DNA of 64,000 bases from Alphaproteobacteria bacterium US3C007 (lineage in GTDB: Bacteria > Pseudomonadota > Alphaproteobacteria > Rhodobacterales > Rhodobacteraceae), in contig CP139918.1 of the NCBI GenBank assembly GCA_034423775.1, forward strand, positions 1,736,001 through 1,800,000. Direction: 5' to 3'. This document shows positions 1 to 64,000 of this stretch, one piece after another (the first letter of the stretch is position 1; each line of letters begins with the position of its first letter). The notes under the pieces were generated by a model that was not told where the DNA came from, made no database searches, and saw only the letters and a program-made list of their open reading frames with translations. The position numbers and the translations under genes are program-made.

Positions 1-1058
1 ACTGTAATGTAGACAGTGTCTTTATGAACCGTCTCGCTGATCGCTGTCACATCTTGAATTACGGCATTAGGATCGATTAAAGCAGCCAGTTTTTCCGCGG
101 TTTCTGGTGCGAGCAAATGCGCGGTGGCATCGGTCATCCGCGCATCCGCAATAAAGCGGTTGCGCGCATCATAGGCCAATTTGGTGGCCTCGGCTTCGAT
201 ATGCGCGCGCTCCGCGCTGAAGGGCGCCAGAGCGGCCAAATCAAAATGTGATAATATGTTTAACAGCAAAATGGCTGTGGCGCCCTGACCATTGGGTGGA
301 TGCTCAACCAAGTCCATTCCCTGATAGTGGCCCGAAATCGGATCCGTGTAAAACGCGATTTGGTCGCTGAAATCTTCTTTGGAATGTACCCCACCAAGCG
401 CGGTCAACGTGTTTAAGATATCCTCTGCAACGGCGCCGTCATAAAAGCCGCTGCGGCCATTTTTTGCGATCGCGCGTAAAACTTCAGCTTGTTTTGGGAA
501 GGCAATTTTTTGCCCTGCTTGAGGTGCTTTTCCCGAGAGTAAGTAATCTGCTTTAGCGCTGCCTTGCAGCACATCTACGCTGCCGGCCCAATCATAGGCA
601 ACCCGCGGGGCGACGGGAATGCCCGCTTCAGCATAGTGAATGCTTGGCGCCAGCAGCGCATCAAGGCCAAGTTTGCCCCAATCATTACTCAACGTACAAA
701 AGGCATCCACGGCGCCGGGAATGGTTATCGCCTCCACGCCGCGCTGCGGGATCACCTTATGACCTTGGTCGCGTAGCAATTGGGCTTGCAGCGCCTGCGG
801 TGATTTTCCCGATCCGTTCATTGCGCGAATCTCATCGCTGCCTGCGGGAGAAAAGAGAACAAAACAATCTCCGCCAAGCCCCGTCATCTGGGGCTCGCAA
901 AGCCCCAGCAAGACGGCCCCTGCAATCGCCGCATCCATGGCATTGCCGCCACGCTGCAATATCTCGAGCGCGGTTTTCGCAGCCAAAGGATGTGATGTCG
1001 CACACATGCCGTTTTCTGCGTAAACTGCGGAACGACCGGGAAAATGGAAATCGCGCAT
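1..1058 (-). CDS. ggt: Gamma-glutamyltransferase (3' part outside window)
   Basis: About 352 N-terminal residues are visible and the gene runs off the left edge. GGT is an N-terminal nucleophile hydrolase that removes gamma-glutamyl groups from glutathione and related peptides, usually in the periplasm or outside the cell. The GGNAMDAAIA motif (about residues 38-46) and GLGGDCF (about 60-66) are typical of the large-subunit half. The catalytic Thr that starts the small subunit should lie beyond the window and cannot be checked. No clear signal peptide follows the chosen start, so a cytoplasmic form is possible. The ATG at 1058 was chosen because MRDFHFPGRS leads straight into the conserved domain. 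Confidence 0.88.
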   Translation of the reverse strand, partial: MRDFHFPGRSAVYAENGMCATSHPLAAKTALEILQRGGNAMDAAIAGAVLLGLCEPQMTGLGGDCFVLFSPAGSDEIRAMNGSGKSPQALQAQLLRDQGHKVIPQRGVEAITIPGAVDAFCTLSNDWGKLGLDALLAPSIHYAEAGIPVAPRVAYDWAGSVDVLQGSAKADYLLSGKAPQAGQKIAFPKQAEVLRAIAKNGRSGFYDGAVAEDILNTLTALGGVHSKEDFSDQIAFYTDPISGHYQGMDLVEHPPNGQGATAILLLNILSHFDLAALAPFSAERAHIEAEATKLAYDARNRFIADARMTDATAHLLAPETAEKLAALIDPNAVIQDVTAISETVHKDTVYIT

Positions 1059-1167
1059 GAGGTCACCTTGTTGTAGATTCATAACATTACTTAACGTGCT
1101 TGGCTTTTAAAACAACATGAAACCGCGCTATTTGGGTGCGGCGATGTCGCAGATGGGGCCTTTATGC

Positions 1168-1587
1168 TTAAGGCGCGTTGATGGGTAGGCAGAGGCGCAA
1201 AAGGTTTCGCCCGCTTTTATGACGATACTGGATCCTTGTACAAAGTTGGAGGATGATCATCCATCCATATCCGCTTTCAGAGGGGTTCAGCGGGTCTGTG
1301 CCCGAGGGCATTTTTGGGGGGGGATACGCGCAACCTGTATCGATCAGTATGATTTCAATGCAGTTTTGACAGCTGAGATGCCGCACCCTGAGTTGACCGG
1401 AGCTTTTAAAATTTACGCCATGTTGAATGCTGTTGTTTAAAACCTCTGCGACGACCAACGATATCGGGAAAAATGCAAATGCCGCGCCTTGCGCTGCGCC
1501 CACCTCTTCGGCCATTCTTTCTAATATATCCCGGACCGGCCAAAACCCTTGCGTTTGATCAAAGGAAAAGTTGATGCGGATATTCAA
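1168..1587 (-). CDS. Anti-sigma regulatory factor, RsbW-like HATPase
   Basis: This 139-residue protein looks like a stand-alone GHKL ATPase of the RsbW/SpoIIAB type (HATPase_c_2). Such kinases bind a sigma factor and phosphorylate the partner STAS antagonist. The N-box EVLNNSIQHG (about residues 48-57) and a DTG G1-like box (about 82-84) are visible. A GYGW segment stands in for the glycine-rich lid. The start overlaps the stop of the upstream STAS gene by 4 bp, so the two are translationally coupled. No sigma factor or PP2C phosphatase lies nearby, so the output target is unknown. Confidence 0.8.
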   Translation of the reverse strand: MNIRINFSFDQTQGFWPVRDILERMAEEVGAAQGAAFAFFPISLVVAEVLNNSIQHGVNFKSSGQLRVRHLSCQNCIEIILIDTGCAYPPPKMPSGTDPLNPSESGYGWMIILQLCTRIQYRHKSGRNLLRLCLPINAP

Positions 1588-1949
1588 TCCTCATCTGCCT
1601 TGAAAGCGGGCGCCGCACTGGCCGCCTTCAGCGCGGCTTCAGCGGTGGCATAAATATCGAAGACCTCGTCCATACGGGTCAGTTTGAAGACTTTGGCCAC
1701 CTGTGGGTGTAGGCTGCAAATGGTAAGTTTTGATGCGTTTTGCTGTGCTTTTTGTAGGCTGATAAGCGCGCCAAGCCCCGTAGAATCAATAAAATTTACC
1801 TGCTCTAAATCGATGATCTTTTGCTGCAGGCTTGGCGTAAGCGCCCGGCGCATCAGGTCCTTAAATTGAATCGCAGCGGCGGCATCAATCCGCTCTGCCT
1901 GCACTTTGAGATAAAGGCACCCGGGCTGATCAATAATTTTAAGTTGCAT
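1584..1949 (-). CDS. STAS-domain anti-sigma factor antagonist
   Basis: This 121-residue protein resembles RsbV/SpoIIAA. The motif FIDSTGLGAL (about residues 51-60) carries the serine normally phosphorylated by the partner kinase. In known partner-switching systems the unphosphorylated form binds the anti-sigma factor and frees the sigma factor. It is the first gene of a two-gene unit with the HATPase at 1168-1587. A short acidic tail (KADED) follows the domain. The assignment to the family is firm; the process it controls cannot be read from this window. Confidence 0.85.
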   Translation of the reverse strand: MQLKIIDQPGCLYLKVQAERIDAAAAIQFKDLMRRALTPSLQQKIIDLEQVNFIDSTGLGALISLQKAQQNASKLTICSLHPQVAKVFKLTRMDEVFDIYATAEAALKAASAAPAFKADED

Positions 1950-2034
1950 CGCTGACTTCTGTGTTATGCGCTGTGGTTACACTAGACGGCAAAGGTTACT
2001 TTTTTGTATGCCTGAAAAAAAAGCGAGAGAGTTG

Positions 2035-3207
2035 ATGGAAAACGTGGTGATATGCGGCGCGGCCAGAACGCCAATTGGTGGGTTTCAAGGGGCGTTTGAT
2101 GCTGTGCCCGCAGCAAGGCTGGGGGGGGCGGCGATAGAGGCGGCTTTACAGCAAACTTCTCTGAGTTCGGTCGATGAGGTTGTGATGGGCAATGTGCTTG
2201 GCGCGGGGCAGGGGCAAGCGCCGGCGCGACAAGCCAGTTTTCACGCCGGCCTTGGCGCGCAGGTGCCTGCAACAACGTTGAACAAAATGTGTGGTTCGGG
2301 GATGAAGGCAACGATGATCGGCTTTGACCAGATCGCGCTTGGCCAAACACAGGTGATGGCGGTTGGCGGGATGGAGAGCATGTCAAACGCCCCCTATCTA
2401 TTGCCCAAGATGCGCAGCGGGGCCCGTTTGGGGCATAGCCAAGTGGCAGATCATATGTTTTTAGATGGGCTAGAGGATGCGTATGAGAATGGCCGCTTGA
2501 TGGGCAGTTTTGCTGAAGATTGCGCCGAAAAATACCAATTCACGCGAGAAGCGCAGGATGATTATGCGTTGCGCTCGCTGATACGGGCGCGTGAGGCTCA
2601 AAGCTCCGGGGCCTTTGAGAAAGAAATCACCCCATTCAATTTGGCGCGTAAAAAAGGCAATGATGCTGTGATGCAGGATGAACAGCCTTTAAACGCAAAG
2701 CCGGAAAAAATTCCGCATCTGAAACCCGCTTTTCGGGCAGATGGCAGTGTGACCGCGGCGAATGCCTCTTCTATTTCTGATGGGGCCGCAGCCCTGATTG
2801 TATCAAGCCAGACGCATATGCAGCAGGCGGGTCTGCCTTGCCGCGCGCGCATTTTGGGCCATGCCAGCCACGCGCAAGAGCCTGCATGGTTTTCGACCGC
2901 GCCAATTTTTGCAACGCGTAAATTATTAGACCGTTTGAACTGGCGGGTGGAAGATGTAGATTTATGGGAGGTCAATGAAGCCTTTGCTGTTGTTCCAATG
3001 GCCTTCATGAACGAGCTGGATATTTCTGGCGATATCATCAACGTTCATGGTGGAGCCTGTGCGCTAGGACACCCAATTGGGGCTTCAGGCGCGCGGATTA
3101 TTGTGACGTTGCTGCATGCAATGGAGCGGCGTGATGTGAAGCGGGGCATTGCTGCTGTGTGTATCGGCGGCGGCGAGGGCACTGCCATTGCACTTGAGCG
3201 GCCATAA
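2035..3207 (+). CDS. Acetyl-CoA C-acetyltransferase (thiolase)
   Basis: This enzyme of 390 residues condenses two acetyl-CoA to acetoacetyl-CoA or runs the reverse thiolysis. The acyl-accepting Cys86 lies in NKMCGSGM, the active-site His346 in ALGHPIGASGA, and the second Cys376 in AVCIGGGEG. Upstream in-frame starts exist (from 1966), but the ATG at 2035 places MENVVICGAARTPIG at the usual family N-terminus and gives the usual length. No phaB or acyl-CoA gene is adjacent, so polyhydroxybutyrate synthesis and fatty acid or amino acid degradation are both open as roles. Confidence 0.92.
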   Translation: MENVVICGAARTPIGGFQGAFDAVPAARLGGAAIEAALQQTSLSSVDEVVMGNVLGAGQGQAPARQASFHAGLGAQVPATTLNKMCGSGMKATMIGFDQIALGQTQVMAVGGMESMSNAPYLLPKMRSGARLGHSQVADHMFLDGLEDAYENGRLMGSFAEDCAEKYQFTREAQDDYALRSLIRAREAQSSGAFEKEITPFNLARKKGNDAVMQDEQPLNAKPEKIPHLKPAFRADGSVTAANASSISDGAAALIVSSQTHMQQAGLPCRARILGHASHAQEPAWFSTAPIFATRKLLDRLNWRVEDVDLWEVNEAFAVVPMAFMNELDISGDIINVHGGACALGHPIGASGARIIVTLLHAMERRDVKRGIAAVCIGGGEGTAIALERP

Positions 3208-3264
3208 CCTGCCAGGGCTGTGCTTACGGGCTGTTCACAGGCAGTCGCCTTTTTAAATGGGTCT

Positions 3265-4122
3265 TTATGAAGGCAGCTGGCTACGGTCGGCGCTGTCTTG
3301 GCGGGCGGCTTCATAGGCCAGAAGCGCGCGTTTGACTGGCAAGCCCCAATGATATCCGCCCAAAGCACCTGTTTTGCGCAGCGCCCGATGGCAGGGGATC
3401 AACCAGCTTATCGGATTGCGGCCGACCGCGGTGCCAACCGCCCGAACGGCTTTGGGGGCTTGGATCGCGCGAGCAATATCGGAATAAGTTGAAACATGCC
3501 CCGAGGGGATCTGCAGCAGCGCCTGCCACACTTTGATTTGAAACGGGGCCCCGATTAAGTGCAGCTTGGCGCTGCTTTTGGGTTTGAACAGATTCTCAAC
3601 TGCGCTTGAAAGCCCCGTTTGTTCTGGCCTTAGAGCAGCCATTGGCCAGCGCGTGGCCATATCCTGAAATGCAGCCTCTCGACCAATATCAGCGGCGAAT
3701 GCAAGGCCGCAGACTCCCCGGTTTGTGCGCATCACCAACGTCTCACCAAACGGAGATTCAGTCCAACCATAAGTAATCTCCAAAGTGGCGCCGGCTGCAG
3801 CAAATTCGCCCGGGGTCATGGCTTCCCAGCGGATAAAAAGATCGTGCAACCGGCTGGTGCCTGATAATCCTGTTATGAGGCTGGTTTCCAGTAGATTGTG
3901 ACGCGTTGCCAGCAAGTGTTTGGAATGTTCCAGCGTTAGATATTCCTGATACTTCTTGGGCGAAACTCCCACCCATTCTGAAAATAATCGCTGAAAATGC
4001 GCTGGGCTTAATTGCAGCCGGCGCGCCAATTCCGTCAGGTTCAACGGGTGATCAGCCGCGTCTATTTCGGTTAACGCCCGTTCTATCACGCGATACGAAT
4101 AGGCTGTAGACTCTTTATTCAT
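3265..4122 (-). CDS. Ada-like AraC regulator / methylated-DNA cysteine methyltransferase
   Basis: A two-domain protein of about 285 residues. An AraC-type helix-turn-helix comes first (about residues 10-95; ARRLQLSPAHFQRLFSEW). A C-terminal O6-alkylguanine methyltransferase domain follows, with the acceptor Cys244 in LIPCHRAL. The zinc-binding phosphotriester domain at the start of E. coli Ada is missing, so methyl phosphotriesters cannot be the signal. Repair of O6-methylguanine is expected. The ATG at 4122 has an AAGG box 6 bases upstream and is preferred over the ATG at 4137. The gene converges on the thiolase. Confidence 0.87.
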   Translation of the reverse strand: MNKESTAYSYRVIERALTEIDAADHPLNLTELARRLQLSPAHFQRLFSEWVGVSPKKYQEYLTLEHSKHLLATRHNLLETSLITGLSGTSRLHDLFIRWEAMTPGEFAAAGATLEITYGWTESPFGETLVMRTNRGVCGLAFAADIGREAAFQDMATRWPMAALRPEQTGLSSAVENLFKPKSSAKLHLIGAPFQIKVWQALLQIPSGHVSTYSDIARAIQAPKAVRAVGTAVGRNPISWLIPCHRALRKTGALGGYHWGLPVKRALLAYEAARQDSADRSQLPS

Positions 4123-4245
4123 GCGGCACCTTGTCACTATGTGCCCTCAGAGTAGAAATCTTCGGGCCTGAAAGCGACCCGTTTCTTGCTTAAAATGCCG
4201 CAAAGCTCTTGTGAGCCGGGCGAGAAAACGGCATATGCCTTCGAT

Positions 4246-4890
4246 ATGGTAAAGCAGCTTGATTATAAAACCATTCGGAAAATTTTTCAGCGGTTTCAAG
4301 CGGCTGATGCCGCGCCTGTGGGCGAGCTTGATCATGTAAATGTCTACACGCTTGTGGTCGCTGTGGCGCTGAGCGCGCAATCCACCGATGCGGGCGTCAA
4401 CAAAGCCACGCGGGCATTGTTTAAAATTGCTGACACGCCGCAGAAAATGCTGGAATTGGGGGAGGCGGGGCTGATTGAGCATATCAAAACCATTGGCCTC
4501 TATCGCAATAAGGCCAAGAATGTGATCAAACTGAGCCGGATATTGGTTGAGGAGTATGACGGCGAGGTGCCCAATTCACGTGCGGCCCTGCAATCTTTGC
4601 CGGGCGTCGGGCGTAAAACGGCGAATGTGGTTTTAAACATGTGGTGGCGGCATCCGGCGCAGGCCGTTGATACGCATATATTCCGAGTCGGAAATCGAAC
4701 AAAAATTGCGCCTGGGAAAACCGTTGAGGATGTCGAGCGGGCGGTGGAAGATCATATTCCCGCTGATTTCCAATTGCACGCGCATCATTGGATGATTTTA
4801 CACGGCCGGTATCATTGCAAAGCACGTAAACCCTTATGCGCAACCTGTTTGATCCGCGACCTATGCGCCTATGAAGATAAAGATCTATAA
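4246..4890 (+). CDS. nth: Endonuclease III
   Basis: DNA glycosylase/AP lyase of 214 residues that removes oxidised pyrimidines in base excision repair. The helix-hairpin-helix LPGVGRKTANVV carries the catalytic Lys124, and VDTHIFRV carries Asp142. Four cysteines (191, 198, 201, 207) with 6-2-5 spacing form the [4Fe-4S] site. The open frame extends upstream to 4186. The ATG at 4246 fits the family N-terminus (VKQLDYKTI). The next gene starts 19 bases downstream on the same strand. Confidence 0.95.
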   Translation: MVKQLDYKTIRKIFQRFQAADAAPVGELDHVNVYTLVVAVALSAQSTDAGVNKATRALFKIADTPQKMLELGEAGLIEHIKTIGLYRNKAKNVIKLSRILVEEYDGEVPNSRAALQSLPGVGRKTANVVLNMWWRHPAQAVDTHIFRVGNRTKIAPGKTVEDVERAVEDHIPADFQLHAHHWMILHGRYHCKARKPLCATCLIRDLCAYEDKDL

Positions 4891-4909
4891 TGCTGAAGGA
4901 GCAGTTTTT

Positions 4910-5899
4910 GTGAAAAAATACAAAGTTGTGGGTATTGGTAATGCCGTGGTTGATGTGATCAGCCAATCAAGTGATACGTTTCTTCAGCGGATGGGCATTG
5001 AAAAAGGCATCATGCAACTGATCGAAAAAGAGCGCGCGGAAGCGCTGTATGATGCAATGGAAAACCGCGTTCAAGCGGCGGGCGGCGCGGTTGCGAATAC
5101 GTTGGCAGGTTTGGGCGCACTGGGCCTTGAAACGGCGTTTGTGGGGCGCGTCAGAGACGATGCGCTGGGGCAGTTTTACGCGCAAGCCATGCAGGAAGGT
5201 GGAACCCATTTTGTGAACCCGCCAGTTCAGGATGCGCATTTACCAACCTCACGTTCGATGATCTTCACCTCTGCCGATGGGGAACGCTCGATGAACACCT
5301 ATTTGGGAATTTCGGCGGAGCTGGGCCCCGAAGATGTCTCGAGCAGCGTGGCAAAAGAGGCTGAATATGTATTCTTGGAAGGTTATCTATTCGATAAGGA
5401 TAAGGGCAAACAAGCCTTTGTCGAGCTGTCGCGGGCTTGCCGTTCAGCCGGTGGCAAGGCCGGAATCGCGATTTCCGATCCCTTCTGCGTTGAACGGCAC
5501 CGCGCGGATTTTCTGAATTTGATTGAGCATGAGTTGGATTACGTGATCGGCAATGACGCTGAAATTAAATCTTTGTTTGAAACCGATGATCTTGAAACGG
5601 CGCTGGCGAAAACCGCAGAGATTTGCGAATTGGTGGTCTGCACCAGAGGCGGTGAGGGCGTGAGCGTGATCGCCAAGGGGGCGCGCGTGGACGTGCCGGT
5701 TGACGAAATCACCCCGGTGGATGCGACGGGCGCGGGCGATCAATTCGCTGCTGGATTTTTATATGGCTTGGTGACCAAACAGCCCATTGAGATTTGTTGT
5801 AAAATGGGATGCATCGCGGCGGGCGAGGTTATTCGCCATATTGGCGCTCGGCCTGAAACCTCGGTGCGCGGTTTGTTTGAGGCGGCAGCGCTGTTGTAA
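4910..5899 (+). CDS. PfkB-family sugar/adenosine kinase
   Basis: A ribokinase-like kinase of 329 residues. The N-terminal GIGNAVVDV and the C-terminal signature DATGAGDQFAAGF (catalytic Asp277) are diagnostic. Close relatives in alphaproteobacteria are annotated adenosine kinase. The GTG at 4910 is preferred because GAAGGA at 4895-4900 lies 9 bases upstream and VKKYKVVGIG is the expected N-terminus. An ATG at 4871 is in frame but overlaps nth. The substrate (adenosine or a sugar) is not fixed by the sequence. Confidence 0.85.
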   Translation: MKKYKVVGIGNAVVDVISQSSDTFLQRMGIEKGIMQLIEKERAEALYDAMENRVQAAGGAVANTLAGLGALGLETAFVGRVRDDALGQFYAQAMQEGGTHFVNPPVQDAHLPTSRSMIFTSADGERSMNTYLGISAELGPEDVSSSVAKEAEYVFLEGYLFDKDKGKQAFVELSRACRSAGGKAGIAISDPFCVERHRADFLNLIEHELDYVIGNDAEIKSLFETDDLETALAKTAEICELVVCTRGGEGVSVIAKGARVDVPVDEITPVDATGAGDQFAAGFLYGLVTKQPIEICCKMGCIAAGEVIRHIGARPETSVRGLFEAAALL

Positions 5900-5901
5900 G
5901 C

Positions 5902-6729
5902 TTACCCCGGGTTTTCCAAGAGGGCGGTATGCAGGTTGTCCAAATGTATTTCGCGCTCTGGATTTGCGTTTTTGGGATCGTTTAATCGATAACCAAAAAG
6001 CTCAAAATCCTGCTGGTAAATACCTTCCATCAGGAAAAGGGCTGTTTGATCAAAATAGGCCTCTAACGGGAGGTTTGAGCTGTTCGTTACCTTGTTAAAC
6101 TGGGTGTGTGATACGTGTTGCGGCCGGTGGTTTGGTGAAAGGTGATCAAAAATATAATCCATGCCATGATCAAAATACTCAACCCAGATTATTTTATCAA
6201 AACGCCCGCCTTGCCGAATAAAATCACCAAGTTGCGCGGCCATTGGACGCCAGTGAATATCCAGCTGGGCCATGCTATCACTGCGGGCACAATCGTGAAC
6301 AAAGACTAAGAAGCGACGAAAGGCGTTGATCCGCGCCTCGGGATCGCCATAAAATGCAGGCTCTATCATATTTGGATCAAGACCATAGGCTTGGCTTAAG
6401 ATCTCATGGATCTTGTGACTGTAAAACATACCATCATGCTGCGGGCTACAAATTTTGTCTAAAAACGCGGAAACGATGCGCGCATAGGGATTTCTAACGC
6501 AGCTGAATGTGAAGGTTGTTCGCGCCGTCACATGCGCCATCAATATTTTGCGGCTGGTGTCAAAATCCCATTTATGAAGACCGGTTTTCAGATTGTGAAA
6601 TTCACCCTTGAAAAAGTGACCATGGTCCGAAAAATATAACAATTGCCCGATGCTGGAACAGGCGCATTTGGGCAGCGAGCGGTATAAAACTGTTTCGCTT
6701 TTCGGCATCCAAAGCCCTGGTAAATCCAT
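5902..6729 (-). CDS. Sulfotransferase-family protein
   Basis: This 275-residue protein has the two PAPS-binding elements of membrane-type carbohydrate sulfotransferases (Sulfotransferase_2). A 5'-phosphosulfate loop, SLPKCACSSIG, spans about residues 18-28. A 3'-phosphate element, RNPYARIVSAF, spans about 79-89. It would move sulfate from PAPS to a hydroxyl group on a glycan or small molecule. The acceptor is unknown and no polysaccharide cluster lies next to it. The gene converges tightly on the PfkB kinase, with stop codons about 2 bases apart. Confidence 0.75.
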   Translation of the reverse strand: MDLPGLWMPKSETVLYRSLPKCACSSIGQLLYFSDHGHFFKGEFHNLKTGLHKWDFDTSRKILMAHVTARTTFTFSCVRNPYARIVSAFLDKICSPQHDGMFYSHKIHEILSQAYGLDPNMIEPAFYGDPEARINAFRRFLVFVHDCARSDSMAQLDIHWRPMAAQLGDFIRQGGRFDKIIWVEYFDHGMDYIFDHLSPNHRPQHVSHTQFNKVTNSSNLPLEAYFDQTALFLMEGIYQQDFELFGYRLNDPKNANPEREIHLDNLHTALLENPG

Positions 6730-6935
6730 CTCTAAAATCTCAATATAAAAATTAAACGGTGGCTCAAAAAATTATAGCAACAGGCTAGCATAGTTTAAGC
6801 TGCGCGCGATATTTTTTGTTGTAGCCCCCCGAGCCTGCCGGGTTTTTCTTTGAAAGAGCCCGTTTAACGCTTTTGCGCTTTTGCGCATCCTGTTAGGATT
6901 TGCCCAGAGTTTGAGAGTGAAGCCATGGGGGTGAA

Positions 6936-7313
6936 ATGGGCTATACATACGATCCGGATAATATTTTTGCAAAAATTTTAAGGGGTGAAATCCCAAACAA
7001 GACGGTGTTGGAGACCGAGCATAGCTTGGCGTTTGAAGATATTCAGCCCCAAGCACCGGTGCATGTGCTGATTATTCCCAAAGGCCCCTATGTGAGTTTT
7101 GATCATTTTTCCGCGGCGGCCAGCGCCGATGAGATCGTTGATTTCACGCGCGCCATTGCAGCGGTGTGCAAGCAAATGGGGGTGGATGTGCCAAGCGGCG
7201 GTGGCTTTCGGGCGATCTCCAACGCCGGTGCAGACGGGGTGCAGGAAGTGCCGCATTTGCATCTGCATATTTTGGGCGGGCGTGGCTTGGGACGGATGCT
7301 TTCAACGGTTTAG
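6936..7313 (+). CDS. HIT-family nucleotide hydrolase
   Basis: A histidine triad protein of 125 residues. The triad is in VPHLHLHILGG (His107, His109, His111). Family members hydrolyse or transfer nucleoside monophosphates, for example from AMP-lysine. The length is typical of HinT proteins. A GGGGGTGAA stretch directly before the ATG serves as ribosome binding site. It is divergent from the sulfotransferase and convergent with the ABC ATPase. Confidence 0.9.
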   Translation: MGYTYDPDNIFAKILRGEIPNKTVLETEHSLAFEDIQPQAPVHVLIIPKGPYVSFDHFSAAASADEIVDFTRAIAAVCKQMGVDVPSGGGFRAISNAGADGVQEVPHLHLHILGGRGLGRMLSTV

Positions 7314-7330
7314 GCTGAAAATATTCTTGT

Positions 7331-8266
7331 TTAAGCCGATTTGGTCAACTCTAAAAATACGTCTTCAAGATCGGCTTGCGAGGTTTTGACATCGCGAATG
7401 GCGATTTGATTTTGGCGTAGCATTTGAAACACCTCTTCGGCTGAGGTTTTCGTGGCGCTGTAGCGAATATTCAAAGACCCATCCTTATTCAGGCTACTGG
7501 TCATATCCGGGTGGGTTGGAAGCGTTTGAACCGGCTCTTCAGGCTGAATATGCATGGTTTTTCCATCAAGCTGCGCCAGCAGATTTGGGGTGCTGTCTTG
7601 TACGATCAATTTTCCATGGTTCATAATTGCAATCTGATCACACATTTTTTCGGCTTCTTCCAAATAATGCGTGGTTAGAATGATCGTCATGCCGGTTTCT
7701 TGGTTCAACCGGCGAACATTGTCCCAAAGCGTTTGCCGCAATTCGATATCAACGCCGGCTGTGGGTTCATCCAGAACCAATATTTGCGGGCTATGCACCA
7801 AGGCTTTTGCCAAAAGTAGGCGCCGGCGCATACCACCGGATAAAGACCGCGAATAGGCATCGGCTTTTTCGCTAAGGCCGACCATTGCAAGAATGTCTTC
7901 GCTACGACGTTGCGATTTTGGAATTCCGTAAAGTCCGGCTTGCACATCCAACGCGGCGCGCGGCGTAAAAAAAGGATCAAGGTTCAGCTCTTGGGGCATA
8001 ACGCCGATCGCCGCGCGTGATTGCCTTGGGTTCCTGTCTTGGTCAAACCCCCAAATTTTTACCTGTCCCGTGGTTTTCCGCACAAGACCGGCCAGAATGT
8101 TGATTAAGGTCGACTTGCCCGCTCCGTTCGGGCCCAGCAACCCGAAAACGGATCCCGCCGGGATTGATAAGTCTAAATCATAGAGGGCTTGCCGAGCAGG
8201 TTGGCTCTTATAAGCGTTATAAATTTTTGACAGCCCAGAAATTTCCACTGCTGTATGTGGTAACAT
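7331..8266 (-). CDS. ABC-2 type transporter ATP-binding protein
   Basis: A 311-residue ATPase with Walker A GPNGAGKST (about residues 45-53), signature LSGGMRRR (about 142-149) and Walker B ILVLDEPTAGVD (about 162-173). It belongs to the drug/polysaccharide exporter (CcmA-like) class, which normally pairs with an ABC-2 membrane permease. No permease is adjacent on this strand in the window, so the partner is encoded elsewhere. The C-terminal domain after about residue 230 is typical of this class. Confidence 0.88.
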   Translation of the reverse strand: MLPHTAVEISGLSKIYNAYKSQPARQALYDLDLSIPAGSVFGLLGPNGAGKSTLINILAGLVRKTTGQVKIWGFDQDRNPRQSRAAIGVMPQELNLDPFFTPRAALDVQAGLYGIPKSQRRSEDILAMVGLSEKADAYSRSLSGGMRRRLLLAKALVHSPQILVLDEPTAGVDIELRQTLWDNVRRLNQETGMTIILTTHYLEEAEKMCDQIAIMNHGKLIVQDSTPNLLAQLDGKTMHIQPEEPVQTLPTHPDMTSSLNKDGSLNIRYSATKTSAEEVFQMLRQNQIAIRDVKTSQADLEDVFLELTKSA

Positions 8267-8336
8267 GCTCTTGACCCTTTGTTCCCTGATCGCTCATAAG
8301 GCAGGTAGCCTAAGCGCGAAAAAAAGGGAATGGGAA

Positions 8337-8522
8337 ATGACAACAGACGCACCAGAAACCAGAGTGGTAGATCAGTTTCGCATCGCCTGTGATGGCGGTG
8401 GAGGGGCGCTTGGCCATCCGCGTGTTTGGCTGCAGATACCAAAAGAAACCGGATGGGTAGAGTGCCCCTATTGCGATTGTAAAATTATACATCGCGATTT
8501 TGCAGAGGCGGTGCTGGGTTAA
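8337..8522 (+). CDS. Zinc-finger (CHCC) domain protein
   Basis: A 61-residue protein with an FRIACDGGGGALGHPRVW element followed by WVECPYCDC, giving the Cys-His-Cys-Cys ligand set of the zf-CHCC family. Eukaryotic relatives are complex I accessory subunits, and small stand-alone versions are common in alphaproteobacteria. The open frame extends to 8265, but the ATG at 8337 is preceded by a GGGAA box and fits the family N-terminus. Confidence 0.82.
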   Translation: MTTDAPETRVVDQFRIACDGGGGALGHPRVWLQIPKETGWVECPYCDCKIIHRDFAEAVLG

Positions 8523-8793
8523 GGTGCGCCGTTGGCCGCCCAGCGGTCGCGAAGGTGGGGGCTGAGGGATCACTCCAAAAGAAGCGCGGCGCGCGTTCTG
8601 CGTCTTTGGTGTTTTTAACGCCAGACATGTTTTTCAAAGAAATTCCGCTTGGTTTTACCCGCTTCCAAATTGTGCGACAGCGCCATCCTGCAAGCGACCA
8701 TGCCCAAAAGGCAATGGCGCAGGCTTTTGCAAACCAAACAAACTGAGGCTGGCCCGCGCCGGGCATTATCACGGGCAAAGCCGACCAGCCCAA
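8485..8793 (-). CDS. Possible hypothetical protein (weak)
   Basis: A minus-strand frame of about 102 codons starting at a TTG. Its codon use resembles the neighbours (many third-position G/C), and a tryptophan-rich, possibly membrane-spanning part lies at about residues 18-38. An alternative start in another frame (ATG at 8806, MKLHFGLVGF) overlaps the stop of the broken small gene upstream by 4 bp. The two frames merge if one base in the TTTTGGG run is removed, so this could be a frameshifted gene. The 3' end overlaps the zinc-finger gene tail to tail. No family was recognised. Confidence 0.25.
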   Translation of the reverse strand: MGWSALPVIMPGAGQPQFVWFAKACAIAFWAWSLAGWRCRTIWKRVKPSGISLKNMSGVKNTKDAERAPRFFWSDPSAPTFATAGRPTAHLNPAPPLQNRDV

Positions 8794-8802
8794 AATGCAA
8801 CT

Positions 8803-9048
8803 TCATTGTTTCAAATCTGCAATATATTTGCGTCCACGAGCGGCGCGAAGGAAGCCGGTCGTTTTGGCTTTGCCACTGGGGGTGCGGATAAAATAGTGCG
8901 AAGGTTCTCGTTTGCGGCGCCCCGCCCTGGCTTGCAGGTTTGCCTCTGCTATCCGGTGGGCCTGCGCGGTTGTTCATCTGCGCGAAGGCATAGTGGGCAG
9001 CAATGTTGAAAGGATCACAAAGATGATGGTCAAGCTGCCTTTGCTCAT
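8803..9048 (-). pseudogene. Small gene interrupted by an in-frame TGA
   Basis: The frame starts at an ATG (9046-9048) with AAGAGGA upstream and encodes a hydrophobic N-terminus (MSKGSLTIIFVILSTLL). It meets TGA at codon 25 (8974-8976). The same frame then continues open for 56 more codons, with a basic, protein-like sequence (for example RTPSGKAKTTGFLRAARGRK), and stops at 8803-8805. The layout suggests a small exported or membrane-anchored protein broken by one nonsense mutation. No family was recognised. The downstream stop overlaps an ATG (ATGA), as in coupled genes. Confidence 0.5.
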
Positions 9049-9092
9049 GTAATCCTCTTGTAAAAATATTTGTTCAAAAAGGAAAACCCAGC

Positions 9093-11885
9093 ATGAATTT
9101 TGGCAAAGGGCACCATTTGCACTTGATCGATGGCTCGGCTTTCATCTTTCGCGCCTATCACGCTTTGCCACCTTTAACCCGCAATTCAGATGGATTGCCT
9201 GTGGGCGCGGTGAGCGGGTTTTGCAACATGCTGCAGCGCTATGTCGAAAGCAATACTGGCCCCGATGCGCCCACCCATGTTGCGGTGATTTTTGACAAAG
9301 GCAGCCATACGTTTCGCAATGATCTTTATGATCAATATAAAGCCAATCGCGATGAAATGCCCGAAGATCTGCGCCCGCAAATGCCCCTGACGCGCGCTGC
9401 AACGCGCGCGTTCAATATCGCCTGCGAAGAGGTCGAAGGCTATGAGGCCGATGATATCATCGCAACCTTATCGGTTCAGGCGCGCGATGCAGGTGGACGG
9501 GTGACGATTATCAGCTCAGACAAAGACCTTATGCAGCTTGTTGGGGGCGGCGTTGATATGTTTGATGCGATGAAAAACCGCCATATTGACCGCGATGGCG
9601 TGTTCGAAAAATTTGGTGTTTTCCCCGAGCGGGTTGTGGATGTGCAGGCTTTGGCCGGAGATAGCGTGGATAATATTCCCGGCGCGCCAGGTATTGGGGT
9701 GAAAACAGCCGCGCTTTTGATCAATGAATATGGGGATCTTGAAACGCTGTTAGAGCGGGCTGAAGAGATCAAACAGCCCAAACGCCGCGCAACCTTGATC
9801 GATCATGCCGCGCAAATTCGCCTATCACGTCAATTGGTCGAGCTGGATTGCGCCACGCCGCTAGACTTCACGCTGGAGGATTTAGAAGTGCGCGCGCCCG
9901 AGCCCGAAACCCTATTGGGTTTTCTGGCGGAAATGGAATTTCGCACATTAACGGCGCGTATCGCCAGCAAGCTGGGCGCGGAACCGCCCCAAATTGCCAC
10001 CGCCGCTGCGCTTGAAACGCCCGCGCTTATCGAACAGCCGGCCTTTGATCGTAGCGCTTATTGCGCGCTACATGATCTTGCATCTTTGCACGCGTGGATC
10101 GATAAAATCCGCCAGCGTGGCTATGTGGCCATCGATACGGAAACCACGTCTCTGGATGAAATGCGCGCTGAGCTGGTGGGGATTTCTTTGGCGGTCGCGC
10201 CGGGTGAGGCCTGTTATATTCCGATATCGCATAAAGAAGGCAGCAGCGATGATTTATTCGGATCATCAAAATTAGCTGCGGGCCAAATGAAGATGGATCA
10301 GGTGATTGGGCTTTTGCAACCCATCTTGGAAGATCCGGCGATCCTGAAAATTGGCCAAAATATGAAATATGATGCCAAAATTCTTGAGCGGCAGGGCATT
10401 CGCATCGCGCCGATCGACGATACCATGCTGTTATCCTATGCACTGCATGCGGGCTTGCATAATCACGGCATGGACAGTCTATCGCAGCGCTATTTGGACC
10501 ACACGCCTATTCCGATCAAACCACTTTTGGGAAGTGGGAAATCAGCGGTTACCTTTGATCTTGTGCCGATTGAAGAGGCCACACCCTATGCTGCTGAGGA
10601 CGCTGATATCACGCTGCGCCTTTGGCAGCTTTTGAAGCCCAAATTGCATCTTCAGAAAGTGACTCGCGTTTATGAGGGGCTTGAGCGGCCTTTGATACCA
10701 GTTTTGGCCCAGATGGAGATGACCGGGATCAAAGTGGATCGCGATACGCTGTCTCGCATGTCCAACGCCTTTGCACAGAAAATGGCGGGTCTTGAGGCTG
10801 AAATTCACGATATGGCGGGGGAAAGCTTTAATGTGGGCAGTCCAAAGCAACTGGGCGAGATTATGTTTGACAAGCTGGGCTATGAGGGGGGCAAGAAAGG
10901 TAAAACGGGGGCTTACGCCACTGGAGCGGATATTTTGGAAGATTTGGCCACCATACATGACTTGCCCAAGCGCGTGCTGGATTGGCGTCAATTGAGCAAG
11001 CTCAAATCCACCTATACCGATGCGCTGCAAGATCATATCCACCCCGAAACGGGCCGCGTGCATACCTCTTACTCAATCGCTGGGGCCAATACCGGTCGTT
11101 TGGCCTCTACCGACCCGAATTTGCAGAATATCCCGGTGCGCAGTGAGGATGGTCGACGCATTCGCGAAGCCTTTATTCCCGAAGAGGGCAAGGTTTTGGT
11201 GAGCCTGGATTACAGCCAAATCGAATTGCGCATTCTGGCGCATGTCGCGGGCATTGATAGTCTGAAGCAAGCTTTTCGTGAGGGGCAAGATATCCACGCT
11301 CTGACGGCTTCGGAAATGTTTGATGTGCCATTGGACGAGATGACGCCGGATATTCGTCGGCAAGCCAAAGCAATTAATTTTGGCGTTATATATGGTATTT
11401 CAGGCTTTGGGCTGGCGCGCAATTTGCGTATTCCGCGCAGCGAGGCACAAGGGTTTATCGATCGCTATTTTGAACGGTTTCCGGGGATCAAAGAATATAT
11501 GGACGATACGGTTGCCTTCGCCAAAGCCAATAACCGCGTGGAAACCCTGTTTGGCCGTGTCATCCATACGCCTGAGATCAATGCCAAAGGTCCAACCGCA
11601 GGCTTTGCCAAGCGCGCGGCGATCAACGCGCCGATCCAGGGCACCGCGGCGGATATTATCCGCCGAGCGATGATCCGAATGCCGCATTCGATCGCTGATT
11701 TGCCGGCGAAGATGCTTTTGCAAGTGCATGATGAACTGCTATTCGAAGTGGAACGCCACGCGGTGGATCAATTGATTGATGCTGCGCGAGGGGTTATGGA
11801 AAACGCCGCAGATCCGATCGTGAAGCTGGACGTTCCGTTGATCGTTGACGCGGGGCAAGGGGCGCATTGGGCTGAGGCGCATTAA
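9093..11885 (+). CDS. polA: DNA polymerase I
   Basis: A full-length 930-residue polymerase. The 5'-3' exonuclease covers about residues 1-290 (IDGSAFIFRAYH at the start; SSDKDLMQLV). The 3'-5' exonuclease follows (about 320-520) with its acidic residues present (AIDTETTSLDE; NMKYDAK; AAEDADIT), so proofreading should be active. The polymerase domain fills the rest, with DYSQIELRILAH, the O-helix region RRQAKAINFGVIYG, and LQVHDELLFEV. It acts in Okazaki fragment processing and repair synthesis. AAAAAGGAAAA upstream of the ATG is the ribosome binding site. Confidence 0.98.
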   Translation: MNFGKGHHLHLIDGSAFIFRAYHALPPLTRNSDGLPVGAVSGFCNMLQRYVESNTGPDAPTHVAVIFDKGSHTFRNDLYDQYKANRDEMPEDLRPQMPLTRAATRAFNIACEEVEGYEADDIIATLSVQARDAGGRVTIISSDKDLMQLVGGGVDMFDAMKNRHIDRDGVFEKFGVFPERVVDVQALAGDSVDNIPGAPGIGVKTAALLINEYGDLETLLERAEEIKQPKRRATLIDHAAQIRLSRQLVELDCATPLDFTLEDLEVRAPEPETLLGFLAEMEFRTLTARIASKLGAEPPQIATAAALETPALIEQPAFDRSAYCALHDLASLHAWIDKIRQRGYVAIDTETTSLDEMRAELVGISLAVAPGEACYIPISHKEGSSDDLFGSSKLAAGQMKMDQVIGLLQPILEDPAILKIGQNMKYDAKILERQGIRIAPIDDTMLLSYALHAGLHNHGMDSLSQRYLDHTPIPIKPLLGSGKSAVTFDLVPIEEATPYAAEDADITLRLWQLLKPKLHLQKVTRVYEGLERPLIPVLAQMEMTGIKVDRDTLSRMSNAFAQKMAGLEAEIHDMAGESFNVGSPKQLGEIMFDKLGYEGGKKGKTGAYATGADILEDLATIHDLPKRVLDWRQLSKLKSTYTDALQDHIHPETGRVHTSYSIAGANTGRLASTDPNLQNIPVRSEDGRRIREAFIPEEGKVLVSLDYSQIELRILAHVAGIDSLKQAFREGQDIHALTASEMFDVPLDEMTPDIRRQAKAINFGVIYGISGFGLARNLRIPRSEAQGFIDRYFERFPGIKEYMDDTVAFAKANNRVETLFGRVIHTPEINAKGPTAGFAKRAAINAPIQGTAADIIRRAMIRMPHSIADLPAKMLLQVHDELLFEVERHAVDQLIDAARGVMENAADPIVKLDVPLIVDAGQGAHWAEAH

Positions 11886-11915
11886 AGCAAAAAGTGATCC
11901 GTAAAGGGGATAAGA

Positions 11916-13367
11916 ATGTCAGAGTTAAATAAAAATTTTATCGCCGGAGACTGGGTTGCTGGCAGCAGTGAAATTGAAAATCGAAGCCCGTCTGATGTTT
12001 CGGATTTAATCGGCTTGTTCGCGCAGGCATCGCCAGATCAATTGGATGCAAGCTTGGCGCAAGCGCAGCAGGCGCAGCGCGAATGGGCGGCCTATGGGAT
12101 CGAGCGCAAATATAACGTGCTGATGGCGATTGGCACCGAAATGATGGCGCGCGCCCAAGAGCTTGGCACGTTACTGTCGCGCGAAGAGGGTAAACCCGTC
12201 GCCGAAGGCAAGGGCGAAGTGTACCGCGCCGGGCAGTTCTTCACTTATTATGCAGCAGAAACCCTGCGCCAAATGGGCGAGACGGCAGAGTCGGTGCGCG
12301 AGGGCATTGAAATTGACGTACGCCGCGAGGCTGTTGGGGTGGTGGCGATCATTTCGCCGTGGAATTTTCCAACCGCAACCGCTTCTTGGAAAATCGCTCC
12401 GGCGTTGGCCTATGGCAATGCTGTGATTTGGAAACCAGCGAATTTGACCCCTGCTTCGGCGGTGGCGCTGACCGAGATTATTTCCCGCCAAGATATTCCA
12501 AAGGGCTTGTTCAGCCTTGTCATGGGCGCCGGGGGCAGCATCGGGCAGGCCTTGGTGGAAAGCCCGAAAGTAAACGCAATATCCTTTACCGGCTCGGTAC
12601 CTGTGGGCAAAGGTATTGCAGCGGCGGCAGTGCAAAACCTGACCAAAGTGCAGATGGAGATGGGATCAAAAAATGCGCTGGCGGTGATGGAGGATGCGGA
12701 TCTTGATTTGGCCGTTTCTTTGGCGCTGGGCGGGGCCTATGGGGGATCCGGCCAAAAATGCACTGCGTCCTCGCGTTTGGTGGTGCATGCGCGAATTCAC
12801 GATGCGTTTGTTGAAAAAATGATTGCAGGTGCCCAGGCGATGGTGGTGGGTCACGCGCTTGAGGCTGGCACTCAAATCGGGCCCGTGGTGAGCGCCCAGC
12901 AATTGCAGGAAAACCTTGCTAACGTGGCGTTGGGCCTATCGGAAGGCGCCGAATTGGTCTGCGGCGGGCAGCAAGTTGAACGCGCGAGCGAGGGGTTTTA
13001 CATGTCCCCCGGGCTGTTCATCAACAGCACCAATGCCATGCAGATCAACCGCGAAGAGCTGTTTGCCCCGCTGGCGGCGGTGATCAAAGTGGACAGCTAT
13101 GACGAAGCGCTGAGCGTGGTCAATGATACGCGCTTCGGGTTGACCTCTGGTATTGTTACCACCAATTTGGCGCGGGCCACGCATTTTAGGCGCAATGCCA
13201 AAACCGGCTGCGTGATGGTAAACCTGCCCACTGCAGGCACCGATTATCATGTGCCATTCGGCGGTAGAGGGGAAAGCTCTTACGGGCCGCGCGAACAGGG
13301 CAGTTATGCGGCTGAATTTTATACGGCGGTGAAAACGGCCTATATTTCCTCGGGTATGCCTGCATGA
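11916..13367 (+). CDS. NAD(P)-dependent aldehyde dehydrogenase
   Basis: A 483-residue ALDH-superfamily enzyme. The catalytic Cys282 lies in GQKCTASSR and the general base Glu248 in VQMEMGSKN. The ISPWNFP motif at about residues 146-152 lies in the cofactor fold. The sequence resembles alpha-ketoglutaric semialdehyde dehydrogenases, but the substrate is inferred only. Its last four bases overlap the start of a dipeptidase-like gene, so the two probably act on one compound. Confidence 0.88.
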   Translation: MSELNKNFIAGDWVAGSSEIENRSPSDVSDLIGLFAQASPDQLDASLAQAQQAQREWAAYGIERKYNVLMAIGTEMMARAQELGTLLSREEGKPVAEGKGEVYRAGQFFTYYAAETLRQMGETAESVREGIEIDVRREAVGVVAIISPWNFPTATASWKIAPALAYGNAVIWKPANLTPASAVALTEIISRQDIPKGLFSLVMGAGGSIGQALVESPKVNAISFTGSVPVGKGIAAAAVQNLTKVQMEMGSKNALAVMEDADLDLAVSLALGGAYGGSGQKCTASSRLVVHARIHDAFVEKMIAGAQAMVVGHALEAGTQIGPVVSAQQLQENLANVALGLSEGAELVCGGQQVERASEGFYMSPGLFINSTNAMQINREELFAPLAAVIKVDSYDEALSVVNDTRFGLTSGIVTTNLARATHFRRNAKTGCVMVNLPTAGTDYHVPFGGRGESSYGPREQGSYAAEFYTAVKTAYISSGMPA

Positions 13368-14341
13368 GGATCATTGATAACCTGCAATACGCAAATTGGT
13401 CGGAAAAGATTTTTCGCCAAATGCAGGCGGGCGGCGTTGATGCGGTGCATGTCACGATTGCCTATCATGAGAATTTCCGCGAAACGGTTTTGAATTTTGA
13501 GCAATGGAACCGTTGGTTTGAGACCTATCCCGATTTAATCATGAAAGGCTTGACTGCTGAAGATGTCGATCGTGCCCGTGCGAGCAATCGCACGGCTATT
13601 TTTTTCGGGTTTCAAAACCCTAGCCCGATTGAAGATGATATCGGGCTTGTGGAAATTGTGCATAGTTTGGGCGCGCGGTTCATGCAGCTGAGTTATAATA
13701 ACCAATCGCTGCTGGCCACAGGGTGTTATGAGGCAGAAGACCCCGGTATTACCCGCATGGGACGGCAGGTTATTGGCGAAATGAATCGCGTTGGTCTGGT
13801 GGTGGATATGAGTCATTCTGCGGATCGCTCAACCATTGAGGCGGCCGAGATTTCAACGCGCCCGATCACCATCACCCATGCCAACCCCTATGAGTGGCAG
13901 CCCGCCTTGCGTAATAAACGCCCCGAGGTGATCAAAGCCGTTACCGAAGCGGGCGGCATGATCGGATTTTCACTTTATCCGCATCATTTAAAAGATAAAT
14001 CGGCCTGCACGCTTGAAAGCTTTTGTCAGATGATCGCCGAGGCGGCTGCGCGCTATGGGGCGCAGCATTTGGGGCTTGGCTCTGATCTGTGCCAAGATCA
14101 ACCCGATCGCGTGGTGGAATGGATGCGCGTAGGCCGCTGGAGCAAAGCGATTGATTATGGCGAAGGCTCTGCCAGCGCGCCGGGATTTCCTCCAATGCCA
14201 AGCTGGTTTCAAGACAATCGTGATTTTGGAAATATCGCCGAAGGTCTGCGCAAAATAGGCATGTCAGAGTTGGAAGTGGCGGGCATTATGGGAGAGAACT
14301 GGTATCGGTTTTATCAGGAAAATTTTGGCGCTAAAGCGTAG
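13364..14341 (+). CDS. Membrane dipeptidase-like protein (peptidase M19)
   Basis: A 325-residue renal-dipeptidase-like amidohydrolase. Recognisable parts are DAVHVTIAYHENFRE near the N-terminus, VDMSHSADRSTIEA around residue 148, TITHANPY, and the C-terminal GLGSDLCQDQP. The usual HxD metal pair at the N-terminus reads VHV here, so metal binding and peptidase activity may differ from classical M19 enzymes. Relatives in alphaproteobacteria occur in catabolic operons rather than in peptide turnover. ATGA coupling to the aldehyde dehydrogenase supports a shared pathway whose substrate is unknown. Confidence 0.8.
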   Translation: MRIIDNLQYANWSEKIFRQMQAGGVDAVHVTIAYHENFRETVLNFEQWNRWFETYPDLIMKGLTAEDVDRARASNRTAIFFGFQNPSPIEDDIGLVEIVHSLGARFMQLSYNNQSLLATGCYEAEDPGITRMGRQVIGEMNRVGLVVDMSHSADRSTIEAAEISTRPITITHANPYEWQPALRNKRPEVIKAVTEAGGMIGFSLYPHHLKDKSACTLESFCQMIAEAAARYGAQHLGLGSDLCQDQPDRVVEWMRVGRWSKAIDYGEGSASAPGFPPMPSWFQDNRDFGNIAEGLRKIGMSELEVAGIMGENWYRFYQENFGAKA

Positions 14342-14477
14342 TTTCTGATTTGCAACAGAGCCCATTTGCACGCTGTTTTTTGTGCAGTCGTTTTAAAATT
14401 GGCGGATAAGTCATCTGGTAAAGCGGTTGGATGGCGAAGAAACGCAAATGCGGGGATGTAAACGAGGGGGCTTTGCT

Positions 14478-15329
14478 TTGAATTATCTGGCGTTACTTGG
14501 CACCAAAGGTGGCCCTGCAATCCGCCCCGGCTCTACAATGCCCACCGCGCATCTTTTGCACTTAGAGGGCTGCCCGATTGTCATAGATTGCGGTTTGGGC
14601 GTGGCTCGGGGCTTGATTGATCAAGGCTTGGCGTTGAAAGATATTCGTCATATTTTTATCACGCATTTGCATTCGGATCATTATTTAGAACTGGGCCCTT
14701 TGTTGCACACGGCTTGGACCGCCGGGCTCACTAAGATTGTGCAGATATACGGACCTGCCGGGCTTGATGCCTATTGGGCAGGGTTTCTGACCTCGATGCA
14801 GGCGGATATCGATCTGCGTATCGCGGATGAAGGGCGCCCGGATTTGCGCCGGCTGGTGCGTTTTCATGTGATCGATACACCAGATGTGGTGCAACTGGGC
14901 GATATTCAGGTTTCGGCCTTGCGCAATATCCACCCGCCATTGGTGGACACGTTTGCCTTATCGTTTAAAACGGCGCGTTCGCATGTCGTGTTTAGCGGCG
15001 ATACGGCGTATTTTCCGGATCTGGCCGGGTTCGCGCAAGGGGCTGATCTTTTGGTGCATGAGGCAATGCTGGAAGCAGCGATTGAGGCGTTGCTGACCCG
15101 GGTTGGCAATGGTGATGAACGCTTGCGGGCGCATTTTTATGCTGCGCATAGCACGGCGGCAGAGGCTGCAAAGATTGCGGTGGCTGCCAACGTAAAAGCC
15201 TTGGCGTTGAACCACCTTATCCCGTCGGATGATCCAGATTTTGGCGAAGCTGAGTGGCTGGCCGCCATTCGCCCGATATGGGATGGTCCGTTTTATCTGG
15301 GTCATGATGGGCTGCGGATCGCGTTTTAA
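14478..15329 (+). CDS. MBL-fold metallo-hydrolase (RNase Z-like)
   Basis: A metallo-beta-lactamase fold hydrolase of about 283 residues. The metal-binding THLHSDH motif is clear. VVFSGDTAYF supplies the next metal ligand Asp. A late AHST/NHL region completes the site. It resembles RNase Z/arylsulfatase-type members, but a tRNA-processing role is not supported by any specific motif here. The TTG at 14478 is preferred because GAGGGGGC lies about 8 bases upstream and LALLGTKGG is the expected N-terminus. Alternatives are ATG 14448 and TTG 14427. Confidence 0.8.
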   Translation: MNYLALLGTKGGPAIRPGSTMPTAHLLHLEGCPIVIDCGLGVARGLIDQGLALKDIRHIFITHLHSDHYLELGPLLHTAWTAGLTKIVQIYGPAGLDAYWAGFLTSMQADIDLRIADEGRPDLRRLVRFHVIDTPDVVQLGDIQVSALRNIHPPLVDTFALSFKTARSHVVFSGDTAYFPDLAGFAQGADLLVHEAMLEAAIEALLTRVGNGDERLRAHFYAAHSTAAEAAKIAVAANVKALALNHLIPSDDPDFGEAEWLAAIRPIWDGPFYLGHDGLRIAF

Positions 15330-15754
15330 ACACTTGCTCGCGTGTCTTTCGACTTATGTTTTAGACGGAGTTTATCGCGTATTACCAGCGGTTTTATATT
15401 ATGCGCCGCCACAGTCTTTCAGTGTGTTTTAGGGTTGAGTTTAGGTTTGTTCGTCTGACATCCTAATAAGGGAATAAGTTTACAAACATAAAATTTTAGC
15501 AAGATCTCTCTCAGTGGGCTAAGGTTTAATCACCGGGTCCAACATTTGTAAGCCTTTTGGGAAATTTATAATTCGGCTTAAAATCTACAAAAACACCACC
15601 GGCAAGCGGAGCTGGATCAAGCCGCTGCGCTATGATCTCAGGTGACTGAGAGCGCTGCGTTAAAATAGCGGATCTTTCTTTTCGCAAGCCGGGCCTTTAC
15701 CCGCCATAGGGCAGGCTGGAAGAACCGGCAGATATGGGGGTTTTAGGCGTGGTC
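15330..15754. other. Non-coding stretch without recognised features
   Basis: About 425 bases between the metallo-hydrolase and a DUF3303 relic. No open frame with convincing codon use, RNA gene or strong hairpin was recognised. The stretch is more AT-rich than the neighbouring genes and may contain further gene decay. Confidence 0.5.
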
Positions 15755-15994
15755 ATGCAAAAATATATGGTGATAGAGCGGTTTAAAGCGGGGTGTTGGG
15801 ACGCAGCCCATGAAAGGTTTCAAAGGCAGGGCTGATCGCTCCCAAATGGGCTTTATTATTTGAATTCTTGGCCAAATAAAGATTTGTTGATCTGCTATTA
15901 GTTGATGGAGACGCAGAGCCCTGTTTTGTAGGATCTTTGGTTTGAACGCTGGAACGATTTTGTTGAGTTCGACGTGGTGCCAATCGACGCATAA
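15755..15994 (+). pseudogene. DUF3303 family gene with three in-frame stops
   Basis: One uninterrupted frame of 80 codons reads MQKYMVIERFKAG at the N-terminus, then LPNGLYYLNSW, then LMET, then FERWNDFVEFDVV before its TAA. This matches the DUF3303 (YbaA-like small protein) pattern from end to end. It contains TGA at codon 27 and TAG at codons 48 and 58. In the family these positions often hold Arg or Gln, so CGA-to-TGA and CAG-to-TAG changes are likely. There is no frameshift. The gene appears inactivated by point mutation only. Confidence 0.75.
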
Positions 15995-16076
15995 AATCTG
16001 TTCGCCTGCGTCTTAAAAGGTTAACGATCTACCCAAAGGCCCTTGTGAAAATAGCGCCGGTTTGCAGCCAGCTAAG

Positions 16077-16679
16077 TTAATTGAGCTCATCTGCTAGAAT
16101 AATCGGAAAAAACACCCCATCGGAATAAATGCCATACCAAGTTTGGCCCTGATGCTCGGCTTGTTCGCCCCGCTCGACCAAGCGGTAAAAGCTTTTGCGA
16201 TCGATCAAAGCCTCTAGCCCGGCTCGGATATGAATATAGGGCGCGGGCTCGCCAGTTTCTGGGTGCTTTTCAACGCGAATGGGGTTTTCCCGCCCGGCTT
16301 GCGAAAAATCACCAACATGCGTTTCAAAGCACAAAACGGGCCTATCTGGGGTGCCGATATTTTCAAAATCGACAGCCACAAAGGGGGCGTCATCGACGGT
16401 GATTCCCACTTTCTCAACCGGGGTAACCAAGACGTAGCTATCTCCGTCCTTGCGCAGGATGGATGAAAATAGCCGCACCAGCTCGAAGCGGCCGATGGGC
16501 GTGCCCTGATAAAACCAGGTGCCGTCGCGGGCGATGCGCATATCCAGATCCCCGCAAAATGGCGGATTCCACAAGTGGACAGGCGGCAATTTGCGCCCGT
16601 CGCTGGCGGCTCTTGCAGCCTGCGCCAGCCCTTCAGCACTGGGCGATGGTATTTTTTCTGCACTCATTGGTTTTGCCAT
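16077..16679 (-). CDS. DUF1285 domain-containing protein
   Basis: A protein of 200 residues with LWNPPFCGDLDMRIARDG, the sequence around GTPIGRFELVRLFSSIL, and FETHVGD, all characteristic of DUF1285. The family is found across proteobacteria, often beside the MoxR ATPase gene as here, where it is divergent. Its function is not established. The ATG at 16679 is preferred over upstream in-frame codons; ATG 16667 is also possible. No good ribosome binding site distinguishes them. Confidence 0.82.
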   Translation of the reverse strand: MAKPMSAEKIPSPSAEGLAQAARAASDGRKLPPVHLWNPPFCGDLDMRIARDGTWFYQGTPIGRFELVRLFSSILRKDGDSYVLVTPVEKVGITVDDAPFVAVDFENIGTPDRPVLCFETHVGDFSQAGRENPIRVEKHPETGEPAPYIHIRAGLEALIDRKSFYRLVERGEQAEHQGQTWYGIYSDGVFFPIILADELN

Positions 16680-16737
16680 TTTGTTTTGTCGCAATACACT
16701 CAATAACACCTATATATTTGTCAAAGGGGAAAAAGCC

Positions 16738-17745
16738 ATGTCTTCGTCACAGGATATTGCGGATCAGATAGAAGATCTAACGGCAGATTTGGCCCGGATG
16801 AAGGCCGAAATTGCTAAGAAATTCATCGGTCAGAAATCGGTTATAGATCTAAGCCTGACCGCGCTGTTATCGGGGGGGCATGGATTGTTGGTTGGGGTGC
16901 CTGGGCTGGGAAAAACCCTGCTCGTGAACACGTTAGGGCACGTGCTGGGGCTGCACACCCAACGCGTGCAATTTACACCTGATCTGATGCCGGCTGATAT
17001 TTTAGGGTCTGAAATATTGGAAACGAAGCCCGATGGGGCGCGGCAATTTAAGTTTATTGAGGGGCCGATTTTCAGCCAGCTTTTAATGGCAGATGAGATC
17101 AATCGCGCCAGCCCGCGCACGCAATCTGCCTTGCTGCAAGCGATGCAAGAAGGGCAAGTGTCGATCGCCGGGCAAACGCGCCCGCTGCCGCAGCCATTTC
17201 ACGTTTTGGCCACTCAAAACCCAATTGAACAAGAAGGAACTTATCCGTTGCCAGAGGCGCAGCTGGACCGGTTTTTGCTACAAATCACTTTGGATTATCC
17301 AGATCGCGAGACCGAGCGCGAGATTTTGCTTGAAACCACCGGTGTGGGGCAGGTGCGGGTTGAGCAGGTGTTTGATCCGGCACGGTTGATGGCGGCGCAA
17401 AGGGTGGTTCGGCAAATGCCAATAGGAAACAGCGTGGTTAACTTTATCCTTGATTTGGTGCGCGCCTGTCGCCCCGAGGATGCGTCGGCGTCAAAAGAGC
17501 TATGCGATACGGTTGCGTGGGGCCCGGGGCCGCGCGCGGCGCAATCTTTAATGCTTTCTGCGCGCGCCTGGGCGCTTTTGAACGGCCGCTTATCGCCCTC
17601 GGTGCAGGATGTTCTGGCATTGGCTGTTCCCGTTTTGGCGCATCGCATGGCGTTGCGCTATTCGGCGCAGGCCAATGGGGTGGATTTGTCGGATCTTATT
17701 CGCCGTATTGCAGATCAGCTTGACCACGCGCGCGCTGCGGCATGA
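16738..17745 (+). CDS. MoxR-family AAA+ ATPase
   Basis: A 335-residue AAA_3 ATPase. Walker A is GVPGLGKT (residues 53-60), Walker B LLMADEINRA (about 113-122) and sensor 1 ATQNPIEQEG. MoxR proteins act as chaperone-like ATPases that help activate enzyme complexes, usually with VWA/DUF58 partners encoded next door, as here. The ATG at 16738 has AAAGGGGAAAAAG upstream. It heads a four-gene operon to 23412 in which every junction overlaps. Confidence 0.93.
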   Translation: MSSSQDIADQIEDLTADLARMKAEIAKKFIGQKSVIDLSLTALLSGGHGLLVGVPGLGKTLLVNTLGHVLGLHTQRVQFTPDLMPADILGSEILETKPDGARQFKFIEGPIFSQLLMADEINRASPRTQSALLQAMQEGQVSIAGQTRPLPQPFHVLATQNPIEQEGTYPLPEAQLDRFLLQITLDYPDRETEREILLETTGVGQVRVEQVFDPARLMAAQRVVRQMPIGNSVVNFILDLVRACRPEDASASKELCDTVAWGPGPRAAQSLMLSARAWALLNGRLSPSVQDVLALAVPVLAHRMALRYSAQANGVDLSDLIRRIADQLDHARAAA

Positions 17746-18623
17746 GTTTAGCAGCCTCTCTTCATGGCAATGCGGGGCAATTGGCGGACCCATTAGGGGC
17801 GTTGCTTTTGGCCGCAGACCGCTTGGCGCAAAACGCGCTGATGGGCGGGCATGGCCGCCGCCGGTCGGGTGTCGGTGAGGATTTCTGGCAATATCGGCCC
17901 TATCAACCGCAGCAGGATACGCTGCGGGCAATTGATCACCGCCGCTCGGGCAAAAGTGACGGGTATTTTGTGCGCCAGCAAGAATGGAGAACCGCGCAAT
18001 CGCTTCAGATCTGGGTGGATAGCGCCCGCTCGATGCAATTTTCATCTCAAACGACCCCCTCAAAATTTCAGCAGGCGGGGGTTTTGGCTTTGGCGCTGGC
18101 GATTGCAGCTGAGAAAGCCGGTGAAAAAGTGGGTTTGGCGACCACAGGTTTGCCCCCAGCGCGTGGCCGTAAACAGATTTTCAGATTGGCGGATGCGTTT
18201 TTAAAACCTGGCCTTGAAGAATATACCACAGCTCTGGAACCGGTTTTCCTACCGAATGCCCGCGCGCTGTTCATCTCAGATTTTCTGGGAGATTTGGATC
18301 CGTTAAAACTGGCGTTGAGCAAAGCCGTTGATGCCGGAATTAATGGCGTGATATTGCAGGTTTTAGACCCCGCAGAGGTTGAGTTTCCTTATCGCGGGCG
18401 GGCTGTTTTTCAAAGCCCGCTTAAACGCCTGCAGCATGACAGTTTACAGGCGGCAGATTTGCGCGCGCAATATTTACAGCGCTTGGCGGCGCGGCGCGAT
18501 GGATTGGCAAATTTAGCAAAAGACGCAGGCTGGCAGTTGATCGACTATGTCAGCAATGCAAACCCAATATCGGCCCTTTTACAATTGCATAAAGCGCTTG
18601 GCCAAGAGGGGCGCCGCGGCTGA
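17742..18623 (+). CDS. DUF58 domain-containing protein
   Basis: A 293-residue protein of the DUF58 family. Marks are GRRRSGVGEDFWQYRPYQPQ (about residues 39-58) and WVDSARSMQFS, a VWA-like metal site of the DxSxS type written DSARS. DUF58 proteins are encoded with MoxR ATPases and are thought to be their partners. It overlaps moxR by 4 bp (ATGA) and the next gene by one base. Confidence 0.88.
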   Translation: MSLAASLHGNAGQLADPLGALLLAADRLAQNALMGGHGRRRSGVGEDFWQYRPYQPQQDTLRAIDHRRSGKSDGYFVRQQEWRTAQSLQIWVDSARSMQFSSQTTPSKFQQAGVLALALAIAAEKAGEKVGLATTGLPPARGRKQIFRLADAFLKPGLEEYTTALEPVFLPNARALFISDFLGDLDPLKLALSKAVDAGINGVILQVLDPAEVEFPYRGRAVFQSPLKRLQHDSLQAADLRAQYLQRLAARRDGLANLAKDAGWQLIDYVSNANPISALLQLHKALGQEGRRG

Positions 18624-21367
18624 TGCTGGGCTGGAGCGCCATCGCGTTCAACGCCCCCTGGGTGCTTTGGGGGCTGCTGCTTCTGCCGCTTCTTTGGATC
18701 TTGTTGCGGGCTCTGCCGCCCGCACCTGTGCAAAGGCTGTTTCCGGCGGTGGGTTTGTTGCTGGGGTTGGAAGATGAAACCCAAACCAGCGCGCATGCGC
18801 CTTGGTGGCTGCTTGTTTTGCGCAGCCTGGCAATTGCGGCGGTTTTGATTGGGTTTGCAGGTCCGATTCTCAACCCGCAAACGCAGCTTGATCGCGGCCC
18901 AGACCTTTTGATCGTGGTGGATGGCGCATGGGCCGCAGCACCTGAGTTCCAGTTTCAACGGGATATGTTAAAGGCCGATTTGCGCAAAGCTGCGCGGGCG
19001 GGGCAACGGGTTGGCGTGATTCTGGCAACCGCTCCAAACCCGATTGCATTTCAAAGCGCGCAAGCGGTGGTGCAAGAAATCGAAACGCTACAGCCGCGCC
19101 CCTATGCCCCGCGATGGACGCAGGTGAACGCGCAGCTAGAGGCGTTAAGAGGCCTAAAATTTGACACGCTTTGGCTCTCGGATGGTTTAGATTATGACGG
19201 CGCTCGTCAAGATATCCTGCAGCGGTTGCGCGCGGCAGGCAGGGTGCGTTTGATCTCTGCACAGACTGAAATTTTGACGCTGGGCGAGTTGCAATACGCG
19301 GCAGGGCAGGTGTCTCTAAGCCTGCGCCGCAGCGCGCATGGATCAAATCGCTCGGTACGTATTTTGGGAATTGGCCGCGATCCTGCAGGAACAAGAACGG
19401 TTTTGCTGCGCGAAACACTTAATCTGATCGCTGGCGAAACAGATCAGGAGGTAAAGTTTAAAGCGCCAGCAGAAGTTTTATCACGGCTTGAAAGGTTTGA
19501 GATTGAGGGGCAAGATCATGCGGCGGCGCTTTATTTGTTGGGCAATCAAATTAAGCGCGCCGAAGTGGCCTTATTTGGCGGGCCGGCAAGCGCCGAAAGC
19601 TTGGACCTTTTAGATCCGCTGCATTTTGTTCAAAAGGCGTTGGCGCCAAAAGTGGCCTTCATCACTGGGGCGTTAGAGCAGGTTTTGCTGGCCAATCCTG
19701 ATCTTATCATTTGGGCCGATATGCTGCCTTTGGCCGATCCTGAACCGCTGCTGGATTGGGTGAAAGCTGGGGGGACATTGGTGCGGTTTGCGGGCCCAAG
19801 ATTGGCGGCTGCAAATCCAGCGGCCTTGCGCGAAGATCCTTTGCTGCCAGTCGTGTTGCGGCAAGGCGGGCGTCGGCTTGGCGGCGCAATGAGTTGGGAA
19901 CAACCTAAAGCAATTGAGCCCTTTGCGCTTGATGGCCCGTTTTCCGGCTTGACCCTGCCCCCTGATATTCGTGTGAGGGCCCAGGTTTTGGCGCAACCCA
20001 GCCCAGATTTGGCCGCGCGTGTTCTCGCCCGGTTGCAAGACGGAACGCCACTGATCACCCGCAAAGAAGCTGGTTCGGGGCAGATCGTGTTCTGGCATAT
20101 CACCGCCAATACAGACTGGAGCAACTTACCCTTAAGTGGTTTATTCTTGGATATGCTTAACCGGCTGAACGCGGCGCGGGGCTGGCAGGATGAGGTGCCG
20201 TTGGCGGCTGGGACGGTGTGGAGTCCAGTTCAGGTTCTGGATGGCTTTGGTGAAATAATGGATGCGGATTACCTGCCAGGAATTGAGGCCGAGCAGTTAC
20301 AGCAGCGGCGCTTTGGAGCGCTTAGCCCGCCAGGCTTGTATGAATTTAAGGGGCAGCTGGCGTCTCACAATCTTGAGCCAAAATCTGCAGATTTGGCGCC
20401 CATGATCTGGCCGGACTGGGTACAAAAACTAGATGTCACGCAACAGACACGCGAGCTCAGCGGGTGGTTTTTAAGCTTGGCTCTTATTGCTCTGGCGGTG
20501 GATGTTTTGGCCAGTTTGGCGCTGAGTGGCCGCACCATAATCGCGGGGGCGATTTTGGCCACCGCCACTTTGGCTCATAATCCAACCACCGTTCATGCCC
20601 AAAACAGGCTGCCAAGTGATGTCACAGCGGCCAGCTCAACGGTGACGTTGGGGCATGTCATAACAGGGGATTCAAAGCTGGATCTTTTGGCTTTTCAAGC
20701 CCTGGATGGGCTATCGCGCCGCATGGGAGAGCGCACATCGGTTGAGCCAGGGCAACCGCGGGGCGTGAATTTGGACGAGGATGAACTGGCGCTTTTCCCG
20801 ATTTTATACTGGTTGATCAGTCCCGATCAGCCAGCGCTGAGCGCTAAAGCGGCTGATAAATTGAACGGATTTATGCAAACGGGCGGTGTGCTGTTTATCG
20901 ATACGCGCGATGCCGATCTTGGCCAGATCACAAGCCAAAGCCGCGAAAACCAAGTGTTGCGGCGCCTCGCGCGCATCTTGGATGTGCCTGCGCTTGAGCC
21001 GGTGCCAGAGGGGCATGTGCTGACGCGCAGTTTTTATCTATTGCAGGATTTTCCCGGCCGGTTTCGAAATGGCCCGCTTTGGGTGGCACAAAGCATGGCG
21101 AGTGACGCTGGTGAAAGCGGCTTGCCCTTTCAAGTGCGCAATGACGGGGTGACCCCGATATTGATTGGCAGCAATGATTGGGCCGCGGCCTGGGCGGTCG
21201 ATAGGCAGGGGCGCGCCCTATACCCCGTGGGCCGCGGATATATCGGGGAAAGACAGCGCGAAATCGCGTTTCGCTTTGGCATTAATCTGCTGATGCATGT
21301 GTTGACCGGAAATTACAAATCCGACCAGGTGCATGTTCCTGCATTGCTTGAGCGGCTTGGGCAATGA
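18623..21367 (+). CDS. BatA N-terminal/DUF4159 membrane protein
   Basis: A 914-residue protein. The N-terminal part (about residues 5-80) has two hydrophobic segments (WVLWGLLLLPLLWILL; LRSLAIAAVLIGFAG) typical of the aerotolerance-regulator BatA N-terminus. A large central region contains IVVDGAW and WLSDGLDYDG, a degenerate VWA-like fold. Further membrane segments lie at about 618-652, followed by a C-terminal DUF4159 domain (about 690-910). It probably sits in the inner membrane with long periplasmic or cytoplasmic parts. Its operon suggests assembly work with the MoxR ATPase; the client is unknown. Confidence 0.82.
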   Translation: MLGWSAIAFNAPWVLWGLLLLPLLWILLRALPPAPVQRLFPAVGLLLGLEDETQTSAHAPWWLLVLRSLAIAAVLIGFAGPILNPQTQLDRGPDLLIVVDGAWAAAPEFQFQRDMLKADLRKAARAGQRVGVILATAPNPIAFQSAQAVVQEIETLQPRPYAPRWTQVNAQLEALRGLKFDTLWLSDGLDYDGARQDILQRLRAAGRVRLISAQTEILTLGELQYAAGQVSLSLRRSAHGSNRSVRILGIGRDPAGTRTVLLRETLNLIAGETDQEVKFKAPAEVLSRLERFEIEGQDHAAALYLLGNQIKRAEVALFGGPASAESLDLLDPLHFVQKALAPKVAFITGALEQVLLANPDLIIWADMLPLADPEPLLDWVKAGGTLVRFAGPRLAAANPAALREDPLLPVVLRQGGRRLGGAMSWEQPKAIEPFALDGPFSGLTLPPDIRVRAQVLAQPSPDLAARVLARLQDGTPLITRKEAGSGQIVFWHITANTDWSNLPLSGLFLDMLNRLNAARGWQDEVPLAAGTVWSPVQVLDGFGEIMDADYLPGIEAEQLQQRRFGALSPPGLYEFKGQLASHNLEPKSADLAPMIWPDWVQKLDVTQQTRELSGWFLSLALIALAVDVLASLALSGRTIIAGAILATATLAHNPTTVHAQNRLPSDVTAASSTVTLGHVITGDSKLDLLAFQALDGLSRRMGERTSVEPGQPRGVNLDEDELALFPILYWLISPDQPALSAKAADKLNGFMQTGGVLFIDTRDADLGQITSQSRENQVLRRLARILDVPALEPVPEGHVLTRSFYLLQDFPGRFRNGPLWVAQSMASDAGESGLPFQVRNDGVTPILIGSNDWAAAWAVDRQGRALYPVGRGYIGERQREIAFRFGINLLMHVLTGNYKSDQVHVPALLERLGQ

Positions 21368-23412
21368 GCTATAGCGTTTTCCTTGATCCTTTATTGCCAC
21401 TGCCGGTTTGGATTGGCCTGTTGGTGATCTGCGCGCTGGCGGCTGGGCTTGGTTTGCTGCGGGGATTGCGGGGCTGGGCGTGGCGTATGGCTGCGTTTTT
21501 GCTTTTGCTCGGGGCTTTGCTAAACCCGCAATTGCTCCGCGAGGAACGAATTCTGAAACCCGATATTGTGCTGCTTTTAAAGGATCAAACGGCTTCGAAC
21601 CGTTTGGCTGGCCGCATTGCGCGCTTAGAGGCGGCCGAAACGGTTTTAGAGCAGACGCTTCAACGCCAATTCGGCGCTGAGGTGCGTAAAATTTCTATAG
21701 AGGATCGCAAAGAAGAGGGCACTGCGCTGTTTGCTGCGTTGCGCGAAGCCTTGGCGCAAGAACCCGCGGGCCAAATCGCTGCGGTGATCGCCTTGTCTGA
21801 TGGGCAAGTGCATGATCGCCCGCTGCCCGGATTTTCCTTCCCAGCGCCTTTTCACTTGCTGCTCACGGGCGAAAAGGATGAGTTTGACCGCAAGTTAGAG
21901 ATTAAAAATGCTCCGGCATTTGCGATTTTGGGTGAGCCGGTCACGGTGACGTTGAAAATTGAAGAGAGCGGGGCTGTAACCCGGGCCGATCCGCGCGCAG
22001 ATGTTTTCATTTCGGTGGATGGTGCGCCGCCAACGCAGTTTAACCTGCCGGTCGGAACCGAAGTTGATGTGGAATTATCGGCCCTGCATGGCGGTGAAAA
22101 TATTTTTGAATTTCGCGTAGAGCCCTTGGCGGGGGAAGTCAGTGAAAGCAACAATGCAGCGATGCTGTCCGTGAACGGCGTGCGCGAGCGATTGCGGGTT
22201 TTGCTGGTCTCGGGCGAGCCGCATCCGGGCACGCGCACATGGCGCAACCTATTGAAATCGGACAGCTCAGTGGATTTGGTACATTTTACAATTCTGCGCC
22301 CGCCGGAAAAACAAGATGGTGTACCGGTTGATGAATTATCCTTAATCGCCTTTCCAACCCGCCAGCTCTTCTTGGAAAAAATTGATGATTTTGATTTGAT
22401 TATTTTTGATCGTTACAAGCGGCGCGGTATCCTGCCACCGGCCTATTTGCAAAACATTGTGCGCTATGTCGGCGATGGCGGCGCTGTTTTGGTGGCGGCC
22501 GGGCCTGAATATGCCTCGGCCAATTCGTTGTTTCGATCTCCCCTGCAGCCGATTCTTCCGGGGGCACCCACCGCGCAGGTAATTGAAAACGGGTTTTTGC
22601 CGGCTTTAACCGAATTTGGGCAGCGCCACCCGGTGACCGCGCAATTACCAGAGACTGGCGATTGGGGGCGTTGGATGCGCCAGATTGAATTGCTGCCGCT
22701 CGAAGGCGATGTGATTTTAAAGGGCGTCCAAGACCTGCCACTTTTGACATTAAACCGGTTTAAAGCCGGGCGCGTGGCCTTATTGGCCTCTGATCACGCC
22801 TGGCTGTGGGATCGTAATTTCGAAGGGGGAGGGCCGCAACAAGAATTGCTGCGCCGCTTGGCGCATTGGCTGATGAGTGAGCCAGAATTGGAAGAGGAGG
22901 CGCTGCGTGCAGAGCAAATGGAGGAGGGTGTTTTGATCACCCGACGCAGTTTAAACGCCGTAGTAGATCCGGTTGAGGTTGTTGCGCCGTCTGGAATTTC
23001 GCAAAAACTTCTCTTAGAAGAACGCGCGCCGGGTCAGTTTCAAGGCCTTTATAAAAATACCCAAACAGGGCTTTTTAAGATGTCGGATGGAGCGCTCACG
23101 CGCGCTTTTGCGATTGGCAGTGCCACCCCAAAAGAGTTTGAAAACCCGCTCAGCACCGCCAGCCTGATGATGCCAATCATACAAGAAAGTTCGGGGGGCG
23201 TCTTTTGGCTGCAGGAGGGTCTGCCGCGCGTAAGAGCCGTGAATATAGGGCGCGCTGCGGCTGGGCGCGGGTGGCTTGGGATTACGCCCCGACAGGCTTA
23301 CGAAAATGTTCAATTGAGTCAGTTTTCGTTGGTTCCGGGCTGGCTGGCGGCGTTTTTGGTATCTTTAATTGGGGTGCTGGCCTGGCTGCGCGAGGGCAGA
23401 AAACGCGTATAG
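21364..23412 (+). CDS. Membrane protein with glutamine amidotransferase-like domain
   Basis: A 682-residue protein overlapping the previous gene by ATGA. Two hydrophobic segments open the protein (about residues 10-50) and one closes it (about 655-675). A VWA-like start (DIVLLLKDQTASNRL) and ALSDGQVHDRP follow the first segments. A DUF1355-like glutamine amidotransferase fold covers about 275-510 (LLVSGEPHPGTRTWRN; DLIIFDRYKRRGILP). No catalytic Cys triad is evident, so it is probably not an enzyme. It ends the MoxR operon. Confidence 0.78.
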   Translation: MSYSVFLDPLLPLPVWIGLLVICALAAGLGLLRGLRGWAWRMAAFLLLLGALLNPQLLREERILKPDIVLLLKDQTASNRLAGRIARLEAAETVLEQTLQRQFGAEVRKISIEDRKEEGTALFAALREALAQEPAGQIAAVIALSDGQVHDRPLPGFSFPAPFHLLLTGEKDEFDRKLEIKNAPAFAILGEPVTVTLKIEESGAVTRADPRADVFISVDGAPPTQFNLPVGTEVDVELSALHGGENIFEFRVEPLAGEVSESNNAAMLSVNGVRERLRVLLVSGEPHPGTRTWRNLLKSDSSVDLVHFTILRPPEKQDGVPVDELSLIAFPTRQLFLEKIDDFDLIIFDRYKRRGILPPAYLQNIVRYVGDGGAVLVAAGPEYASANSLFRSPLQPILPGAPTAQVIENGFLPALTEFGQRHPVTAQLPETGDWGRWMRQIELLPLEGDVILKGVQDLPLLTLNRFKAGRVALLASDHAWLWDRNFEGGGPQQELLRRLAHWLMSEPELEEEALRAEQMEEGVLITRRSLNAVVDPVEVVAPSGISQKLLLEERAPGQFQGLYKNTQTGLFKMSDGALTRAFAIGSATPKEFENPLSTASLMMPIIQESSGGVFWLQEGLPRVRAVNIGRAAAGRGWLGITPRQAYENVQLSQFSLVPGWLAAFLVSLIGVLAWLREGRKRV

Positions 23413-23590
23413 CCCTTTTATGGTGTCTCTGCGTTTACCACTGACCTGTTGCATGCCGCAGCAAGCACCGGATCTCAATGTTATTCTGGTGCTGGTATCT
23501 TTACGCAGCCTCGTAAACCATCAGCAGAAGCCCTGCGGGGGAAGAACGGATTATGCTTTCTTTTTAAGCAAACATATTGCAAATAGTCAA

Positions 23591-23614
23591 AATTGGTTAT
23601 AAAAGCTTACCAAT
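23591..23614. promoter_or_regulatory. Inverted repeat upstream of glcD, possible operator
   Basis: AATTGGT at 23591-23597 is matched by ACCAAT at 23609-23614, with 11 bases between. The half-sites resemble those of GntR/FadR-family regulators such as PdhR, LldR and GlcC, although those normally have only about 3 bases between halves. It lies directly before the glcD ribosome binding site, so a repressor bound here would block the operon. No such regulator gene is adjacent. The regulatory role is inference. Confidence 0.35.
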
Positions 23615-23626
23615 AAGGAGAGTTTA

Positions 23627-25075
23627 ATGCAGATGCCCCGGCCAAATCCCGATGTTTTGACGCGCAAAGCTGAATTGGTGCGCCGGTTGCATGCTCTATT
23701 GCCAAGCGATTCTGTGATCTCGGATCCTGTGGAAACCAAAGCCTATGAATGCGATGGGTTATCGGCCTATCGGTGCCCCCCTATGGCTGCGGTCTTGCCC
23801 CGCAGCACGCAAGAAGTCGCTGCCGTTTTAAAGCTATGTCACGAGATGAATGTGCCCGTTGTGCCGCGCGGGGCGGGAACGTCATTGGCCGGCGGGGCCT
23901 TGCCGACCGCAGACAGTCTTATTTTGGGCGTGGCGCGGATGAATGACGTGCTTGAAACCGATTATGAAAACCGCGTTATCAAGGTTCAAACGGGGCGCAC
24001 CAACCTCAGCGTGACCGGCGCGGTTGAGGCGCAAGGTTTCTTTTATGCCCCGGACCCTTCCAGCCAGTTGGCCTGCGCGATTGCCGGTAATATTGCGATG
24101 AATTCTGGCGGCGCGCATTGTCTGAAATATGGCGTCACATCGAATAACTTGTTGGGGGTGAAAATGGTCACCATGCAAGGCGATATTGTTGACATCGGTG
24201 GAGCGCATCTTGATGCGGCCGGTTTGGATCTTTTAGGGGTGATTTGTGGTTCGGAAGGGCAATTGGGCGTGGTGACGGAAGCAACGTTGCGGATTTTGCA
24301 CAAGCCAGAAGGAGCGCTACCGGTCTTGATGGGCTTTGACAGTAATGAAGTGGCCGGAGCCTGCGTGTCGGATATTATTCAGGCGGGGGTTTTGCCCGTA
24401 GCGATCGAATTTATGGATCGCCCCTGCATCGAAGCGACCGATGCGTTTTCCGGCGCCGGCTATCCTGATTGCGAAGCGCTTTTGATCGTTGAGGTCGAAG
24501 GCAGCGCTTTGGAAATTGACGAGCAATTGGAAAAAATCACGGCGATTGCCAGCCGCCATAATCCGGTAGAATTGCGGCAGGCGCGGGATCAGGATGAGGC
24601 CGCACGCATCTGGTTGGGGCGTAAATCTGCCTTTGGCGCCATGGGGCAGATAAATGATTATATGTGCCTGGATGGCACAATTCCGGTGAGCGAATTGCCT
24701 TATGTTTTGCGCCGCATAAGCGAGTTAAGTCAACAATTTGGCCTGGCCGTTGGCAATGTTTTCCATGCGGGTGATGGCAATATGCACCCGCTGATCTTGT
24801 ATGATGCCAATAAGCCGGGGGATCTGGAAACCTGCGAAGCCTTTGGCGCTGAGATATTAAAACTATGCGTCGAAGTTGGTGGCTGTTTGACCGGAGAACA
24901 CGGGGTTGGTGTTGAAAAACGTGATTTGATGAATGTTCAATTTGGTCCAATGGACCTAGAGGCACAAATGTGGCTCAAGGATGTTTTTGACCCTAAATGG
25001 TTGCTCAATGCGGCTAAAGTTTTTCCGCTTGAAAGCGCGCAGGCGCATCGCGCGGCGCAGCTTGCTGCTGAATAA
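23627..25075 (+). CDS. glcD: Glycolate oxidase subunit GlcD (FAD-linked)
   Basis: A 482-residue FAD-binding oxidase subunit. VPRGAGTSLAGGALP and the ASSQLACAIAGNIAMNSGG-like region (about residues 140-165) form the FAD fold. HAGDGNMHPLILYD and LTGEHGVGVEKRD form the substrate side. With GlcE and GlcF it oxidises glycolate to glyoxylate, feeding electrons to the membrane. AAGGAGAG upstream is a strong ribosome binding site. glcE starts 15 bases downstream. Glycolate is a major algal exudate, which suits a marine habitat. Confidence 0.93.
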   Translation: MQMPRPNPDVLTRKAELVRRLHALLPSDSVISDPVETKAYECDGLSAYRCPPMAAVLPRSTQEVAAVLKLCHEMNVPVVPRGAGTSLAGGALPTADSLILGVARMNDVLETDYENRVIKVQTGRTNLSVTGAVEAQGFFYAPDPSSQLACAIAGNIAMNSGGAHCLKYGVTSNNLLGVKMVTMQGDIVDIGGAHLDAAGLDLLGVICGSEGQLGVVTEATLRILHKPEGALPVLMGFDSNEVAGACVSDIIQAGVLPVAIEFMDRPCIEATDAFSGAGYPDCEALLIVEVEGSALEIDEQLEKITAIASRHNPVELRQARDQDEAARIWLGRKSAFGAMGQINDYMCLDGTIPVSELPYVLRRISELSQQFGLAVGNVFHAGDGNMHPLILYDANKPGDLETCEAFGAEILKLCVEVGGCLTGEHGVGVEKRDLMNVQFGPMDLEAQMWLKDVFDPKWLLNAAKVFPLESAQAHRAAQLAAE

Positions 25076-25090
25076 TCCAACGTTGGAAGC

Positions 25091-26200
25091 ATGATCATGA
25101 CGCCGCAAACCACAGCTGATCTTTCAGATATTATGCGCGCTGCAGAGGCTCCTTTGCGGATCGTTGGCGGCGATAGCCGCGGCATTGCACCCGAAGCGGG
25201 GGCGACCCTTCAGACCACGGGTTTGGCGGGAATCAAAGCCTATCAGCCGGGCGCATTGACCATGGTCGCAGGGGCGGGCACCTCGCTGCAAGAGGTTGAA
25301 GATACGCTTGCTGCGCAGGGTCAACGATTGGCGTTTGAGCCGATGCGCTATCACAAAATACTGGGCGGCCAAAAGAGCTCTACCATCGGCGGGGTGTTCG
25401 CGGCCAATATTAGTGGGTCGCGGCGTATTCAGACGGGCGCGGCGCGGGATTTTTTGCTGGGCATCGAATGCGTAGACGGCCAGGGTCAGGTTATTCGCAA
25501 TGGCGGTCGGGTGATGAAGAACGTCACCGGATATGATTTGGTGAAATTACTTTCTGGCAGCTGTGGCACTTTGGGCGTCCTGAGCGAGGTGGCCTTTAAA
25601 GTGCTGCCCGCCTCAGAAACCGAAATCACCTTTGTTTTGGAAGGGCTTGATAGTCAGCAGGCGGTCAAAGCGATGACTGGCGCTTTGGCCACCCCCTATG
25701 ATGTGTCTGGCGCCGCATATGACATGATGGCTCAGAAAACATATATCCGCATTGAAGGTTTTTTGAAGTCGGTTGGGTATCGGGCTGAAAAACTTTCTGA
25801 GGTTTTGGGCCGTTTTGGCGCCCAGATATCGCGCCTGCCAAAAGACGCCTCTGCTGATTTATGGCATTCTGTACGCAATCTTGAGGCGCTGGCCGATCTT
25901 CCAGGTGATATTTGGCGTATTTCTGTCAAGCCAAGTGATGCGCCTGCGGTATGTCAGGCGGCAGGCCTGCAGAAGGGCTTTTTGGATTGGTCAGGTGGAT
26001 TGATCTGGGGGGTTTTAGAGGCCGGTGCCAATCCGCGCCCCGCTTTGCAGGGGTTTGGGGGTCACGCGACCTGCATCCGTGGCCAAAAGGGTGCGCTTCC
26101 CCGGTTTCAGCCAGAGGCGCCCCAGCTTGCCGTGCTGAGCCAAAAAATTCGTCAGAAATTTGATCCGCGCGGGATTTTAAACACCGGCTTGATGGACTGA
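25091..26200 (+). CDS. glcE: Glycolate oxidase subunit GlcE
   Basis: A 369-residue FAD-binding protein, shorter than GlcD and related to it. LRIVGGDSRGI near the N-terminus, the GGQKSSTIGGVFAANISGSRR region (about residues 96-116) and GGRVMKNVTGYDLVKLLSGS (about 138-157) are typical of GlcE. It is the second FAD subunit of the glycolate oxidase complex. It lies between glcD and glcF with spacings of 15 and 3 bases, so one transcript is expected. Confidence 0.92.
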   Translation: MIMTPQTTADLSDIMRAAEAPLRIVGGDSRGIAPEAGATLQTTGLAGIKAYQPGALTMVAGAGTSLQEVEDTLAAQGQRLAFEPMRYHKILGGQKSSTIGGVFAANISGSRRIQTGAARDFLLGIECVDGQGQVIRNGGRVMKNVTGYDLVKLLSGSCGTLGVLSEVAFKVLPASETEITFVLEGLDSQQAVKAMTGALATPYDVSGAAYDMMAQKTYIRIEGFLKSVGYRAEKLSEVLGRFGAQISRLPKDASADLWHSVRNLEALADLPGDIWRISVKPSDAPAVCQAAGLQKGFLDWSGGLIWGVLEAGANPRPALQGFGGHATCIRGQKGALPRFQPEAPQLAVLSQKIRQKFDPRGILNTGLMD

Positions 26201-26203
26201 GAT

Positions 26204-27529
26204 ATGCAAACTTTTTTCAACGAAGACCAGTTGCTAGAACCCGATTTTAAACGCTCAAATGAGGTTTTACGGGCCTGTGTTCATTGCGGGTTTTGCACTG
26301 CTACATGCCCGACCTATCAAGTCTTGGGCGATGAATTAGACAGTCCGCGCGGGCGCATTTATCTGATCAAGGACATGCTTGAAAACAACCGTGTGCCGGA
26401 TCAAAAAACCGTAAAACATATCGACCGCTGCCTGTCATGCCTGGCTTGTATGAGCACATGCCCCTCCGGGGTGCATTATATGCATCTGGTTGATCATGCG
26501 CGCGCCTATATCGAAGATAAGTATAAACGCCCGCTTTTTGAGCGCTTGTTGCGCTGGGCTCTGGTGAAAATTTTACCCTATCCAACGCGGTTTAGGCTTG
26601 CCCTTTTGGGGGCGAAAATGGCGCGGCCTATTGCTCGTTTTTTGCCCGATCCACGGCTGCGTGCGATGATCGCGATGGCGCCAAAACAGGTCCCTCCTGT
26701 CAGCCGCAATGATGATCCGCAAAGCTTTGTGCCAAGCATCGCGCGCAAGAAACGCGTTGTCTTGATGACCGGCTGCGCACAACGCGCGCTGAATACGGAT
26801 ATAAATGATGCAACCATTCGTCTGCTTCAGAGGTTGGGCTGCGAAATTGTTATTCCGCAGGGGCAGGGGTGTTGCGGTGCCTTAACGCATCATCTTGGCA
26901 AAACCACCGAAAGCCATGCGGCAGCCGCGCAAAATATTCGGGCGTGGCAAAGCGAAATAGACCATGGCGATTTGGACGCGGTGGTGATCAATACAAGCGG
27001 GTGTGGCACCACGGTAAAAGATTATGGCCACATGTTCCGCGACAGTGATTTGGCGGAAGAAGCTGCGCAGATTTCAAAGCTGACGATGGATGTATCCGAG
27101 CTTTTGATGCAGCTCGACATGCCCGACCTAGAGCAAAAAAATATCAAGGTGGCCTATCACGCGGCCTGTTCGCTTCAGCATGGTCAGCAAATCAAAACAT
27201 TCCCCAAAACGCTTTTACAAAAGGCTGGTTTTACGGTTTTGGAACCTGCAGATCCGCATTTATGCTGCGGATCAGCGGGCACCTATAATTTGATGCAACC
27301 AGAGATATCCAGCCAATTGAAAACGCGCAAAGTGGCAAATCTTGAAGCCTTGCAGCCGGATATCATCGCTGCGGGTAATATTGGCTGCATGATGCAAATT
27401 GGATCTGGAACCGCCGTGCCTGTTGTGCATAGCGTTGAGCTTTTGGATTGGGCGACCGGGGGGCCGCAACCGGCGGCGTTGCGGGCGGGCCATGCCTCGC
27501 ATGGTGATGGAATTCCACGTCTGCGCTGA
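26204..27529 (+). CDS. glcF: Glycolate oxidase iron-sulfur subunit GlcF
   Basis: A 441-residue protein with two ferredoxin-like clusters, CVHCGFCTATCP (about residues 26-37) and CLSCLACMSTCP (about 76-87), each followed by Pro. Two cysteine-rich CCG domains come after (GQGCCGALTHHLG; LCCGSAGTYN). It passes electrons from the FAD subunits towards the quinone pool. It is the last gene of glcDEF. Confidence 0.94.
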   Translation: MQTFFNEDQLLEPDFKRSNEVLRACVHCGFCTATCPTYQVLGDELDSPRGRIYLIKDMLENNRVPDQKTVKHIDRCLSCLACMSTCPSGVHYMHLVDHARAYIEDKYKRPLFERLLRWALVKILPYPTRFRLALLGAKMARPIARFLPDPRLRAMIAMAPKQVPPVSRNDDPQSFVPSIARKKRVVLMTGCAQRALNTDINDATIRLLQRLGCEIVIPQGQGCCGALTHHLGKTTESHAAAAQNIRAWQSEIDHGDLDAVVINTSGCGTTVKDYGHMFRDSDLAEEAAQISKLTMDVSELLMQLDMPDLEQKNIKVAYHAACSLQHGQQIKTFPKTLLQKAGFTVLEPADPHLCCGSAGTYNLMQPEISSQLKTRKVANLEALQPDIIAAGNIGCMMQIGSGTAVPVVHSVELLDWATGGPQPAALRAGHASHGDGIPRLR

Positions 27530-27576
27530 GCAATTTGTCCTTTCGGACGATCCGATGATCGTTTAGCCATGGGGGC

Positions 27577-28335
27577 ATGCGCTCTTGGTTTTTAACAACA
27601 TATTATTGGATGCTGGCGGGGTGCCTTATCTGCTACATTGGGCTGGCACTGCCCAGCCACGCCGAAGACAGCCATCTGCTCTCGCAAAAAGAAATCGCGA
27701 CCCTTCTGCCCTCGGTTGGGCGATTGTCAATTGATCAGGGTGACGGGTTTTGTACGGCGTCTTTGGTGTCAGAAAAAATCATTGTCACGGCAGCGCATTG
27801 TCTTTTTGACAGCGCCACAGGGCAGGCATTTTCTGCGGAAAAATTGCGCTTTCAGGCTGGGTGGCGCGCAGGAAAAGCCTATTTCACAACAGCGATCAAG
27901 CGGGCGGTCACGCATCCGGATTACCAGTTTGAAGATATATTTTTTGAGACCCGCCGGATCCGTAACGATATTGCGCTGCTGGAATTGAAAGAGGCTGTAC
28001 CTGTCGGGGCAGCTATGCCGTTTAAGGTGGATGGGTTCCCCGCTTTGGGTGCTGCTTTGGCATTGGTTTCTTACCAGCGCGGTAAATCTGACGGGCCGCA
28101 TATACAACAAAATTGCCGCGCAGCCGGTGATCAAATTGGCATGCTTGTCTTGGCCTGCGAGGTTACATTCGGATCCTCTGGGGCCCCAGTTTTTTACAAA
28201 TACCCCGATGGGCGTTTCACCATGGTCTCGCTGATTTCCGCCAAAGCACAGTTGAATGGTCAGGATGTTGCGCTGGGCCCGGCGCTGCAGCCAGCTTTGG
28301 CGCGCATGTATGCGCGGCTTTACGCGCGCCCATAA
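27577..28335 (+). CDS. Trypsin-like serine protease, secreted
   Basis: A 252-residue S1-family protease. A hydrophobic leader ends near residue 28 (LALPSHAED), suggesting export. The catalytic triad is visible: His in VTAAHCLF, Asp in RNDIALLEL, Ser in GSSGAPVF (with Ala in place of the second Gly of GDSGGP). Two cysteine pairs may form disulfides. Its substrate is unknown. It follows glcF by 47 bases but is unlikely to share its function. Confidence 0.85.
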   Translation: MRSWFLTTYYWMLAGCLICYIGLALPSHAEDSHLLSQKEIATLLPSVGRLSIDQGDGFCTASLVSEKIIVTAAHCLFDSATGQAFSAEKLRFQAGWRAGKAYFTTAIKRAVTHPDYQFEDIFFETRRIRNDIALLELKEAVPVGAAMPFKVDGFPALGAALALVSYQRGKSDGPHIQQNCRAAGDQIGMLVLACEVTFGSSGAPVFYKYPDGRFTMVSLISAKAQLNGQDVALGPALQPALARMYARLYARP

Positions 28336-28366
28336 GCTTCAGGATTATTTTTTGGCTTCTGGGGGG

Positions 28367-28396
28367 CTTGAAACTGCAAAAGTAGAGTCCCACTTA
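28367..28396 (+). promoter_or_regulatory. RpoH (sigma-32) type heat-shock promoter
   Basis: CTTGAAA at 28367-28373 and CCCACTTA at 28389-28396 are separated by 15 bases. This fits the sigma-32 consensus (CTTGAAA, 13-15 bases, CCCATNTA) closely. It lies about 90 bases before the hsp20 start, so transcription would start near 28404 and leave an 80-base leader. Confidence 0.75.
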
Positions 28397-28402
28397 AAGA
28401 TC

Positions 28403-28484
28403 ACAGGCGCCGCAAAGGGCCTGTATTTTAACGCTCTGGTCTACAAATGACAGGGCCCCACGTTGTTGCTTCAGAAAGGACAAC
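28403..28484 (+). promoter_or_regulatory. ROSE-type RNA thermometer in the hsp20 leader
   Basis: The leader can form an upstream hairpin (ACAGGC 28403-28408 with GCCTGT 28419-28424) and a final hairpin at 28462-28484 that hides the Shine-Dalgarno. In the final hairpin GTTGTTGCTT pairs with AAAGGACAAC around a CAG loop. TTGCT faces AGGA with an unpaired G, the hallmark of ROSE (repression of heat shock gene expression) elements, which melt at high temperature. The SD AAAGGA (28475-28480) lies 6 bases before the ATG. The family is well known for alphaproteobacterial small heat-shock genes. Confidence 0.75.
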
Positions 28485-28486
28485 CT

Positions 28487-28945
28487 ATGAGAGATTTTGA
28501 CTTTACACCGCTATATCGTGCCAGTGTTGGCTTTGATCACATGGCCACACTTATGGATCGGCTGGCCTCAAATCAGACCACGCAATCAAGCTACCCTCCT
28601 TATAATATCGAGAAAACCGATGCAGAAACCTATCGGATCTCTTTGGCCGTGGCCGGATTTTCGGATCAGGATTTAAACGTTGATGTTAAGGAAAACACTC
28701 TGAGCATTGCCGCACAAAAACCGCAGACCGAGGCGGAAGGGCGGTATTTGCATCGCGGTATTGCCACTCGATCTTTCGAACGCCGTTTCCATTTGGCGGA
28801 TCATATTCGCGTGAATGGTGCCAGCCATGCCGACGGAATGCTGCATATTGAATTGAAGCATGAAATTCCAGACGCGTTGAAACCGCGCAGGATCGAAATT
28901 TCTTCGGGCGACGGGGCAAATGCGCCGCGCCCCGCTTTGAATTGA
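28487..28945 (+). CDS. Hsp20-family small heat-shock protein
   Basis: A 152-residue IbpA-like chaperone that holds unfolding proteins for refolding. The alpha-crystallin domain (about residues 38-130) includes YRISLAVAGFSDQDLNV, the beta-strand around RSFERRFHLADHI, and LHIELKHEIPDALKP near the C-terminus. The ATG at 28487 matches the position dictated by the thermometer hairpin. It has its own heat-shock promoter and a terminator downstream, so it is a one-gene unit. Confidence 0.93.
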   Translation: MRDFDFTPLYRASVGFDHMATLMDRLASNQTTQSSYPPYNIEKTDAETYRISLAVAGFSDQDLNVDVKENTLSIAAQKPQTEAEGRYLHRGIATRSFERRFHLADHIRVNGASHADGMLHIELKHEIPDALKPRRIEISSGDGANAPRPALN

Positions 28946-28998
28946 TATTTGCTCAAGGCGAAAAATGAACCAAGCTACGGCGCGGTCTATACGTTTTG

Positions 28999-29025
28999 AA
29001 AAGGGCCTTTTAGGGGCCCTTTTTT
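28999..29025 (+). terminator. Rho-independent terminator after hsp20
   Basis: AAAAGGGCC (28999-29007) pairs with GGCCCTTTT (29015-29023) around a 7-base loop, followed by more T. It ends the hsp20 transcript about 55 bases after its stop. Confidence 0.8.
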
Positions 29026-29071
29026 GCTTTTGGACGGATGATGATCTGCGCGTTGCAAAACCGCGGGTGTT

Positions 29072-29210
29072 ATGGATAAAGCGAAGCTTCATATCGCGGC
29101 GCGGGCGCGTAAAAACAACGAAGACATTATGTTCAAACCCAAAGCCGGCCGGGTTATCGGATATGGGCCGCGGCAGGCTATGCTCGGGACACCAGTTGAG
29201 AATAACGGTT
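29072..29210 (+). pseudogene. Possible gene fragment cut off by the integrated element
   Basis: A frame starting at ATG 29072 (MDKAKLHIAARARKN) has host-like codon use up to the left attachment repeat at 29211. It then runs into AT-rich element DNA and ends at 29302. Such a break would arise if the element inserted in or beside a small gene. Reading on from the right repeat (37338) gives only a few codons before rbfA. No family was recognised and the call is weak. Confidence 0.25.
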
Positions 29211-29222
29211 CCTGCCCTAGGA
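29211..29222 (+). repeat. Left attachment repeat (attL core)
   Basis: CCTGCCCTAGGA, identical to 37326-37337. At this end it forms the centre of a perfect inverted repeat, CGGTTCCT-GCCCT-AGGAACCG (29206-29226). Paired arms around a short core are typical of tyrosine-recombinase crossover sites. It lies 139 bases before the integrase start. Confidence 0.7.
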
Positions 29223-29360
29223 ACCGAACACTTATTTATCTCTGTCTTTTCTATTCATCGTTGAATAAATTATATAATATAATCAGTTATTTGAGAATTT
29301 AGCACATTTATCCAAACCCGAATCTATCCTATACTATCCTATGAAAACTGTGGGACTGAA

Positions 29361-30542
29361 ATGCCAGCCGAAAAGCGTTTAACCGATCGCCAAATCAAAA
29401 ATAGCCCCCCCGGCAAGCTATATGATGGGGGCGGTCTTATATGTGTAAAGGGCGCAAATTCAGCTAAATGGGTTTATAGGTATACGCTATATTCTGCGCG
29501 CCGCGATATGGGGTTGGGAACTTATCCACAAATTTCGTTAGCCCAAGCGCGAGAGCTACTGGCAGAGTATCGAACTCTTGTGGCTCAAAAGATAGATCCC
29601 ATTAAACAACGTCAAAAAGCTGCTATAGAGGCTGCTGGTTCGGACAATAGTTTTCATGCGGTGGCAAAAATCACCTTTGAGGCGAAAAAGCCAGAGCTTA
29701 AGCATGATGGCTCAGCAGGACGATGGTTCTCTCCATTAAAGGTGCACATTATTCCAAAACTTGGGAACCGTGATGTGCAGGAGATTGATCAGCGCGATAT
29801 TTTTGAAGTGCTTAAGCCTATTTGGCATATTAAAGCAGACAGTGCTCGAAAGGCTCTAGGTCGCGTTGGTCATGTGCTTCAGCATGCAGCCGCAATGGGG
29901 CTGTCAGTTGATCTAAATGTGGTTCCGCTTGCAAAGGAGCTGCTGGGAAAGTCTAAACACCAATCCAAAAAAACACCATCTCTCGAATGGCAAAAAGTCC
30001 CAGAATTCTATCAAAGCTTGAATGAGAATACGCCGATCCAATTAGCTCTGAAGCTCTTAATCCTCACAGGTTCGCGCTCGGGGCCTGTAAGATATATGAC
30101 GACCTCTCAAATAGATCAGGATACTTGGATTATCCCTGCGGAAAATATGAAGGGTAGAGTTGGCAAAACTGCTGATTTTCGTATTCCGCTTTCAGATGCA
30201 TCTCTTGATATTATTGATTTTGCCAGAAGATTTTCGCGTGATGGTTTCTTATTCCCCGGTCTGCGTAAAGGGGTCATTAGCGATGTAAGCATGGCGCGCG
30301 TAATGCAGCGTCGAGGTATGCAAGAACGCCCACATGGATTTAGAGCCAGCTTGGAGACATATTTAGCAGAAACCACAGATGCTGATTATGAGTTAAAGAA
30401 ATCTATGTTGGGCCATGCAATTGGGGACCAAGCTTACAGAAGTTATCAGCGCTCTGATTATTTGGAAAAGCGCCGAGAGCTTTTGAGTAATTGGGCGAAT
30501 TTTTTAACTCAATCGTCGAATATAATAAAGCTAAGGGTTTAG
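29361..30542 (+). CDS. Tyrosine-type integrase (DUF4102 arm-binding)
   Basis: A 393-residue site-specific recombinase. The N-terminal arm-binding domain starts MPAEKRLTDRQIKN and holds DGGGLICVKGANSAKW and DMGLGTYPQISLAQAR. Catalytic residues are the Arg in LTGSRSGPVR, HGFRASLE (HxxR), LGHAIGDQA, and the nucleophile Tyr in AYRSYQRS. The enzyme looks intact, unlike the other mobility genes of the element. It presumably recombines the repeats at 29211 and 37326. Three GTGGGACT copies (29350, 37246, 37258) may be arm-type sites. Confidence 0.93.
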   Translation: MPAEKRLTDRQIKNSPPGKLYDGGGLICVKGANSAKWVYRYTLYSARRDMGLGTYPQISLAQARELLAEYRTLVAQKIDPIKQRQKAAIEAAGSDNSFHAVAKITFEAKKPELKHDGSAGRWFSPLKVHIIPKLGNRDVQEIDQRDIFEVLKPIWHIKADSARKALGRVGHVLQHAAAMGLSVDLNVVPLAKELLGKSKHQSKKTPSLEWQKVPEFYQSLNENTPIQLALKLLILTGSRSGPVRYMTTSQIDQDTWIIPAENMKGRVGKTADFRIPLSDASLDIIDFARRFSRDGFLFPGLRKGVISDVSMARVMQRRGMQERPHGFRASLETYLAETTDADYELKKSMLGHAIGDQAYRSYQRSDYLEKRRELLSNWANFLTQSSNIIKLRV

Positions 30543-30546
30543 ATTT

Positions 30547-31023
30547 ATGACATACACATGGACAGCAGAAACTTTGCTTAGACCGATAGAATGCGAAGGT
30601 GATGTAGTTGATTTTCTTACCCGCGGTATGTCGAAAGCTGACTGTAAGGACCTATTGCTCCTAGGCCTATATTGCAGGCACAAAATTTTGGATAACAGCA
30701 AAAAGCGTTCACGTAGAGGCCGCCCGATCAAGCTCAATTCCATAGATAGCGAGCGGGCCGCAATAATTTTAAATCTTGTAAAATGGCAAAAACGTTCGAT
30801 GCCGATAAGGAAATGGGTGGACTTGGCTCAGCAATGCGAGGCAATTTTAAAAACTGTCGGCGACAAACGGGGAAAGACGCTTCTCCCGGATGGAAAGAGT
30901 TATTTTCCTAAGACTATGATAACCGCAAAAAGATTAGAAAATTCGGTGTGCCGAGGCATGAAAGAACTTGGTGTGAACTTTCGTTTATATCAAAAAAATC
31001 CTGAAGAATATCCCGAGATTTAA
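30547..31023 (+). CDS. Hypothetical protein of the integrative element
   Basis: A 158-residue protein starting 4 bases after the integrase stop. It has a basic middle (KKRSRRGRPIKLN, about residues 55-67), mixed helical segments and no membrane segment. No family was recognised. Its position suggests a role in integration, excision or element regulation, but nothing specific supports this. Confidence 0.6.
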   Translation: MTYTWTAETLLRPIECEGDVVDFLTRGMSKADCKDLLLLGLYCRHKILDNSKKRSRRGRPIKLNSIDSERAAIILNLVKWQKRSMPIRKWVDLAQQCEAILKTVGDKRGKTLLPDGKSYFPKTMITAKRLENSVCRGMKELGVNFRLYQKNPEEYPEI

Positions 31024-31082
31024 TCAATAAATTCATAGTGGCATGTCCAGATCAGTTTTAACTCATTTGAGGATAGCTGATC

Positions 31083-31268
31083 ATGAAGTTGATTACCTTT
31101 GACGAACTCAGAAACAAACTTGGCGGCCGGGCTCGCTCGTCAATATATCTGGATCTTGAACATGCGCGCTTACCAATTCCGCTTAAATTAGGCGGTCGGC
31201 TCTACTGAGAAGAAGACCAGATTAATAAATGGATCAAAGAACGCCTACGGCAGGGGCAAAGACCATGA
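31083..31268 (+). pseudogene. AlpA-like excisionase/regulator with TGA at a Trp position
   Basis: The frame encodes MKLITFDELRNKLGGRARS, IYLDLEHARLPIPLKLGGR and LY, then TGA (31206-31208), then EEDQINKWIKERLRQGQRP and a final stop at 31266. This is the whole AlpA/MerR-like winged helix pattern, in which GGRxxxW is followed by the last helix. The TGA replaces the conserved Trp (TGG to TGA). The last bases overlap the next start (ATGA). Such proteins usually activate excision or integrase expression, so control of mobility is probably lost. Confidence 0.7.
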
Positions 31269-32176
31269 TTGCACCTTGCAAGATTACCGCTGCAGCGGAA
31301 CTGCTCGATCTGAAAATTCTTAGTAAGTCTCCATCTGAATGGCGGATTGGTAACAAAGGCTCTCTGTCTTTGGACTTAAATAAAGACTGTTTTTATGACC
31401 ATGAACATTCAAAAGGCGGTGTTGTTTTGGATCTAATTCAGCATTTAGGTCGTGCTTCAAACACGCAAGAAGCTGCGCAATTTTTGGAAGATAATGGTTT
31501 AATCGAGAATAAGCATTCCGTTTCACCAAAGTCTAAAAAGCCGCTGCGAGAGCACGTCTACGTTGATGGGTCAGAGAAGAACGTTCGAAAATCCGTCAAA
31601 TATACTGATGGCAGTTGGAAGAAATTGCTTTGCGTTACGCGCCCAGCTGTATCATTATTGATACTGTGCGAGCGTTTTAAAGCCACATGAAAAAACTGGT
31701 AATTATAATGTTTCCGTTGATAAATACGCTGCGCTTCGCAAACTTGCTCACAAACAAAAAATTGCAATTCTGGTCGTGCATCATACCAAAAAGACAACGG
31801 AAGTAAGCTTATCCCCATTAGAGCAGATCCTTGGGAGTACCGGTATCACTGCTACTGTTGAAACGATTCTGGTGATGGAGAACATCATTGGGAAAAAGAC
31901 CGTAAACTTCATGTAACTGGCAAAGATGTTGAACAAAACGAGTTCTACTTAGCTTGGAACGGTGCGGGATATGATTTTTGTGAGGACGCAGAAGTCGCGG
32001 GTCTAGGTTCGGCTCAACTGGAGGTGTATGACCTGATTAAACAGTATCCCCGCTGCTCTCAGGGTAAGCTTGTTAAGATGATCGGAAAAGATCAGGGGCA
32101 GATCTCAAAAATACTATACGCTCTCCAAGATAAAGATTTGATTATGAAGCTTGAGCAGGGTTATGTCGCAAAATAG
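31265..32176 (+). pseudogene. Broken primase/RepA-like ATPase gene
   Basis: The first part (31265-31690) encodes a primase-like N-terminus (WRIGNKGSLSLDL; FYDHEHSKGGVVLDLI). From about 31622 another frame encodes part of a RecA-like (AAA_25/RepA) ATPase: ALRYAPSCIIIDTVRAF, then after a frameshift near 31678 EKTGNYNVSVDKYAALRK and AILVVHHTKKT. After a second shift near 31880 come HHWEKDRKLHVTGKDVEQN and a winged-helix-like C-terminus ending QGYVAK at 32176. The Walker A segment between the two parts is missing, pointing to a deletion. The element's own replication gene is therefore dead. Confidence 0.75.
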
Positions 32177-32322
32177 ATGCCTTAAGTATCATATTGATCA
32201 TATATCATATGCATCATAATTACGTATTAATGTGATATTTATAATAAATACGGCGCTTATTTCTTTGAGCCCTGTAAATTTTAAGTATTGATTTAAGCCT
32301 TCTTTTGAGGAAAGCTTATTCT

Positions 32323-32979
32323 ATGTCTCAAGCCTTGGAAAATTTATTAATTACTGCCGAACTTGCATCCCCAATAATAATTGGTGGGGGCTTTATGACT
32401 TTTGATGCTTTACTAGCGGCTATTGTTTTTGAGACGACAGAGGATCTTGAACAGGCTCATAATGGCTTGCCCCTACATCGGTCAGGCGAGTTATTTCATG
32501 CAAGTGCTGCGATCATGTTCCCGGATGCAAAACAAGATCAAACCTTTTCGGCCAGTATGCGCTGGGATCACGACTTTTCGCCAGACGTATTTAAAAAAAC
32601 CAGTAAGGGCAAACTTCGTAAAGTTAGTGCAAAACGAAAACGCGATTTTGGAAATATTTTCAATACTTATAAGTCGTTCATAGCCCCTGAAATACTCTGG
32701 TATTGTGAAGGCGACAGGTCGGAAATAGGAAGACTACTGGCTAATGTTGAATTTATAGGAAAGCGTCGCGGAAGTGGCTTTGGACAGGTGAAGAACTGGA
32801 GGGTAGAGCCGGGTAAATATGATGGTTTACTTGGTCTAAATCAAAACCCACTGCGGCCAATACCGGAAGTCTTATATGAAGGAAATGATAACGCTTTAAA
32901 GATCGAAGCATCTTGGAAGCCCCCCTATTGGGAACCAGCGCATAGGGCTATCTGCTATGTGCCGGAGTTTATCAAATGA
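32323..32979 (+). CDS. csf3: Type IV CRISPR protein Csf3 (Cas5-like RAMP)
   Basis: A 218-residue protein that resembles Csf3, the Cas5-like subunit that caps the crRNA 5' handle in type IV-A effector complexes. It opens with LLITAELASPIIIGGGFMTFDALLAAIV and has the LPLHRSGELFHASAA element. A glycine-rich loop, GKRRGSGFGQVKNW, lies near residues 147-160. The ATG at 32323 has GAGGAAAG about 9 bases upstream and is preferred over TTG 32305. It heads the cas operon and overlaps the next gene by ATGA. The family call is by motif pattern and gene company. Confidence 0.75.
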   Translation: MSQALENLLITAELASPIIIGGGFMTFDALLAAIVFETTEDLEQAHNGLPLHRSGELFHASAAIMFPDAKQDQTFSASMRWDHDFSPDVFKKTSKGKLRKVSAKRKRDFGNIFNTYKSFIAPEILWYCEGDRSEIGRLLANVEFIGKRRGSGFGQVKNWRVEPGKYDGLLGLNQNPLRPIPEVLYEGNDNALKIEASWKPPYWEPAHRAICYVPEFIK

Positions 32980-33437
32980 ACAGCTTTATTTTTTTTCATG
33001 ATCATTTTGGAAAGTATTTTTCTTCTGAGCGTAGTAATAAGTTACATATGGATGCCAGCCGAGTCCTGCGAGCTTCTTATCCATTAAAGGGAAAACCAAA
33101 GCCAACAAGATTGGCATTCGGTTGGGCGATCATTCGGCCGGGTACAAGCTCATTAAAATTAAATTTAGACATTTCAGGGCTTGCTTGTGATCCAAGGCCA
33201 GAAAGCATGTCTTTCTTGGAGGAGCTTAAGAGTTGGGACGACACTCCGAGGATGTTTTTATTATTTGGTAAAGCGCCAATCCCTATTTCAAATTTATTTC
33301 TAACGCTTGATTTGCGCGCGGTTAGGATCTGTAGCCCAAAGGGGGTGGAGACCTTTGATTTCACAAAAACGCCAGAAGAAACCGGCAGTAATTTCCACAA
33401 GCGGCTGGTGAATATGGATAAAAAAAATGCTGCGTGA
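32976..33437 (+). CDS. Unknown type IV locus protein, candidate Csf1-like subunit
   Basis: A 153-residue protein between csf3 and the cas6-like gene, overlapping both (4 and 11 bases). Every other backbone subunit of a type IV-A complex is encoded here except the large subunit Csf1, so this is the candidate. It contains WDDTPRMFLLFGKAPIPISN (about residues 88-107) but only two cysteines, so the zinc finger of typical Csf1 is absent. It could be a reduced Csf1, a small subunit or an unrelated accessory protein. Confidence 0.55.
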   Translation: MNSFIFFHDHFGKYFSSERSNKLHMDASRVLRASYPLKGKPKPTRLAFGWAIIRPGTSSLKLNLDISGLACDPRPESMSFLEELKSWDDTPRMFLLFGKAPIPISNLFLTLDLRAVRICSPKGVETFDFTKTPEETGSNFHKRLVNMDKKNAA

Positions 33438-33930
33438 TCATGTGATTCCAAAGCCAGAAACCATAGTGGGTTATAAGCTTCATCAACTAGTTGAAGGCCT
33501 AACTGAGGGTGATGCTCCACTATTCTTAGATCGCGGGAAGTCTTTATTGATAAGGACTGAAAAAAAGATAACGGAGACTGGCACTGCCGTAGAAATTCCC
33601 AGTGGGAGCTCGATTATTGGATTTGAACTGCGGGCATGCGTTTCGAAAAAAGTAAAAGGAAAGCACCGCTATTTTCCGGTATCAAATTATCAAATCAGGC
33701 ACGGTTGGCTCAGGACCAAGGGAGAGCAATTTGGCTTTGAGCCTTTAACGGTAACTTGTTCCTGCGAGATGAAGAAACTCACAGATGGTGGATCCAGGTC
33801 CTTCCAAATTGATCACACAGATTTTGCTGGGACTTTAAAGGTAATTGATGAACAGAAATTTAAAAAAGCAATGGAAACCGGTGTTGGGTCGACAGCCCGC
33901 GCTTTCGGTTATGGCATGTTAATTTTATGA
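33427..33930 (+). CDS. csf5: Cas6e-like crRNA endonuclease (Csf5)
   Basis: A 167-residue RAMP protein. The C-terminal glycine-rich loop GVGSTARAFGYGMLIL closely follows the Cas6e/Cas6f signature (GxGxxxAFGxGxL). Short length and the FELRACVSKKVKGKHRYFP region suit a compact Cas6. It should cut the repeat at the base of its hairpin and make crRNAs with an 8-base 5' handle. His residues at about positions 5, 19 and 60 are catalytic candidates only. It lies in the csf operon, 13 bases before csf2. Confidence 0.75.
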   Translation: MLRDHVIPKPETIVGYKLHQLVEGLTEGDAPLFLDRGKSLLIRTEKKITETGTAVEIPSGSSIIGFELRACVSKKVKGKHRYFPVSNYQIRHGWLRTKGEQFGFEPLTVTCSCEMKKLTDGGSRSFQIDHTDFAGTLKVIDEQKFKKAMETGVGSTARAFGYGMLIL

Positions 33931-33943
33931 GTGGGAGAAGAAA

Positions 33944-34882
33944 ATGCTGATTTTGACAGGTGAAATTACACTCGTTGAGCCCCTTTCAATATCCATGGGT
34001 GGCGAAGAGTATGGCGGATTTCCCATGATCCCTCGGTATGTAGAAGATGGATCTTTAGAGCCGACTGGTTTCCTGCCAGCAACTACTTTGCGCGGCCGTT
34101 TGCGCCGAGGGTATGTTAAACGAGAAATGAAAGCCGCTGCTGAACGCGGGGAGCACTACTCGCTTAAACAGGCCTACAATGAAGTAATCGGTCAGAATGC
34201 CGAGAGTGAAAAAGAAGCCGGTGAAATAGATTTAGTGGAGGTTAAAGAAACGCGTGAGGCTTCACCCATTTTAGACCTGTATGGAAGCGGCATTGGTATT
34301 GCCAGTCGTTTGCGCGTAAGCAATTTCTTTCCAGAAAATAATGTGGAGCCAAATAAACTGCAAACATTTCGCAAAGATTTAGACGTGTCTGATGAAATTT
34401 TACAAAGTTTGTCAAAGGAAGATCAGGACCGTTTTTATAATCGGAAAGACTTGAACAGCAGGCGATCAAAATGGCAAACTAATGTAGAAAAATTAAACCG
34501 TGATATTGCTGCCGCAAAACGAAAAAAGGAAGTTACCGCAGACTTAGAAGCTCAAAAGAAAGAAGCTGAAAAAAAATATAATGAGGTTCTTACCGAAATG
34601 GGCGATATGATGAAGGTGTCGTCGCCTTTACCGGTTAAGTGCTACGCTCTGCCTCCTGGCTTGAAATTGTTTGGAAAAATCGTTGTGGTGAATGATAAGC
34701 CAATGGATTTAGAAATATTAGAAGCTGGTTTGGATGATTTGAGTCGCGACCCAGTTTTGGGTGCGGCCTCTGCTCGGGGTTGCGGTGAAATAGAAGGCGA
34801 ATTTACGGTTTCCATTGACGGAGAGCATAAAAAAACCATTCGCTTTGGCGGTTATAAGCCTATTGAAGTAGAAAATTTATGA
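33944..34882 (+). CDS. csf2: Type IV CRISPR backbone protein Csf2 (Cas7-like)
   Basis: A 312-residue Cas7-like RAMP that would polymerise along the crRNA. Family marks are FLPATTLRGRLRRGYVKRE (about residues 44-62), the region around GSGIGIASRLRVSNFF, and LGAASARGCGEIEGEF near the end (about 269-284). A long, charged, helical insertion with many Lys/Glu lies at about 145-215 (coiled-coil-like). The gene ends 48 bases before the first repeat of the array. Confidence 0.8.
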   Translation: MLILTGEITLVEPLSISMGGEEYGGFPMIPRYVEDGSLEPTGFLPATTLRGRLRRGYVKREMKAAAERGEHYSLKQAYNEVIGQNAESEKEAGEIDLVEVKETREASPILDLYGSGIGIASRLRVSNFFPENNVEPNKLQTFRKDLDVSDEILQSLSKEDQDRFYNRKDLNSRRSKWQTNVEKLNRDIAAAKRKKEVTADLEAQKKEAEKKYNEVLTEMGDMMKVSSPLPVKCYALPPGLKLFGKIVVVNDKPMDLEILEAGLDDLSRDPVLGAASARGCGEIEGEFTVSIDGEHKKTIRFGGYKPIEVENL

Positions 34883-34930
34883 AAGGAAAAGGAAGTTTTA
34901 TAAATCAATACAGAGTATTACGATGGATCT
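34883..34930 (+). promoter_or_regulatory. Short leader-like segment before the CRISPR array
   Basis: This 48-base AT-rich stretch lies between csf2 and the first repeat and contains a partial repeat start (GATGGA at 34923-34928). No clear promoter was seen, so the array is probably read from the csf operon transcript. It is called leader-proximal because the opposite end has the truncated repeat. Confidence 0.4.
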
Positions 34931-35490
34931 GATGGAGCCACTCTGGATATGAGTGGTTACTACAAGTGTAATTTATTCGGCCAGTAACGTGATACAGATG
35001 GAGCCACTCTGGATATGAGTGGTTACTACAAGGAGGCTAGACCTTGGCTCAGCTGTAAAATGATGGAGCCACTCTGGATATGAGTGGTTACTACAAGTTA
35101 AGAAAAGCACCTTTAAGATTAGCCCCTTGATGGAGCCACCCTGGATATGAGTGGTTACTACAAGCGCAAAACAACGAGTGAGCCGCAACGCTGTGATGGA
35201 GCCACCCTGGATATGAGTGGTTACTACAAGAGTTCTTCACAATTAAGTTGTTTTTTGCTGGATGGAGCCACCCTGGATATGAGTGGTTACTACAAGCAGC
35301 GGTTTGAAAGGTTGTGAAAATCACTTAGATGGAGCCACCCTGGATATGAGTGGTTACTACAAGAATATGGCTTGCCAGAACACTGTTCGCCGTGATGGAG
35401 CCACCCTGGATATGAGTGGTTACTACAAGTCTGTGTCAAGCATCCGGCCCAACTGACTTGATGGAGCCACTCTGGATATGAGTGGTTACT
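34931..35490 (+). CRISPR. Type IV CRISPR array, nine repeats and eight spacers
   Basis: Eight 36-base repeats start at 34931, 34997, 35062, 35129, 35195, 35261, 35328 and 35394, and a ninth of 31 bases at 35460. Spacers are 29-31 bases. Each repeat can fold an 8-bp stem (positions 6-13 with 21-28, one G-U pair) with a 7-base loop, leaving an 8-base 3' handle ACTACAAG. This fits Cas6 cutting and plus-strand reading. Position 12 is T in repeats 1-3 and 9 and C in repeats 4-8. The last repeat lacks ACAAG and is followed by T-rich DNA. No cas1/cas2 is present. Confidence 0.95.
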
Positions 35491-35517
35491 TTTTAAACTC
35501 TCAAGGAATTATCGTTT

Positions 35518-37071
35518 ATGTTTAGAAGCAAAGAACAAGAAACCTTTTACAAAACCATTTGCCTTCATCAGTCAAAGCTAGATGGGCCCTTGCTGCTCGA
35601 AGGCGGAACTGGTTTGGGTAAAACGCGCGCCTATCTCAAAGCACTCGTTGATTACGGCCAAAAAACGGCAATTGTTTTTCCAAGTCATCAGCTAATCGAT
35701 CAGCTACTGCAATCACAGGATTTAAAAGCAGTAGGCGCGAAAGTTAAAGCTTTCAGACCTGCAAGCTTTTTTGACGCGCAAGATACATACTTAGAAGCGA
35801 ACGAGGCCGCCAAAGAGGCGGATATTATGCTCTGCACTTCTGCGAGCGTCATGATCGATCAAATGCTTCAGGGCGGCTACAATGGAATAATAGAGCGAGC
35901 ATATATTATTTTTGACGAGGCAGACGGCCTTCCACAAGACGCGGCACTACAACAAGACTTAACAATTTTGGATGCAGAAATTTCGGCGTTTGGTTTAGAG
36001 TATCGTTCGGTTTCGGAAATATTACAGCAATTATCAGTACCCTCTATTTCAGCAGATCTGCGCGCCAGGGCTAGACTAATTAAAAAAGCGCATAGCAATC
36101 CTAAATGGTATTACACAGTGGGGAAAAATTCGAACGGAGATTTAGAGCTCAATCATAGAATGCCAGGGCTTTTGCTGAGCACAATTTCTAATCAAGCAAA
36201 TGTTGCCTTTGTAAGCGCCACACTAAGTATTTCAAATTCATTCGATGACTTTAAAAGGTCATTGGGCATAAAAACTACAAGCATTTATTCCCGTCAAATT
36301 GATCCAGAGCATCATGGAAATCTAAAAATTCATTATCCAAAAGAGCAGACCATAGAGACTATTGTTGAGGGTGCCAAAAAACCCTGCTTGGTTGTGCCAC
36401 CTAGTTTTGAAGATGCAGAAGCTTTGGCAAAACTCCTGCCTAAAGCAATAGTACGCGAGAGAAAAGAGTCCTCTGCGATGGCCGCTGAGCGGGTCCAGGA
36501 AGAGGGCGTCTTGATTGCTACAGGGGCATGGGCGGGGCTTGATACACCGATCCGCTGGGCGTCTGTAGTAGTTCCCAGGATACCTTTTGGGAAGCCAACT
36601 GAGTTAGATGGTAAAACACTTACCCACTATATAAGCAGTCGAAATCTTGCAGTTAGACGCATGCGTCAAGTTATTGGCCGCGGCCTTAGAACACCAGACA
36701 GTCGATGTGATTTTTATATCTGTGACAAGCGCTATAGCCAGTTGGGCAACTTTCTGCCAACGCGTTTCAACGCAAGCTGGAAAGAGGGTGCAAAGAAAAC
36801 ATATGAGCTGACAAAATTTGAAAGGGATCCCTCAGTGCGCCGGGAGGCCTTAAAGTTTTATGAGTTCAAATGTTATTGTTGTGATAAGCGGCCCAAAATA
36901 CAAAGCATGATTGAAATTCATCATCTTAATCCCATAGCTCAGGGTGAGAGAGAAACTAAGGTTGAAGACGTGTTACCGCTTTGTCGAAATTGCCACAGCG
37001 CAGCGCATTCAGAAGAGCCTCCGATCCCTATTGAGCGCCTGAAGGTGATGGATTTATGGAAGGTTGACTAA
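35518..37071 (+). CDS. csf4: CasDinG helicase fused to HNH nuclease (type IV CRISPR)
   Basis: A 517-residue superfamily 2 helicase of the DinG/XPD type. Walker A GGTGLGKT has Lys35, motif II is DEAD (133-136), motif III SATL (about 237-240) and motif VI QVIGRGLR (384-391). The cysteines of the DinG iron-sulfur cluster are not seen. A C-terminal HNH domain (about 450-505) has a CYCC zinc knuckle (452-455), HH (468-469), LCRNCH (488-493) and His497. In type IV-A systems CasDinG is recruited to the R-loop and unwinds DNA; the added nuclease would allow cutting. The start is 27 bases after the last repeat, with AAGGA at 35503-35507. Confidence 0.9.
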   Translation: MFRSKEQETFYKTICLHQSKLDGPLLLEGGTGLGKTRAYLKALVDYGQKTAIVFPSHQLIDQLLQSQDLKAVGAKVKAFRPASFFDAQDTYLEANEAAKEADIMLCTSASVMIDQMLQGGYNGIIERAYIIFDEADGLPQDAALQQDLTILDAEISAFGLEYRSVSEILQQLSVPSISADLRARARLIKKAHSNPKWYYTVGKNSNGDLELNHRMPGLLLSTISNQANVAFVSATLSISNSFDDFKRSLGIKTTSIYSRQIDPEHHGNLKIHYPKEQTIETIVEGAKKPCLVVPPSFEDAEALAKLLPKAIVRERKESSAMAAERVQEEGVLIATGAWAGLDTPIRWASVVVPRIPFGKPTELDGKTLTHYISSRNLAVRRMRQVIGRGLRTPDSRCDFYICDKRYSQLGNFLPTRFNASWKEGAKKTYELTKFERDPSVRREALKFYEFKCYCCDKRPKIQSMIEIHHLNPIAQGERETKVEDVLPLCRNCHSAAHSEEPPIPIERLKVMDLWKVD

Positions 37072-37325
37072 CTTTGAGTACGCGTCTGTAAGACAGTCTA
37101 ATGGGCCGACATTTTTTAATTTGATTTCAATATGTTATTTCGTAAAAGCCGCCGCTCACACGCTTTCTAAATTGTTTGAGTTTGATTTGACTGACATTTT
37201 TTCGAGCACTGGGAATCGGTTTTGGAATTCAGCCTAAAACCGCCTGTGGGACTATGAGTGGGACTTTCAATTCACAATCCTTTAAAATGTCAATTATTTC
37301 AGTAATTTAATATAGATTTATGGTG

Positions 37326-37337
37326 CCTGCCCTAGGA
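37326..37337 (+). repeat. Right attachment repeat (attR core)
   Basis: CCTGCCCTAGGA, identical to 29211-29222, lying 23 bases from the rbfA stop. Between the dinG-HNH stop (37071) and this site are 254 AT-rich bases with two GTGGGACT copies (37246-37253, 37258-37265) that also occur before the integrase (29350-29357). They may be integrase arm sites. Confidence 0.7.
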
Positions 37338-37360
37338 TCACGCTTGCATTTAGCGGAACG

Positions 37361-37759
37361 CTATTCGTCTTCCAGATCTTGACGTACGGTGTTTTGAGCC
37401 ATTAACCGGCGTGTTTCATCCATCCGATCAAAGGTTTCATCCAATCGAAATCGTAGATCCGGCGTGTATTTTAGCGTTAAGTTTTTCGAAATTGCACGGC
37501 GTATCTCATGTTTATTTTTTGCCAAAAGGGCGATCATTTCCGGCCCTCCATTACCGCCCAATGGGCAGGCATAAACGGTGGCAATTTTCAAATCAGGTGA
37601 GGTACTGACCTCCCCGACAGTCACCGACATCCTGTTGAGGTCTGGGTCATGAATATCGCCGCGTATCAGAATGTCTGACAAAGTGCGGCGGATCAATTCA
37701 CCGACGCGCAATTGCCGTTGAGACGGGCCGGGCCCATCATGAAATTTATTCTTTCCCAT
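37361..37759 (-). CDS. rbfA: Ribosome-binding factor A
   Basis: A 132-residue RbfA, a KH-like 30S maturation factor needed for 16S rRNA 5' end processing and cold growth. Marks are [36 protein letters not shown] and the C-terminal [15 protein letters not shown]. The last residues are acidic. The gene is divergent from dapB, with 86 bases between. The integrative element ends just beyond its stop codon and leaves it intact. Confidence 0.95.
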
Positions 37760-37845
37760 AGATTTGCTCTACGCGCTTCCTTGGGCTTTGCCAAGCCAGC
37801 TTTGGCAGGTTATGAGGAAGAAAGTCAGAAAAATAGGAGCGTATT

Positions 37846-38655
37846 ATGTCAGATCTGCTTGGCGTTGCCATAACCGGAGTATCTGGGCGTATGGGCCAAA
37901 TGTTGGTCGAAAGCGTGCATGCCAGCGAAACAGCTACCTTGGTTGGGGCTTTAGAGCGGCCCGATCATCCATGGGTTGGCCAAGATTTGGGACGTGTGAT
38001 GCAGAAATCTGAAACAGGTTTGATTGTGCAGGATAAAGCGGACAACGTTTTTGCCCATGCCGATGTTGTTATCGATTTCACCAGCCCTGCGGCAACAGTG
38101 GCCTTTGCAAAGCAAGCTGCTCAAACCGGAACCGCCCATGTGATTGGAACCACGGGGCTGAGCGATGAGGATCTTGCCGCGGTGGCAAAAGCCGCCGAAA
38201 AAACGGTGATTGTGCGGGCGGGCAATATGTCTCTGGGGGTAAATCTGTTGGTGCAGCTTACGAAGAAAGTTGCAGCGGCGTTAGATGAAGATTTTGATAT
38301 TGAAGTGATTGAAGCCCATCATAACAAGAAAGTTGATGCACCCTCTGGCACAGCGCTGATGCTGGGCGAAGCGGCTGCAGAGGGGCGTGGCATTGATCTG
38401 GCGCAGATGCGCGATAGCGGCCGCGACGGTATCACCGGTGCGCGCCAAACAGGCCATATCGGGTTTGCGGCCATTCGCGGGGGGGATATTGTTGGAGAGC
38501 ATGATGTGCTGTTTGCGGGGGTTGGCGAGCGGATCACCCTGCGCCACGTGGCCACTGACCGTTTGCTGTTCGCCAAAGGCGCGTTGAAAGCTGCGCAATG
38601 GGCGCAAAATAAACCCGTAGGTGAATATAATATGCTGGATGTTTTGGGCCTTTAG
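37846..38655 (+). CDS. dapB: 4-hydroxy-tetrahydrodipicolinate reductase
   Basis: A 269-residue NAD(P)H-dependent reductase of the diaminopimelate/lysine pathway. The nucleotide-binding [10 protein letters not shown] is at about residues 9-18. The substrate motif [16 protein letters not shown] contains the catalytic His/Lys pair. AATAGGAG precedes the ATG. It stands alone, divergent from rbfA. Confidence 0.96.
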
Positions 38656-38739
38656 CCTCAAGCAACACGCAAATGTGATTTGCTTCATCGGATCAATGAA
38701 ATACGTCTCCGTCATAACAATCGTTTCAGGGTAAACAGC

Positions 38740-39105
38740 ATGCGTGGTTTATTTGTTGGGATCTTTACTTGCGTTGGCATGGCGATCTTTTTGCCCGTCA
38801 GCGCTTGGGCCGAATTTGTTGTATTGTCCAAGCGTGATCATTTTTTATCTGTCATTGAAGGAAAAGATTTAAAGCGCCCGCTGATCAGGTTGCAGGTGAA
38901 GCCAGACGGAACAATAACGGGCAAAGCGGCGGCTATGAAAGTTACGGGCACTTGGGTTTGGGAAGATCGGTATTTTTGCCGCGTGTTATACTGGGGTGGA
39001 AAAACATTCGAGCATAATTGCCAAGAGGTCGCATTGAATGGCGATAAGATACGATTCACCACGGAAAAAGGCGCAGGCGAGTTTGCTGATTTCACCCTAA
39101 AGTAG
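38740..39105 (+). CDS. Small secreted protein of unknown function
   Basis: A 121-residue protein with a signal peptide (FVGIFTCVGMAIFLPVSAWA, cleavage likely before EFV). The mature part is a compact beta-rich domain with GTWVWEDRYFCRVLYWGGK and a likely disulfide pair (RYFCRV, EHNCQEV). Similar small periplasmic proteins are common in roseobacters, with no known role. The ATG at 38740 has TCAGGG upstream; the open frame extends to 38680. Confidence 0.72.
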   Translation: MRGLFVGIFTCVGMAIFLPVSAWAEFVVLSKRDHFLSVIEGKDLKRPLIRLQVKPDGTITGKAAAMKVTGTWVWEDRYFCRVLYWGGKTFEHNCQEVALNGDKIRFTTEKGAGEFADFTLK

Positions 39106-39307
39106 AAATATTTATTTATTACTTATAGCTGTAATTTCAGCGGTGATCTTTATAGTTAGGCTCAACTTCCTATGGAGAGAGCGCCATGATCATACGATGT
39201 TCGAGAGAGTTAGCCGGCTTGGATGCTTTTTACCCTGCTTGTTGGTGATAACGCTCCGCTTAATGTGCCTTTAAGAGGCCAGATCCCCTTTTAAATTATG
39301 AGTTGTT

Positions 39308-39502
39308 ATGTTTGAGCATTTTCGCCTGTTACAGGGTAAGAATGCGCTTCGAATGTTCAGGCCGGCTGATCCAAGTGATCTGGCGCGCCAAAAGCATGAA
39401 CCAGTGCCAAAGCCTGCCCTCAATCTGGAATGGCTGTCGAAGCGCATGACGCGGCACATCCGAAACTGGAGTGACGCGGTTTTTCGCCGTAAACGCCGTT
39501 AA
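39308..39502 (+). CDS. Small basic hypothetical protein
   Basis: A 64-codon frame that ends in a basic tail (FRRKRR). The codon use is acceptable, but no ribosome binding site or family was recognised. Its 3' end overlaps the end of the broken Nudix gene by 4 bases. It may be real or chance. Confidence 0.35.
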   Translation: MFEHFRLLQGKNALRMFRPADPSDLARQKHEPVPKPALNLEWLSKRMTRHIRNWSDAVFRRKRR

Positions 39503-39930
39503 AGCTCTAGCTGCTTAAGGAGCAGTGGGCGCGCATAATTTAACACGTGCGCATATAAAGCGCCGCAGTCTGGCGGCGGTGGCGCCAGCAGGGCATGCCA
39601 AAAAAATTGCAGCTTGATGCCCCCATCATCTGGGGTGAAATGGATCCATTGATTTCGTGTGCAAAGCAGATCGAGGTGATTAAAATACCAAATTTATCCG
39701 CAAACCATTCGGGTGTTTTTTCCAATGAAAAATAATGGCTGTTTTGAGACGAGACCACTTTCTTAAAAGAGTTCGCGCCGCGCTGCATCTGCTGGATTTT
39801 CTGAAGGCTCAACGGTGCCTTTGACCAACTGTATACCGGCCAGCAGATGCCGAAACATTAAGATTTCTGGCGTCGCATTTGAGCATCGTGAAACAATAGG
39901 GCAAACCTTTTGCACGATAGGTTTGCTCAT
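39499..39930 (-). pseudogene. Nudix hydrolase with two in-frame TAA codons
   Basis: The 144-codon frame has no frameshift. It begins [15 protein letters not shown] and holds a Nudix box start, KGTVEPSENPADAARREL. Downstream come ESGLVSKQPLFFIG, IHFTPDDGGIKLQFFWHAL and LAPPPPDCGALY. TAA codons fall at codon 56, inside the Nudix box, and at codon 79. Family sequences have acidic or Gln residues there. The start ATG overlaps the rnhA stop (ATGA), the sign of a once-coupled gene. The product would have hydrolysed a nucleoside diphosphate derivative. Confidence 0.8.
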
Positions 39931-40379
39931 ATTTTAAAGGGGGCCATACCAGCGCGGGCCAATTCATCCGCCCGTTCATTTTCCGGATGCTCTGCATGGC
40001 CCTTGACCCATTCCCATGTCACCTGATGGCGGCTTTGCGCCAGATCAAGCCGTTGCCATAGCTCTACATTTTTGACCGGTTTTTTCGCCGCTGTGCGCCA
40101 ACCGTTGCGCTTCCAGCCATGAATCCATTGGGTGACACCGTTTTTGACATAGGTGCTATCGGTCACGATGGTCAACGTGCTTGCGCGATCCAGCGTTTCA
40201 AGCGCCATGATCGCGGCCATCAGCTCCATTTGATTGTTGGTCGTTGCACCATCGCCGCCGCTTAATTCGCGCTCTTTAACGATATTACCGGCTTGGCTCG
40301 CCTGCAACAAGACACCCCATCCACCGGGGCCTGGATTGCCCGAACAGGCGCCATCTGTATAGGCAAATAAGTCAGCCAT
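39927..40379 (-). CDS. rnhA: Ribonuclease HI
   Basis: A 150-residue RNase H that removes RNA from RNA-DNA hybrids. The catalytic acids are visible: Asp in [14 protein letters not shown], Glu in [10 protein letters not shown], Asp in IVTDSTYV and Asp in [10 protein letters not shown]. The start at 40379 overlaps the methyltransferase stop by 8 bases. The frame continues upstream to 40448, but the N-terminus [10 protein letters not shown] is the usual one. Confidence 0.95.
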
Positions 40380-40974
40380 TCTGGATCCGCGTATGAATGA
40401 TTGCCCAATCTGATTGGGTGCCATCCAGCCCAATACTTCTGCCTTCAATATGACTCAGCCAGTCAAATTTCGCCTTTGTTAGCAAGCCGTGCAACTCTGG
40501 CAGGCTATAATAGGTATAGAGCCGCCCTAGGCTATCGCGCTGCGATCCGCTACCCAGTTTCAAGGCCAGTGTAAAACAGCCGCTGGGTTTAAGCGCGCAT
40601 TGAATGGCCATTAACAAATTTGGCATTTGTTCACGCGGGGCGTGCAATAAAGAGAAACTGGCCCAAACCCCATCATAGCGATGCCGCGCTCGAAACTTTT
40701 CAAAACTCGCTTGCCATGTCTTTATTCGCTGATCGGCTTGGGTCAGTGCGACCATCTCTTTTGAAGCATCAAAAGCCTCTACTTGAAAGCCCTGATCTGC
40801 AAAGGCGCGGGCAAAGGCGCCAGGCCCGCAACCATAATCCAAAACCTTTGCTCCAGGAGCGAGTTGAGCTGAAAAATCACGCATTGCTTTATTCTGCTGC
40901 GGATCCGGTTTCAACGCGGCGTAATCTTGCCTTTTGCCATCATAAACAGCGATGGTTTCCTGATCGGCTGCCAT
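40372..40974 (-). CDS. SAM-dependent class I methyltransferase
   Basis: A 200-residue methyltransferase with the SAM-binding motif [17 protein letters not shown] (about residues 43-59) and the acidic loop [16 protein letters not shown] corresponds to motif IV. The ATG at 40974 is coupled to the DUF3429 stop (TAATG). The substrate is unknown. The three genes DUF3429, methyltransferase and rnhA form one overlapping unit. Confidence 0.85.
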
Positions 40975-41423
40975 TACAAACCCCCTAAGCCTAAACAGCC
41001 AAGCACCAAAGCCGTCAGCAATACCCGTAAGCGCATCCACCATGGCGGTGCCAAAGATTGAGCCCAAAAAAACCAATCCAAAAGCAGCAGGCCAGCAAAT
41101 CCGGTCATTAGGTGTATTGAGGCCGAGGTCGGGCCGTTCCCAGTCATAAAAAACGCCCACAAGGCGGGTAAAACAGATAATATATAGCCAATTGTGGCCT
41201 GTCGGCCGGAGGTTTTCGTCGCGAAGCCCCAAAGTACGCCAGACATGAATGACAAGATAATTGCCCCGTAATAAACTTGCACATAGGGGCCGTTGAACCG
41301 CGGACCAATTGTGCGCAGGGTCCAAAGGCTTAAGGCATCAGAATAAAGCGTTGCCACGCCCCAGAAAAATGGCAGTACGCCGGCCAAGCCCAAAACCAAC
41401 GCGGAGCGTGGGATGTTTACCAT
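40974..41423 (-). CDS. DUF3429 membrane protein
   Basis: A 149-residue integral membrane protein with about five hydrophobic segments (SALVLGLAGVLPFFWGV; YYGAIILSFMSGVLWGFA; YILSVLPALWAFFM; LLLLDWFFWAQ; a C-terminal segment). The IPRSALVLGLAGVLPF start and SFMSGVLWGFA are typical of DUF3429. Its function is not known. It heads the unit with the methyltransferase and rnhA. Confidence 0.83.
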   Translation of the reverse strand: MVNIPRSALVLGLAGVLPFFWGVATLYSDALSLWTLRTIGPRFNGPYVQVYYGAIILSFMSGVLWGFATKTSGRQATIGYILSVLPALWAFFMTGNGPTSASIHLMTGFAGLLLLDWFFWAQSLAPPWWMRLRVLLTALVLGCLGLGGL

Positions 41424-41517
41424 TTGTGAGGATCTCGGGCTTTGGCCTTGGCCATCTGCTTTAAACGAGAGGGTGAAACTTTTCGAAGCACCCTATTTTG
41501 GGCGGGCTGAATCGCGC

Positions 41518-42471
41518 TCATAAGGCGGCTTCGCGCAACACGCGTGGAACTTTGAAATTTACGTTTTCTTGCGCGGTTTCCACATGCTCAATCGTCACCT
41601 TATAGCGCGCGCGAAATGCTTCGATGATTTCATTGACCAAAACCTCAGGTGCAGATGCCCCCGCCGTAAGCCCCACCGATTGAATGCCCTCCAAAGCACG
41701 CCAGTCAATCTCGGTGTCGCGCTGAACGAGCTGTGTGTAAGAACAGCCAGCCTTTGACGCCACTTCCACCAAACGTTTTGAATTGGAAGAATTGGGAGCT
41801 CCGACCACCAGTAATGCATCCACCAAAGGCGCGATTTCTTTGACCGCAATTTGCCGATTGGTTGTTGCATAGCAAATATCTTCTTTATGCGGCCCTACAA
41901 TATTCGGGAAGCGCCGTTTAAGGGCAGCCACAATATCCGCGGTATCATCAATCGACAGCGTTGTTTGCGTCACAAACGCCAATTTTTCAGGATCGCGTAT
42001 GTTTAGCTTTGCCACATCTTCGGAGGTTTCCACCAAAAGAACATCTCCCGTCGGCAATTGGCCCATCGTACCCACTGTTTCGGGATGTCCTTCATGGCCG
42101 ATCATTACCATCTGTAGCCCTGCCGCGTGATGACGCTCGGCCTCAATATGCACTTTACTCACCAAAGGGCAGGTGGCATCGACATAGATCATTTCACGCT
42201 TTGCAGCCTCTGCTGGCACTGCCTTTGGCACGCCATGGGCGGAAAAAATAACCGGTCGATCATCCGGGCACTCATCTAATTCTTCTACAAAAATGGCGCC
42301 TTTTTCGCGCAATCCATCGACCACAAATTTATTGTGCACGATTTCGTGGCGCACATAGACTGGTGCCCCCCATTTTCCCAAAGCAAGCTCAACAATTTGA
42401 ATTGCCCGATCCACGCCGGCACAAAACCCGCGCGGTGCCGCAAGATATAAAGTTAGATCCTTTAACGGCAT
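41518..42471 (-). CDS. ispH: 4-hydroxy-3-methylbut-2-enyl diphosphate reductase
   Basis: A 317-residue iron-sulfur enzyme, the last step of the MEP isoprenoid pathway. The three cluster cysteines are in [19 protein letters not shown] and [12 protein letters not shown]. The catalytic TTNRQ motif is intact. Length and motif order fit the family. Confidence 0.97.
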
Positions 42472-42657
42472 TATCGTTACACCCCTTTTCCAGAGAAAAT
42501 TTTTTATTGTTAGGCATAGATTAATTAAGCCAAGGCGCAGGGTAAATATTTAATTTCATTGGCTAGGTCGATGGCCGAAGATTTTGCATGTTTTTTCAAC
42601 TGTGATATACGGGCTGATATTATTTTTAAAAGAATTTTTTGACTTTGAGTATTTAAA

Positions 42658-44799
42658 ATGGCGCACGCCCTAGAAATTGATGTGAAGATAGAAGAATTAA
42701 CCCAGGCAAGGCGGTTTGAAATTATTCGAATATCCGCTTGGGTCACCTTGGTGTTATCGATCATGTGGGCTGCAATGGGCTTTTTTTTGCAGCAATTAAG
42801 TTTTTTTATTCCCGCGGCAATCACGATACTTGCATCGCTCATTGCCGTTGTTTTTTTGAACACGCGCTTTCATCTCTTGGTGCGTTTGCTCTGGGTGGGG
42901 TGTACTTGGGTTGCGGTCACGATTGGGATTTTACTCGTGAGTAAGAACAGTTGCGCTGCCATTCTCTACACAGGCTTTGCCGGTGGGGCATTCTTAGTTT
43001 TTTCGGTAAAGAAAGAACGCGCTTATATAATATTTTTTGTTCTGATCAGCATAATGGCTTGGATCACCCGCTGGGGGCTGGAAGATGATCTTCTGGGCAT
43101 AATGGTCGTGTCTGACCCTTTGGCCCTGCGCTATGTGGACCTATTGGCGGTGTTGTCCGTTTTTATTATTTTGATTATTCAATATTCTGCGGTCGGAACG
43201 ATTAGTAAATCCTACAGCCGATATCTTTATCAGGCTAATAAGAAGGCTTCCGCCGCGAATATTGCCAAAACGAGGTTTCTTGCAAATATGAGCCATGAAA
43301 TCCGCACCCCAATGAATGGGATCATGGGCGTCTTAGAGTTGTTTGAAGCGAAACAACTTGATCATGAGCAAGCGCGGTTGATCAAAGTTATGCGTGATAG
43401 CTCTGCGGTGTTATTGCGGCTAGTTGATGAAATTCTAGACAGTTCAAAAGTTGAGGCGGGCCGGGTTGCGTTACATCCTGAACCAACGGCTCTTTTAGAG
43501 CTCTTTGAAAATATTGTTGAAGGAATACTGCCCTTTGCGCAATCTCGAAACGTTGAGTTTTCATTGAGTTTTGATCCTCAATTGCCCCAGAGAATTGACG
43601 TTGATCCTGGCCGCTTACGGCAAATTATCCTGAATTTACTCACCAATGCGGTCAAATTTTCCACAGCGAGCGTACCGGGCAAGACCGGGGCGGTTTCGTT
43701 ATGTTTAACCCGGGATGAAAAGGATCGCTTACTAATTGCTGTATCGGATAATGGCATTGGGATTGATGTGAAAAATCATCAAGATATTTTTGAGCCGTTT
43801 CTGCAACTGGAAAGCGGCGCAGGGTTGGATTTTGGCGGAACCGGGTTGGGGCTGTCTGTCGTCTATCAGCTGGTCAGTAAAATGAGCGGTACGATAAGAG
43901 TTGATAGCATAAAGGGCAGTGGAGCGAAGTTTGAAATTTTGTTGCCGATGGTGAATCCGGAAGGGTCAGTGAATATTCCGTGCTTGAAGTCTGAACAGGT
44001 GCTTTGTTTGCACCAACCGGGGAAACCGCCAAGGGCATTCGAGCGCTATGTGCGGGCAACAGGCGCCATTTGGCACAGTTTTGACCAGCCGGGCGCGTTG
44101 CTCGAATTTCTTAAAACTAGCGCGTCACAGGCTTTTATTGTGATTGCAAATTCTGGATTGGGGGATTTGCAAAAAGATCAGTTGTTTCGTGATATATCTA
44201 TGCATGATCCAGATCTGCCTGTGGTAACGTTTGCCTCCCGCGCACATCCTGATTTTAAAAAGATATTTTCAGGGCGTCGCGTTCTTGCACGGCGTCCCAT
44301 GTTGCCCTCAGAGGTTTGGCGCGCCTTATCTGAGATACATGCGGCGCAGCCGTCTCGCACCCAGGCAGGGTTACAGAGCATCAAACCTATCGGCCCAATT
44401 CAGGGGCCCGCACAAGCACATATTTTATTGATCGATCAAAATGAGGTGAGCAGACTGATTTTGAAACATCAGCTTGAAAAATTGGGCTGCGTGGTTGCCG
44501 AAGCCTCACGTTTTCAAGATGCTTTGCTGGTATTGCGCGATAAAACCTTTGATCTGATCCTCATTGACGCTGTGCTTATCGAGGCGAGTAGCCAGAGTGT
44601 GATCACTGAGATACGCGCGCTTCAATCGGCGGGTCACGGACCTCAAACAGCGTTGATTGCTGTAGGCCGCAGCGCGTCAGCCACTGCGACGGTCTTGCAC
44701 GGGGTTGACGCGCAGCTGACAAAACCTGTGTCGACGTTGGAATTGGCGCAGATGGTGGACCGCTGGCGCGGCCCGATTGATCCAAATGCCCAGAGATAA
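42658..44799 (+). CDS. Hybrid sensor histidine kinase
   Basis: A 713-residue membrane kinase. About six hydrophobic segments (residues 22-185) form the sensor. The HisKA domain follows, with His213 in NMSHEIRTPMNG. The ATPase domain has the boxes NLLTNAVKF, DNGIGID and GTGLGLSVV. A receiver domain lies at the C-terminus (about 587-705) with phospho-acceptor Asp in LILIDAVL and Lys in QLTKPVS; its acidic pair reads DQN. No response regulator lies next to it. The start has a poor ribosome binding site. Confidence 0.9.
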   Translation: MAHALEIDVKIEELTQARRFEIIRISAWVTLVLSIMWAAMGFFLQQLSFFIPAAITILASLIAVVFLNTRFHLLVRLLWVGCTWVAVTIGILLVSKNSCAAILYTGFAGGAFLVFSVKKERAYIIFFVLISIMAWITRWGLEDDLLGIMVVSDPLALRYVDLLAVLSVFIILIIQYSAVGTISKSYSRYLYQANKKASAANIAKTRFLANMSHEIRTPMNGIMGVLELFEAKQLDHEQARLIKVMRDSSAVLLRLVDEILDSSKVEAGRVALHPEPTALLELFENIVEGILPFAQSRNVEFSLSFDPQLPQRIDVDPGRLRQIILNLLTNAVKFSTASVPGKTGAVSLCLTRDEKDRLLIAVSDNGIGIDVKNHQDIFEPFLQLESGAGLDFGGTGLGLSVVYQLVSKMSGTIRVDSIKGSGAKFEILLPMVNPEGSVNIPCLKSEQVLCLHQPGKPPRAFERYVRATGAIWHSFDQPGALLEFLKTSASQAFIVIANSGLGDLQKDQLFRDISMHDPDLPVVTFASRAHPDFKKIFSGRRVLARRPMLPSEVWRALSEIHAAQPSRTQAGLQSIKPIGPIQGPAQAHILLIDQNEVSRLILKHQLEKLGCVVAEASRFQDALLVLRDKTFDLILIDAVLIEASSQSVITEIRALQSAGHGPQTALIAVGRSASATATVLHGVDAQLTKPVSTLELAQMVDRWRGPIDPNAQR

Positions 44800-44802
44800 G
44801 CG

Positions 44803-45369
44803 TTATTCGGGCGTATAAATTTCGTCTGTGCCATCGTCTTCGCGCACAGGCCGACCCACCACATCCCTGAGACCTTCCAGCTCGATAAAGTTATCCGCCT
44901 GGCGGCGAAGTTCATCGGCAATCATTGGAGGTTGGCTGCGAACCGTCGACACAACGGATACTCGTACCCCTTGGCGCTGCAGGCTTTCAACCAAGGGCCG
45001 AAAATCCCCATCCCCCGAAAACAAAACGATGTGATCGACATGCGGTGCAAGTTCCATTGCATTCACGGTCAATTCGATATCCATATTGCCCTTGACCTTG
45101 CGCCTGCCTTGGCTATCGGTGAACTCTTTCGCGGCTTTTGTGATCATGGTAAAGCCGTTGTAATTCAGCCAGTCGACCAACGGACGAATTGGCGAATATT
45201 CTTCATTATCAAGCAATGCCGTGTAATAAAATGCGCGCAGCAATTTGCCACGGCGCATAAATTCTGTGCGCAATAGTTTATAATCTATGTCAAAGCCAAG
45301 CGATTTGGCTGCCGCGTATAGATTGGATCCATCAATGAACAGCGCCAGCCGTTCGTCCTTGTAAAACAT
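44803..45369 (-). CDS. NYN domain (LabA/DUF88) RNase-like protein
   Basis: A 188-residue protein of the NYN PIN-like family. Conserved acids lie in LFIDGSNLYAAAKSL, GNMDIELTVNAM and LFSGDGDFRPLVESL. Related proteins are metal-dependent RNases, for example in RNA turnover. It converges with the histidine kinase, with only 3 bases between the stops. Confidence 0.85.
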   Translation of the reverse strand: MFYKDERLALFIDGSNLYAAAKSLGFDIDYKLLRTEFMRRGKLLRAFYYTALLDNEEYSPIRPLVDWLNYNGFTMITKAAKEFTDSQGRRKVKGNMDIELTVNAMELAPHVDHIVLFSGDGDFRPLVESLQRQGVRVSVVSTVRSQPPMIADELRRQADNFIELEGLRDVVGRPVREDDGTDEIYTPE

Positions 45370-45476
45370 TTAATTTCCTTTCAAATAAACAGCGGCTCTT
45401 ATATCGGTGAGCCTTCGCATCAAAGTCGCCGTTTCGGTCGCACAATTTAATTATTTTCAACGGGCTCGCAAGTCAA

Positions 45477-46073
45477 ATGAACACGCCAAAGGATCGGTCA
45501 AACTACCTATCCGAAATAAATAGCGCGATTGCGTTGGGAAGCAATGAAACTTGGCAAGGCCTGACCTCAGCTGAGCTATTACATGCGGCGTTAAAGTCCC
45601 TTTCGCAACTGCCACAGATCGAGGTTGTGCGGGTGAGTCGATTTTACCAGACAGCAAGCTTTCCCGCAGGCAGCGGCCCCGATTTCGTAAACGCTGCAGC
45701 CCTGATTCGTTCACGCCTACCTGCGGAGGGTCTTCTAAGTGCCCTGCATCAAGTGGAGTCTGATTTTGGGCGCCGCCGGATCAAACGTTGGGGCGCGCGC
45801 TGTTTGGATTTGGATCTGTTATTTTGCGCGGATGCCGTTGTGCCGGATATGGCTGAATTTCGACGTTGGTATCACTTAGACGCCGCGCAACAACGAAATG
45901 AAGCGCCTGGTACTTTGATTTTACCGCATCCACGCCTGCATGAGCGGGCCTTCGTTCTGGGCCCGCTGATGGAGATTGCACCAGAGTGGTGTCATCCAGT
46001 GTTGGGATTGAGCGTCGCGCAGATGTTTGAGGCATTGCCAAAGGCTTTGCGCGCGGAATTGCGCGCTCTTTGA
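45477..46073 (+). CDS. folK: 2-amino-4-hydroxy-6-hydroxymethyldihydropteridine diphosphokinase
   Basis: A 198-residue HPPK of folate synthesis. Signatures are IALGSNETW, VSRFYQTASFP, and RRRIKRWGARCLDLDLLF with the metal-binding DLDLLF. LPHPRLHERAFVLGPL follows. The family transfers pyrophosphate from ATP to the pterin. Confidence 0.94.
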   Translation: MNTPKDRSNYLSEINSAIALGSNETWQGLTSAELLHAALKSLSQLPQIEVVRVSRFYQTASFPAGSGPDFVNAAALIRSRLPAEGLLSALHQVESDFGRRRIKRWGARCLDLDLLFCADAVVPDMAEFRRWYHLDAAQQRNEAPGTLILPHPRLHERAFVLGPLMEIAPEWCHPVLGLSVAQMFEALPKALRAELRAL

Positions 46074-46143
46074 TTGGCTCTTGTAATTTGGGGCATCTGG
46101 GCGTAAGGAAGCGCTTTCTGATCAAAGTGAGGCGGAGTAGAGA

Positions 46144-46497
46144 ATGGCCCGGGTTACCGTAGAAGATTGCGTCGATAAAGTTCCTAATCGGTTTGACCTT
46201 GTGATGCTGGCAGCTCACCGGGCGCGCGAGATCTCTTCAGGATCACCGATTACGGTCGATCGCGATAACGATAAAAACCCCGTGGTGTCTTTGCGTGAGA
46301 TTGCGGATGAAACGCAATCCTCCGGCGCGTTGCAGGAACGTCTGATCGAATCAAACCAAACGCAAATCGAAGTGGATGAGCCCGAAGAAGACGCAATGGC
46401 CCTGTTGATGGGCGGTGAAGCGGATCAGCCTGCGGATGATGATATGTCAGAAGAAAAACTGCTTCGTGCATTGATGGCCGCTCAAGGCCAAGGGTAA
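46144..46497 (+). CDS. rpoZ: RNA polymerase omega subunit
   Basis: A 117-residue omega protein. The [20 protein letters not shown] start and the [11 protein letters not shown] motif are diagnostic. The C-terminus is acidic. rpoZ next to the (p)ppGpp synthetase is the usual order in proteobacteria; omega helps form a ppGpp binding site on the polymerase. 24 bases separate it from the next gene. Confidence 0.96.
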
Positions 46498-46521
46498 TCT
46501 GCCTTAAGGGTTTATGCGCAT

Positions 46522-48651
46522 ATGCTGTCTGCTGAAGGTCTTGCTGAACAGGTTGCTCAATACAATCCGAAATCAAATTCAAAGCTGATCATGCAAGCCT
46601 ATGCGTATGGGCGGATGAAGCATGAAGGGCAATTGCGTAAATCTGGCGAGCCGTATTTTACGCATCCCGTCGCCGTGGCGGAAATTTTGGCCGGCCAACG
46701 GTTGGATGATGCCTCGATTGTGACGGCCTTATTGCATGATACTGTTGAAGATACCGGCTCAACGCTTCAGGATATTTCAGATCGCTTTACCCCAGAAGTC
46801 GCTAAATTGGTGGATGGGGTCACCAAGTTAACCAATATGCAGCTCAGTTCCACTGAAACCAAAGAAGCCGAGAATATCCGCAAGCTGTTGATGGCGATTG
46901 CGCAGGATATGCGGGTCATTTTGGTCAAGCTGGCGGACCGGCTTCACAATATGCGCACCATCCGCGCGATGCGCCCGGCAAAACAAGTTCAAAAAGCCCG
47001 TGAAACCATGGATATTTTTGCACCCCTTGCGGGCCGGATGGGCATGCAATCGATCCGCGAAGATTTGGAAGACCTATCTTTTAAGGTGTTGAATGCCAAA
47101 GGGCGCTCGTCCATCATGCGCCGTTTTATCAAATTGCAAAAAGAAACGGGCGATGTGGTTCTGCGCATTACCGGCGATATGAACCATGAATTGGACAAGG
47201 CCAATATCTCGACGCAAGTGTTCGGGCGGGCCAAAAAGCCCTATTCGATCTGGCGTAAAATGCAGGAAAAGGATTTAGCTTTTTCGCGGCTATCAGATAT
47301 TTATGGGTTTCGGATCCTCACCCAGAGTGAAGCCGATTGTTATCGCGTGCTGGGAGTTATCCATCAACGCTGGCGGGCCGTGCCGGGTCGATTTAAAGAT
47401 TATATTAGCCAACCAAAATCCAATGGGTATCGGTCGATACATACCACCGTTTCCGGCCGAGACGGTAAGCGCGTTGAAGTGCAAATCCGCACCCAGCAAA
47501 TGCATGATGTTGCGGAAAGCGGCGTGGCGGCCCATTGGTCTTATCGGGATGGCGTGCGCAGTGAAAACCCATTCACTGTGGATCCCTTTCAATGGATTAA
47601 CTCGCTGATCGCACAGTTTGATTCCGATCATGACCATTTTGATTTTCTTGAGGCCGTGAAGCTCGAGATGTATTCGGATAAAGTGTTTTGCTTTTCGCCA
47701 AAGGGCGATGTGATCAAGCTTCCGAAAGGCGCAACGCCGATCGATTTTGCTTATGCCATTCATACGCGGATTGGCAATGCTTGCGTGGGGGCGAAAGTCG
47801 ACGGGCTGCGCGTGCCCCTATGGACCCGTCTGCGCAATGGCCAATCGATTGAGGTCATCACCGCGCAGGGTCAAAATCCGCAACCCACTTGGTTGCAAAT
47901 GGCCGAGACTGGAAAGGCCAAAACCGCTATTCGACGCGCCCTCAGAGAGGCAGATCGTAAAAAATTCATCGTGATGGGCCAGGAATTGGCGCGCGCGGCT
48001 TTTGAGCATGTGGGCAAACGCGCCACGGATAAAGTACTTGAAACAGCAGCCAAGAAAATGGGTGTCGGCGATCTTGATGAGTTATTGGCACGCATGGGAA
48101 GCGCTGAATTTAGCGCCCGCGATGTGGTGCGCAGCGTTTATCCTAAGCTGGGTGGAAAAGAAGCTGTTGATGTTGATATGCGCCGCGCGGTGATCGGCCT
48201 ATCGCCGGGGCAATCCTTCAACCGGTCGCCTTGTTGTCAGGCCTTGCCAGGTGAGCGGATTGTTGGGATTGCGGCGCATGGGCATGGGGTTGCAGTGCAT
48301 TCAATTGATTGCCAAATGTTGGTGGATTACGAAGATTTGCCGGAATTATGGCTGGACTTGCATTGGCATTCCGGGCAGCACGCGGCTGTTTATCCGGTGA
48401 CACTGCAGATGACGCTGGGCAATGATGCGGGCGTTTTGGGGCGCGTCTGTACATTGATTGGGGAACAGAGGGCAAATATTTCGGATCTTGAGTTTATCGA
48501 TCGAAACCCTGATTTTTATCGCCTGAATATTGATGTGGATCTGCGCGATATCGAACAGCTTCATGCGGTCAGCACGGTTTTGCAGGCAGAAGGTGAAGTG
48601 GCCTCAGTTCGTCGTTTACGCGCTGCGCATCGCGGCGTAAACGAAAGCTAA
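46522..48651 (+). CDS. rsh: RelA/SpoT family (p)ppGpp synthetase/hydrolase
   Basis: A 709-residue Rsh enzyme. The HD hydrolase domain contains ALLHDTVEDT. The synthetase domain covers about residues 240-360 (DIYGFRILTQ; SNGYRSIHTTV). A TGS domain (about 388-450; FCFSPKGDVIKLPKGAT) and a C-terminal ACT domain (about 630-705) follow. The HD motif is intact, so both making and breaking of ppGpp are expected, as for the single Rsh of alphaproteobacteria. Confidence 0.95.
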   Translation: MLSAEGLAEQVAQYNPKSNSKLIMQAYAYGRMKHEGQLRKSGEPYFTHPVAVAEILAGQRLDDASIVTALLHDTVEDTGSTLQDISDRFTPEVAKLVDGVTKLTNMQLSSTETKEAENIRKLLMAIAQDMRVILVKLADRLHNMRTIRAMRPAKQVQKARETMDIFAPLAGRMGMQSIREDLEDLSFKVLNAKGRSSIMRRFIKLQKETGDVVLRITGDMNHELDKANISTQVFGRAKKPYSIWRKMQEKDLAFSRLSDIYGFRILTQSEADCYRVLGVIHQRWRAVPGRFKDYISQPKSNGYRSIHTTVSGRDGKRVEVQIRTQQMHDVAESGVAAHWSYRDGVRSENPFTVDPFQWINSLIAQFDSDHDHFDFLEAVKLEMYSDKVFCFSPKGDVIKLPKGATPIDFAYAIHTRIGNACVGAKVDGLRVPLWTRLRNGQSIEVITAQGQNPQPTWLQMAETGKAKTAIRRALREADRKKFIVMGQELARAAFEHVGKRATDKVLETAAKKMGVGDLDELLARMGSAEFSARDVVRSVYPKLGGKEAVDVDMRRAVIGLSPGQSFNRSPCCQALPGERIVGIAAHGHGVAVHSIDCQMLVDYEDLPELWLDLHWHSGQHAAVYPVTLQMTLGNDAGVLGRVCTLIGEQRANISDLEFIDRNPDFYRLNIDVDLRDIEQLHAVSTVLQAEGEVASVRRLRAAHRGVNES

Positions 48652-48670
48652 GAAGAATCAGAGGTGCCCT

Positions 48671-49330
48671 GTGGTATTTAAACGACGTGACCGGCGAGCG
48701 GTGATAAACATCATGCGCGACTTGCTTTGGCCCAAAGGTGGCTGGTCGCGGGCGTTTCAATACGTGAAACATCGGGTCCGGCGCTTGCCCGATACGCCCG
48801 AGCGCATTGCGCGCGGCATTTGGGTTGGCGTTTTTACAACATTCACTCCGTTTTACGGTTTGCATTTTGTTGCCGCCATTCTTCTGGCGCGCGTGTTTAA
48901 TGGCAACGCTCTGGCTGCGTTGCTTGCGACGTTTTTCGGCAATCCGCTGACCTATATCCCGATTGGGCTTGTGTCCTTGCAGACCGGTCATTTTATCTTG
49001 GGTCATAGAACGGAAAATGTGGAAAGCACCCGCTCATTTGGGGGTAAGTTTTTAGATGCCTGGCGCGATCTAAGAGATAATTTATTAGCAGGCTATTCTG
49101 GGGAAGAGGTTGATTGGACCAATCTCATGACCTTTTATAACGAAATTTTCTTTCCCTATATGGTGGGTGGTATTTTTCCGGGCGTTGTGACCGGGGCGGT
49201 TGGATATTATCTCAGTGTGCCGATCATTCGGGCCTATCAAAAGCGCCGAAAAGGTGCCTTGCGTGAAAAATTAATTGCGCTTCGAAAAAAAGCTTTGAAA
49301 TCTGATGACGAAACGCATCGTCCGCACTAG
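48671..49330 (+). CDS. DUF2062 membrane protein
   Basis: A 219-residue protein with the DUF2062 core (GIWVGVFTTFTPFYGLHFV; FGNPLTYIPIGL) and about three membrane segments; the C-terminus is basic. The GTG at 48671 has GAGG upstream. It sits between rsh and pdxJ, as in many alphaproteobacteria. Function unknown. Confidence 0.87.
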   Translation: MVFKRRDRRAVINIMRDLLWPKGGWSRAFQYVKHRVRRLPDTPERIARGIWVGVFTTFTPFYGLHFVAAILLARVFNGNALAALLATFFGNPLTYIPIGLVSLQTGHFILGHRTENVESTRSFGGKFLDAWRDLRDNLLAGYSGEEVDWTNLMTFYNEIFFPYMVGGIFPGVVTGAVGYYLSVPIIRAYQKRRKGALREKLIALRKKALKSDDETHRPH

Positions 49331-49360
49331 TTTACGCTATATAGAGCGAAGGAGAGCTGC

Positions 49361-50116
49361 ATGAAGCCTGTAGGACAGCTGCGGCTGGGTGTGAATATCG
49401 ATCATGTTGCAACCGTGCGCAATGCGCGGGGCGGCGCCTATCCGGATCCGCTGAAGGCGGCGCAATTGGCGCAAGAGGCAGGGGCGGATGGTATTACGGC
49501 GCATCTTCGAGAGGATCGCCGGCATATCTCTGATGCGGATATTGATGGATTGATGGATATTCTGCGCGTGCCGCTAAATTTTGAAATGGCGGCAACCGCT
49601 GAAATGCAAGAAATTGCGCTGCGTCATAAGCCGCATGCTATTTGTTTGGTGCCCGAAAAGCGCGAGGAACGCACCACAGAAGGTGGCCTAGAGGTCGCGC
49701 GCGAAGAAAACCAACTTGCGCATTATATTGCGCCATTGCGCGAAGCCGGATGCCGTGTCTCTATTTTTATTGCCGCGGACCAGCAGCAGATCGAAGCCGC
49801 AAACCGCATCGGGGCGCAAGTGATCGAATTGCATACGGGGGCGTATTGCGATTTGCACGCAGAGGGGCGCTTTGCGGAACGCGATGCAGAGTTAGTGCGG
49901 TTGGGCGAAATGGCCAGTTTTGCCCATAGTCTTGGTTTAGAAGTGCATGCGGGTCATGGTCTGACCTATGATACTGTACAACCTGTGGCAGCCTTTCCCG
50001 AAGTGATAGAGTTAAATATCGGCCATTTCCTGATCGGTGAGGCAATTTTTCGCGGGCTTGCACCAGCAATTGAAGAAATGCGCCGCCTGATGGATGCGGC
50101 CCGTACGCCCGCATGA
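49361..50116 (+). CDS. pdxJ: Pyridoxine 5'-phosphate synthase
   Basis: A 251-residue TIM-barrel enzyme that joins 1-deoxyxylulose 5-phosphate and 3-amino-2-oxopropyl phosphate in vitamin B6 synthesis. [28 protein letters not shown] and [14 protein letters not shown] are diagnostic. AGCGAAGGAGAG precedes the ATG. It overlaps acpS by 4 bases. Confidence 0.96.
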
Positions 50117-50514
50117 TTTTGGGGATCGGAACAGATCTTGCGAATATTGAGCGTATCGCAGGGGTTCTTGAACGCCACGGAGACCGTTTTCGCAACCGCG
50201 TCTTTACCGATACCGAACAGGCCAAGGCAAAGCGCCGCAAAGATGAAGCAGGCACCTATGCCAAGCGGTGGGCCGCAAAAGAAGCCTGCTCAAAAGCGCT
50301 GGGCACAGGCTTGCGTATGGGCATTAGCTGGAAGGATATGGCCGTCAGCAATTTGAAAACGGGCCAACCGGTGATGGCCTTATCTGGCTGGGCGCTAGAA
50401 CGGTTAAACAGCCTCACTCCCGAGGGGCATCACGCCGTGGTGCATGTGACCCTGACCGATGATCATCCTTGGGCACAAGCTTTCGTGGTCATTGAGGCCC
50501 GCCTCTTGCCTTGA
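50113..50514 (+). CDS. acpS: Holo-[acyl-carrier-protein] synthase
   Basis: A 133-residue phosphopantetheinyl transferase that activates [17 protein letters not shown] carries the metal-binding Asp, and [13 protein letters not shown] the Glu. The start is ATGA-coupled to pdxJ. Confidence 0.95.
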
Positions 50515-50567
50515 CACGCATGCGGCAAAGGCCCATTTAAGCCCAAATCTGGATGCAGGAGAACGTC

Positions 50568-51407
50568 ATGGCCACTGAAGCCCAATCACCGCTGGCTTCT
50601 ATCTTTGAAACGATAAAAACAATTGTTTATGCTTTGCTGCTTGCAGGGGTGTTTCGGTCTTTATTTTTTCAGCCATTTTGGATCCCATCAGGGTCGATGA
50701 AAGAAACGCTGTTGATCGGTGATTTTCTGTTTGTGAATAAAATGGCCTATGGCTATTCCTACGCATCTTGTCCCAGCCTGATCATTCCGCGTTTGGGATT
50801 GAATGTCGATGCAAAGGATCTGTGCGGGTTCACCCGAAACGACAATAAGCGCTTGTTTGGAGGCACGCCCCAACAAGGCGATGTGGTGGTGTTTCGCCAT
50901 CCGGTTTCGGGGCGCGATTACATCAAACGTTTGATCGGAATGCCCGGTGATAAAGTGCAGATGAAAAACGGCCAATTGGTGATCAACGGGCAGACCGTTG
51001 CGCAAAAGCCAGATGGTATTTTTGAAGAAATTATGGAACCGCAAGGTGCGTTTGGAAACCGGCCGCGCTGCGCGAATGGGGCTGTTGGAATGGGGGGCAT
51101 TTGTGAAAAGCAACGTTTTGCAGAAACGCTTCCCAATGGCGTAACCTACACCACGCTGAATATCGGGAAACAGTCATTGGATAATACGGGTATTTTCACC
51201 GTGCCAGAAGGTGAATATTTCTTCATCGGTGACAATCGGGACAATTCAACGGATAGCCGGGTACGCCAAGCAAGCAATGGCGTTGGATTCGTGAAATATG
51301 AGGATTTAATCGGGCGCGCCGATCGCATCATGTTCTCCTCGGCTGGGCGCTCAATGTTGTATTTTTGGACCTGGCGTTCAGATCGGTTTTTTAAGGCGGT
51401 TCAGTGA
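50568..51407 (+). CDS. lepB: Signal peptidase I
   Basis: A 279-residue type I signal peptidase that cleaves leader peptides on the periplasmic side. One N-terminal membrane segment (about residues 14-35) anchors it. The catalytic Ser is in [10 protein letters not shown] and the Lys in [23 protein letters not shown] is box E. The ATG at 50568 has AGGAG 7 bases upstream and is preferred over the ATG at 50553. Its stop overlaps rnc. Confidence 0.95.
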
Positions 51408-52093
51408 AAATCGCTAGTGATCTGGCGCTTTTTCAAACTCGGCTGGGCTATCGGTTTAAACAGCCGTCTGGTTTGATTGAAGCCGTCACGCATGCCTCAA
51501 AAGGCACAAGTACTCGCCGGGATTATCAGCGTTTAGAGTTTTTGGGTGATCGCGTGCTTGGGTTGGTGATCGCGCAAGCTTTGTTGGCGCAGGATCCAGA
51601 GGCGTCTGAGGGTATTTTGGCTTTGCGGTATAACGCGCTGGTGCGCAAAGAAACCTGCGCCGAAATCGCGCGCGATATTGATCTGGGAGCGGTGTTAAAA
51701 CTGGGTCGATCAGAAATGATGACAGGGGGGCGTCGCAAGCAAACCTTACTGGGGGATGCGATGGAAGCCGTGATTGCGGCCGCTTATCTTGATGGTGGCA
51801 TGGAGGCGGCGCAGGCGCTTGTGTTGCGCCTCTGGCACCGCAGTTTGCAAACCGTTGATGGGCAGAATACCCGCGATGCCAAAACCGCGCTGCAGGAATG
51901 GGCACAGGCCCGCGGATTGCCACCTCCAACCTATCTCACCAAGCGGCGCGACGGACCGGATCATGCGCCAGTTTTTGAAATCGAGGCCCAACTTTCCGAT
52001 GGCCCGTCAGCGCGGGCCAAAGCCGGCACCAAACGCGCTGCAGAACAAGCGGCGGCGCAAGCTCTTTTAGACACAATGGAGGCGGACACATGA
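51404..52093 (+). CDS. rnc: Ribonuclease III
   Basis: A 229-residue dsRNA endonuclease for rRNA and mRNA processing. The RNase III signature [14 protein letters not shown] is at about residues 40-53, and the second acidic site in [19 protein letters not shown] dsRNA-binding domain (about 155-226) follows. The GTG start lies within the lepB stop. It overlaps era by 4 bases. Confidence 0.96.
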
Positions 52094-52992
52094 CCCAGGC
52101 AGGCTTTATTGCGCTGATTGGCGAACCCAATGCTGGGAAATCGACGCTTTTGAACAGAATGGTTGGTGCGAAAGTATCGATTGTTACGCATAAAGTGCAA
52201 ACAACACGCGCGCGTATTCGCGGGATTTGCATGGAAGGAGCCGCGCAATTGGTATTCGTGGACACGCCGGGGCTTTTCAAACCACGGCGGCGTCTTGATC
52301 GGGCGATGGTGGCGGCGGCTTGGGGCGGCGCGATGGATGCAGATATTGTTGTGCTTCTGGTGGAAGCGCATCGCGGCATCAGCTCTGGTGTTCAGAGCAT
52401 TATAGACCAGCTTAAAGAGCTAGAGGGTCGCCGTGTTATTCTGGCAATCAATAAAATTGATCGGGTTAAATCAGATGCGCTTCTGGCTTTGACGCAGCAG
52501 TTGAATGCGGCTTTTGCTTTTGAGAAAACCTTCATGATTTCTGCCGAGCGCGGGCATGGTGTGCCAGATTTGCGGGCTTGGCTGGGGCAAGAGCTGCCCG
52601 AAGGCCCATGGCTCTATCCGGAAGATCAGATCGCTGATTTGCCGCTGCGGATGATTGCGGCTGAAATGACGCGTGAGAAATTGACGCTGAGATTGCATCA
52701 GGAATTGCCCTATCAGCTGACGGTTGAAACAGAAAGCTGGGAAGAGCGCCCCGATGGCAGCGCCCGCGTAGATCAGGTGATTTATGTGGTGCGTGATGGG
52801 CATAAGGGTATTTTGCTCGGCAATAAGGGCGAAACAATCAAGGCCGTATCAAAAGCGGCGCGCGAAGAACTGGAAGGCTTTTTAGAGCGTCGCGTCCATC
52901 TATTTTGCAAAGTGAAAGTGCGGCAGAAATGGCTGGAAGATGCGGCACGCTACAGTGAAATGGGCTTAGATTTTAGGGATGGAAATGGATGA
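52090..52992 (+). CDS. era: GTPase Era
   Basis: A 300-residue GTPase that helps 30S assembly by binding the 3' end of 16S rRNA. G1 is [10 protein letters not shown]3 DTPG, G4 NKID. The C-terminal KH domain (about 215-295) holds [14 protein letters not shown]. It lies in the coupled lepB-rnc-era-DUF1491 unit. Confidence 0.97.
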
Positions 52993-53312
52993 CGCGGCTG
53001 ACCGCTGCCTTTTGGGTGCAAGCCTATCTGCGGCGTCTGGCGCTTGAAAACATCCCAGCCTATATATTGGCGCATGGGGATGATACCGCTGGCGCGGTGC
53101 TTGTCAAACTGGCAACATTAGACGGTCAGGCCCGCCTGTTTCAGCGCGGGTTCGACCTGCAAACTGGCGATCGTGTCTGGCAACAGCTTGAACAAGGCAC
53201 AGAAGAACAAATTGATACAACGCTGCAACGACAATTGGGATTTGATCCGGATCTTTGGGTGATCGAACTTGAAGACCGTGCGGGCCGGCATTTTTTAGAT
53301 GACTATGTGTAA
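52989..53312 (+). CDS. DUF1491 family protein
   Basis: A 107-residue protein with AFWVQAYLRRLALENIPAYI, RGFDLQTGDRVW and DPDLWVIELEDRAGRHFLDD, which together mark DUF1491, a small alphaproteobacterial family of unknown function. It overlaps era by ATGA. Confidence 0.87.
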   Translation: MTRLTAAFWVQAYLRRLALENIPAYILAHGDDTAGAVLVKLATLDGQARLFQRGFDLQTGDRVWQQLEQGTEEQIDTTLQRQLGFDPDLWVIELEDRAGRHFLDDYV

Positions 53313-53370
53313 AACGCAGATCGCTATGGTAAGCTTTCGCCAAGGGGCGTTGGTGAGATAGGGTAACAAA

Positions 53371-54093
53371 ATGGAATGGCGCGATACGGGAATCGTTTTA
53401 AGCCGCCGTTTGCATGGTGAAACCTCTGTCATTGTAGATGTTCTAACGCCCAGCCAAGGGCGGCATCTGGGGGTTGTGCCGGGCGGGCGGGCGCGCAAAA
53501 TGGCCGCGGTTTTGCAGCCGGGTTCGCAAGTTGATATTCATTGGCGAGCCAGGTTAGAGGCGCATTTGGGAAAGTTCACAATCGAGCCTGTACGCAGCCG
53601 CAGCGCCGCTGCGCTAAGCGATCGATTGGCTTTGGCGGGCTTGAATGCGGTTACAACACTGCTGTCGCGCTTGATGCCGGAGCGTGAAGCCATGCCAGAG
53701 CTTTATCAGCGCAGCGAGCAATTGCTAGATCTTTTAGGGCAGGGCAATGTTTGGCCGCTTGCCTATCTTCAGTGGGAAATGTTGTTATTGGACAGTCTTG
53801 GCTATGGGTTGGATCTTAGCCGCTGTGCGGCCACGGGTGCGCGCGACAATTTAATCTATGTTTCGCCAAAAACAGGGCGCGCAGTCTCTGCCGAAGGGGC
53901 TGGCGCTTGGGCGCAGCGCTTATTGCCCTTGCCGCCCGTCATGTTAGGCGCATCTGCTTTCGAGGATAAAGAGATTGTTTCGGGCTTGCGCGTGACCGAG
54001 CATTTTCTGGCGGGCCATGTATGCGCGAATTTGGGGATTGATCGCTTACCCTCGGCGCGGGGCCGTTTGATTGATTTGATCGGATTGCGGTAG
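53371..54093 (+). CDS. recO: DNA repair protein RecO
   Basis: A 240-residue RecO of the RecFOR recombination pathway, which loads RecA on SSB-coated DNA. The OB-fold N-terminus ([20 protein letters not shown]) and the [11 protein letters not shown] region are typical. It lies 58 bases after DUF1491, at the end of the era cluster. Confidence 0.93.
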
Positions 54094-54189
54094 AAATTTG
54101 ATCTAGAAACAAGAATTTATAGCAATAGCTCTGGACAGTTTGTGCTACAGGTCCTAAAACCGCCGCACTGAAGGCTCAGGCGCTTCAGT

Positions 54190-54264
54190 GCCCGGGTAGC
54201 TCAGGGGTAGAGCAGTGGACTGAAAATCCTCGTGTCGGTGGTTCAAATCCGCCCCCGGGCACCA
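54190..54264 (+). tRNA. tRNA-Phe (GAA)
   Basis: The acceptor stem GCCCGGG (54190-54196) pairs with CCCGGGC (54254-54260), followed by A and an encoded CCA. The anticodon loop CTGAAAA gives anticodon GAA. D and T arms (GGTTCAAATCC) are regular. A tyrosine integrase gene begins 240 bases downstream, so the 3' end may be an attachment site. Confidence 0.95.
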
Positions 54265-54313
54265 CTTTTCAAAGTAATATCAACGGCTTAATTTTCCGAT
54301 GTTAACGCTATGC

Positions 54314-54334
54314 GTGTGTTTTTCAAAAACACAC
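54314..54334. repeat. Perfect inverted repeat near the integrase
   Basis: GTGTGTTTTT and AAAAACACAC face each other around a single C. Related AAACACACA motifs recur near 54336 and 54443. The cluster lies between tRNA-Phe and the integrase, where arm-type binding sites are expected. No T-run follows, so it is not a plain terminator. Confidence 0.5.
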
Positions 54335-54504
54335 CAAACACACACTTTTTTGCGTGTTTATGGGGCGTAATTCCAACTTCAACCACTGTGTCTTAACCCT
54401 AGTGAATGAACAGAGTCTTTGCTGTTTGGATTTCTCCTAATCAAAAACACACATTGGTAGACTTGTCGGTATTGTGAGCCATATAATTTGGTAAGGAGAT
54501 TGGC

Positions 54505-55737
54505 GTGCGACACTTGCGAGATGATACTGTGTTGATCTTGGACGGTGAGGTCCGTGTGTATCGTCGCGAACGCAGTAGAAGATGGCAGGCTGCATTTAGC
54601 ATTGATGGCAAAGCTATTAGGATCAGCACTGGGAAAAAAGATCTCAATGAAGCCAAAGAAATCGCGCGAGACACTTACTTAGAATATAAGTTCAGACATA
54701 AAAACGACCTCCCTGTGATTACCAAGAAATTCTCAGATGTAGCGCGGCTTGCAATTACTGACATGCGCAAACAGCTGGATGCTGGATTGGGCAAGAAAGT
54801 CTATGCAGATTACATCGTTTGCATCGAGCGATACCTCGTTCCCTACTTTGGTTCGCAGTATGTGACCTCCATTGATTATGAGAAGGTGCAAAGTTTCTAT
54901 GAGTGGCGCAGAGCAAAGATGGGCAGGGAGCCCAAAGCAAGTACGCTCAACACACATAACTCTGCGATGAACCGCGTGTTTGATGAAGCTGTGGCAAGGG
55001 GCTTTCTGGCACATAAGAACGTCCCTATGCTTGTAAACAAGGGTGAGAAGAGCGAACGGCGCCCAGACTTTACGCGTGAAGAATACGCCACAATGATCCG
55101 CAAACTGCCGCATTGGATCAAACAAGGTAAGGCTGGCAAACCCACCGACATGCGATATCTCATGCGGGATTATGTGCTCATATTGGCCAACACGGGTATG
55201 CGCCACGGAACTGAAGCACTTAACCTAAACTGGAAACACATCACGCTGTTTGAGGAAAATGATCTTCAATACCTAGAAATGAGCGTGACAGGGAAAACGG
55301 GCAGGCGGGATATCATCTGCCGCAGTGGAACCATCAATTACCTCAAGCGTATTCATGAGCGTGCAGAAGACCTCAAACACATGAGCTTTGAGCAGTTGCT
55401 GAAAGAGCGCGTAGATCTGCCGGTATTTAGACTGCCCGATGGAACAGTGAGCAAGAATATACACCAGACCTTCCGTGCATTCATGAAAGAGAGCAAGCTG
55501 ATTAAATGCCCACGCACAGGTCTTAACAGAACACTGTACAGCCTGCGCCATACTTACGCGACATTCGGTTTGATAAACGATGGAATGGATATTCACGCCT
55601 TAGCCATACAGATGGGCACGAGCATTGGCATGATTGAGCGCCACTACAGCCATCTTACACCACGGCTCAAGAAAGACATGCTAACGGGTAAGCGATATGA
55701 GCTTAGCCGTGATGAGTATGCTGACGTGATTGGATAA
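54505..55737 (+). CDS. Tyrosine-type site-specific integrase
   Basis: A 410-residue recombinase. Catalytic parts are the Arg in NTGMRHGTEAL, SLRHTYATFG (the HxxR region, where the usual first His is Tyr), MGTSIGMIERHYSHL with the nucleophile Tyr. The N-terminal SAM-like DNA-binding domain is at about residues 75-170. The GTG start at 54505 has AAGGAG upstream. Its position beside tRNA-Phe suggests integration there. A Tyr in place of a catalytic His is seen in some active integrases, so loss of activity is not certain. Confidence 0.9.
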   Translation: MRHLRDDTVLILDGEVRVYRRERSRRWQAAFSIDGKAIRISTGKKDLNEAKEIARDTYLEYKFRHKNDLPVITKKFSDVARLAITDMRKQLDAGLGKKVYADYIVCIERYLVPYFGSQYVTSIDYEKVQSFYEWRRAKMGREPKASTLNTHNSAMNRVFDEAVARGFLAHKNVPMLVNKGEKSERRPDFTREEYATMIRKLPHWIKQGKAGKPTDMRYLMRDYVLILANTGMRHGTEALNLNWKHITLFEENDLQYLEMSVTGKTGRRDIICRSGTINYLKRIHERAEDLKHMSFEQLLKERVDLPVFRLPDGTVSKNIHQTFRAFMKESKLIKCPRTGLNRTLYSLRHTYATFGLINDGMDIHALAIQMGTSIGMIERHYSHLTPRLKKDMLTGKRYELSRDEYADVIG

Positions 55738-55776
55738 ACTTGATATGATAAAGTTAATTTGTAGGTAGGTGTGATC

Positions 55777-56370
55777 ATGAGCCAAGACCAAGAAATTAAG
55801 CGAGGCCATTCAACATATACTCGACGTGGATTAGGGATGATTTTTGGTGCTGCTTCTTTCGCTTTAGCCACAACTTCAGGAACATTAATGGCCAGAAATA
55901 GTTTGCAATCGAGCGAATTACCTCTTGAAGAAAGTCTTCAGATTGCACTTAGAGCGATTGGTTCGGATGTGGCAAACACAGCTGCTGATCATCTGGCTAA
56001 AAGTGCGATTAGCTCGGCTGCTTTGAATTTACATTTGCGGAATGCCCAAATGACAGCTTCTGATGTAAAGCTCATTGCAAACGCTTTGGATAGAACAACA
56101 GTTTCTGAGCTGGCTAGACTTGTTTCGTTTAGCTTGAGCTACAATGCCATTGGTGACGAAGGTGCTAGCACTTTAGCAGCCTCTCTTCCTGCTACTTTGA
56201 CAGAACTTGGCTTGGTTGGGTGTTCGATTGGCGACCAAGGAGGCGGAGCAATCCTAGAGTGGGCAAAGTATGCTAATGGCTTGCGTATGATCTGTATTGA
56301 GGACAACAGCATGTCAGACCAAATGCGCAAGCAGTTTGGTAGTTTGAGAGGCATGTCCGTATTTGTCTGA
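55777..56370 (+). CDS. Leucine-rich-repeat-like exported protein
   Basis: A 197-residue protein. The N-terminus has TRRGLGMIFGAASFALATTSG (about residues 15-35), a twin-Arg-like leader. The rest has ribonuclease-inhibitor-type repeats (SFSLSYNAIGDEGASTLAAS; LGLVGCSIGDQGGGAIL). Few repeats are present, so it forms a short arc. The ATG at 55777 follows GTAGGTAGG. Function unknown; it may be cargo of an element integrated at tRNA-Phe. Confidence 0.6.
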   Translation: MSQDQEIKRGHSTYTRRGLGMIFGAASFALATTSGTLMARNSLQSSELPLEESLQIALRAIGSDVANTAADHLAKSAISSAALNLHLRNAQMTASDVKLIANALDRTTVSELARLVSFSLSYNAIGDEGASTLAASLPATLTELGLVGCSIGDQGGGAILEWAKYANGLRMICIEDNSMSDQMRKQFGSLRGMSVFV

Positions 56371-56432
56371 CAAGGCCATCATAGTCGTCTCAAAATGTGC
56401 TTAAGCAAAGAGTATCAGGAAAAGGCGTTAAC

Positions 56433-56981
56433 ATGAACGACACAGCTGATGCCTCGTCTAAATACCAAGACAGCCTTCCAATCTCATCAGATGTGATAAT
56501 GGAACAGCTGGATAATTGGGGGATTGCGTACACACGCGCTGATCATGTGCCTCTAAGGACCGTAGAAGATTCCAAGAAGGTTCAAGGGCAATTCTTATCT
56601 TCAGAACAGGGTGGAGGTCATATTAAAAATCTCTATTTGCGAGATAATAAAAAGCGCAACGTGCTTTTAGTTGCTGAGCAGGATAGACAGATAGATCTTA
56701 AAACTCTGAATACGAAACTGGGAACAGGACGGTTGTCCTTCGGATCTGCCGAGCGCCTAATGGAAAACCTAGGTGTTCGCCCTGGGGCTGTCACACCGCT
56801 TGCCATGATTAATGGTGTTGAAACGGGAGTTCAGTTGTTCATTGATAGTGGATTAAAAAGCTGCCAGCAGATCTATGTGCACCCTTTAGTTAATGATCGT
56901 ACATTGGGCATCACGTTAGAAGGCTTGCAGGCGTTCTTTGAAAAAATCAAAGTAGACCCTGTTTGGGTAGATTTAGAGTAA
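56433..56981 (+). CDS. YbaK/ProX-type aminoacyl-tRNA deacylase
   Basis: A 182-residue protein of the YbaK/aaRS-associated (ProXp) superfamily, which hydrolyses mischarged tRNA such as Ala-tRNA-Pro. Marks are HVPLRTVEDSKKVQG, KNLYLRDNKKRNVLL, the catalytic-Lys region LSFGSAERL and GVRPGAVTPLAMIN. The ATG at 56433 follows AGGAAAAGG. A few residues lie beyond the usual domain at the N-terminus. Confidence 0.8.
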   Translation: MNDTADASSKYQDSLPISSDVIMEQLDNWGIAYTRADHVPLRTVEDSKKVQGQFLSSEQGGGHIKNLYLRDNKKRNVLLVAEQDRQIDLKTLNTKLGTGRLSFGSAERLMENLGVRPGAVTPLAMINGVETGVQLFIDSGLKSCQQIYVHPLVNDRTLGITLEGLQAFFEKIKVDPVWVDLE

Positions 56982-57098
56982 TTCCTCCGCCTAACATAGC
57001 TGATAACAGGTCGCTGTTCGCACAAGACCAGTACGACTGTTAATCAGTCTATGCTTTTTGAGGTGCTTGACCGTTTACTTAACATACGGTGACTGTCG

Positions 57099-57761
57099 TT
57101 ATACCTTATCAATGCGATTTTGTTTTGCATGAAGACGGTCATAATGTTTACGGAAAGCGCGTACTGCCGAAATGGGAAGGTGATCTCTCGTGGCTTGAAT
57201 ATACCGTTCCTGAGAGTCCTCTTTCATTGCATCGATGATCGTGAAATGTTGATTTATAATCAATGACATGTGCTCGTCGCTGCCATACTGCATGACGCGA
57301 ATAGGTTGAACAATTCGAGCAAATTCTTCTACCATCTTAACAAGGTTTTTATTGCTACAGCAAGAAAATTGAACTCTATGGAAATCTTTGTTAAGATGGA
57401 AAACACTTCGAAAATCGCCGCTATGATAGGCATCTTTGTGAGCATTTGCGATCTCGGACAGTTGATCGGAGATAGTTTTAGCCACCGGTAATTTGGTTTT
57501 TTTTGCTGCTGAACTCTCTAAAATAAGACGAATTTCATATAATTCTTCTGCCTGATCGGGAGTGAAAGAGATAACTTCTACACCACGATTTGGCTCATGT
57601 ATGAGCATTCTGCGCGCTTTCAGTTCCGTAAATGCGGTACGTACCGCATGGCGTTTTACCGAGTAGCGTTCGATTATGCTATCTTCAGTGAGCCGGGCGC
57701 CAGGCGAAAGAATGCCAAAGACGATATCGTCTTCGATCTGCTGAGTGAGAGTGTTTTGCAT
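57099..57761 (-). CDS. GntR-family transcriptional regulator (FCD)
   Basis: A 220-residue regulator. The winged helix (about residues 5-70) holds ARLTEDSIIERYSVKRHAVRTAF. The C-terminal FCD effector domain follows, with the metal-binding HKDFHRVQF and a His in LIINQHFTI. It is divergent from the ABC transporter operon and probably represses it in the absence of the substrate. The ATG at 57761 has AAGGAG 7 bases upstream; the longer frame to 57791 lacks one. Confidence 0.85.
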   Translation of the reverse strand: MQNTLTQQIEDDIVFGILSPGARLTEDSIIERYSVKRHAVRTAFTELKARRMLIHEPNRGVEVISFTPDQAEELYEIRLILESSAAKKTKLPVAKTISDQLSEIANAHKDAYHSGDFRSVFHLNKDFHRVQFSCCSNKNLVKMVEEFARIVQPIRVMQYGSDEHMSLIINQHFTIIDAMKEDSQERYIQATRDHLPISAVRAFRKHYDRLHAKQNRIDKV

Positions 57762-57854
57762 GTGTTTTCTCCTTGCGTTTATAATTTCCATAATTGGGTC
57801 TAAGGTACAATAGGATTATCGTAATGATTATTGTAAAAATTATTAATAATAATA

Positions 57855-57883
57855 TTGACAAAATATAGTTTGTGTCGAATAAA
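57855..57883 (+). promoter_or_regulatory. Likely promoter of the ABC transporter operon
   Basis: TTGACA (57855-57860) and AATAAA (57878-57883) lie 17 bases apart. The region before it is AT-rich and contains overlapping near-palindromes (ATTATTAATAATAAT, around 57838-57852) that could bind the divergent GntR regulator. Confidence 0.5.
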
Positions 57884-57914
57884 TTGACTTCAGAAACCTT
57901 TTGGGAGGAAAAAG

Positions 57915-59192
57915 ATGAAACTACTGTCAAGCGCACTGGCGCTCTCGACCGCTCTGTTTGTCGGTTCGGCGTTCGCCTGGGAGGCTACCCCCGGGAGACC
58001 GTACGACGGTCAAACCATTCACGCGCTCATTGTGAAATCAAGTCAGTTCGAGGCGCATGAGGCACGCATGGTTGCCTTTGAAGAGGCAACTGGTATCGAT
58101 GTCGTTATTGATTACGTACCGTTTCCAAACATGAAAGAAGCCCTGACCGCAGAAATGGTCGGTGGGGCAGGAGACTACGATGTCGTTTCGATCATGGATG
58201 GTTGGGTCAGCTCTCTGAAAAACTTGATCGATCCAATTGATGAAGGCATTGCGGCGCAGGGGACCGATCTGTCCGATTTCCCGGCGGCACATCTTCGTCA
58301 CGGCTATATAGACGGCCAACTTCATGGTTTGCCTGTGCGCGGTCATGTCCAACTTTTGTTTTATCGTCAAGACATCCTGGACCAGGCTGGTGTGAAGCCG
58401 CCTACAACGTGGACCGAAGTTGTTGAGGCTGGCAAGGCCGTGCAGGCAGCAAGTGACCTTGCAGGTATCGCTTTGCCCTATGGTAAGCTCAACGGTCAGA
58501 ACCTTCAGGTCTGGATCAATTTGCTTTGGGGCCACGGTGGTGATTTGTTCGGAAAGGATGGCGAGCCTGTCTTCAACTCAGAAGCCGGTGTGGCTGCAAC
58601 ACAGCAGTTCATTGATTTGCTTTTGAAACACGAAATCGTACCAACCGGGGCTGCGGCATACGTAGAGCAGGATGCTGTTAACAGCTTTAAGCAGGGTAAT
58701 TCTGCTATGCTACCACTTTGGTGGTGGGTTCGTTCTCAACTGACTGATCCTGAAGAGTCTACAGTAACAGATGAACAATTGGGCGTTGTGGCTTTGCCTT
58801 CTGTCGCTGGAGCTGAACGGACAACCTTTACCAACACTTGGATATTTGGTGTCACAGAAGGGTCGCGCAATCGTGATGCAGCCATTGAGTATCTGGGCTG
58901 GCTGACTGATCCCGCAATAGAACGAGATGTGCTGTTGGACAAGAACCTCAACGAAACTGTAGCAGTGCATTTCTCAAACCTGCGTGATCCAGAAGTTAAT
59001 GCACGCTGGGGAGGCATCCATCAGGCTGCTGCTGATGCTTTGGCGACAGCTCCTGGCATGGGTTTTGATGCAGATTGGCCGCGGATCTCAGAGATACTGG
59101 AGAATGCTATTTCAAGCCTGGCTTCAGGTGGATCTGACGATGTATCCGGTGTTCTTGATGCGGCTGCTGAGGAAATTTCGCGTATTCGCTAG
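57915..59192 (+). CDS. ABC transporter sugar-type substrate-binding protein
   Basis: A 425-residue periplasmic binding protein of family 1 (MalE-like). The signal peptide ends at AFA before WEA (about residue 22). The mature part shows SIMDGWVSSLKNLIDPID and YGKLNGQNLQVWINLLWGHG, typical of carbohydrate binding proteins. GGAGG precedes the ATG by 6 bases. It is the first gene of the operon. Confidence 0.9.
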   Translation: MKLLSSALALSTALFVGSAFAWEATPGRPYDGQTIHALIVKSSQFEAHEARMVAFEEATGIDVVIDYVPFPNMKEALTAEMVGGAGDYDVVSIMDGWVSSLKNLIDPIDEGIAAQGTDLSDFPAAHLRHGYIDGQLHGLPVRGHVQLLFYRQDILDQAGVKPPTTWTEVVEAGKAVQAASDLAGIALPYGKLNGQNLQVWINLLWGHGGDLFGKDGEPVFNSEAGVAATQQFIDLLLKHEIVPTGAAAYVEQDAVNSFKQGNSAMLPLWWWVRSQLTDPEESTVTDEQLGVVALPSVAGAERTTFTNTWIFGVTEGSRNRDAAIEYLGWLTDPAIERDVLLDKNLNETVAVHFSNLRDPEVNARWGGIHQAAADALATAPGMGFDADWPRISEILENAISSLASGGSDDVSGVLDAAAEEISRIR

Positions 59193-59276
59193 TGTTCCTT
59201 CTTTCCCAGAGTATGGTCGGTATATTGAATTGTGTGCCGACCATACAAATAATTGAGCTGAAAGTCTGACTCTGTT

Positions 59277-60161
59277 ATGCAAGATCGTTTCCTTTCTTAT
59301 GCCTTGCTAGTTCCGGCCTTTGTGATTGTTGTGGCCACGACCATATACCCACTGGCATATTCCTTTATAACTTCATTTCGTGAGTGGGACCTAACCCGGC
59401 AGCGCACGCCAGATGATTTTGTGGGACTCCAAAATTATGCTCATGCAGTCGCTGAAACTGGATTTCAAAACTCGCTTTGGGTGACAGTCATATTCGTGGT
59501 GGCAAGTGTCGTTCTGACCCTTGTTTTAGCGATGTCACTGGCTTTGCTTCTGCGCCGTAGAGGCCCGCTGCACACATTTACGCGAATTATCCTTATATTA
59601 CCCTTTGCGATGAGTCCCGCCCTTATCGGAGTCAGTTATCGGTTCATGTTTAATCCAGAATTTGGTGTTCTGGCTGTTGGTTTGGGCTCGATTTTTCCTG
59701 GTTTAAAGGGCACGCCTTGGCTTGCCGACCCAGACTTGGCCATGGCAGTTCTGGTCGTAACCGATGTCTGGCATTGGACGCCATACATGACATTCATGTG
59801 CCTTGGTGGCTTAGCTTCCATTCCGCGTGAAACCGAAGAGGCTGCAAGAATTGATGGCGCTTCCGGATTCCGCGTTATTTGGGAAATTGTGCTTCCGCAA
59901 ATGAAGGGAGTTCTTCTGGTCACCGCAATCCTGAAAACTATTTTTGCCCTGAAGATGTTTGATCAGGTTGTCACGCTTACTGGCGGGGGACCAGGAACAT
60001 CGACTGAGACACTAGCGTACTTTGTATTCAACGTTGGTTTCAAATGGTACGATATGGGCTACGCCTCGGCGCTGGCCTGGATTCTGACGCTCATTATGAT
60101 GGTCATCTCGGCTTGGTATGTCCGCATGCTGTTGAGTGATAAGAATACGGCAACAGCATGA
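59277..60161 (+). CDS. ABC transporter permease (MalF-like)
   Basis: A 294-residue inner-membrane permease with about six membrane segments. The EAA loop EEAARIDGASGFRVIWEIVLP (about residues 188-208), which docks to the ATPase, is present. It is of the carbohydrate uptake 1 (CUT1) class. It overlaps the second permease by 4 bases. Confidence 0.92.
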   Translation: MQDRFLSYALLVPAFVIVVATTIYPLAYSFITSFREWDLTRQRTPDDFVGLQNYAHAVAETGFQNSLWVTVIFVVASVVLTLVLAMSLALLLRRRGPLHTFTRIILILPFAMSPALIGVSYRFMFNPEFGVLAVGLGSIFPGLKGTPWLADPDLAMAVLVVTDVWHWTPYMTFMCLGGLASIPRETEEAARIDGASGFRVIWEIVLPQMKGVLLVTAILKTIFALKMFDQVVTLTGGGPGTSTETLAYFVFNVGFKWYDMGYASALAWILTLIMMVISAWYVRMLLSDKNTATA

Positions 60162-60973
60162 AAAAGCACATCTTTTGGACGATTGAACGAGCATTGCTAT
60201 TACTTGTTTCCTTGATCGTCCTTTTTCCGATCTTCTGGATGTTTCTGACGTCGCTAAAACGACCCCGCGACGCATATTCGATCAGCCTGAATTTTAAACC
60301 TACTCTTGATAACTTTGCTATGGTTTTTGCCGAACCTTGGAATTTGGGCAGCATGGTACTGAACTCGGCCATTGTTGCAGGCGTCACTGTGTTGATTTCC
60401 GTGCCTTGCGCCTCTTTGGCAGCCTATAGCTTTTCTAGGTTTCGGGTAAAAGGTCGCAAGATATTGTTTTTTATGGTTCTTTCAACACAATTCATCCCGG
60501 CAGTTGTCATCGTGCTTCCGTTCTTTTTGATGTTTCGTTCTCTTGGGCTGCTCGATACGCGGATCGCTTTGATTATTGTAAATCTTGCAATTGTCACGCC
60601 TTTCGTAATTTGGATGATCAAAGGCTTTATCGATGCCATCCCGGTGGACAGCGAAGAAGCGGCGATGATCGACGGGGCCTCACGCCTTAGGGTTATTCGC
60701 GACATTGTTTTGCCGATGGCAGCGCCTGGAATCCTGACGTCATCGATTTTCTGCTTCATCTTGACCTGGAATGAGTTCCTATTCTCGTTGATCCTGACCC
60801 GTCGAGATGCGGTGACGCTTCCGGTTGGGTTGGTTAGTTTCCGAACTGAACGCGGCGACCTTTGGGAATTGATGAGTGCTGCCGGTGTCATGATCACTGT
60901 GCCAATTTTCATCATGGCGATGATCATACAGAAACACTTTACACGCGGCATGACTGCCGGTGCGATCAAATAA
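60158..60973 (+). CDS. ABC transporter permease (MalG-like)
   Basis: A 271-residue permease with six membrane segments. The EAA loop EEAAMIDGASRLRVIRDIV lies at about residues 168-186. It forms the channel with the preceding permease. Confidence 0.92.
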   Translation: MKKHIFWTIERALLLLVSLIVLFPIFWMFLTSLKRPRDAYSISLNFKPTLDNFAMVFAEPWNLGSMVLNSAIVAGVTVLISVPCASLAAYSFSRFRVKGRKILFFMVLSTQFIPAVVIVLPFFLMFRSLGLLDTRIALIIVNLAIVTPFVIWMIKGFIDAIPVDSEEAAMIDGASRLRVIRDIVLPMAAPGILTSSIFCFILTWNEFLFSLILTRRDAVTLPVGLVSFRTERGDLWELMSAAGVMITVPIFIMAMIIQKHFTRGMTAGAIK

Positions 60974-60987
60974 AGGAAGATCTAACA

Positions 60988-62043
60988 ATGACTGAAGTTC
61001 GTTTGGTAGATATAGAAAAGCGTTACGGTGGTTTTCTAGCATTGCCAAAACAAAGCCTGACTATCGAAGCGGGGGAGTTCCTTGTTCTTCTTGGCCCGTC
61101 GGGCTGTGGTAAAACAACGACCATGCGTATGATTGCAGGGCTAGAAGATATTACATCCGGGGATGTCCTGATCGACAATGATCGCGTAAATGACAAGCCG
61201 CCAAAAGATCGGGATATCGCGATGGTGTTTCAGAATTATGGGCTCTATCCGCATATGACTGTTGCGCAAAATATTGGATATCCGCTCAAACTTCGCGGAA
61301 TATCTAAGGCAGAGTGCACTGCACGCGTTCTTGAAATTGCGGAAAAAGTTGAACTGGAAGAATTGCTCAAACGTCGTCCATCTGAGCTGTCAGGTGGTCA
61401 ACGCCAACGTGTGGCACTGGCACGCGCCATCATTCGTACCCCAAAGATTTTCTTGATGGATGAGCCCCTGTCGAACCTCGACGCTAAGCTGCGCGTAACA
61501 ATGCGTGCTGAATTAAAGCATCTGCATCATGAGTTAGGGGTCACTACAATATATGTCACCCACGACCAGATGGAAGCCATGACGCTCGCTACTCGGATTG
61601 CAGTGATGCGCGAAGGTCGCATCGTCCAGCTGGATACGCCAAAGAAAATCTACTCGGAACCCGTCGATCTTTTTGTCGCTGGTTTCATTGGATCTCCTTC
61701 TATGAACCTCATCAAGGGAGAAGTCGAGAATGGTTTCTTTGTAGCGAAGGGCGTCAAAATCCCCGTACAGTTTTCTGACAGGTGCGACGTAGTCTTGGGG
61801 GTGAGACCTGAAGATCTGGAGATCGTCGAGCGGCAACGGGCTACTATTATGGCTCCGGTTTACGCTCTGGAACTGACTGGTGATGCGACTCTTGTGACTA
61901 TAAAGGACGGTGCAACATCAATATGTGTGCGAGGGCCAGCTGACTTTGAGGCTAACATTGATGAGGTTTGTCATATTGCACCACGAAAACCTGAGAAACT
62001 TCACCTTTTCGATAAATCAACTGGAGAAAGACTCAACTCATGA
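60988..62043 (+). CDS. ABC transporter ATP-binding protein (UgpC/MalK-like)
   Basis: A 351-residue ATPase. Walker A GPSGCGKTT (about residues 36-44), signature LSGGQRQRV and Walker B IFLMDEPLSNLD. A TOBE-type regulatory domain (about 240-350) is typical of CUT1 transporters. The ATG at 60988 follows AAAGGAAGA; the frame extends upstream inside the permease gene. It overlaps the cupin gene by ATGA. Confidence 0.92.
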   Translation: MTEVRLVDIEKRYGGFLALPKQSLTIEAGEFLVLLGPSGCGKTTTMRMIAGLEDITSGDVLIDNDRVNDKPPKDRDIAMVFQNYGLYPHMTVAQNIGYPLKLRGISKAECTARVLEIAEKVELEELLKRRPSELSGGQRQRVALARAIIRTPKIFLMDEPLSNLDAKLRVTMRAELKHLHHELGVTTIYVTHDQMEAMTLATRIAVMREGRIVQLDTPKKIYSEPVDLFVAGFIGSPSMNLIKGEVENGFFVAKGVKIPVQFSDRCDVVLGVRPEDLEIVERQRATIMAPVYALELTGDATLVTIKDGATSICVRGPADFEANIDEVCHIAPRKPEKLHLFDKSTGERLNS

Positions 62044-63182
62044 CCGAATCTGCCACTTTAGAATTGACACAGAAACAAGCGGATGCGCGACACGTGAAAC
62101 GATCTGACTACGCCAGTTGTACGGTTGCTTTCATTGACTGCAAAAAACCTGGTTCCCACTTAAAAGAGAATTACTCGATCATTGGACCGGGCGTAAGTTC
62201 GTCAAACGATCAGGTGGTAAATCTACCCGAGCCGCATGGCTTTAATGTGGGTGCAGCTGCAATGCCAAGTGGGATTACCAACAATCTTCACATTCATTTC
62301 ACAGCAGAGGTGTTCGTCGTTCAAAAAGGTAGTTGGACCTTCCGATGGGGAGCACATGGCGAACATAGCTTTGAAGCTTCGGAAGGTGACGTTCTGTCTG
62401 TACCGACTTGGATCTTCCGTGGGTTTACCAATACCGGCACCGATGATGGTTGGATTTTTACAATGCTTGGTGGCGACAATACGGGCGGTGTGGTTTTCCA
62501 CCCCGACATTATGATTGAGGCTGCGGAATACGGGCTGTTTATTTCGAAAAATAACACTCTGATTGATACCTCCAAGGGCGATCCGGTACCTGCTGAAGGT
62601 GAAACAATCCCGCCGATGCCAGCCGAAGATTTGGCCGCAATCAGAGACATTTCACCGAGCGAGATGACCAAGCGTATTGTTGCTGAGTCCGACCGCGATT
62701 TTCGTCCGGCCTTTATCGATGCAGGACTCCCAAATTGTGGCGCCGAAATTGCACCTATTCTTGGATATGGCATCAGCCAGAATCGTGACCATAATCCCAG
62801 AATTACAAATCCGCATACGTTTTCAATGGAATGGCTAAAGATGCAAGCCGGCCAAACAGTCAGTCCTTTTGTTCTTGATGAAAAAATGGTGTTGATAATA
62901 AGATATGGTTCCGTGCGTCTGTACTTAAATGAAGGTAGTGACGTGTCTGTTGATCTCAACGCTTGGGAGACCTATTCAATCCCGGCGGGCGTTGTTCGTA
63001 GATTTCAATGTCTAGGCGACGACGCGGTTGAGGTTCTCATTGTTGTATCTGGAGATCACCGAAAATGGCCGCGCTTCCGGCCTGAGGTTCTTGACGCGGC
63101 ATGGAAAGACGGGAAAGCCCTGGATGCAGGCGGATTTGTGGCAAAGGCTTCGCTGTTGCCCAACTATGGCTGGGCTGGATAA
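62040..63182 (+). CDS. Two-domain cupin protein
   Basis: A 380-residue bicupin. The first cupin has NLHIHFTAEVFVVQKGSW (about residues 82-99) and EGDVLSVPTWIFRGFTN. The second (about 260-350) has a cupin strand pattern (SVRLYLNEG; YSIPAGVVRRFQ). Many bicupins are dioxygenases or isomerases, but metal ligands of the second domain are incomplete. In the operon it probably processes the imported compound together with the aldolase. Confidence 0.75.
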   Translation: MTESATLELTQKQADARHVKRSDYASCTVAFIDCKKPGSHLKENYSIIGPGVSSSNDQVVNLPEPHGFNVGAAAMPSGITNNLHIHFTAEVFVVQKGSWTFRWGAHGEHSFEASEGDVLSVPTWIFRGFTNTGTDDGWIFTMLGGDNTGGVVFHPDIMIEAAEYGLFISKNNTLIDTSKGDPVPAEGETIPPMPAEDLAAIRDISPSEMTKRIVAESDRDFRPAFIDAGLPNCGAEIAPILGYGISQNRDHNPRITNPHTFSMEWLKMQAGQTVSPFVLDEKMVLIIRYGSVRLYLNEGSDVSVDLNAWETYSIPAGVVRRFQCLGDDAVEVLIVVSGDHRKWPRFRPEVLDAAWKDGKALDAGGFVAKASLLPNYGWAG

Positions 63183-63184
63183 TT

Positions 63185-63976
63185 ATGCGTTCAAATAAGG
63201 TGAAAGACCGGATTACGACAGGTAAGACGATTGTAAACGCATGGCTAGCTATCCCATCAAGCTACTCTGCGGAAGGGATGGGCCAGGCCGGGTTTCATTC
63301 TGTTACTGTCGATATGCAACATGGGATGCTGGGATTTTCGGATGCGTTGCATATGCTGCAGGCGATATCAGCAACACCAGCAACACCACTGGTTCGCGTG
63401 CCGGAACTCAACAAAGCGTCGATTATGCGCCTTTTGGATGCAGGTGCCTATGGCATCATTTGCCCCATGATCTCGACAGCAGATGATGCGCGAGCGCTCG
63501 TTGCAGCATGCCGTTATCCGCCAATCGGTGAGCGAAGCTTTGGACCAGCGCGCGGCCTACTTTATGGCGGGCTAGATTATGTTGCCAAAGCCAATGACGT
63601 TATTATGGCGATTCCTATGATTGAAACTCTTGATGGCGTTGAAAACATCGATGAAATTTTGGACGTAACAGGCATCGATATGATTTACATTGGGCCAAAT
63701 GATCTGGCCTTCTCCATGGAGGGATCGCTGGAGTTTCCAAGATCCGAGTCCGAGGCGGCGATCTCATTTATTCTTGAACGTGCGCAGAACAAAGGGTGCC
63801 CTACTGGGATTTTTTGCAGTGATGTTGGAGAGGCAAAGCGCCGAGTTGAGCAAGGCTTCAATTTGGTCACACCCGGGAACGACTTCAATAATCTAATACA
63901 GAGCAGCGTTTCGGCCGTTCGCGGTGTGTTAGGAGCATACACTGATAGCTCAGGGCTGTCTAACGATGGATACTGA
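63185..63976 (+). CDS. HpcH/HpaI-family aldolase
   Basis: A 263-residue class II aldolase that splits 2-oxo-acids to pyruvate and an aldehyde, for example 2-keto-3-deoxy-glucarate type compounds. Marks are VTVDMQHGMLGF (about residues 36-47), ARGLLYGGLDY in the loop where relatives have the RG motif, MIETLDGVENIDEIL and GIDMIYIGPNDLAFSM with the Asp for metal binding. It starts 2 bases after the cupin gene. A sugar-acid pathway is likely. Confidence 0.87.
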   Translation: MRSNKVKDRITTGKTIVNAWLAIPSSYSAEGMGQAGFHSVTVDMQHGMLGFSDALHMLQAISATPATPLVRVPELNKASIMRLLDAGAYGIICPMISTADDARALVAACRYPPIGERSFGPARGLLYGGLDYVAKANDVIMAIPMIETLDGVENIDEILDVTGIDMIYIGPNDLAFSMEGSLEFPRSESEAAISFILERAQNKGCPTGIFCSDVGEAKRRVEQGFNLVTPGNDFNNLIQSSVSAVRGVLGAYTDSSGLSNDGY

Positions 63977-64000
63977 TAGCATGATATCAAAACAATGGTT

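Follow-up and report, generated by a model that had tools for sequence, protein, structure and literature searches.

The window analysed here is a 64,000-nt stretch of DNA, and all coordinates below are positions within it, with strands as given. Between positions 32323 and 37071 it carries a CRISPR operon consisting of csf3, a small gene, a cas6e-like gene, csf2, an array of nine repeats and a gene for a DinG-HNH fusion protein, all located where a preliminary description had placed them and borne out by PADLOC and Pfam profiles and by the array itself. The type IV Cas5 protein Csf3 (32323..32979, + strand) matches the corresponding PADLOC profile with an E value of 7.2e-43 as well as Csf3 chains in the PDB (E 4.9e-8), and the type IV Cas7 protein Csf2 (33944..34882, +) is recognized by the PADLOC Cas7/Csf2 profile at E 9e-37. 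The Cas6e-like protein (33427..33930, +) reaches 56.6 bits with Pfam PF08798, matches the PADLOC models of type IV Cas6 (E 2.4e-21) and Cas6e (E 6.8e-17), and contains a Y16-x-x-H19 motif that is conserved in four loci; a comparison of this protein with the PDB returned nothing above chance-level matches. Membership in type I-E was rejected, because the resemblance is confined to Cas6. The last gene, casDinG-HNH (35518..37071, +), codes for 517 amino acids and matches PADLOC type IV DinG/Csf4 at E 1.6e-62 and the Pfam families DEAD, Helicase_C_2 and HNH above their cut-offs. In these profile searches, which had been proposed as a check, only the small protein did not match any model. The type IV-A set of Csf2, Csf3 and CasDinG plus a CRISPR array is present, as judged from the PADLOC profiles and the array as read, and supports the claimed type IV system with a CasDinG-HNH fusion as a member of type IV-A. 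The observed order is cas5, cas8, cas6, cas7, array and casDinG-HNH, with cas8 assigned by predicted fold only, and gene order and array position are identical in three related loci (L001, L016, and L018).

The HNH domain at the C-terminus of the DinG-like helicase (residues 452-499; 36871..37014, +) scores 28.0 bits with Pfam PF01844 (cut-off 21.4), as expected from the preliminary description, and the translation contains C452-Y-C-C455, H468-H469, and L488-C-R-N-C-H493 at exactly the claimed residue numbers. Its catalytic residues are intact: D133, E134, H469, D484, and H493 of the window protein, representing the Walker B motif and the HNH site, align with D139, E140, H497, D514, and H523 of the homologous protein from Sulfitobacter JL08, and the protein of genome G141 carries the five residues mutated in JL08 at their published numbers. 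The helicase residues are invariant in all 43 aligned homologues, while H469, D484, and H493 are each kept in 42 of the 43, and likewise the zinc-binding cysteines. A structure prediction of the fusion, also suggested as a check, yielded a fold closest to the DinG protein of a type IV-A3 system among solved structures (Foldseek E 2.1e-19); model confidence over the HNH domain is mixed, with low-pLDDT stretches at residues 423-435 and 473-477.

The small gene (32976..33437, +; 153 amino acids) has 83 homologues in the protein database and zero matches in Pfam, PADLOC, NCBIfam, and PHROGs. A profile search of the PDB gave no match either, so no Csf1 is recognizable by sequence, and the predicted structure is best matched by a Csf1-like fold with a Foldseek E value of 0.04. 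The matched chains 8rc3_G and 7xg1_A were identified as Csf1 via a named Csf1 from Geoalkalibacter, and we infer from its chain letter that 8rc2_G is Csf1 as well; two neighbours of a plasmid helicase from P. paraeruginosa, tried for the same purpose, matched nothing. The protein is therefore predicted from its modelled fold to be a minimal Cas8/Csf1-like subunit. A CxxC motif is absent from it and from all 71 aligned relatives, which indicates that the zinc finger reading the PAM in IV-A1 and IV-A3 systems is missing; two of the 71 contain a less strict Cys/His zinc pattern. Such a protein lends itself well to testing how the PAM is recognized and may also explain why some type IV-A loci were reported as lacking Cas8. 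The older IV-A2 subtype is described as having no Cas8/Csf1 (PMC11519345); measured against this, the window has no Csf1 by sequence and a Csf1-like fold by prediction.

The CRISPR array (34931..35495, +) consists of nine repeats of 36 nt, the last of which is altered at its 3' end, and eight spacers of 29, 30, or 31 nt. The hairpin of repeat 1 has a z value of -3.9, and a seven-pair repeat stem is conserved in four loci, one pair being altered on both sides in four of ten rows. The stem is weakened in five of the nine repeats, with repeats 4-8 folding at -8.3 compared to -13.1 kcal/mol. That the last repeat acts as a regulatory terminator was considered and rejected (6 terminator-like sites vs. 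5.1 expected); in L001, L016, and L018, the last repeat contains no T-run. A search for Cas1 in the whole genome was negative, with the control search being positive in 9 of 14 genomes, and the array may therefore be static. Absence of own adaptation genes is a frequent, although not universal, trait of type IV-A systems, which the window fits by its missing Cas1.

An integrase-bearing element of 8,115 bp from core copy to core copy (29211..37337) carries the operon as cargo. The previously claimed integrative element is confirmed by the repeats that flank it and by sites that are empty in related genomes; a plasmid location was rejected on the same grounds, the element being a chromosomal insertion. 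The left attachment core (attL, 29211..29222), CCTGCCCTAGGA, and the right one (attR, 37326..37337), which adjoins an rbfA-like gene, form a direct repeat with 15 of 16 bp identical over the empty-site overlap. A genome of the same species (G1027) has an empty site with a single core copy and nothing matching in between, with flanks 99% and 100% identical, indicating that the element was gained or lost recently, and a single core copy with nothing matching in between likewise marks an empty site in a genome of the same genus (G394). A sister species (G336) carries the same integrase module at the same site with different cargo. The element encodes a tyrosine integrase with an intact ORF (29361..30542, +), which matches Pfam Arm-DNA-bind_3, Phage_int_M, and Phage_integrase above the cut-offs and the PHROG integrase at E 1.1e-40 and is 94% identical to its counterpart in the sister species. 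It is followed by a 158-aa gene of the shared element backbone (30547..31023, +), with a colinear copy in the sister species and no Pfam or PHROGs match, an interrupted AlpA-like regulator gene (31083..31208, +; weak match to Pfam Phage_AlpA at E 0.011, below cut-off) that is uninterrupted in the sister species, and broken pieces of a primase/helicase-like replication gene (31229..32176, +), with weak piecewise matches to a PHROG DNA primase (E 0.0048), PHROG 3123 of unknown function (E 8.3e-6), and Pfam AAA_25 (E 0.0049, below cut-off). The exact ends, the same-species empty site and the cargo swap at the same site render the gain that an element may draw from a DNA-shredding CRISPR system testable.

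The integrative setting is not peculiar to this member, because the JL08 system, in a genome inferred to be that of JL08, lies in an island bounded by a tRNA gene and an integrase; an integrase adjoins three of the four loci read. Among 72,556 plasmid records, none contained the fusion at 80% coverage, and a csf3 query retrieved 52 plasmid records of the wider IV-A1/IV-A3 group. Neither phages nor viral contigs yielded DinG-HNH proteins, the latter in two scans whose pattern step can miss relatives. The earlier claim that few members exist stands for species-level genome samples, where the fusion was found in 2 of 394 genomes of the family, 2 of 390 of the order, 2 of 385 of the class, and 1 of 398 of the phylum (overlapping samples, with the genome of the window included in every count). 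Among the 16 genomes sampled from the order of G904, and in the single genome of the genus of G141, the one carrier was G904 or G141 itself, and a search of genome contigs returned a single locus, L001. The claim does not hold for metagenome-scale protein data, which contain 409 homologues at E ≤ 0.001, with the Pfam HNH domain carried by 111 of the best 120 of these 409.

The eight spacers of the window showed no target among phages and plasmids, the three array matches (E 2-8) all falling within repeats or on the border of the final one. The best match of the array beyond itself in four genomes of the genus covered 18 nt (E 0.16), and pattern searches of viral contigs gave 0 matches for the six spacers 1-4, 7, and 8. 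In the closest relative, L001, two of seven spacers match phage genes: spacer 7 the major capsid gene of Erwinia phage Pastis (27/30, 5' flank CCG) and spacer 4 the ribonucleotide reductase gene of Roseobacter phage CRP-738 (26/30, 5' flank CCC). These matches are individually weak (E 0.1 and 2); five of their seven mismatches fall on third codon positions, and a reversed-sequence control hit three distinct places, none inside one spacer, with at best 38 bits compared to 44 and 40. A third L001 phage match straddles a repeat and was discarded. The L016 array gave no match with phages, and its six plasmid records (E 0.3-4) were rejected as straddling repeats by their coordinates. The GC-rich L018 array produces many chance-level matches, plasmids included; neither its 12 phage records, which fall on 7 separate sites (E 0.3-4, five of the seven straddling repeats), nor its 20 plasmid records (E 0.3-4) were counted as targets. 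The PAM of JL08 is published as 5'-YCN (PMC10910872), and a YCN flank is present in both L001 candidates and in one of two further L018 candidates, the other showing GTT; the PAM of the window system, for which no protospacer was found, is probably also 5'-YCN.

From the two L001 spacers, phages are the likely prey. That the system instead serves mainly to exclude competing plasmids or elements would agree with plasmid competition being described as the chief function of type IV (PMC11656645) and with the window copy being carried by a mobile element, but appears less likely, because the two best spacer matches among the relatives are phage genes and the L001 array yields one match in the plasmid collection, in an E. 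coli record of 4.9 Mb (E 6). If confirmed, the phage matches would distinguish this branch from type IV systems that fight plasmids. It may tentatively be proposed, at somewhat less than even odds, that nuclease-armed type IV systems form a lineage that moved from plasmids to integrative elements and serve as anti-phage cassettes that can be exchanged at fixed sites in the chromosome, with the YCN PAM read by a stripped-down Cas8 that has lost the zinc finger of plasmid-borne type IV-A systems.

In our preferred reading, to which we assign a probability of about 85%, the window contains a chromosomal type IV-A (DinG-HNH) system, carried as cargo, that probably uses RNA guides to unwind, cut, and so destroy invading DNA. 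Cas6 would cleave the transcript of the array at the hairpins of its repeats to release guides with spacers of about 30 nt, which would be coated by Csf3, Csf2, and the small Cas8-like protein and open matching DNA beside the PAM. The displaced strand would then serve as the loading site of CasDinG-HNH, which would travel in the 5' to 3' direction using ATP and cut both strands en route. These steps were demonstrated for Sulfitobacter JL08, whose system degrades DNA (PMC10910872), and are carried over to the window by homology, as is the predicted DNA cleavage by the window system. Silencing as in IV-A1 and IV-A3, in which the helicase would block target transcription or replication while the HNH domain is inactive or only nicks, is improbable: all other type IV-A systems studied are described as lacking a nuclease (PMC12669027) and the HNH model is of mixed confidence, but the zinc-binding cysteines and HNH residues are kept in nearly all homologues, and equivalent mutations abolished activity in JL08 (PMC10910872). 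Even less credible is a decaying passenger with an inactive CRISPR system, as suggested by the interrupted AlpA-like and primase/helicase-like genes, the genome without Cas1, the poorer folding of repeats 4-8, and the spacers without targets, since none of the five cas genes is truncated or interrupted, nor is the integrase gene, and the gain or loss of the element is recent.

Among known systems, IV-A1 and IV-A3 share Csf2, Csf3, Cas6, and CasDinG with the window, as well as the Csf1 fold predicted for the small protein, but are described as having no nuclease and a Cas8 whose zinc finger reads the PAM (PMC11519345). Type I systems with Cas3 likewise load a helicase-nuclease at the R-loop for directional shredding of DNA, with an unrelated nuclease (HD instead of HNH) and an only distantly related helicase, in the comparison drawn in PMC10910872. 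The closest counterpart is the DinG-HNH type IV-A variant of JL08 (PMC10910872; Altae-Tran et al., 2023), which shares the five genes, their order, the array, the catalytic residues and spacers of about 30 nt, and is listed as IV-A2 in the 2025 classification (PMC12669027); the same gene order, with the small gene named cas8, is also given for DinG-HNH systems in PMC11981726. The comparison with reported DinG-HNH loci proposed beforehand thus shows agreement in gene order and catalytic residues, and the 2023 survey of rare systems with a Sulfitobacter example, to which the preliminary description referred, is PMC10910872. As both its kind and its mechanism are already published, the window system is not a new one. 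It differs from JL08 in repeat, element and integration site, with 41% identity in DinG-HNH and 30-46% in the other proteins, and adds to the known DinG-HNH kind a natural member that is compact and whose element ends are exactly placed.

The locus is a real, intact-looking and rare type IV-A CRISPR system of the DinG-HNH kind, which is already known, in a well-defined mobile setting. All parts read from the sequence in the preliminary description are present on the plus strand (32323-37071) in the order csf3, a gene for a 153-aa protein, cas6, csf2, CRISPR array and the gene for the 517-aa DinG-HNH protein. As anticipated, profile searches place csf3 (E 7.2e-43), cas6 (E 2.4e-21), csf2 (E 9e-37) and DinG (E 1.6e-62) in type IV families, and the HNH domain proposed for the C-terminal end of DinG is recognized as Pfam HNH with a score above the Pfam cut-off.

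An alignment of the DinG-HNH protein with 42 sequences from the 120 homologues listed (409 found) shows the Walker A and Walker B residues and H468 invariant in all 43 sequences, and H469, D484, C489, C492, H493 and H497 conserved in 42. One homologue, P0024, carries substitutions at positions 452 and 469, and another, P0035, lacks the end of the HNH domain and is altered at position 484. The structure prediction proposed as a check of the fusion (pLDDT 81.5, pTM 0.73) yielded two strands and a helix at residues 465-496, as an HNH should have, and its best solved match in Foldseek is a type IV-A3 DinG. Because the helicase part dominates the Foldseek list, the HNH fold rests on Pfam, the residues and the predicted secondary structure.

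The array consists of nine repeats, each 36 nt long, with eight spacers of 29-31 nt between them. Since the ninth repeat is altered at its 3' end, the leader would by the usual rule lie on the csf2 side. This last repeat (35465-35496) retains the hairpin and ends in a T run, resembling an intrinsic terminator directly before dinG-HNH; the T run is absent from the last repeats of the related loci L001 (the closest relative, 66% identity in DinG-HNH), L016 and L018, and terminator-like sites are not enriched against shuffles. Repeat 1 forms a hairpin (z -3.9), and its seven-pair stem is conserved over ten repeats from four loci, with one pair altered on both sides in four rows, one broken in two and another in one; in the window, repeats 4-8 share a change that disrupts one stem pair. 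The support is modest, because the rows are few and related. The Cas6 motif Y16-x-x-H19, which we take to be the catalytic pair of Cas6e, is conserved in four loci.

The proposed placement inside an integrative element is borne out by repeats at both ends and by empty sites. The element comprises 8,115 bp bounded by a 12-bp core (15/16 bp over the overlap). In G1027, labelled as the same species, the flanks (99% and 100% identical) are joined at one core with nothing in between, and G394, from the same genus, shows the same arrangement with flanks of about 95% and 93%. In G336, also of this genus, host flank, core, integrase (94% protein identity), a 158-aa gene and an AlpA-like gene are colinear with the window up to 31626, where the match ends, and the right border beside rbfA is related (74% over 126 bp). 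These two pieces, on separate contigs, probably form one element. The cargo that this sister species carries at the same site is different: an MFS transporter gene together with the terminal part of a GAPDH-like gene (L015 150-1744), a pair presumably resembling an arsenate-efflux cassette; DinG-HNH was not found in G336. Relatives of the integrase (29361-30542) are common, matching at E <= 1e-40 in 154 of 355 family genomes, and a second integrase in the window's genome is 34% identical to it. The element's AlpA-like and primase/helicase-like genes (31083-32176) are interrupted; the integrase is open.

As for the related loci, genome G141, which harbors L016, has the same operon as the window, and its DinG-HNH carries D139, E140, H497, D514 and H523 at exactly the positions mutated in Sulfitobacter sp. 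JL08 according to PMC10910872; by sequence, it appears to be JL08 or a very close relative. In L016, a tRNA-Ser gene (5540-5629) is followed by an integrase (5707-7071), a resolvase and the CRISPR operon. At 18685-18710, 26 bp of the tRNA end recur (96%), delimiting an island of about 13 kb. In L001, an integrase gene starts about 0.4 kb past dinG-HNH, on a contig too short for element ends to show; the same short contig carries a phage-type glycosyl hydrolase 108 (10936-11514). No integrase was found among the eight neighbouring frames scanned in L018, which are metabolic genes or a subtilase. An integrase thus adjoins three of four loci, and ends are defined in two of four. Among 72,556 plasmid records, 138 match DinG-HNH, none over 80% of the protein (widest coverage 38%, best 30 of 138 listed); csf3 matches 52 records, 43 over 80% of its length, and type IV genes are therefore detectable there. 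More generally, type IV systems have already been described from integrating elements and prophages (PMC11656645).

No target of the window's spacers was found in phages, plasmids or four genomes of the genus, and for six of the eight none in viral contigs either. Two L001 spacers match phage genes over their whole length: spacer 7 (27/30, 5' flank CCG) matches the gene for the major capsid protein in Erwinia phage Pastis, and spacer 4 (26/30, 5' flank CCC) matches the gene for ribonucleotide reductase in Roseobacter phage CRP-738. Both matches are preceded by YCN, and five of the seven mismatches fall on third codon positions. The reversed L001 array gave three distinct places, all at E 7 and none inside one spacer. 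Given E-values of 0.1 and 2, these matches are suggestive of phage targeting. Two candidate matches of L018 spacers have the 5' flanks CCC and GTT.

Among the literature found on DinG-HNH and CasDinG are the 2023 paper (PMC10910872), the classification of 2025, a review of DinG and an engineering paper, besides passing mentions; the accessible main texts, as distinct from supplements, discuss neither the island setting nor the missing zinc finger of the 153-aa protein, which is predicted to be Csf1/Cas8-like. The name IV-A2 has two usages: in PMC12669027 it stands for DinG-HNH loci, and in the usage cited in PMC11519345 for type IV-A loci that lack Cas8; a cryptic mini-Cas8 could reconcile the two.

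Compared with other CasDinG proteins, whose N-terminal domain is described in PMC12714560, the window's protein has no space for this domain, because its first helicase motif starts at about residue 28. The suggested comparison with the reported Sulfitobacter example shows agreement: gene order and residues are common to both loci. The DinG-HNH proteins are 41% identical, and identity is 30-46% for the remaining four proteins. According to PMC10910872, plasmid interference by the JL08 system is PAM-dependent and requires each of the five components as well as both active sites, and the system cleaves directionally in vitro; carried over by homology, the same mechanism would apply to the window's system.
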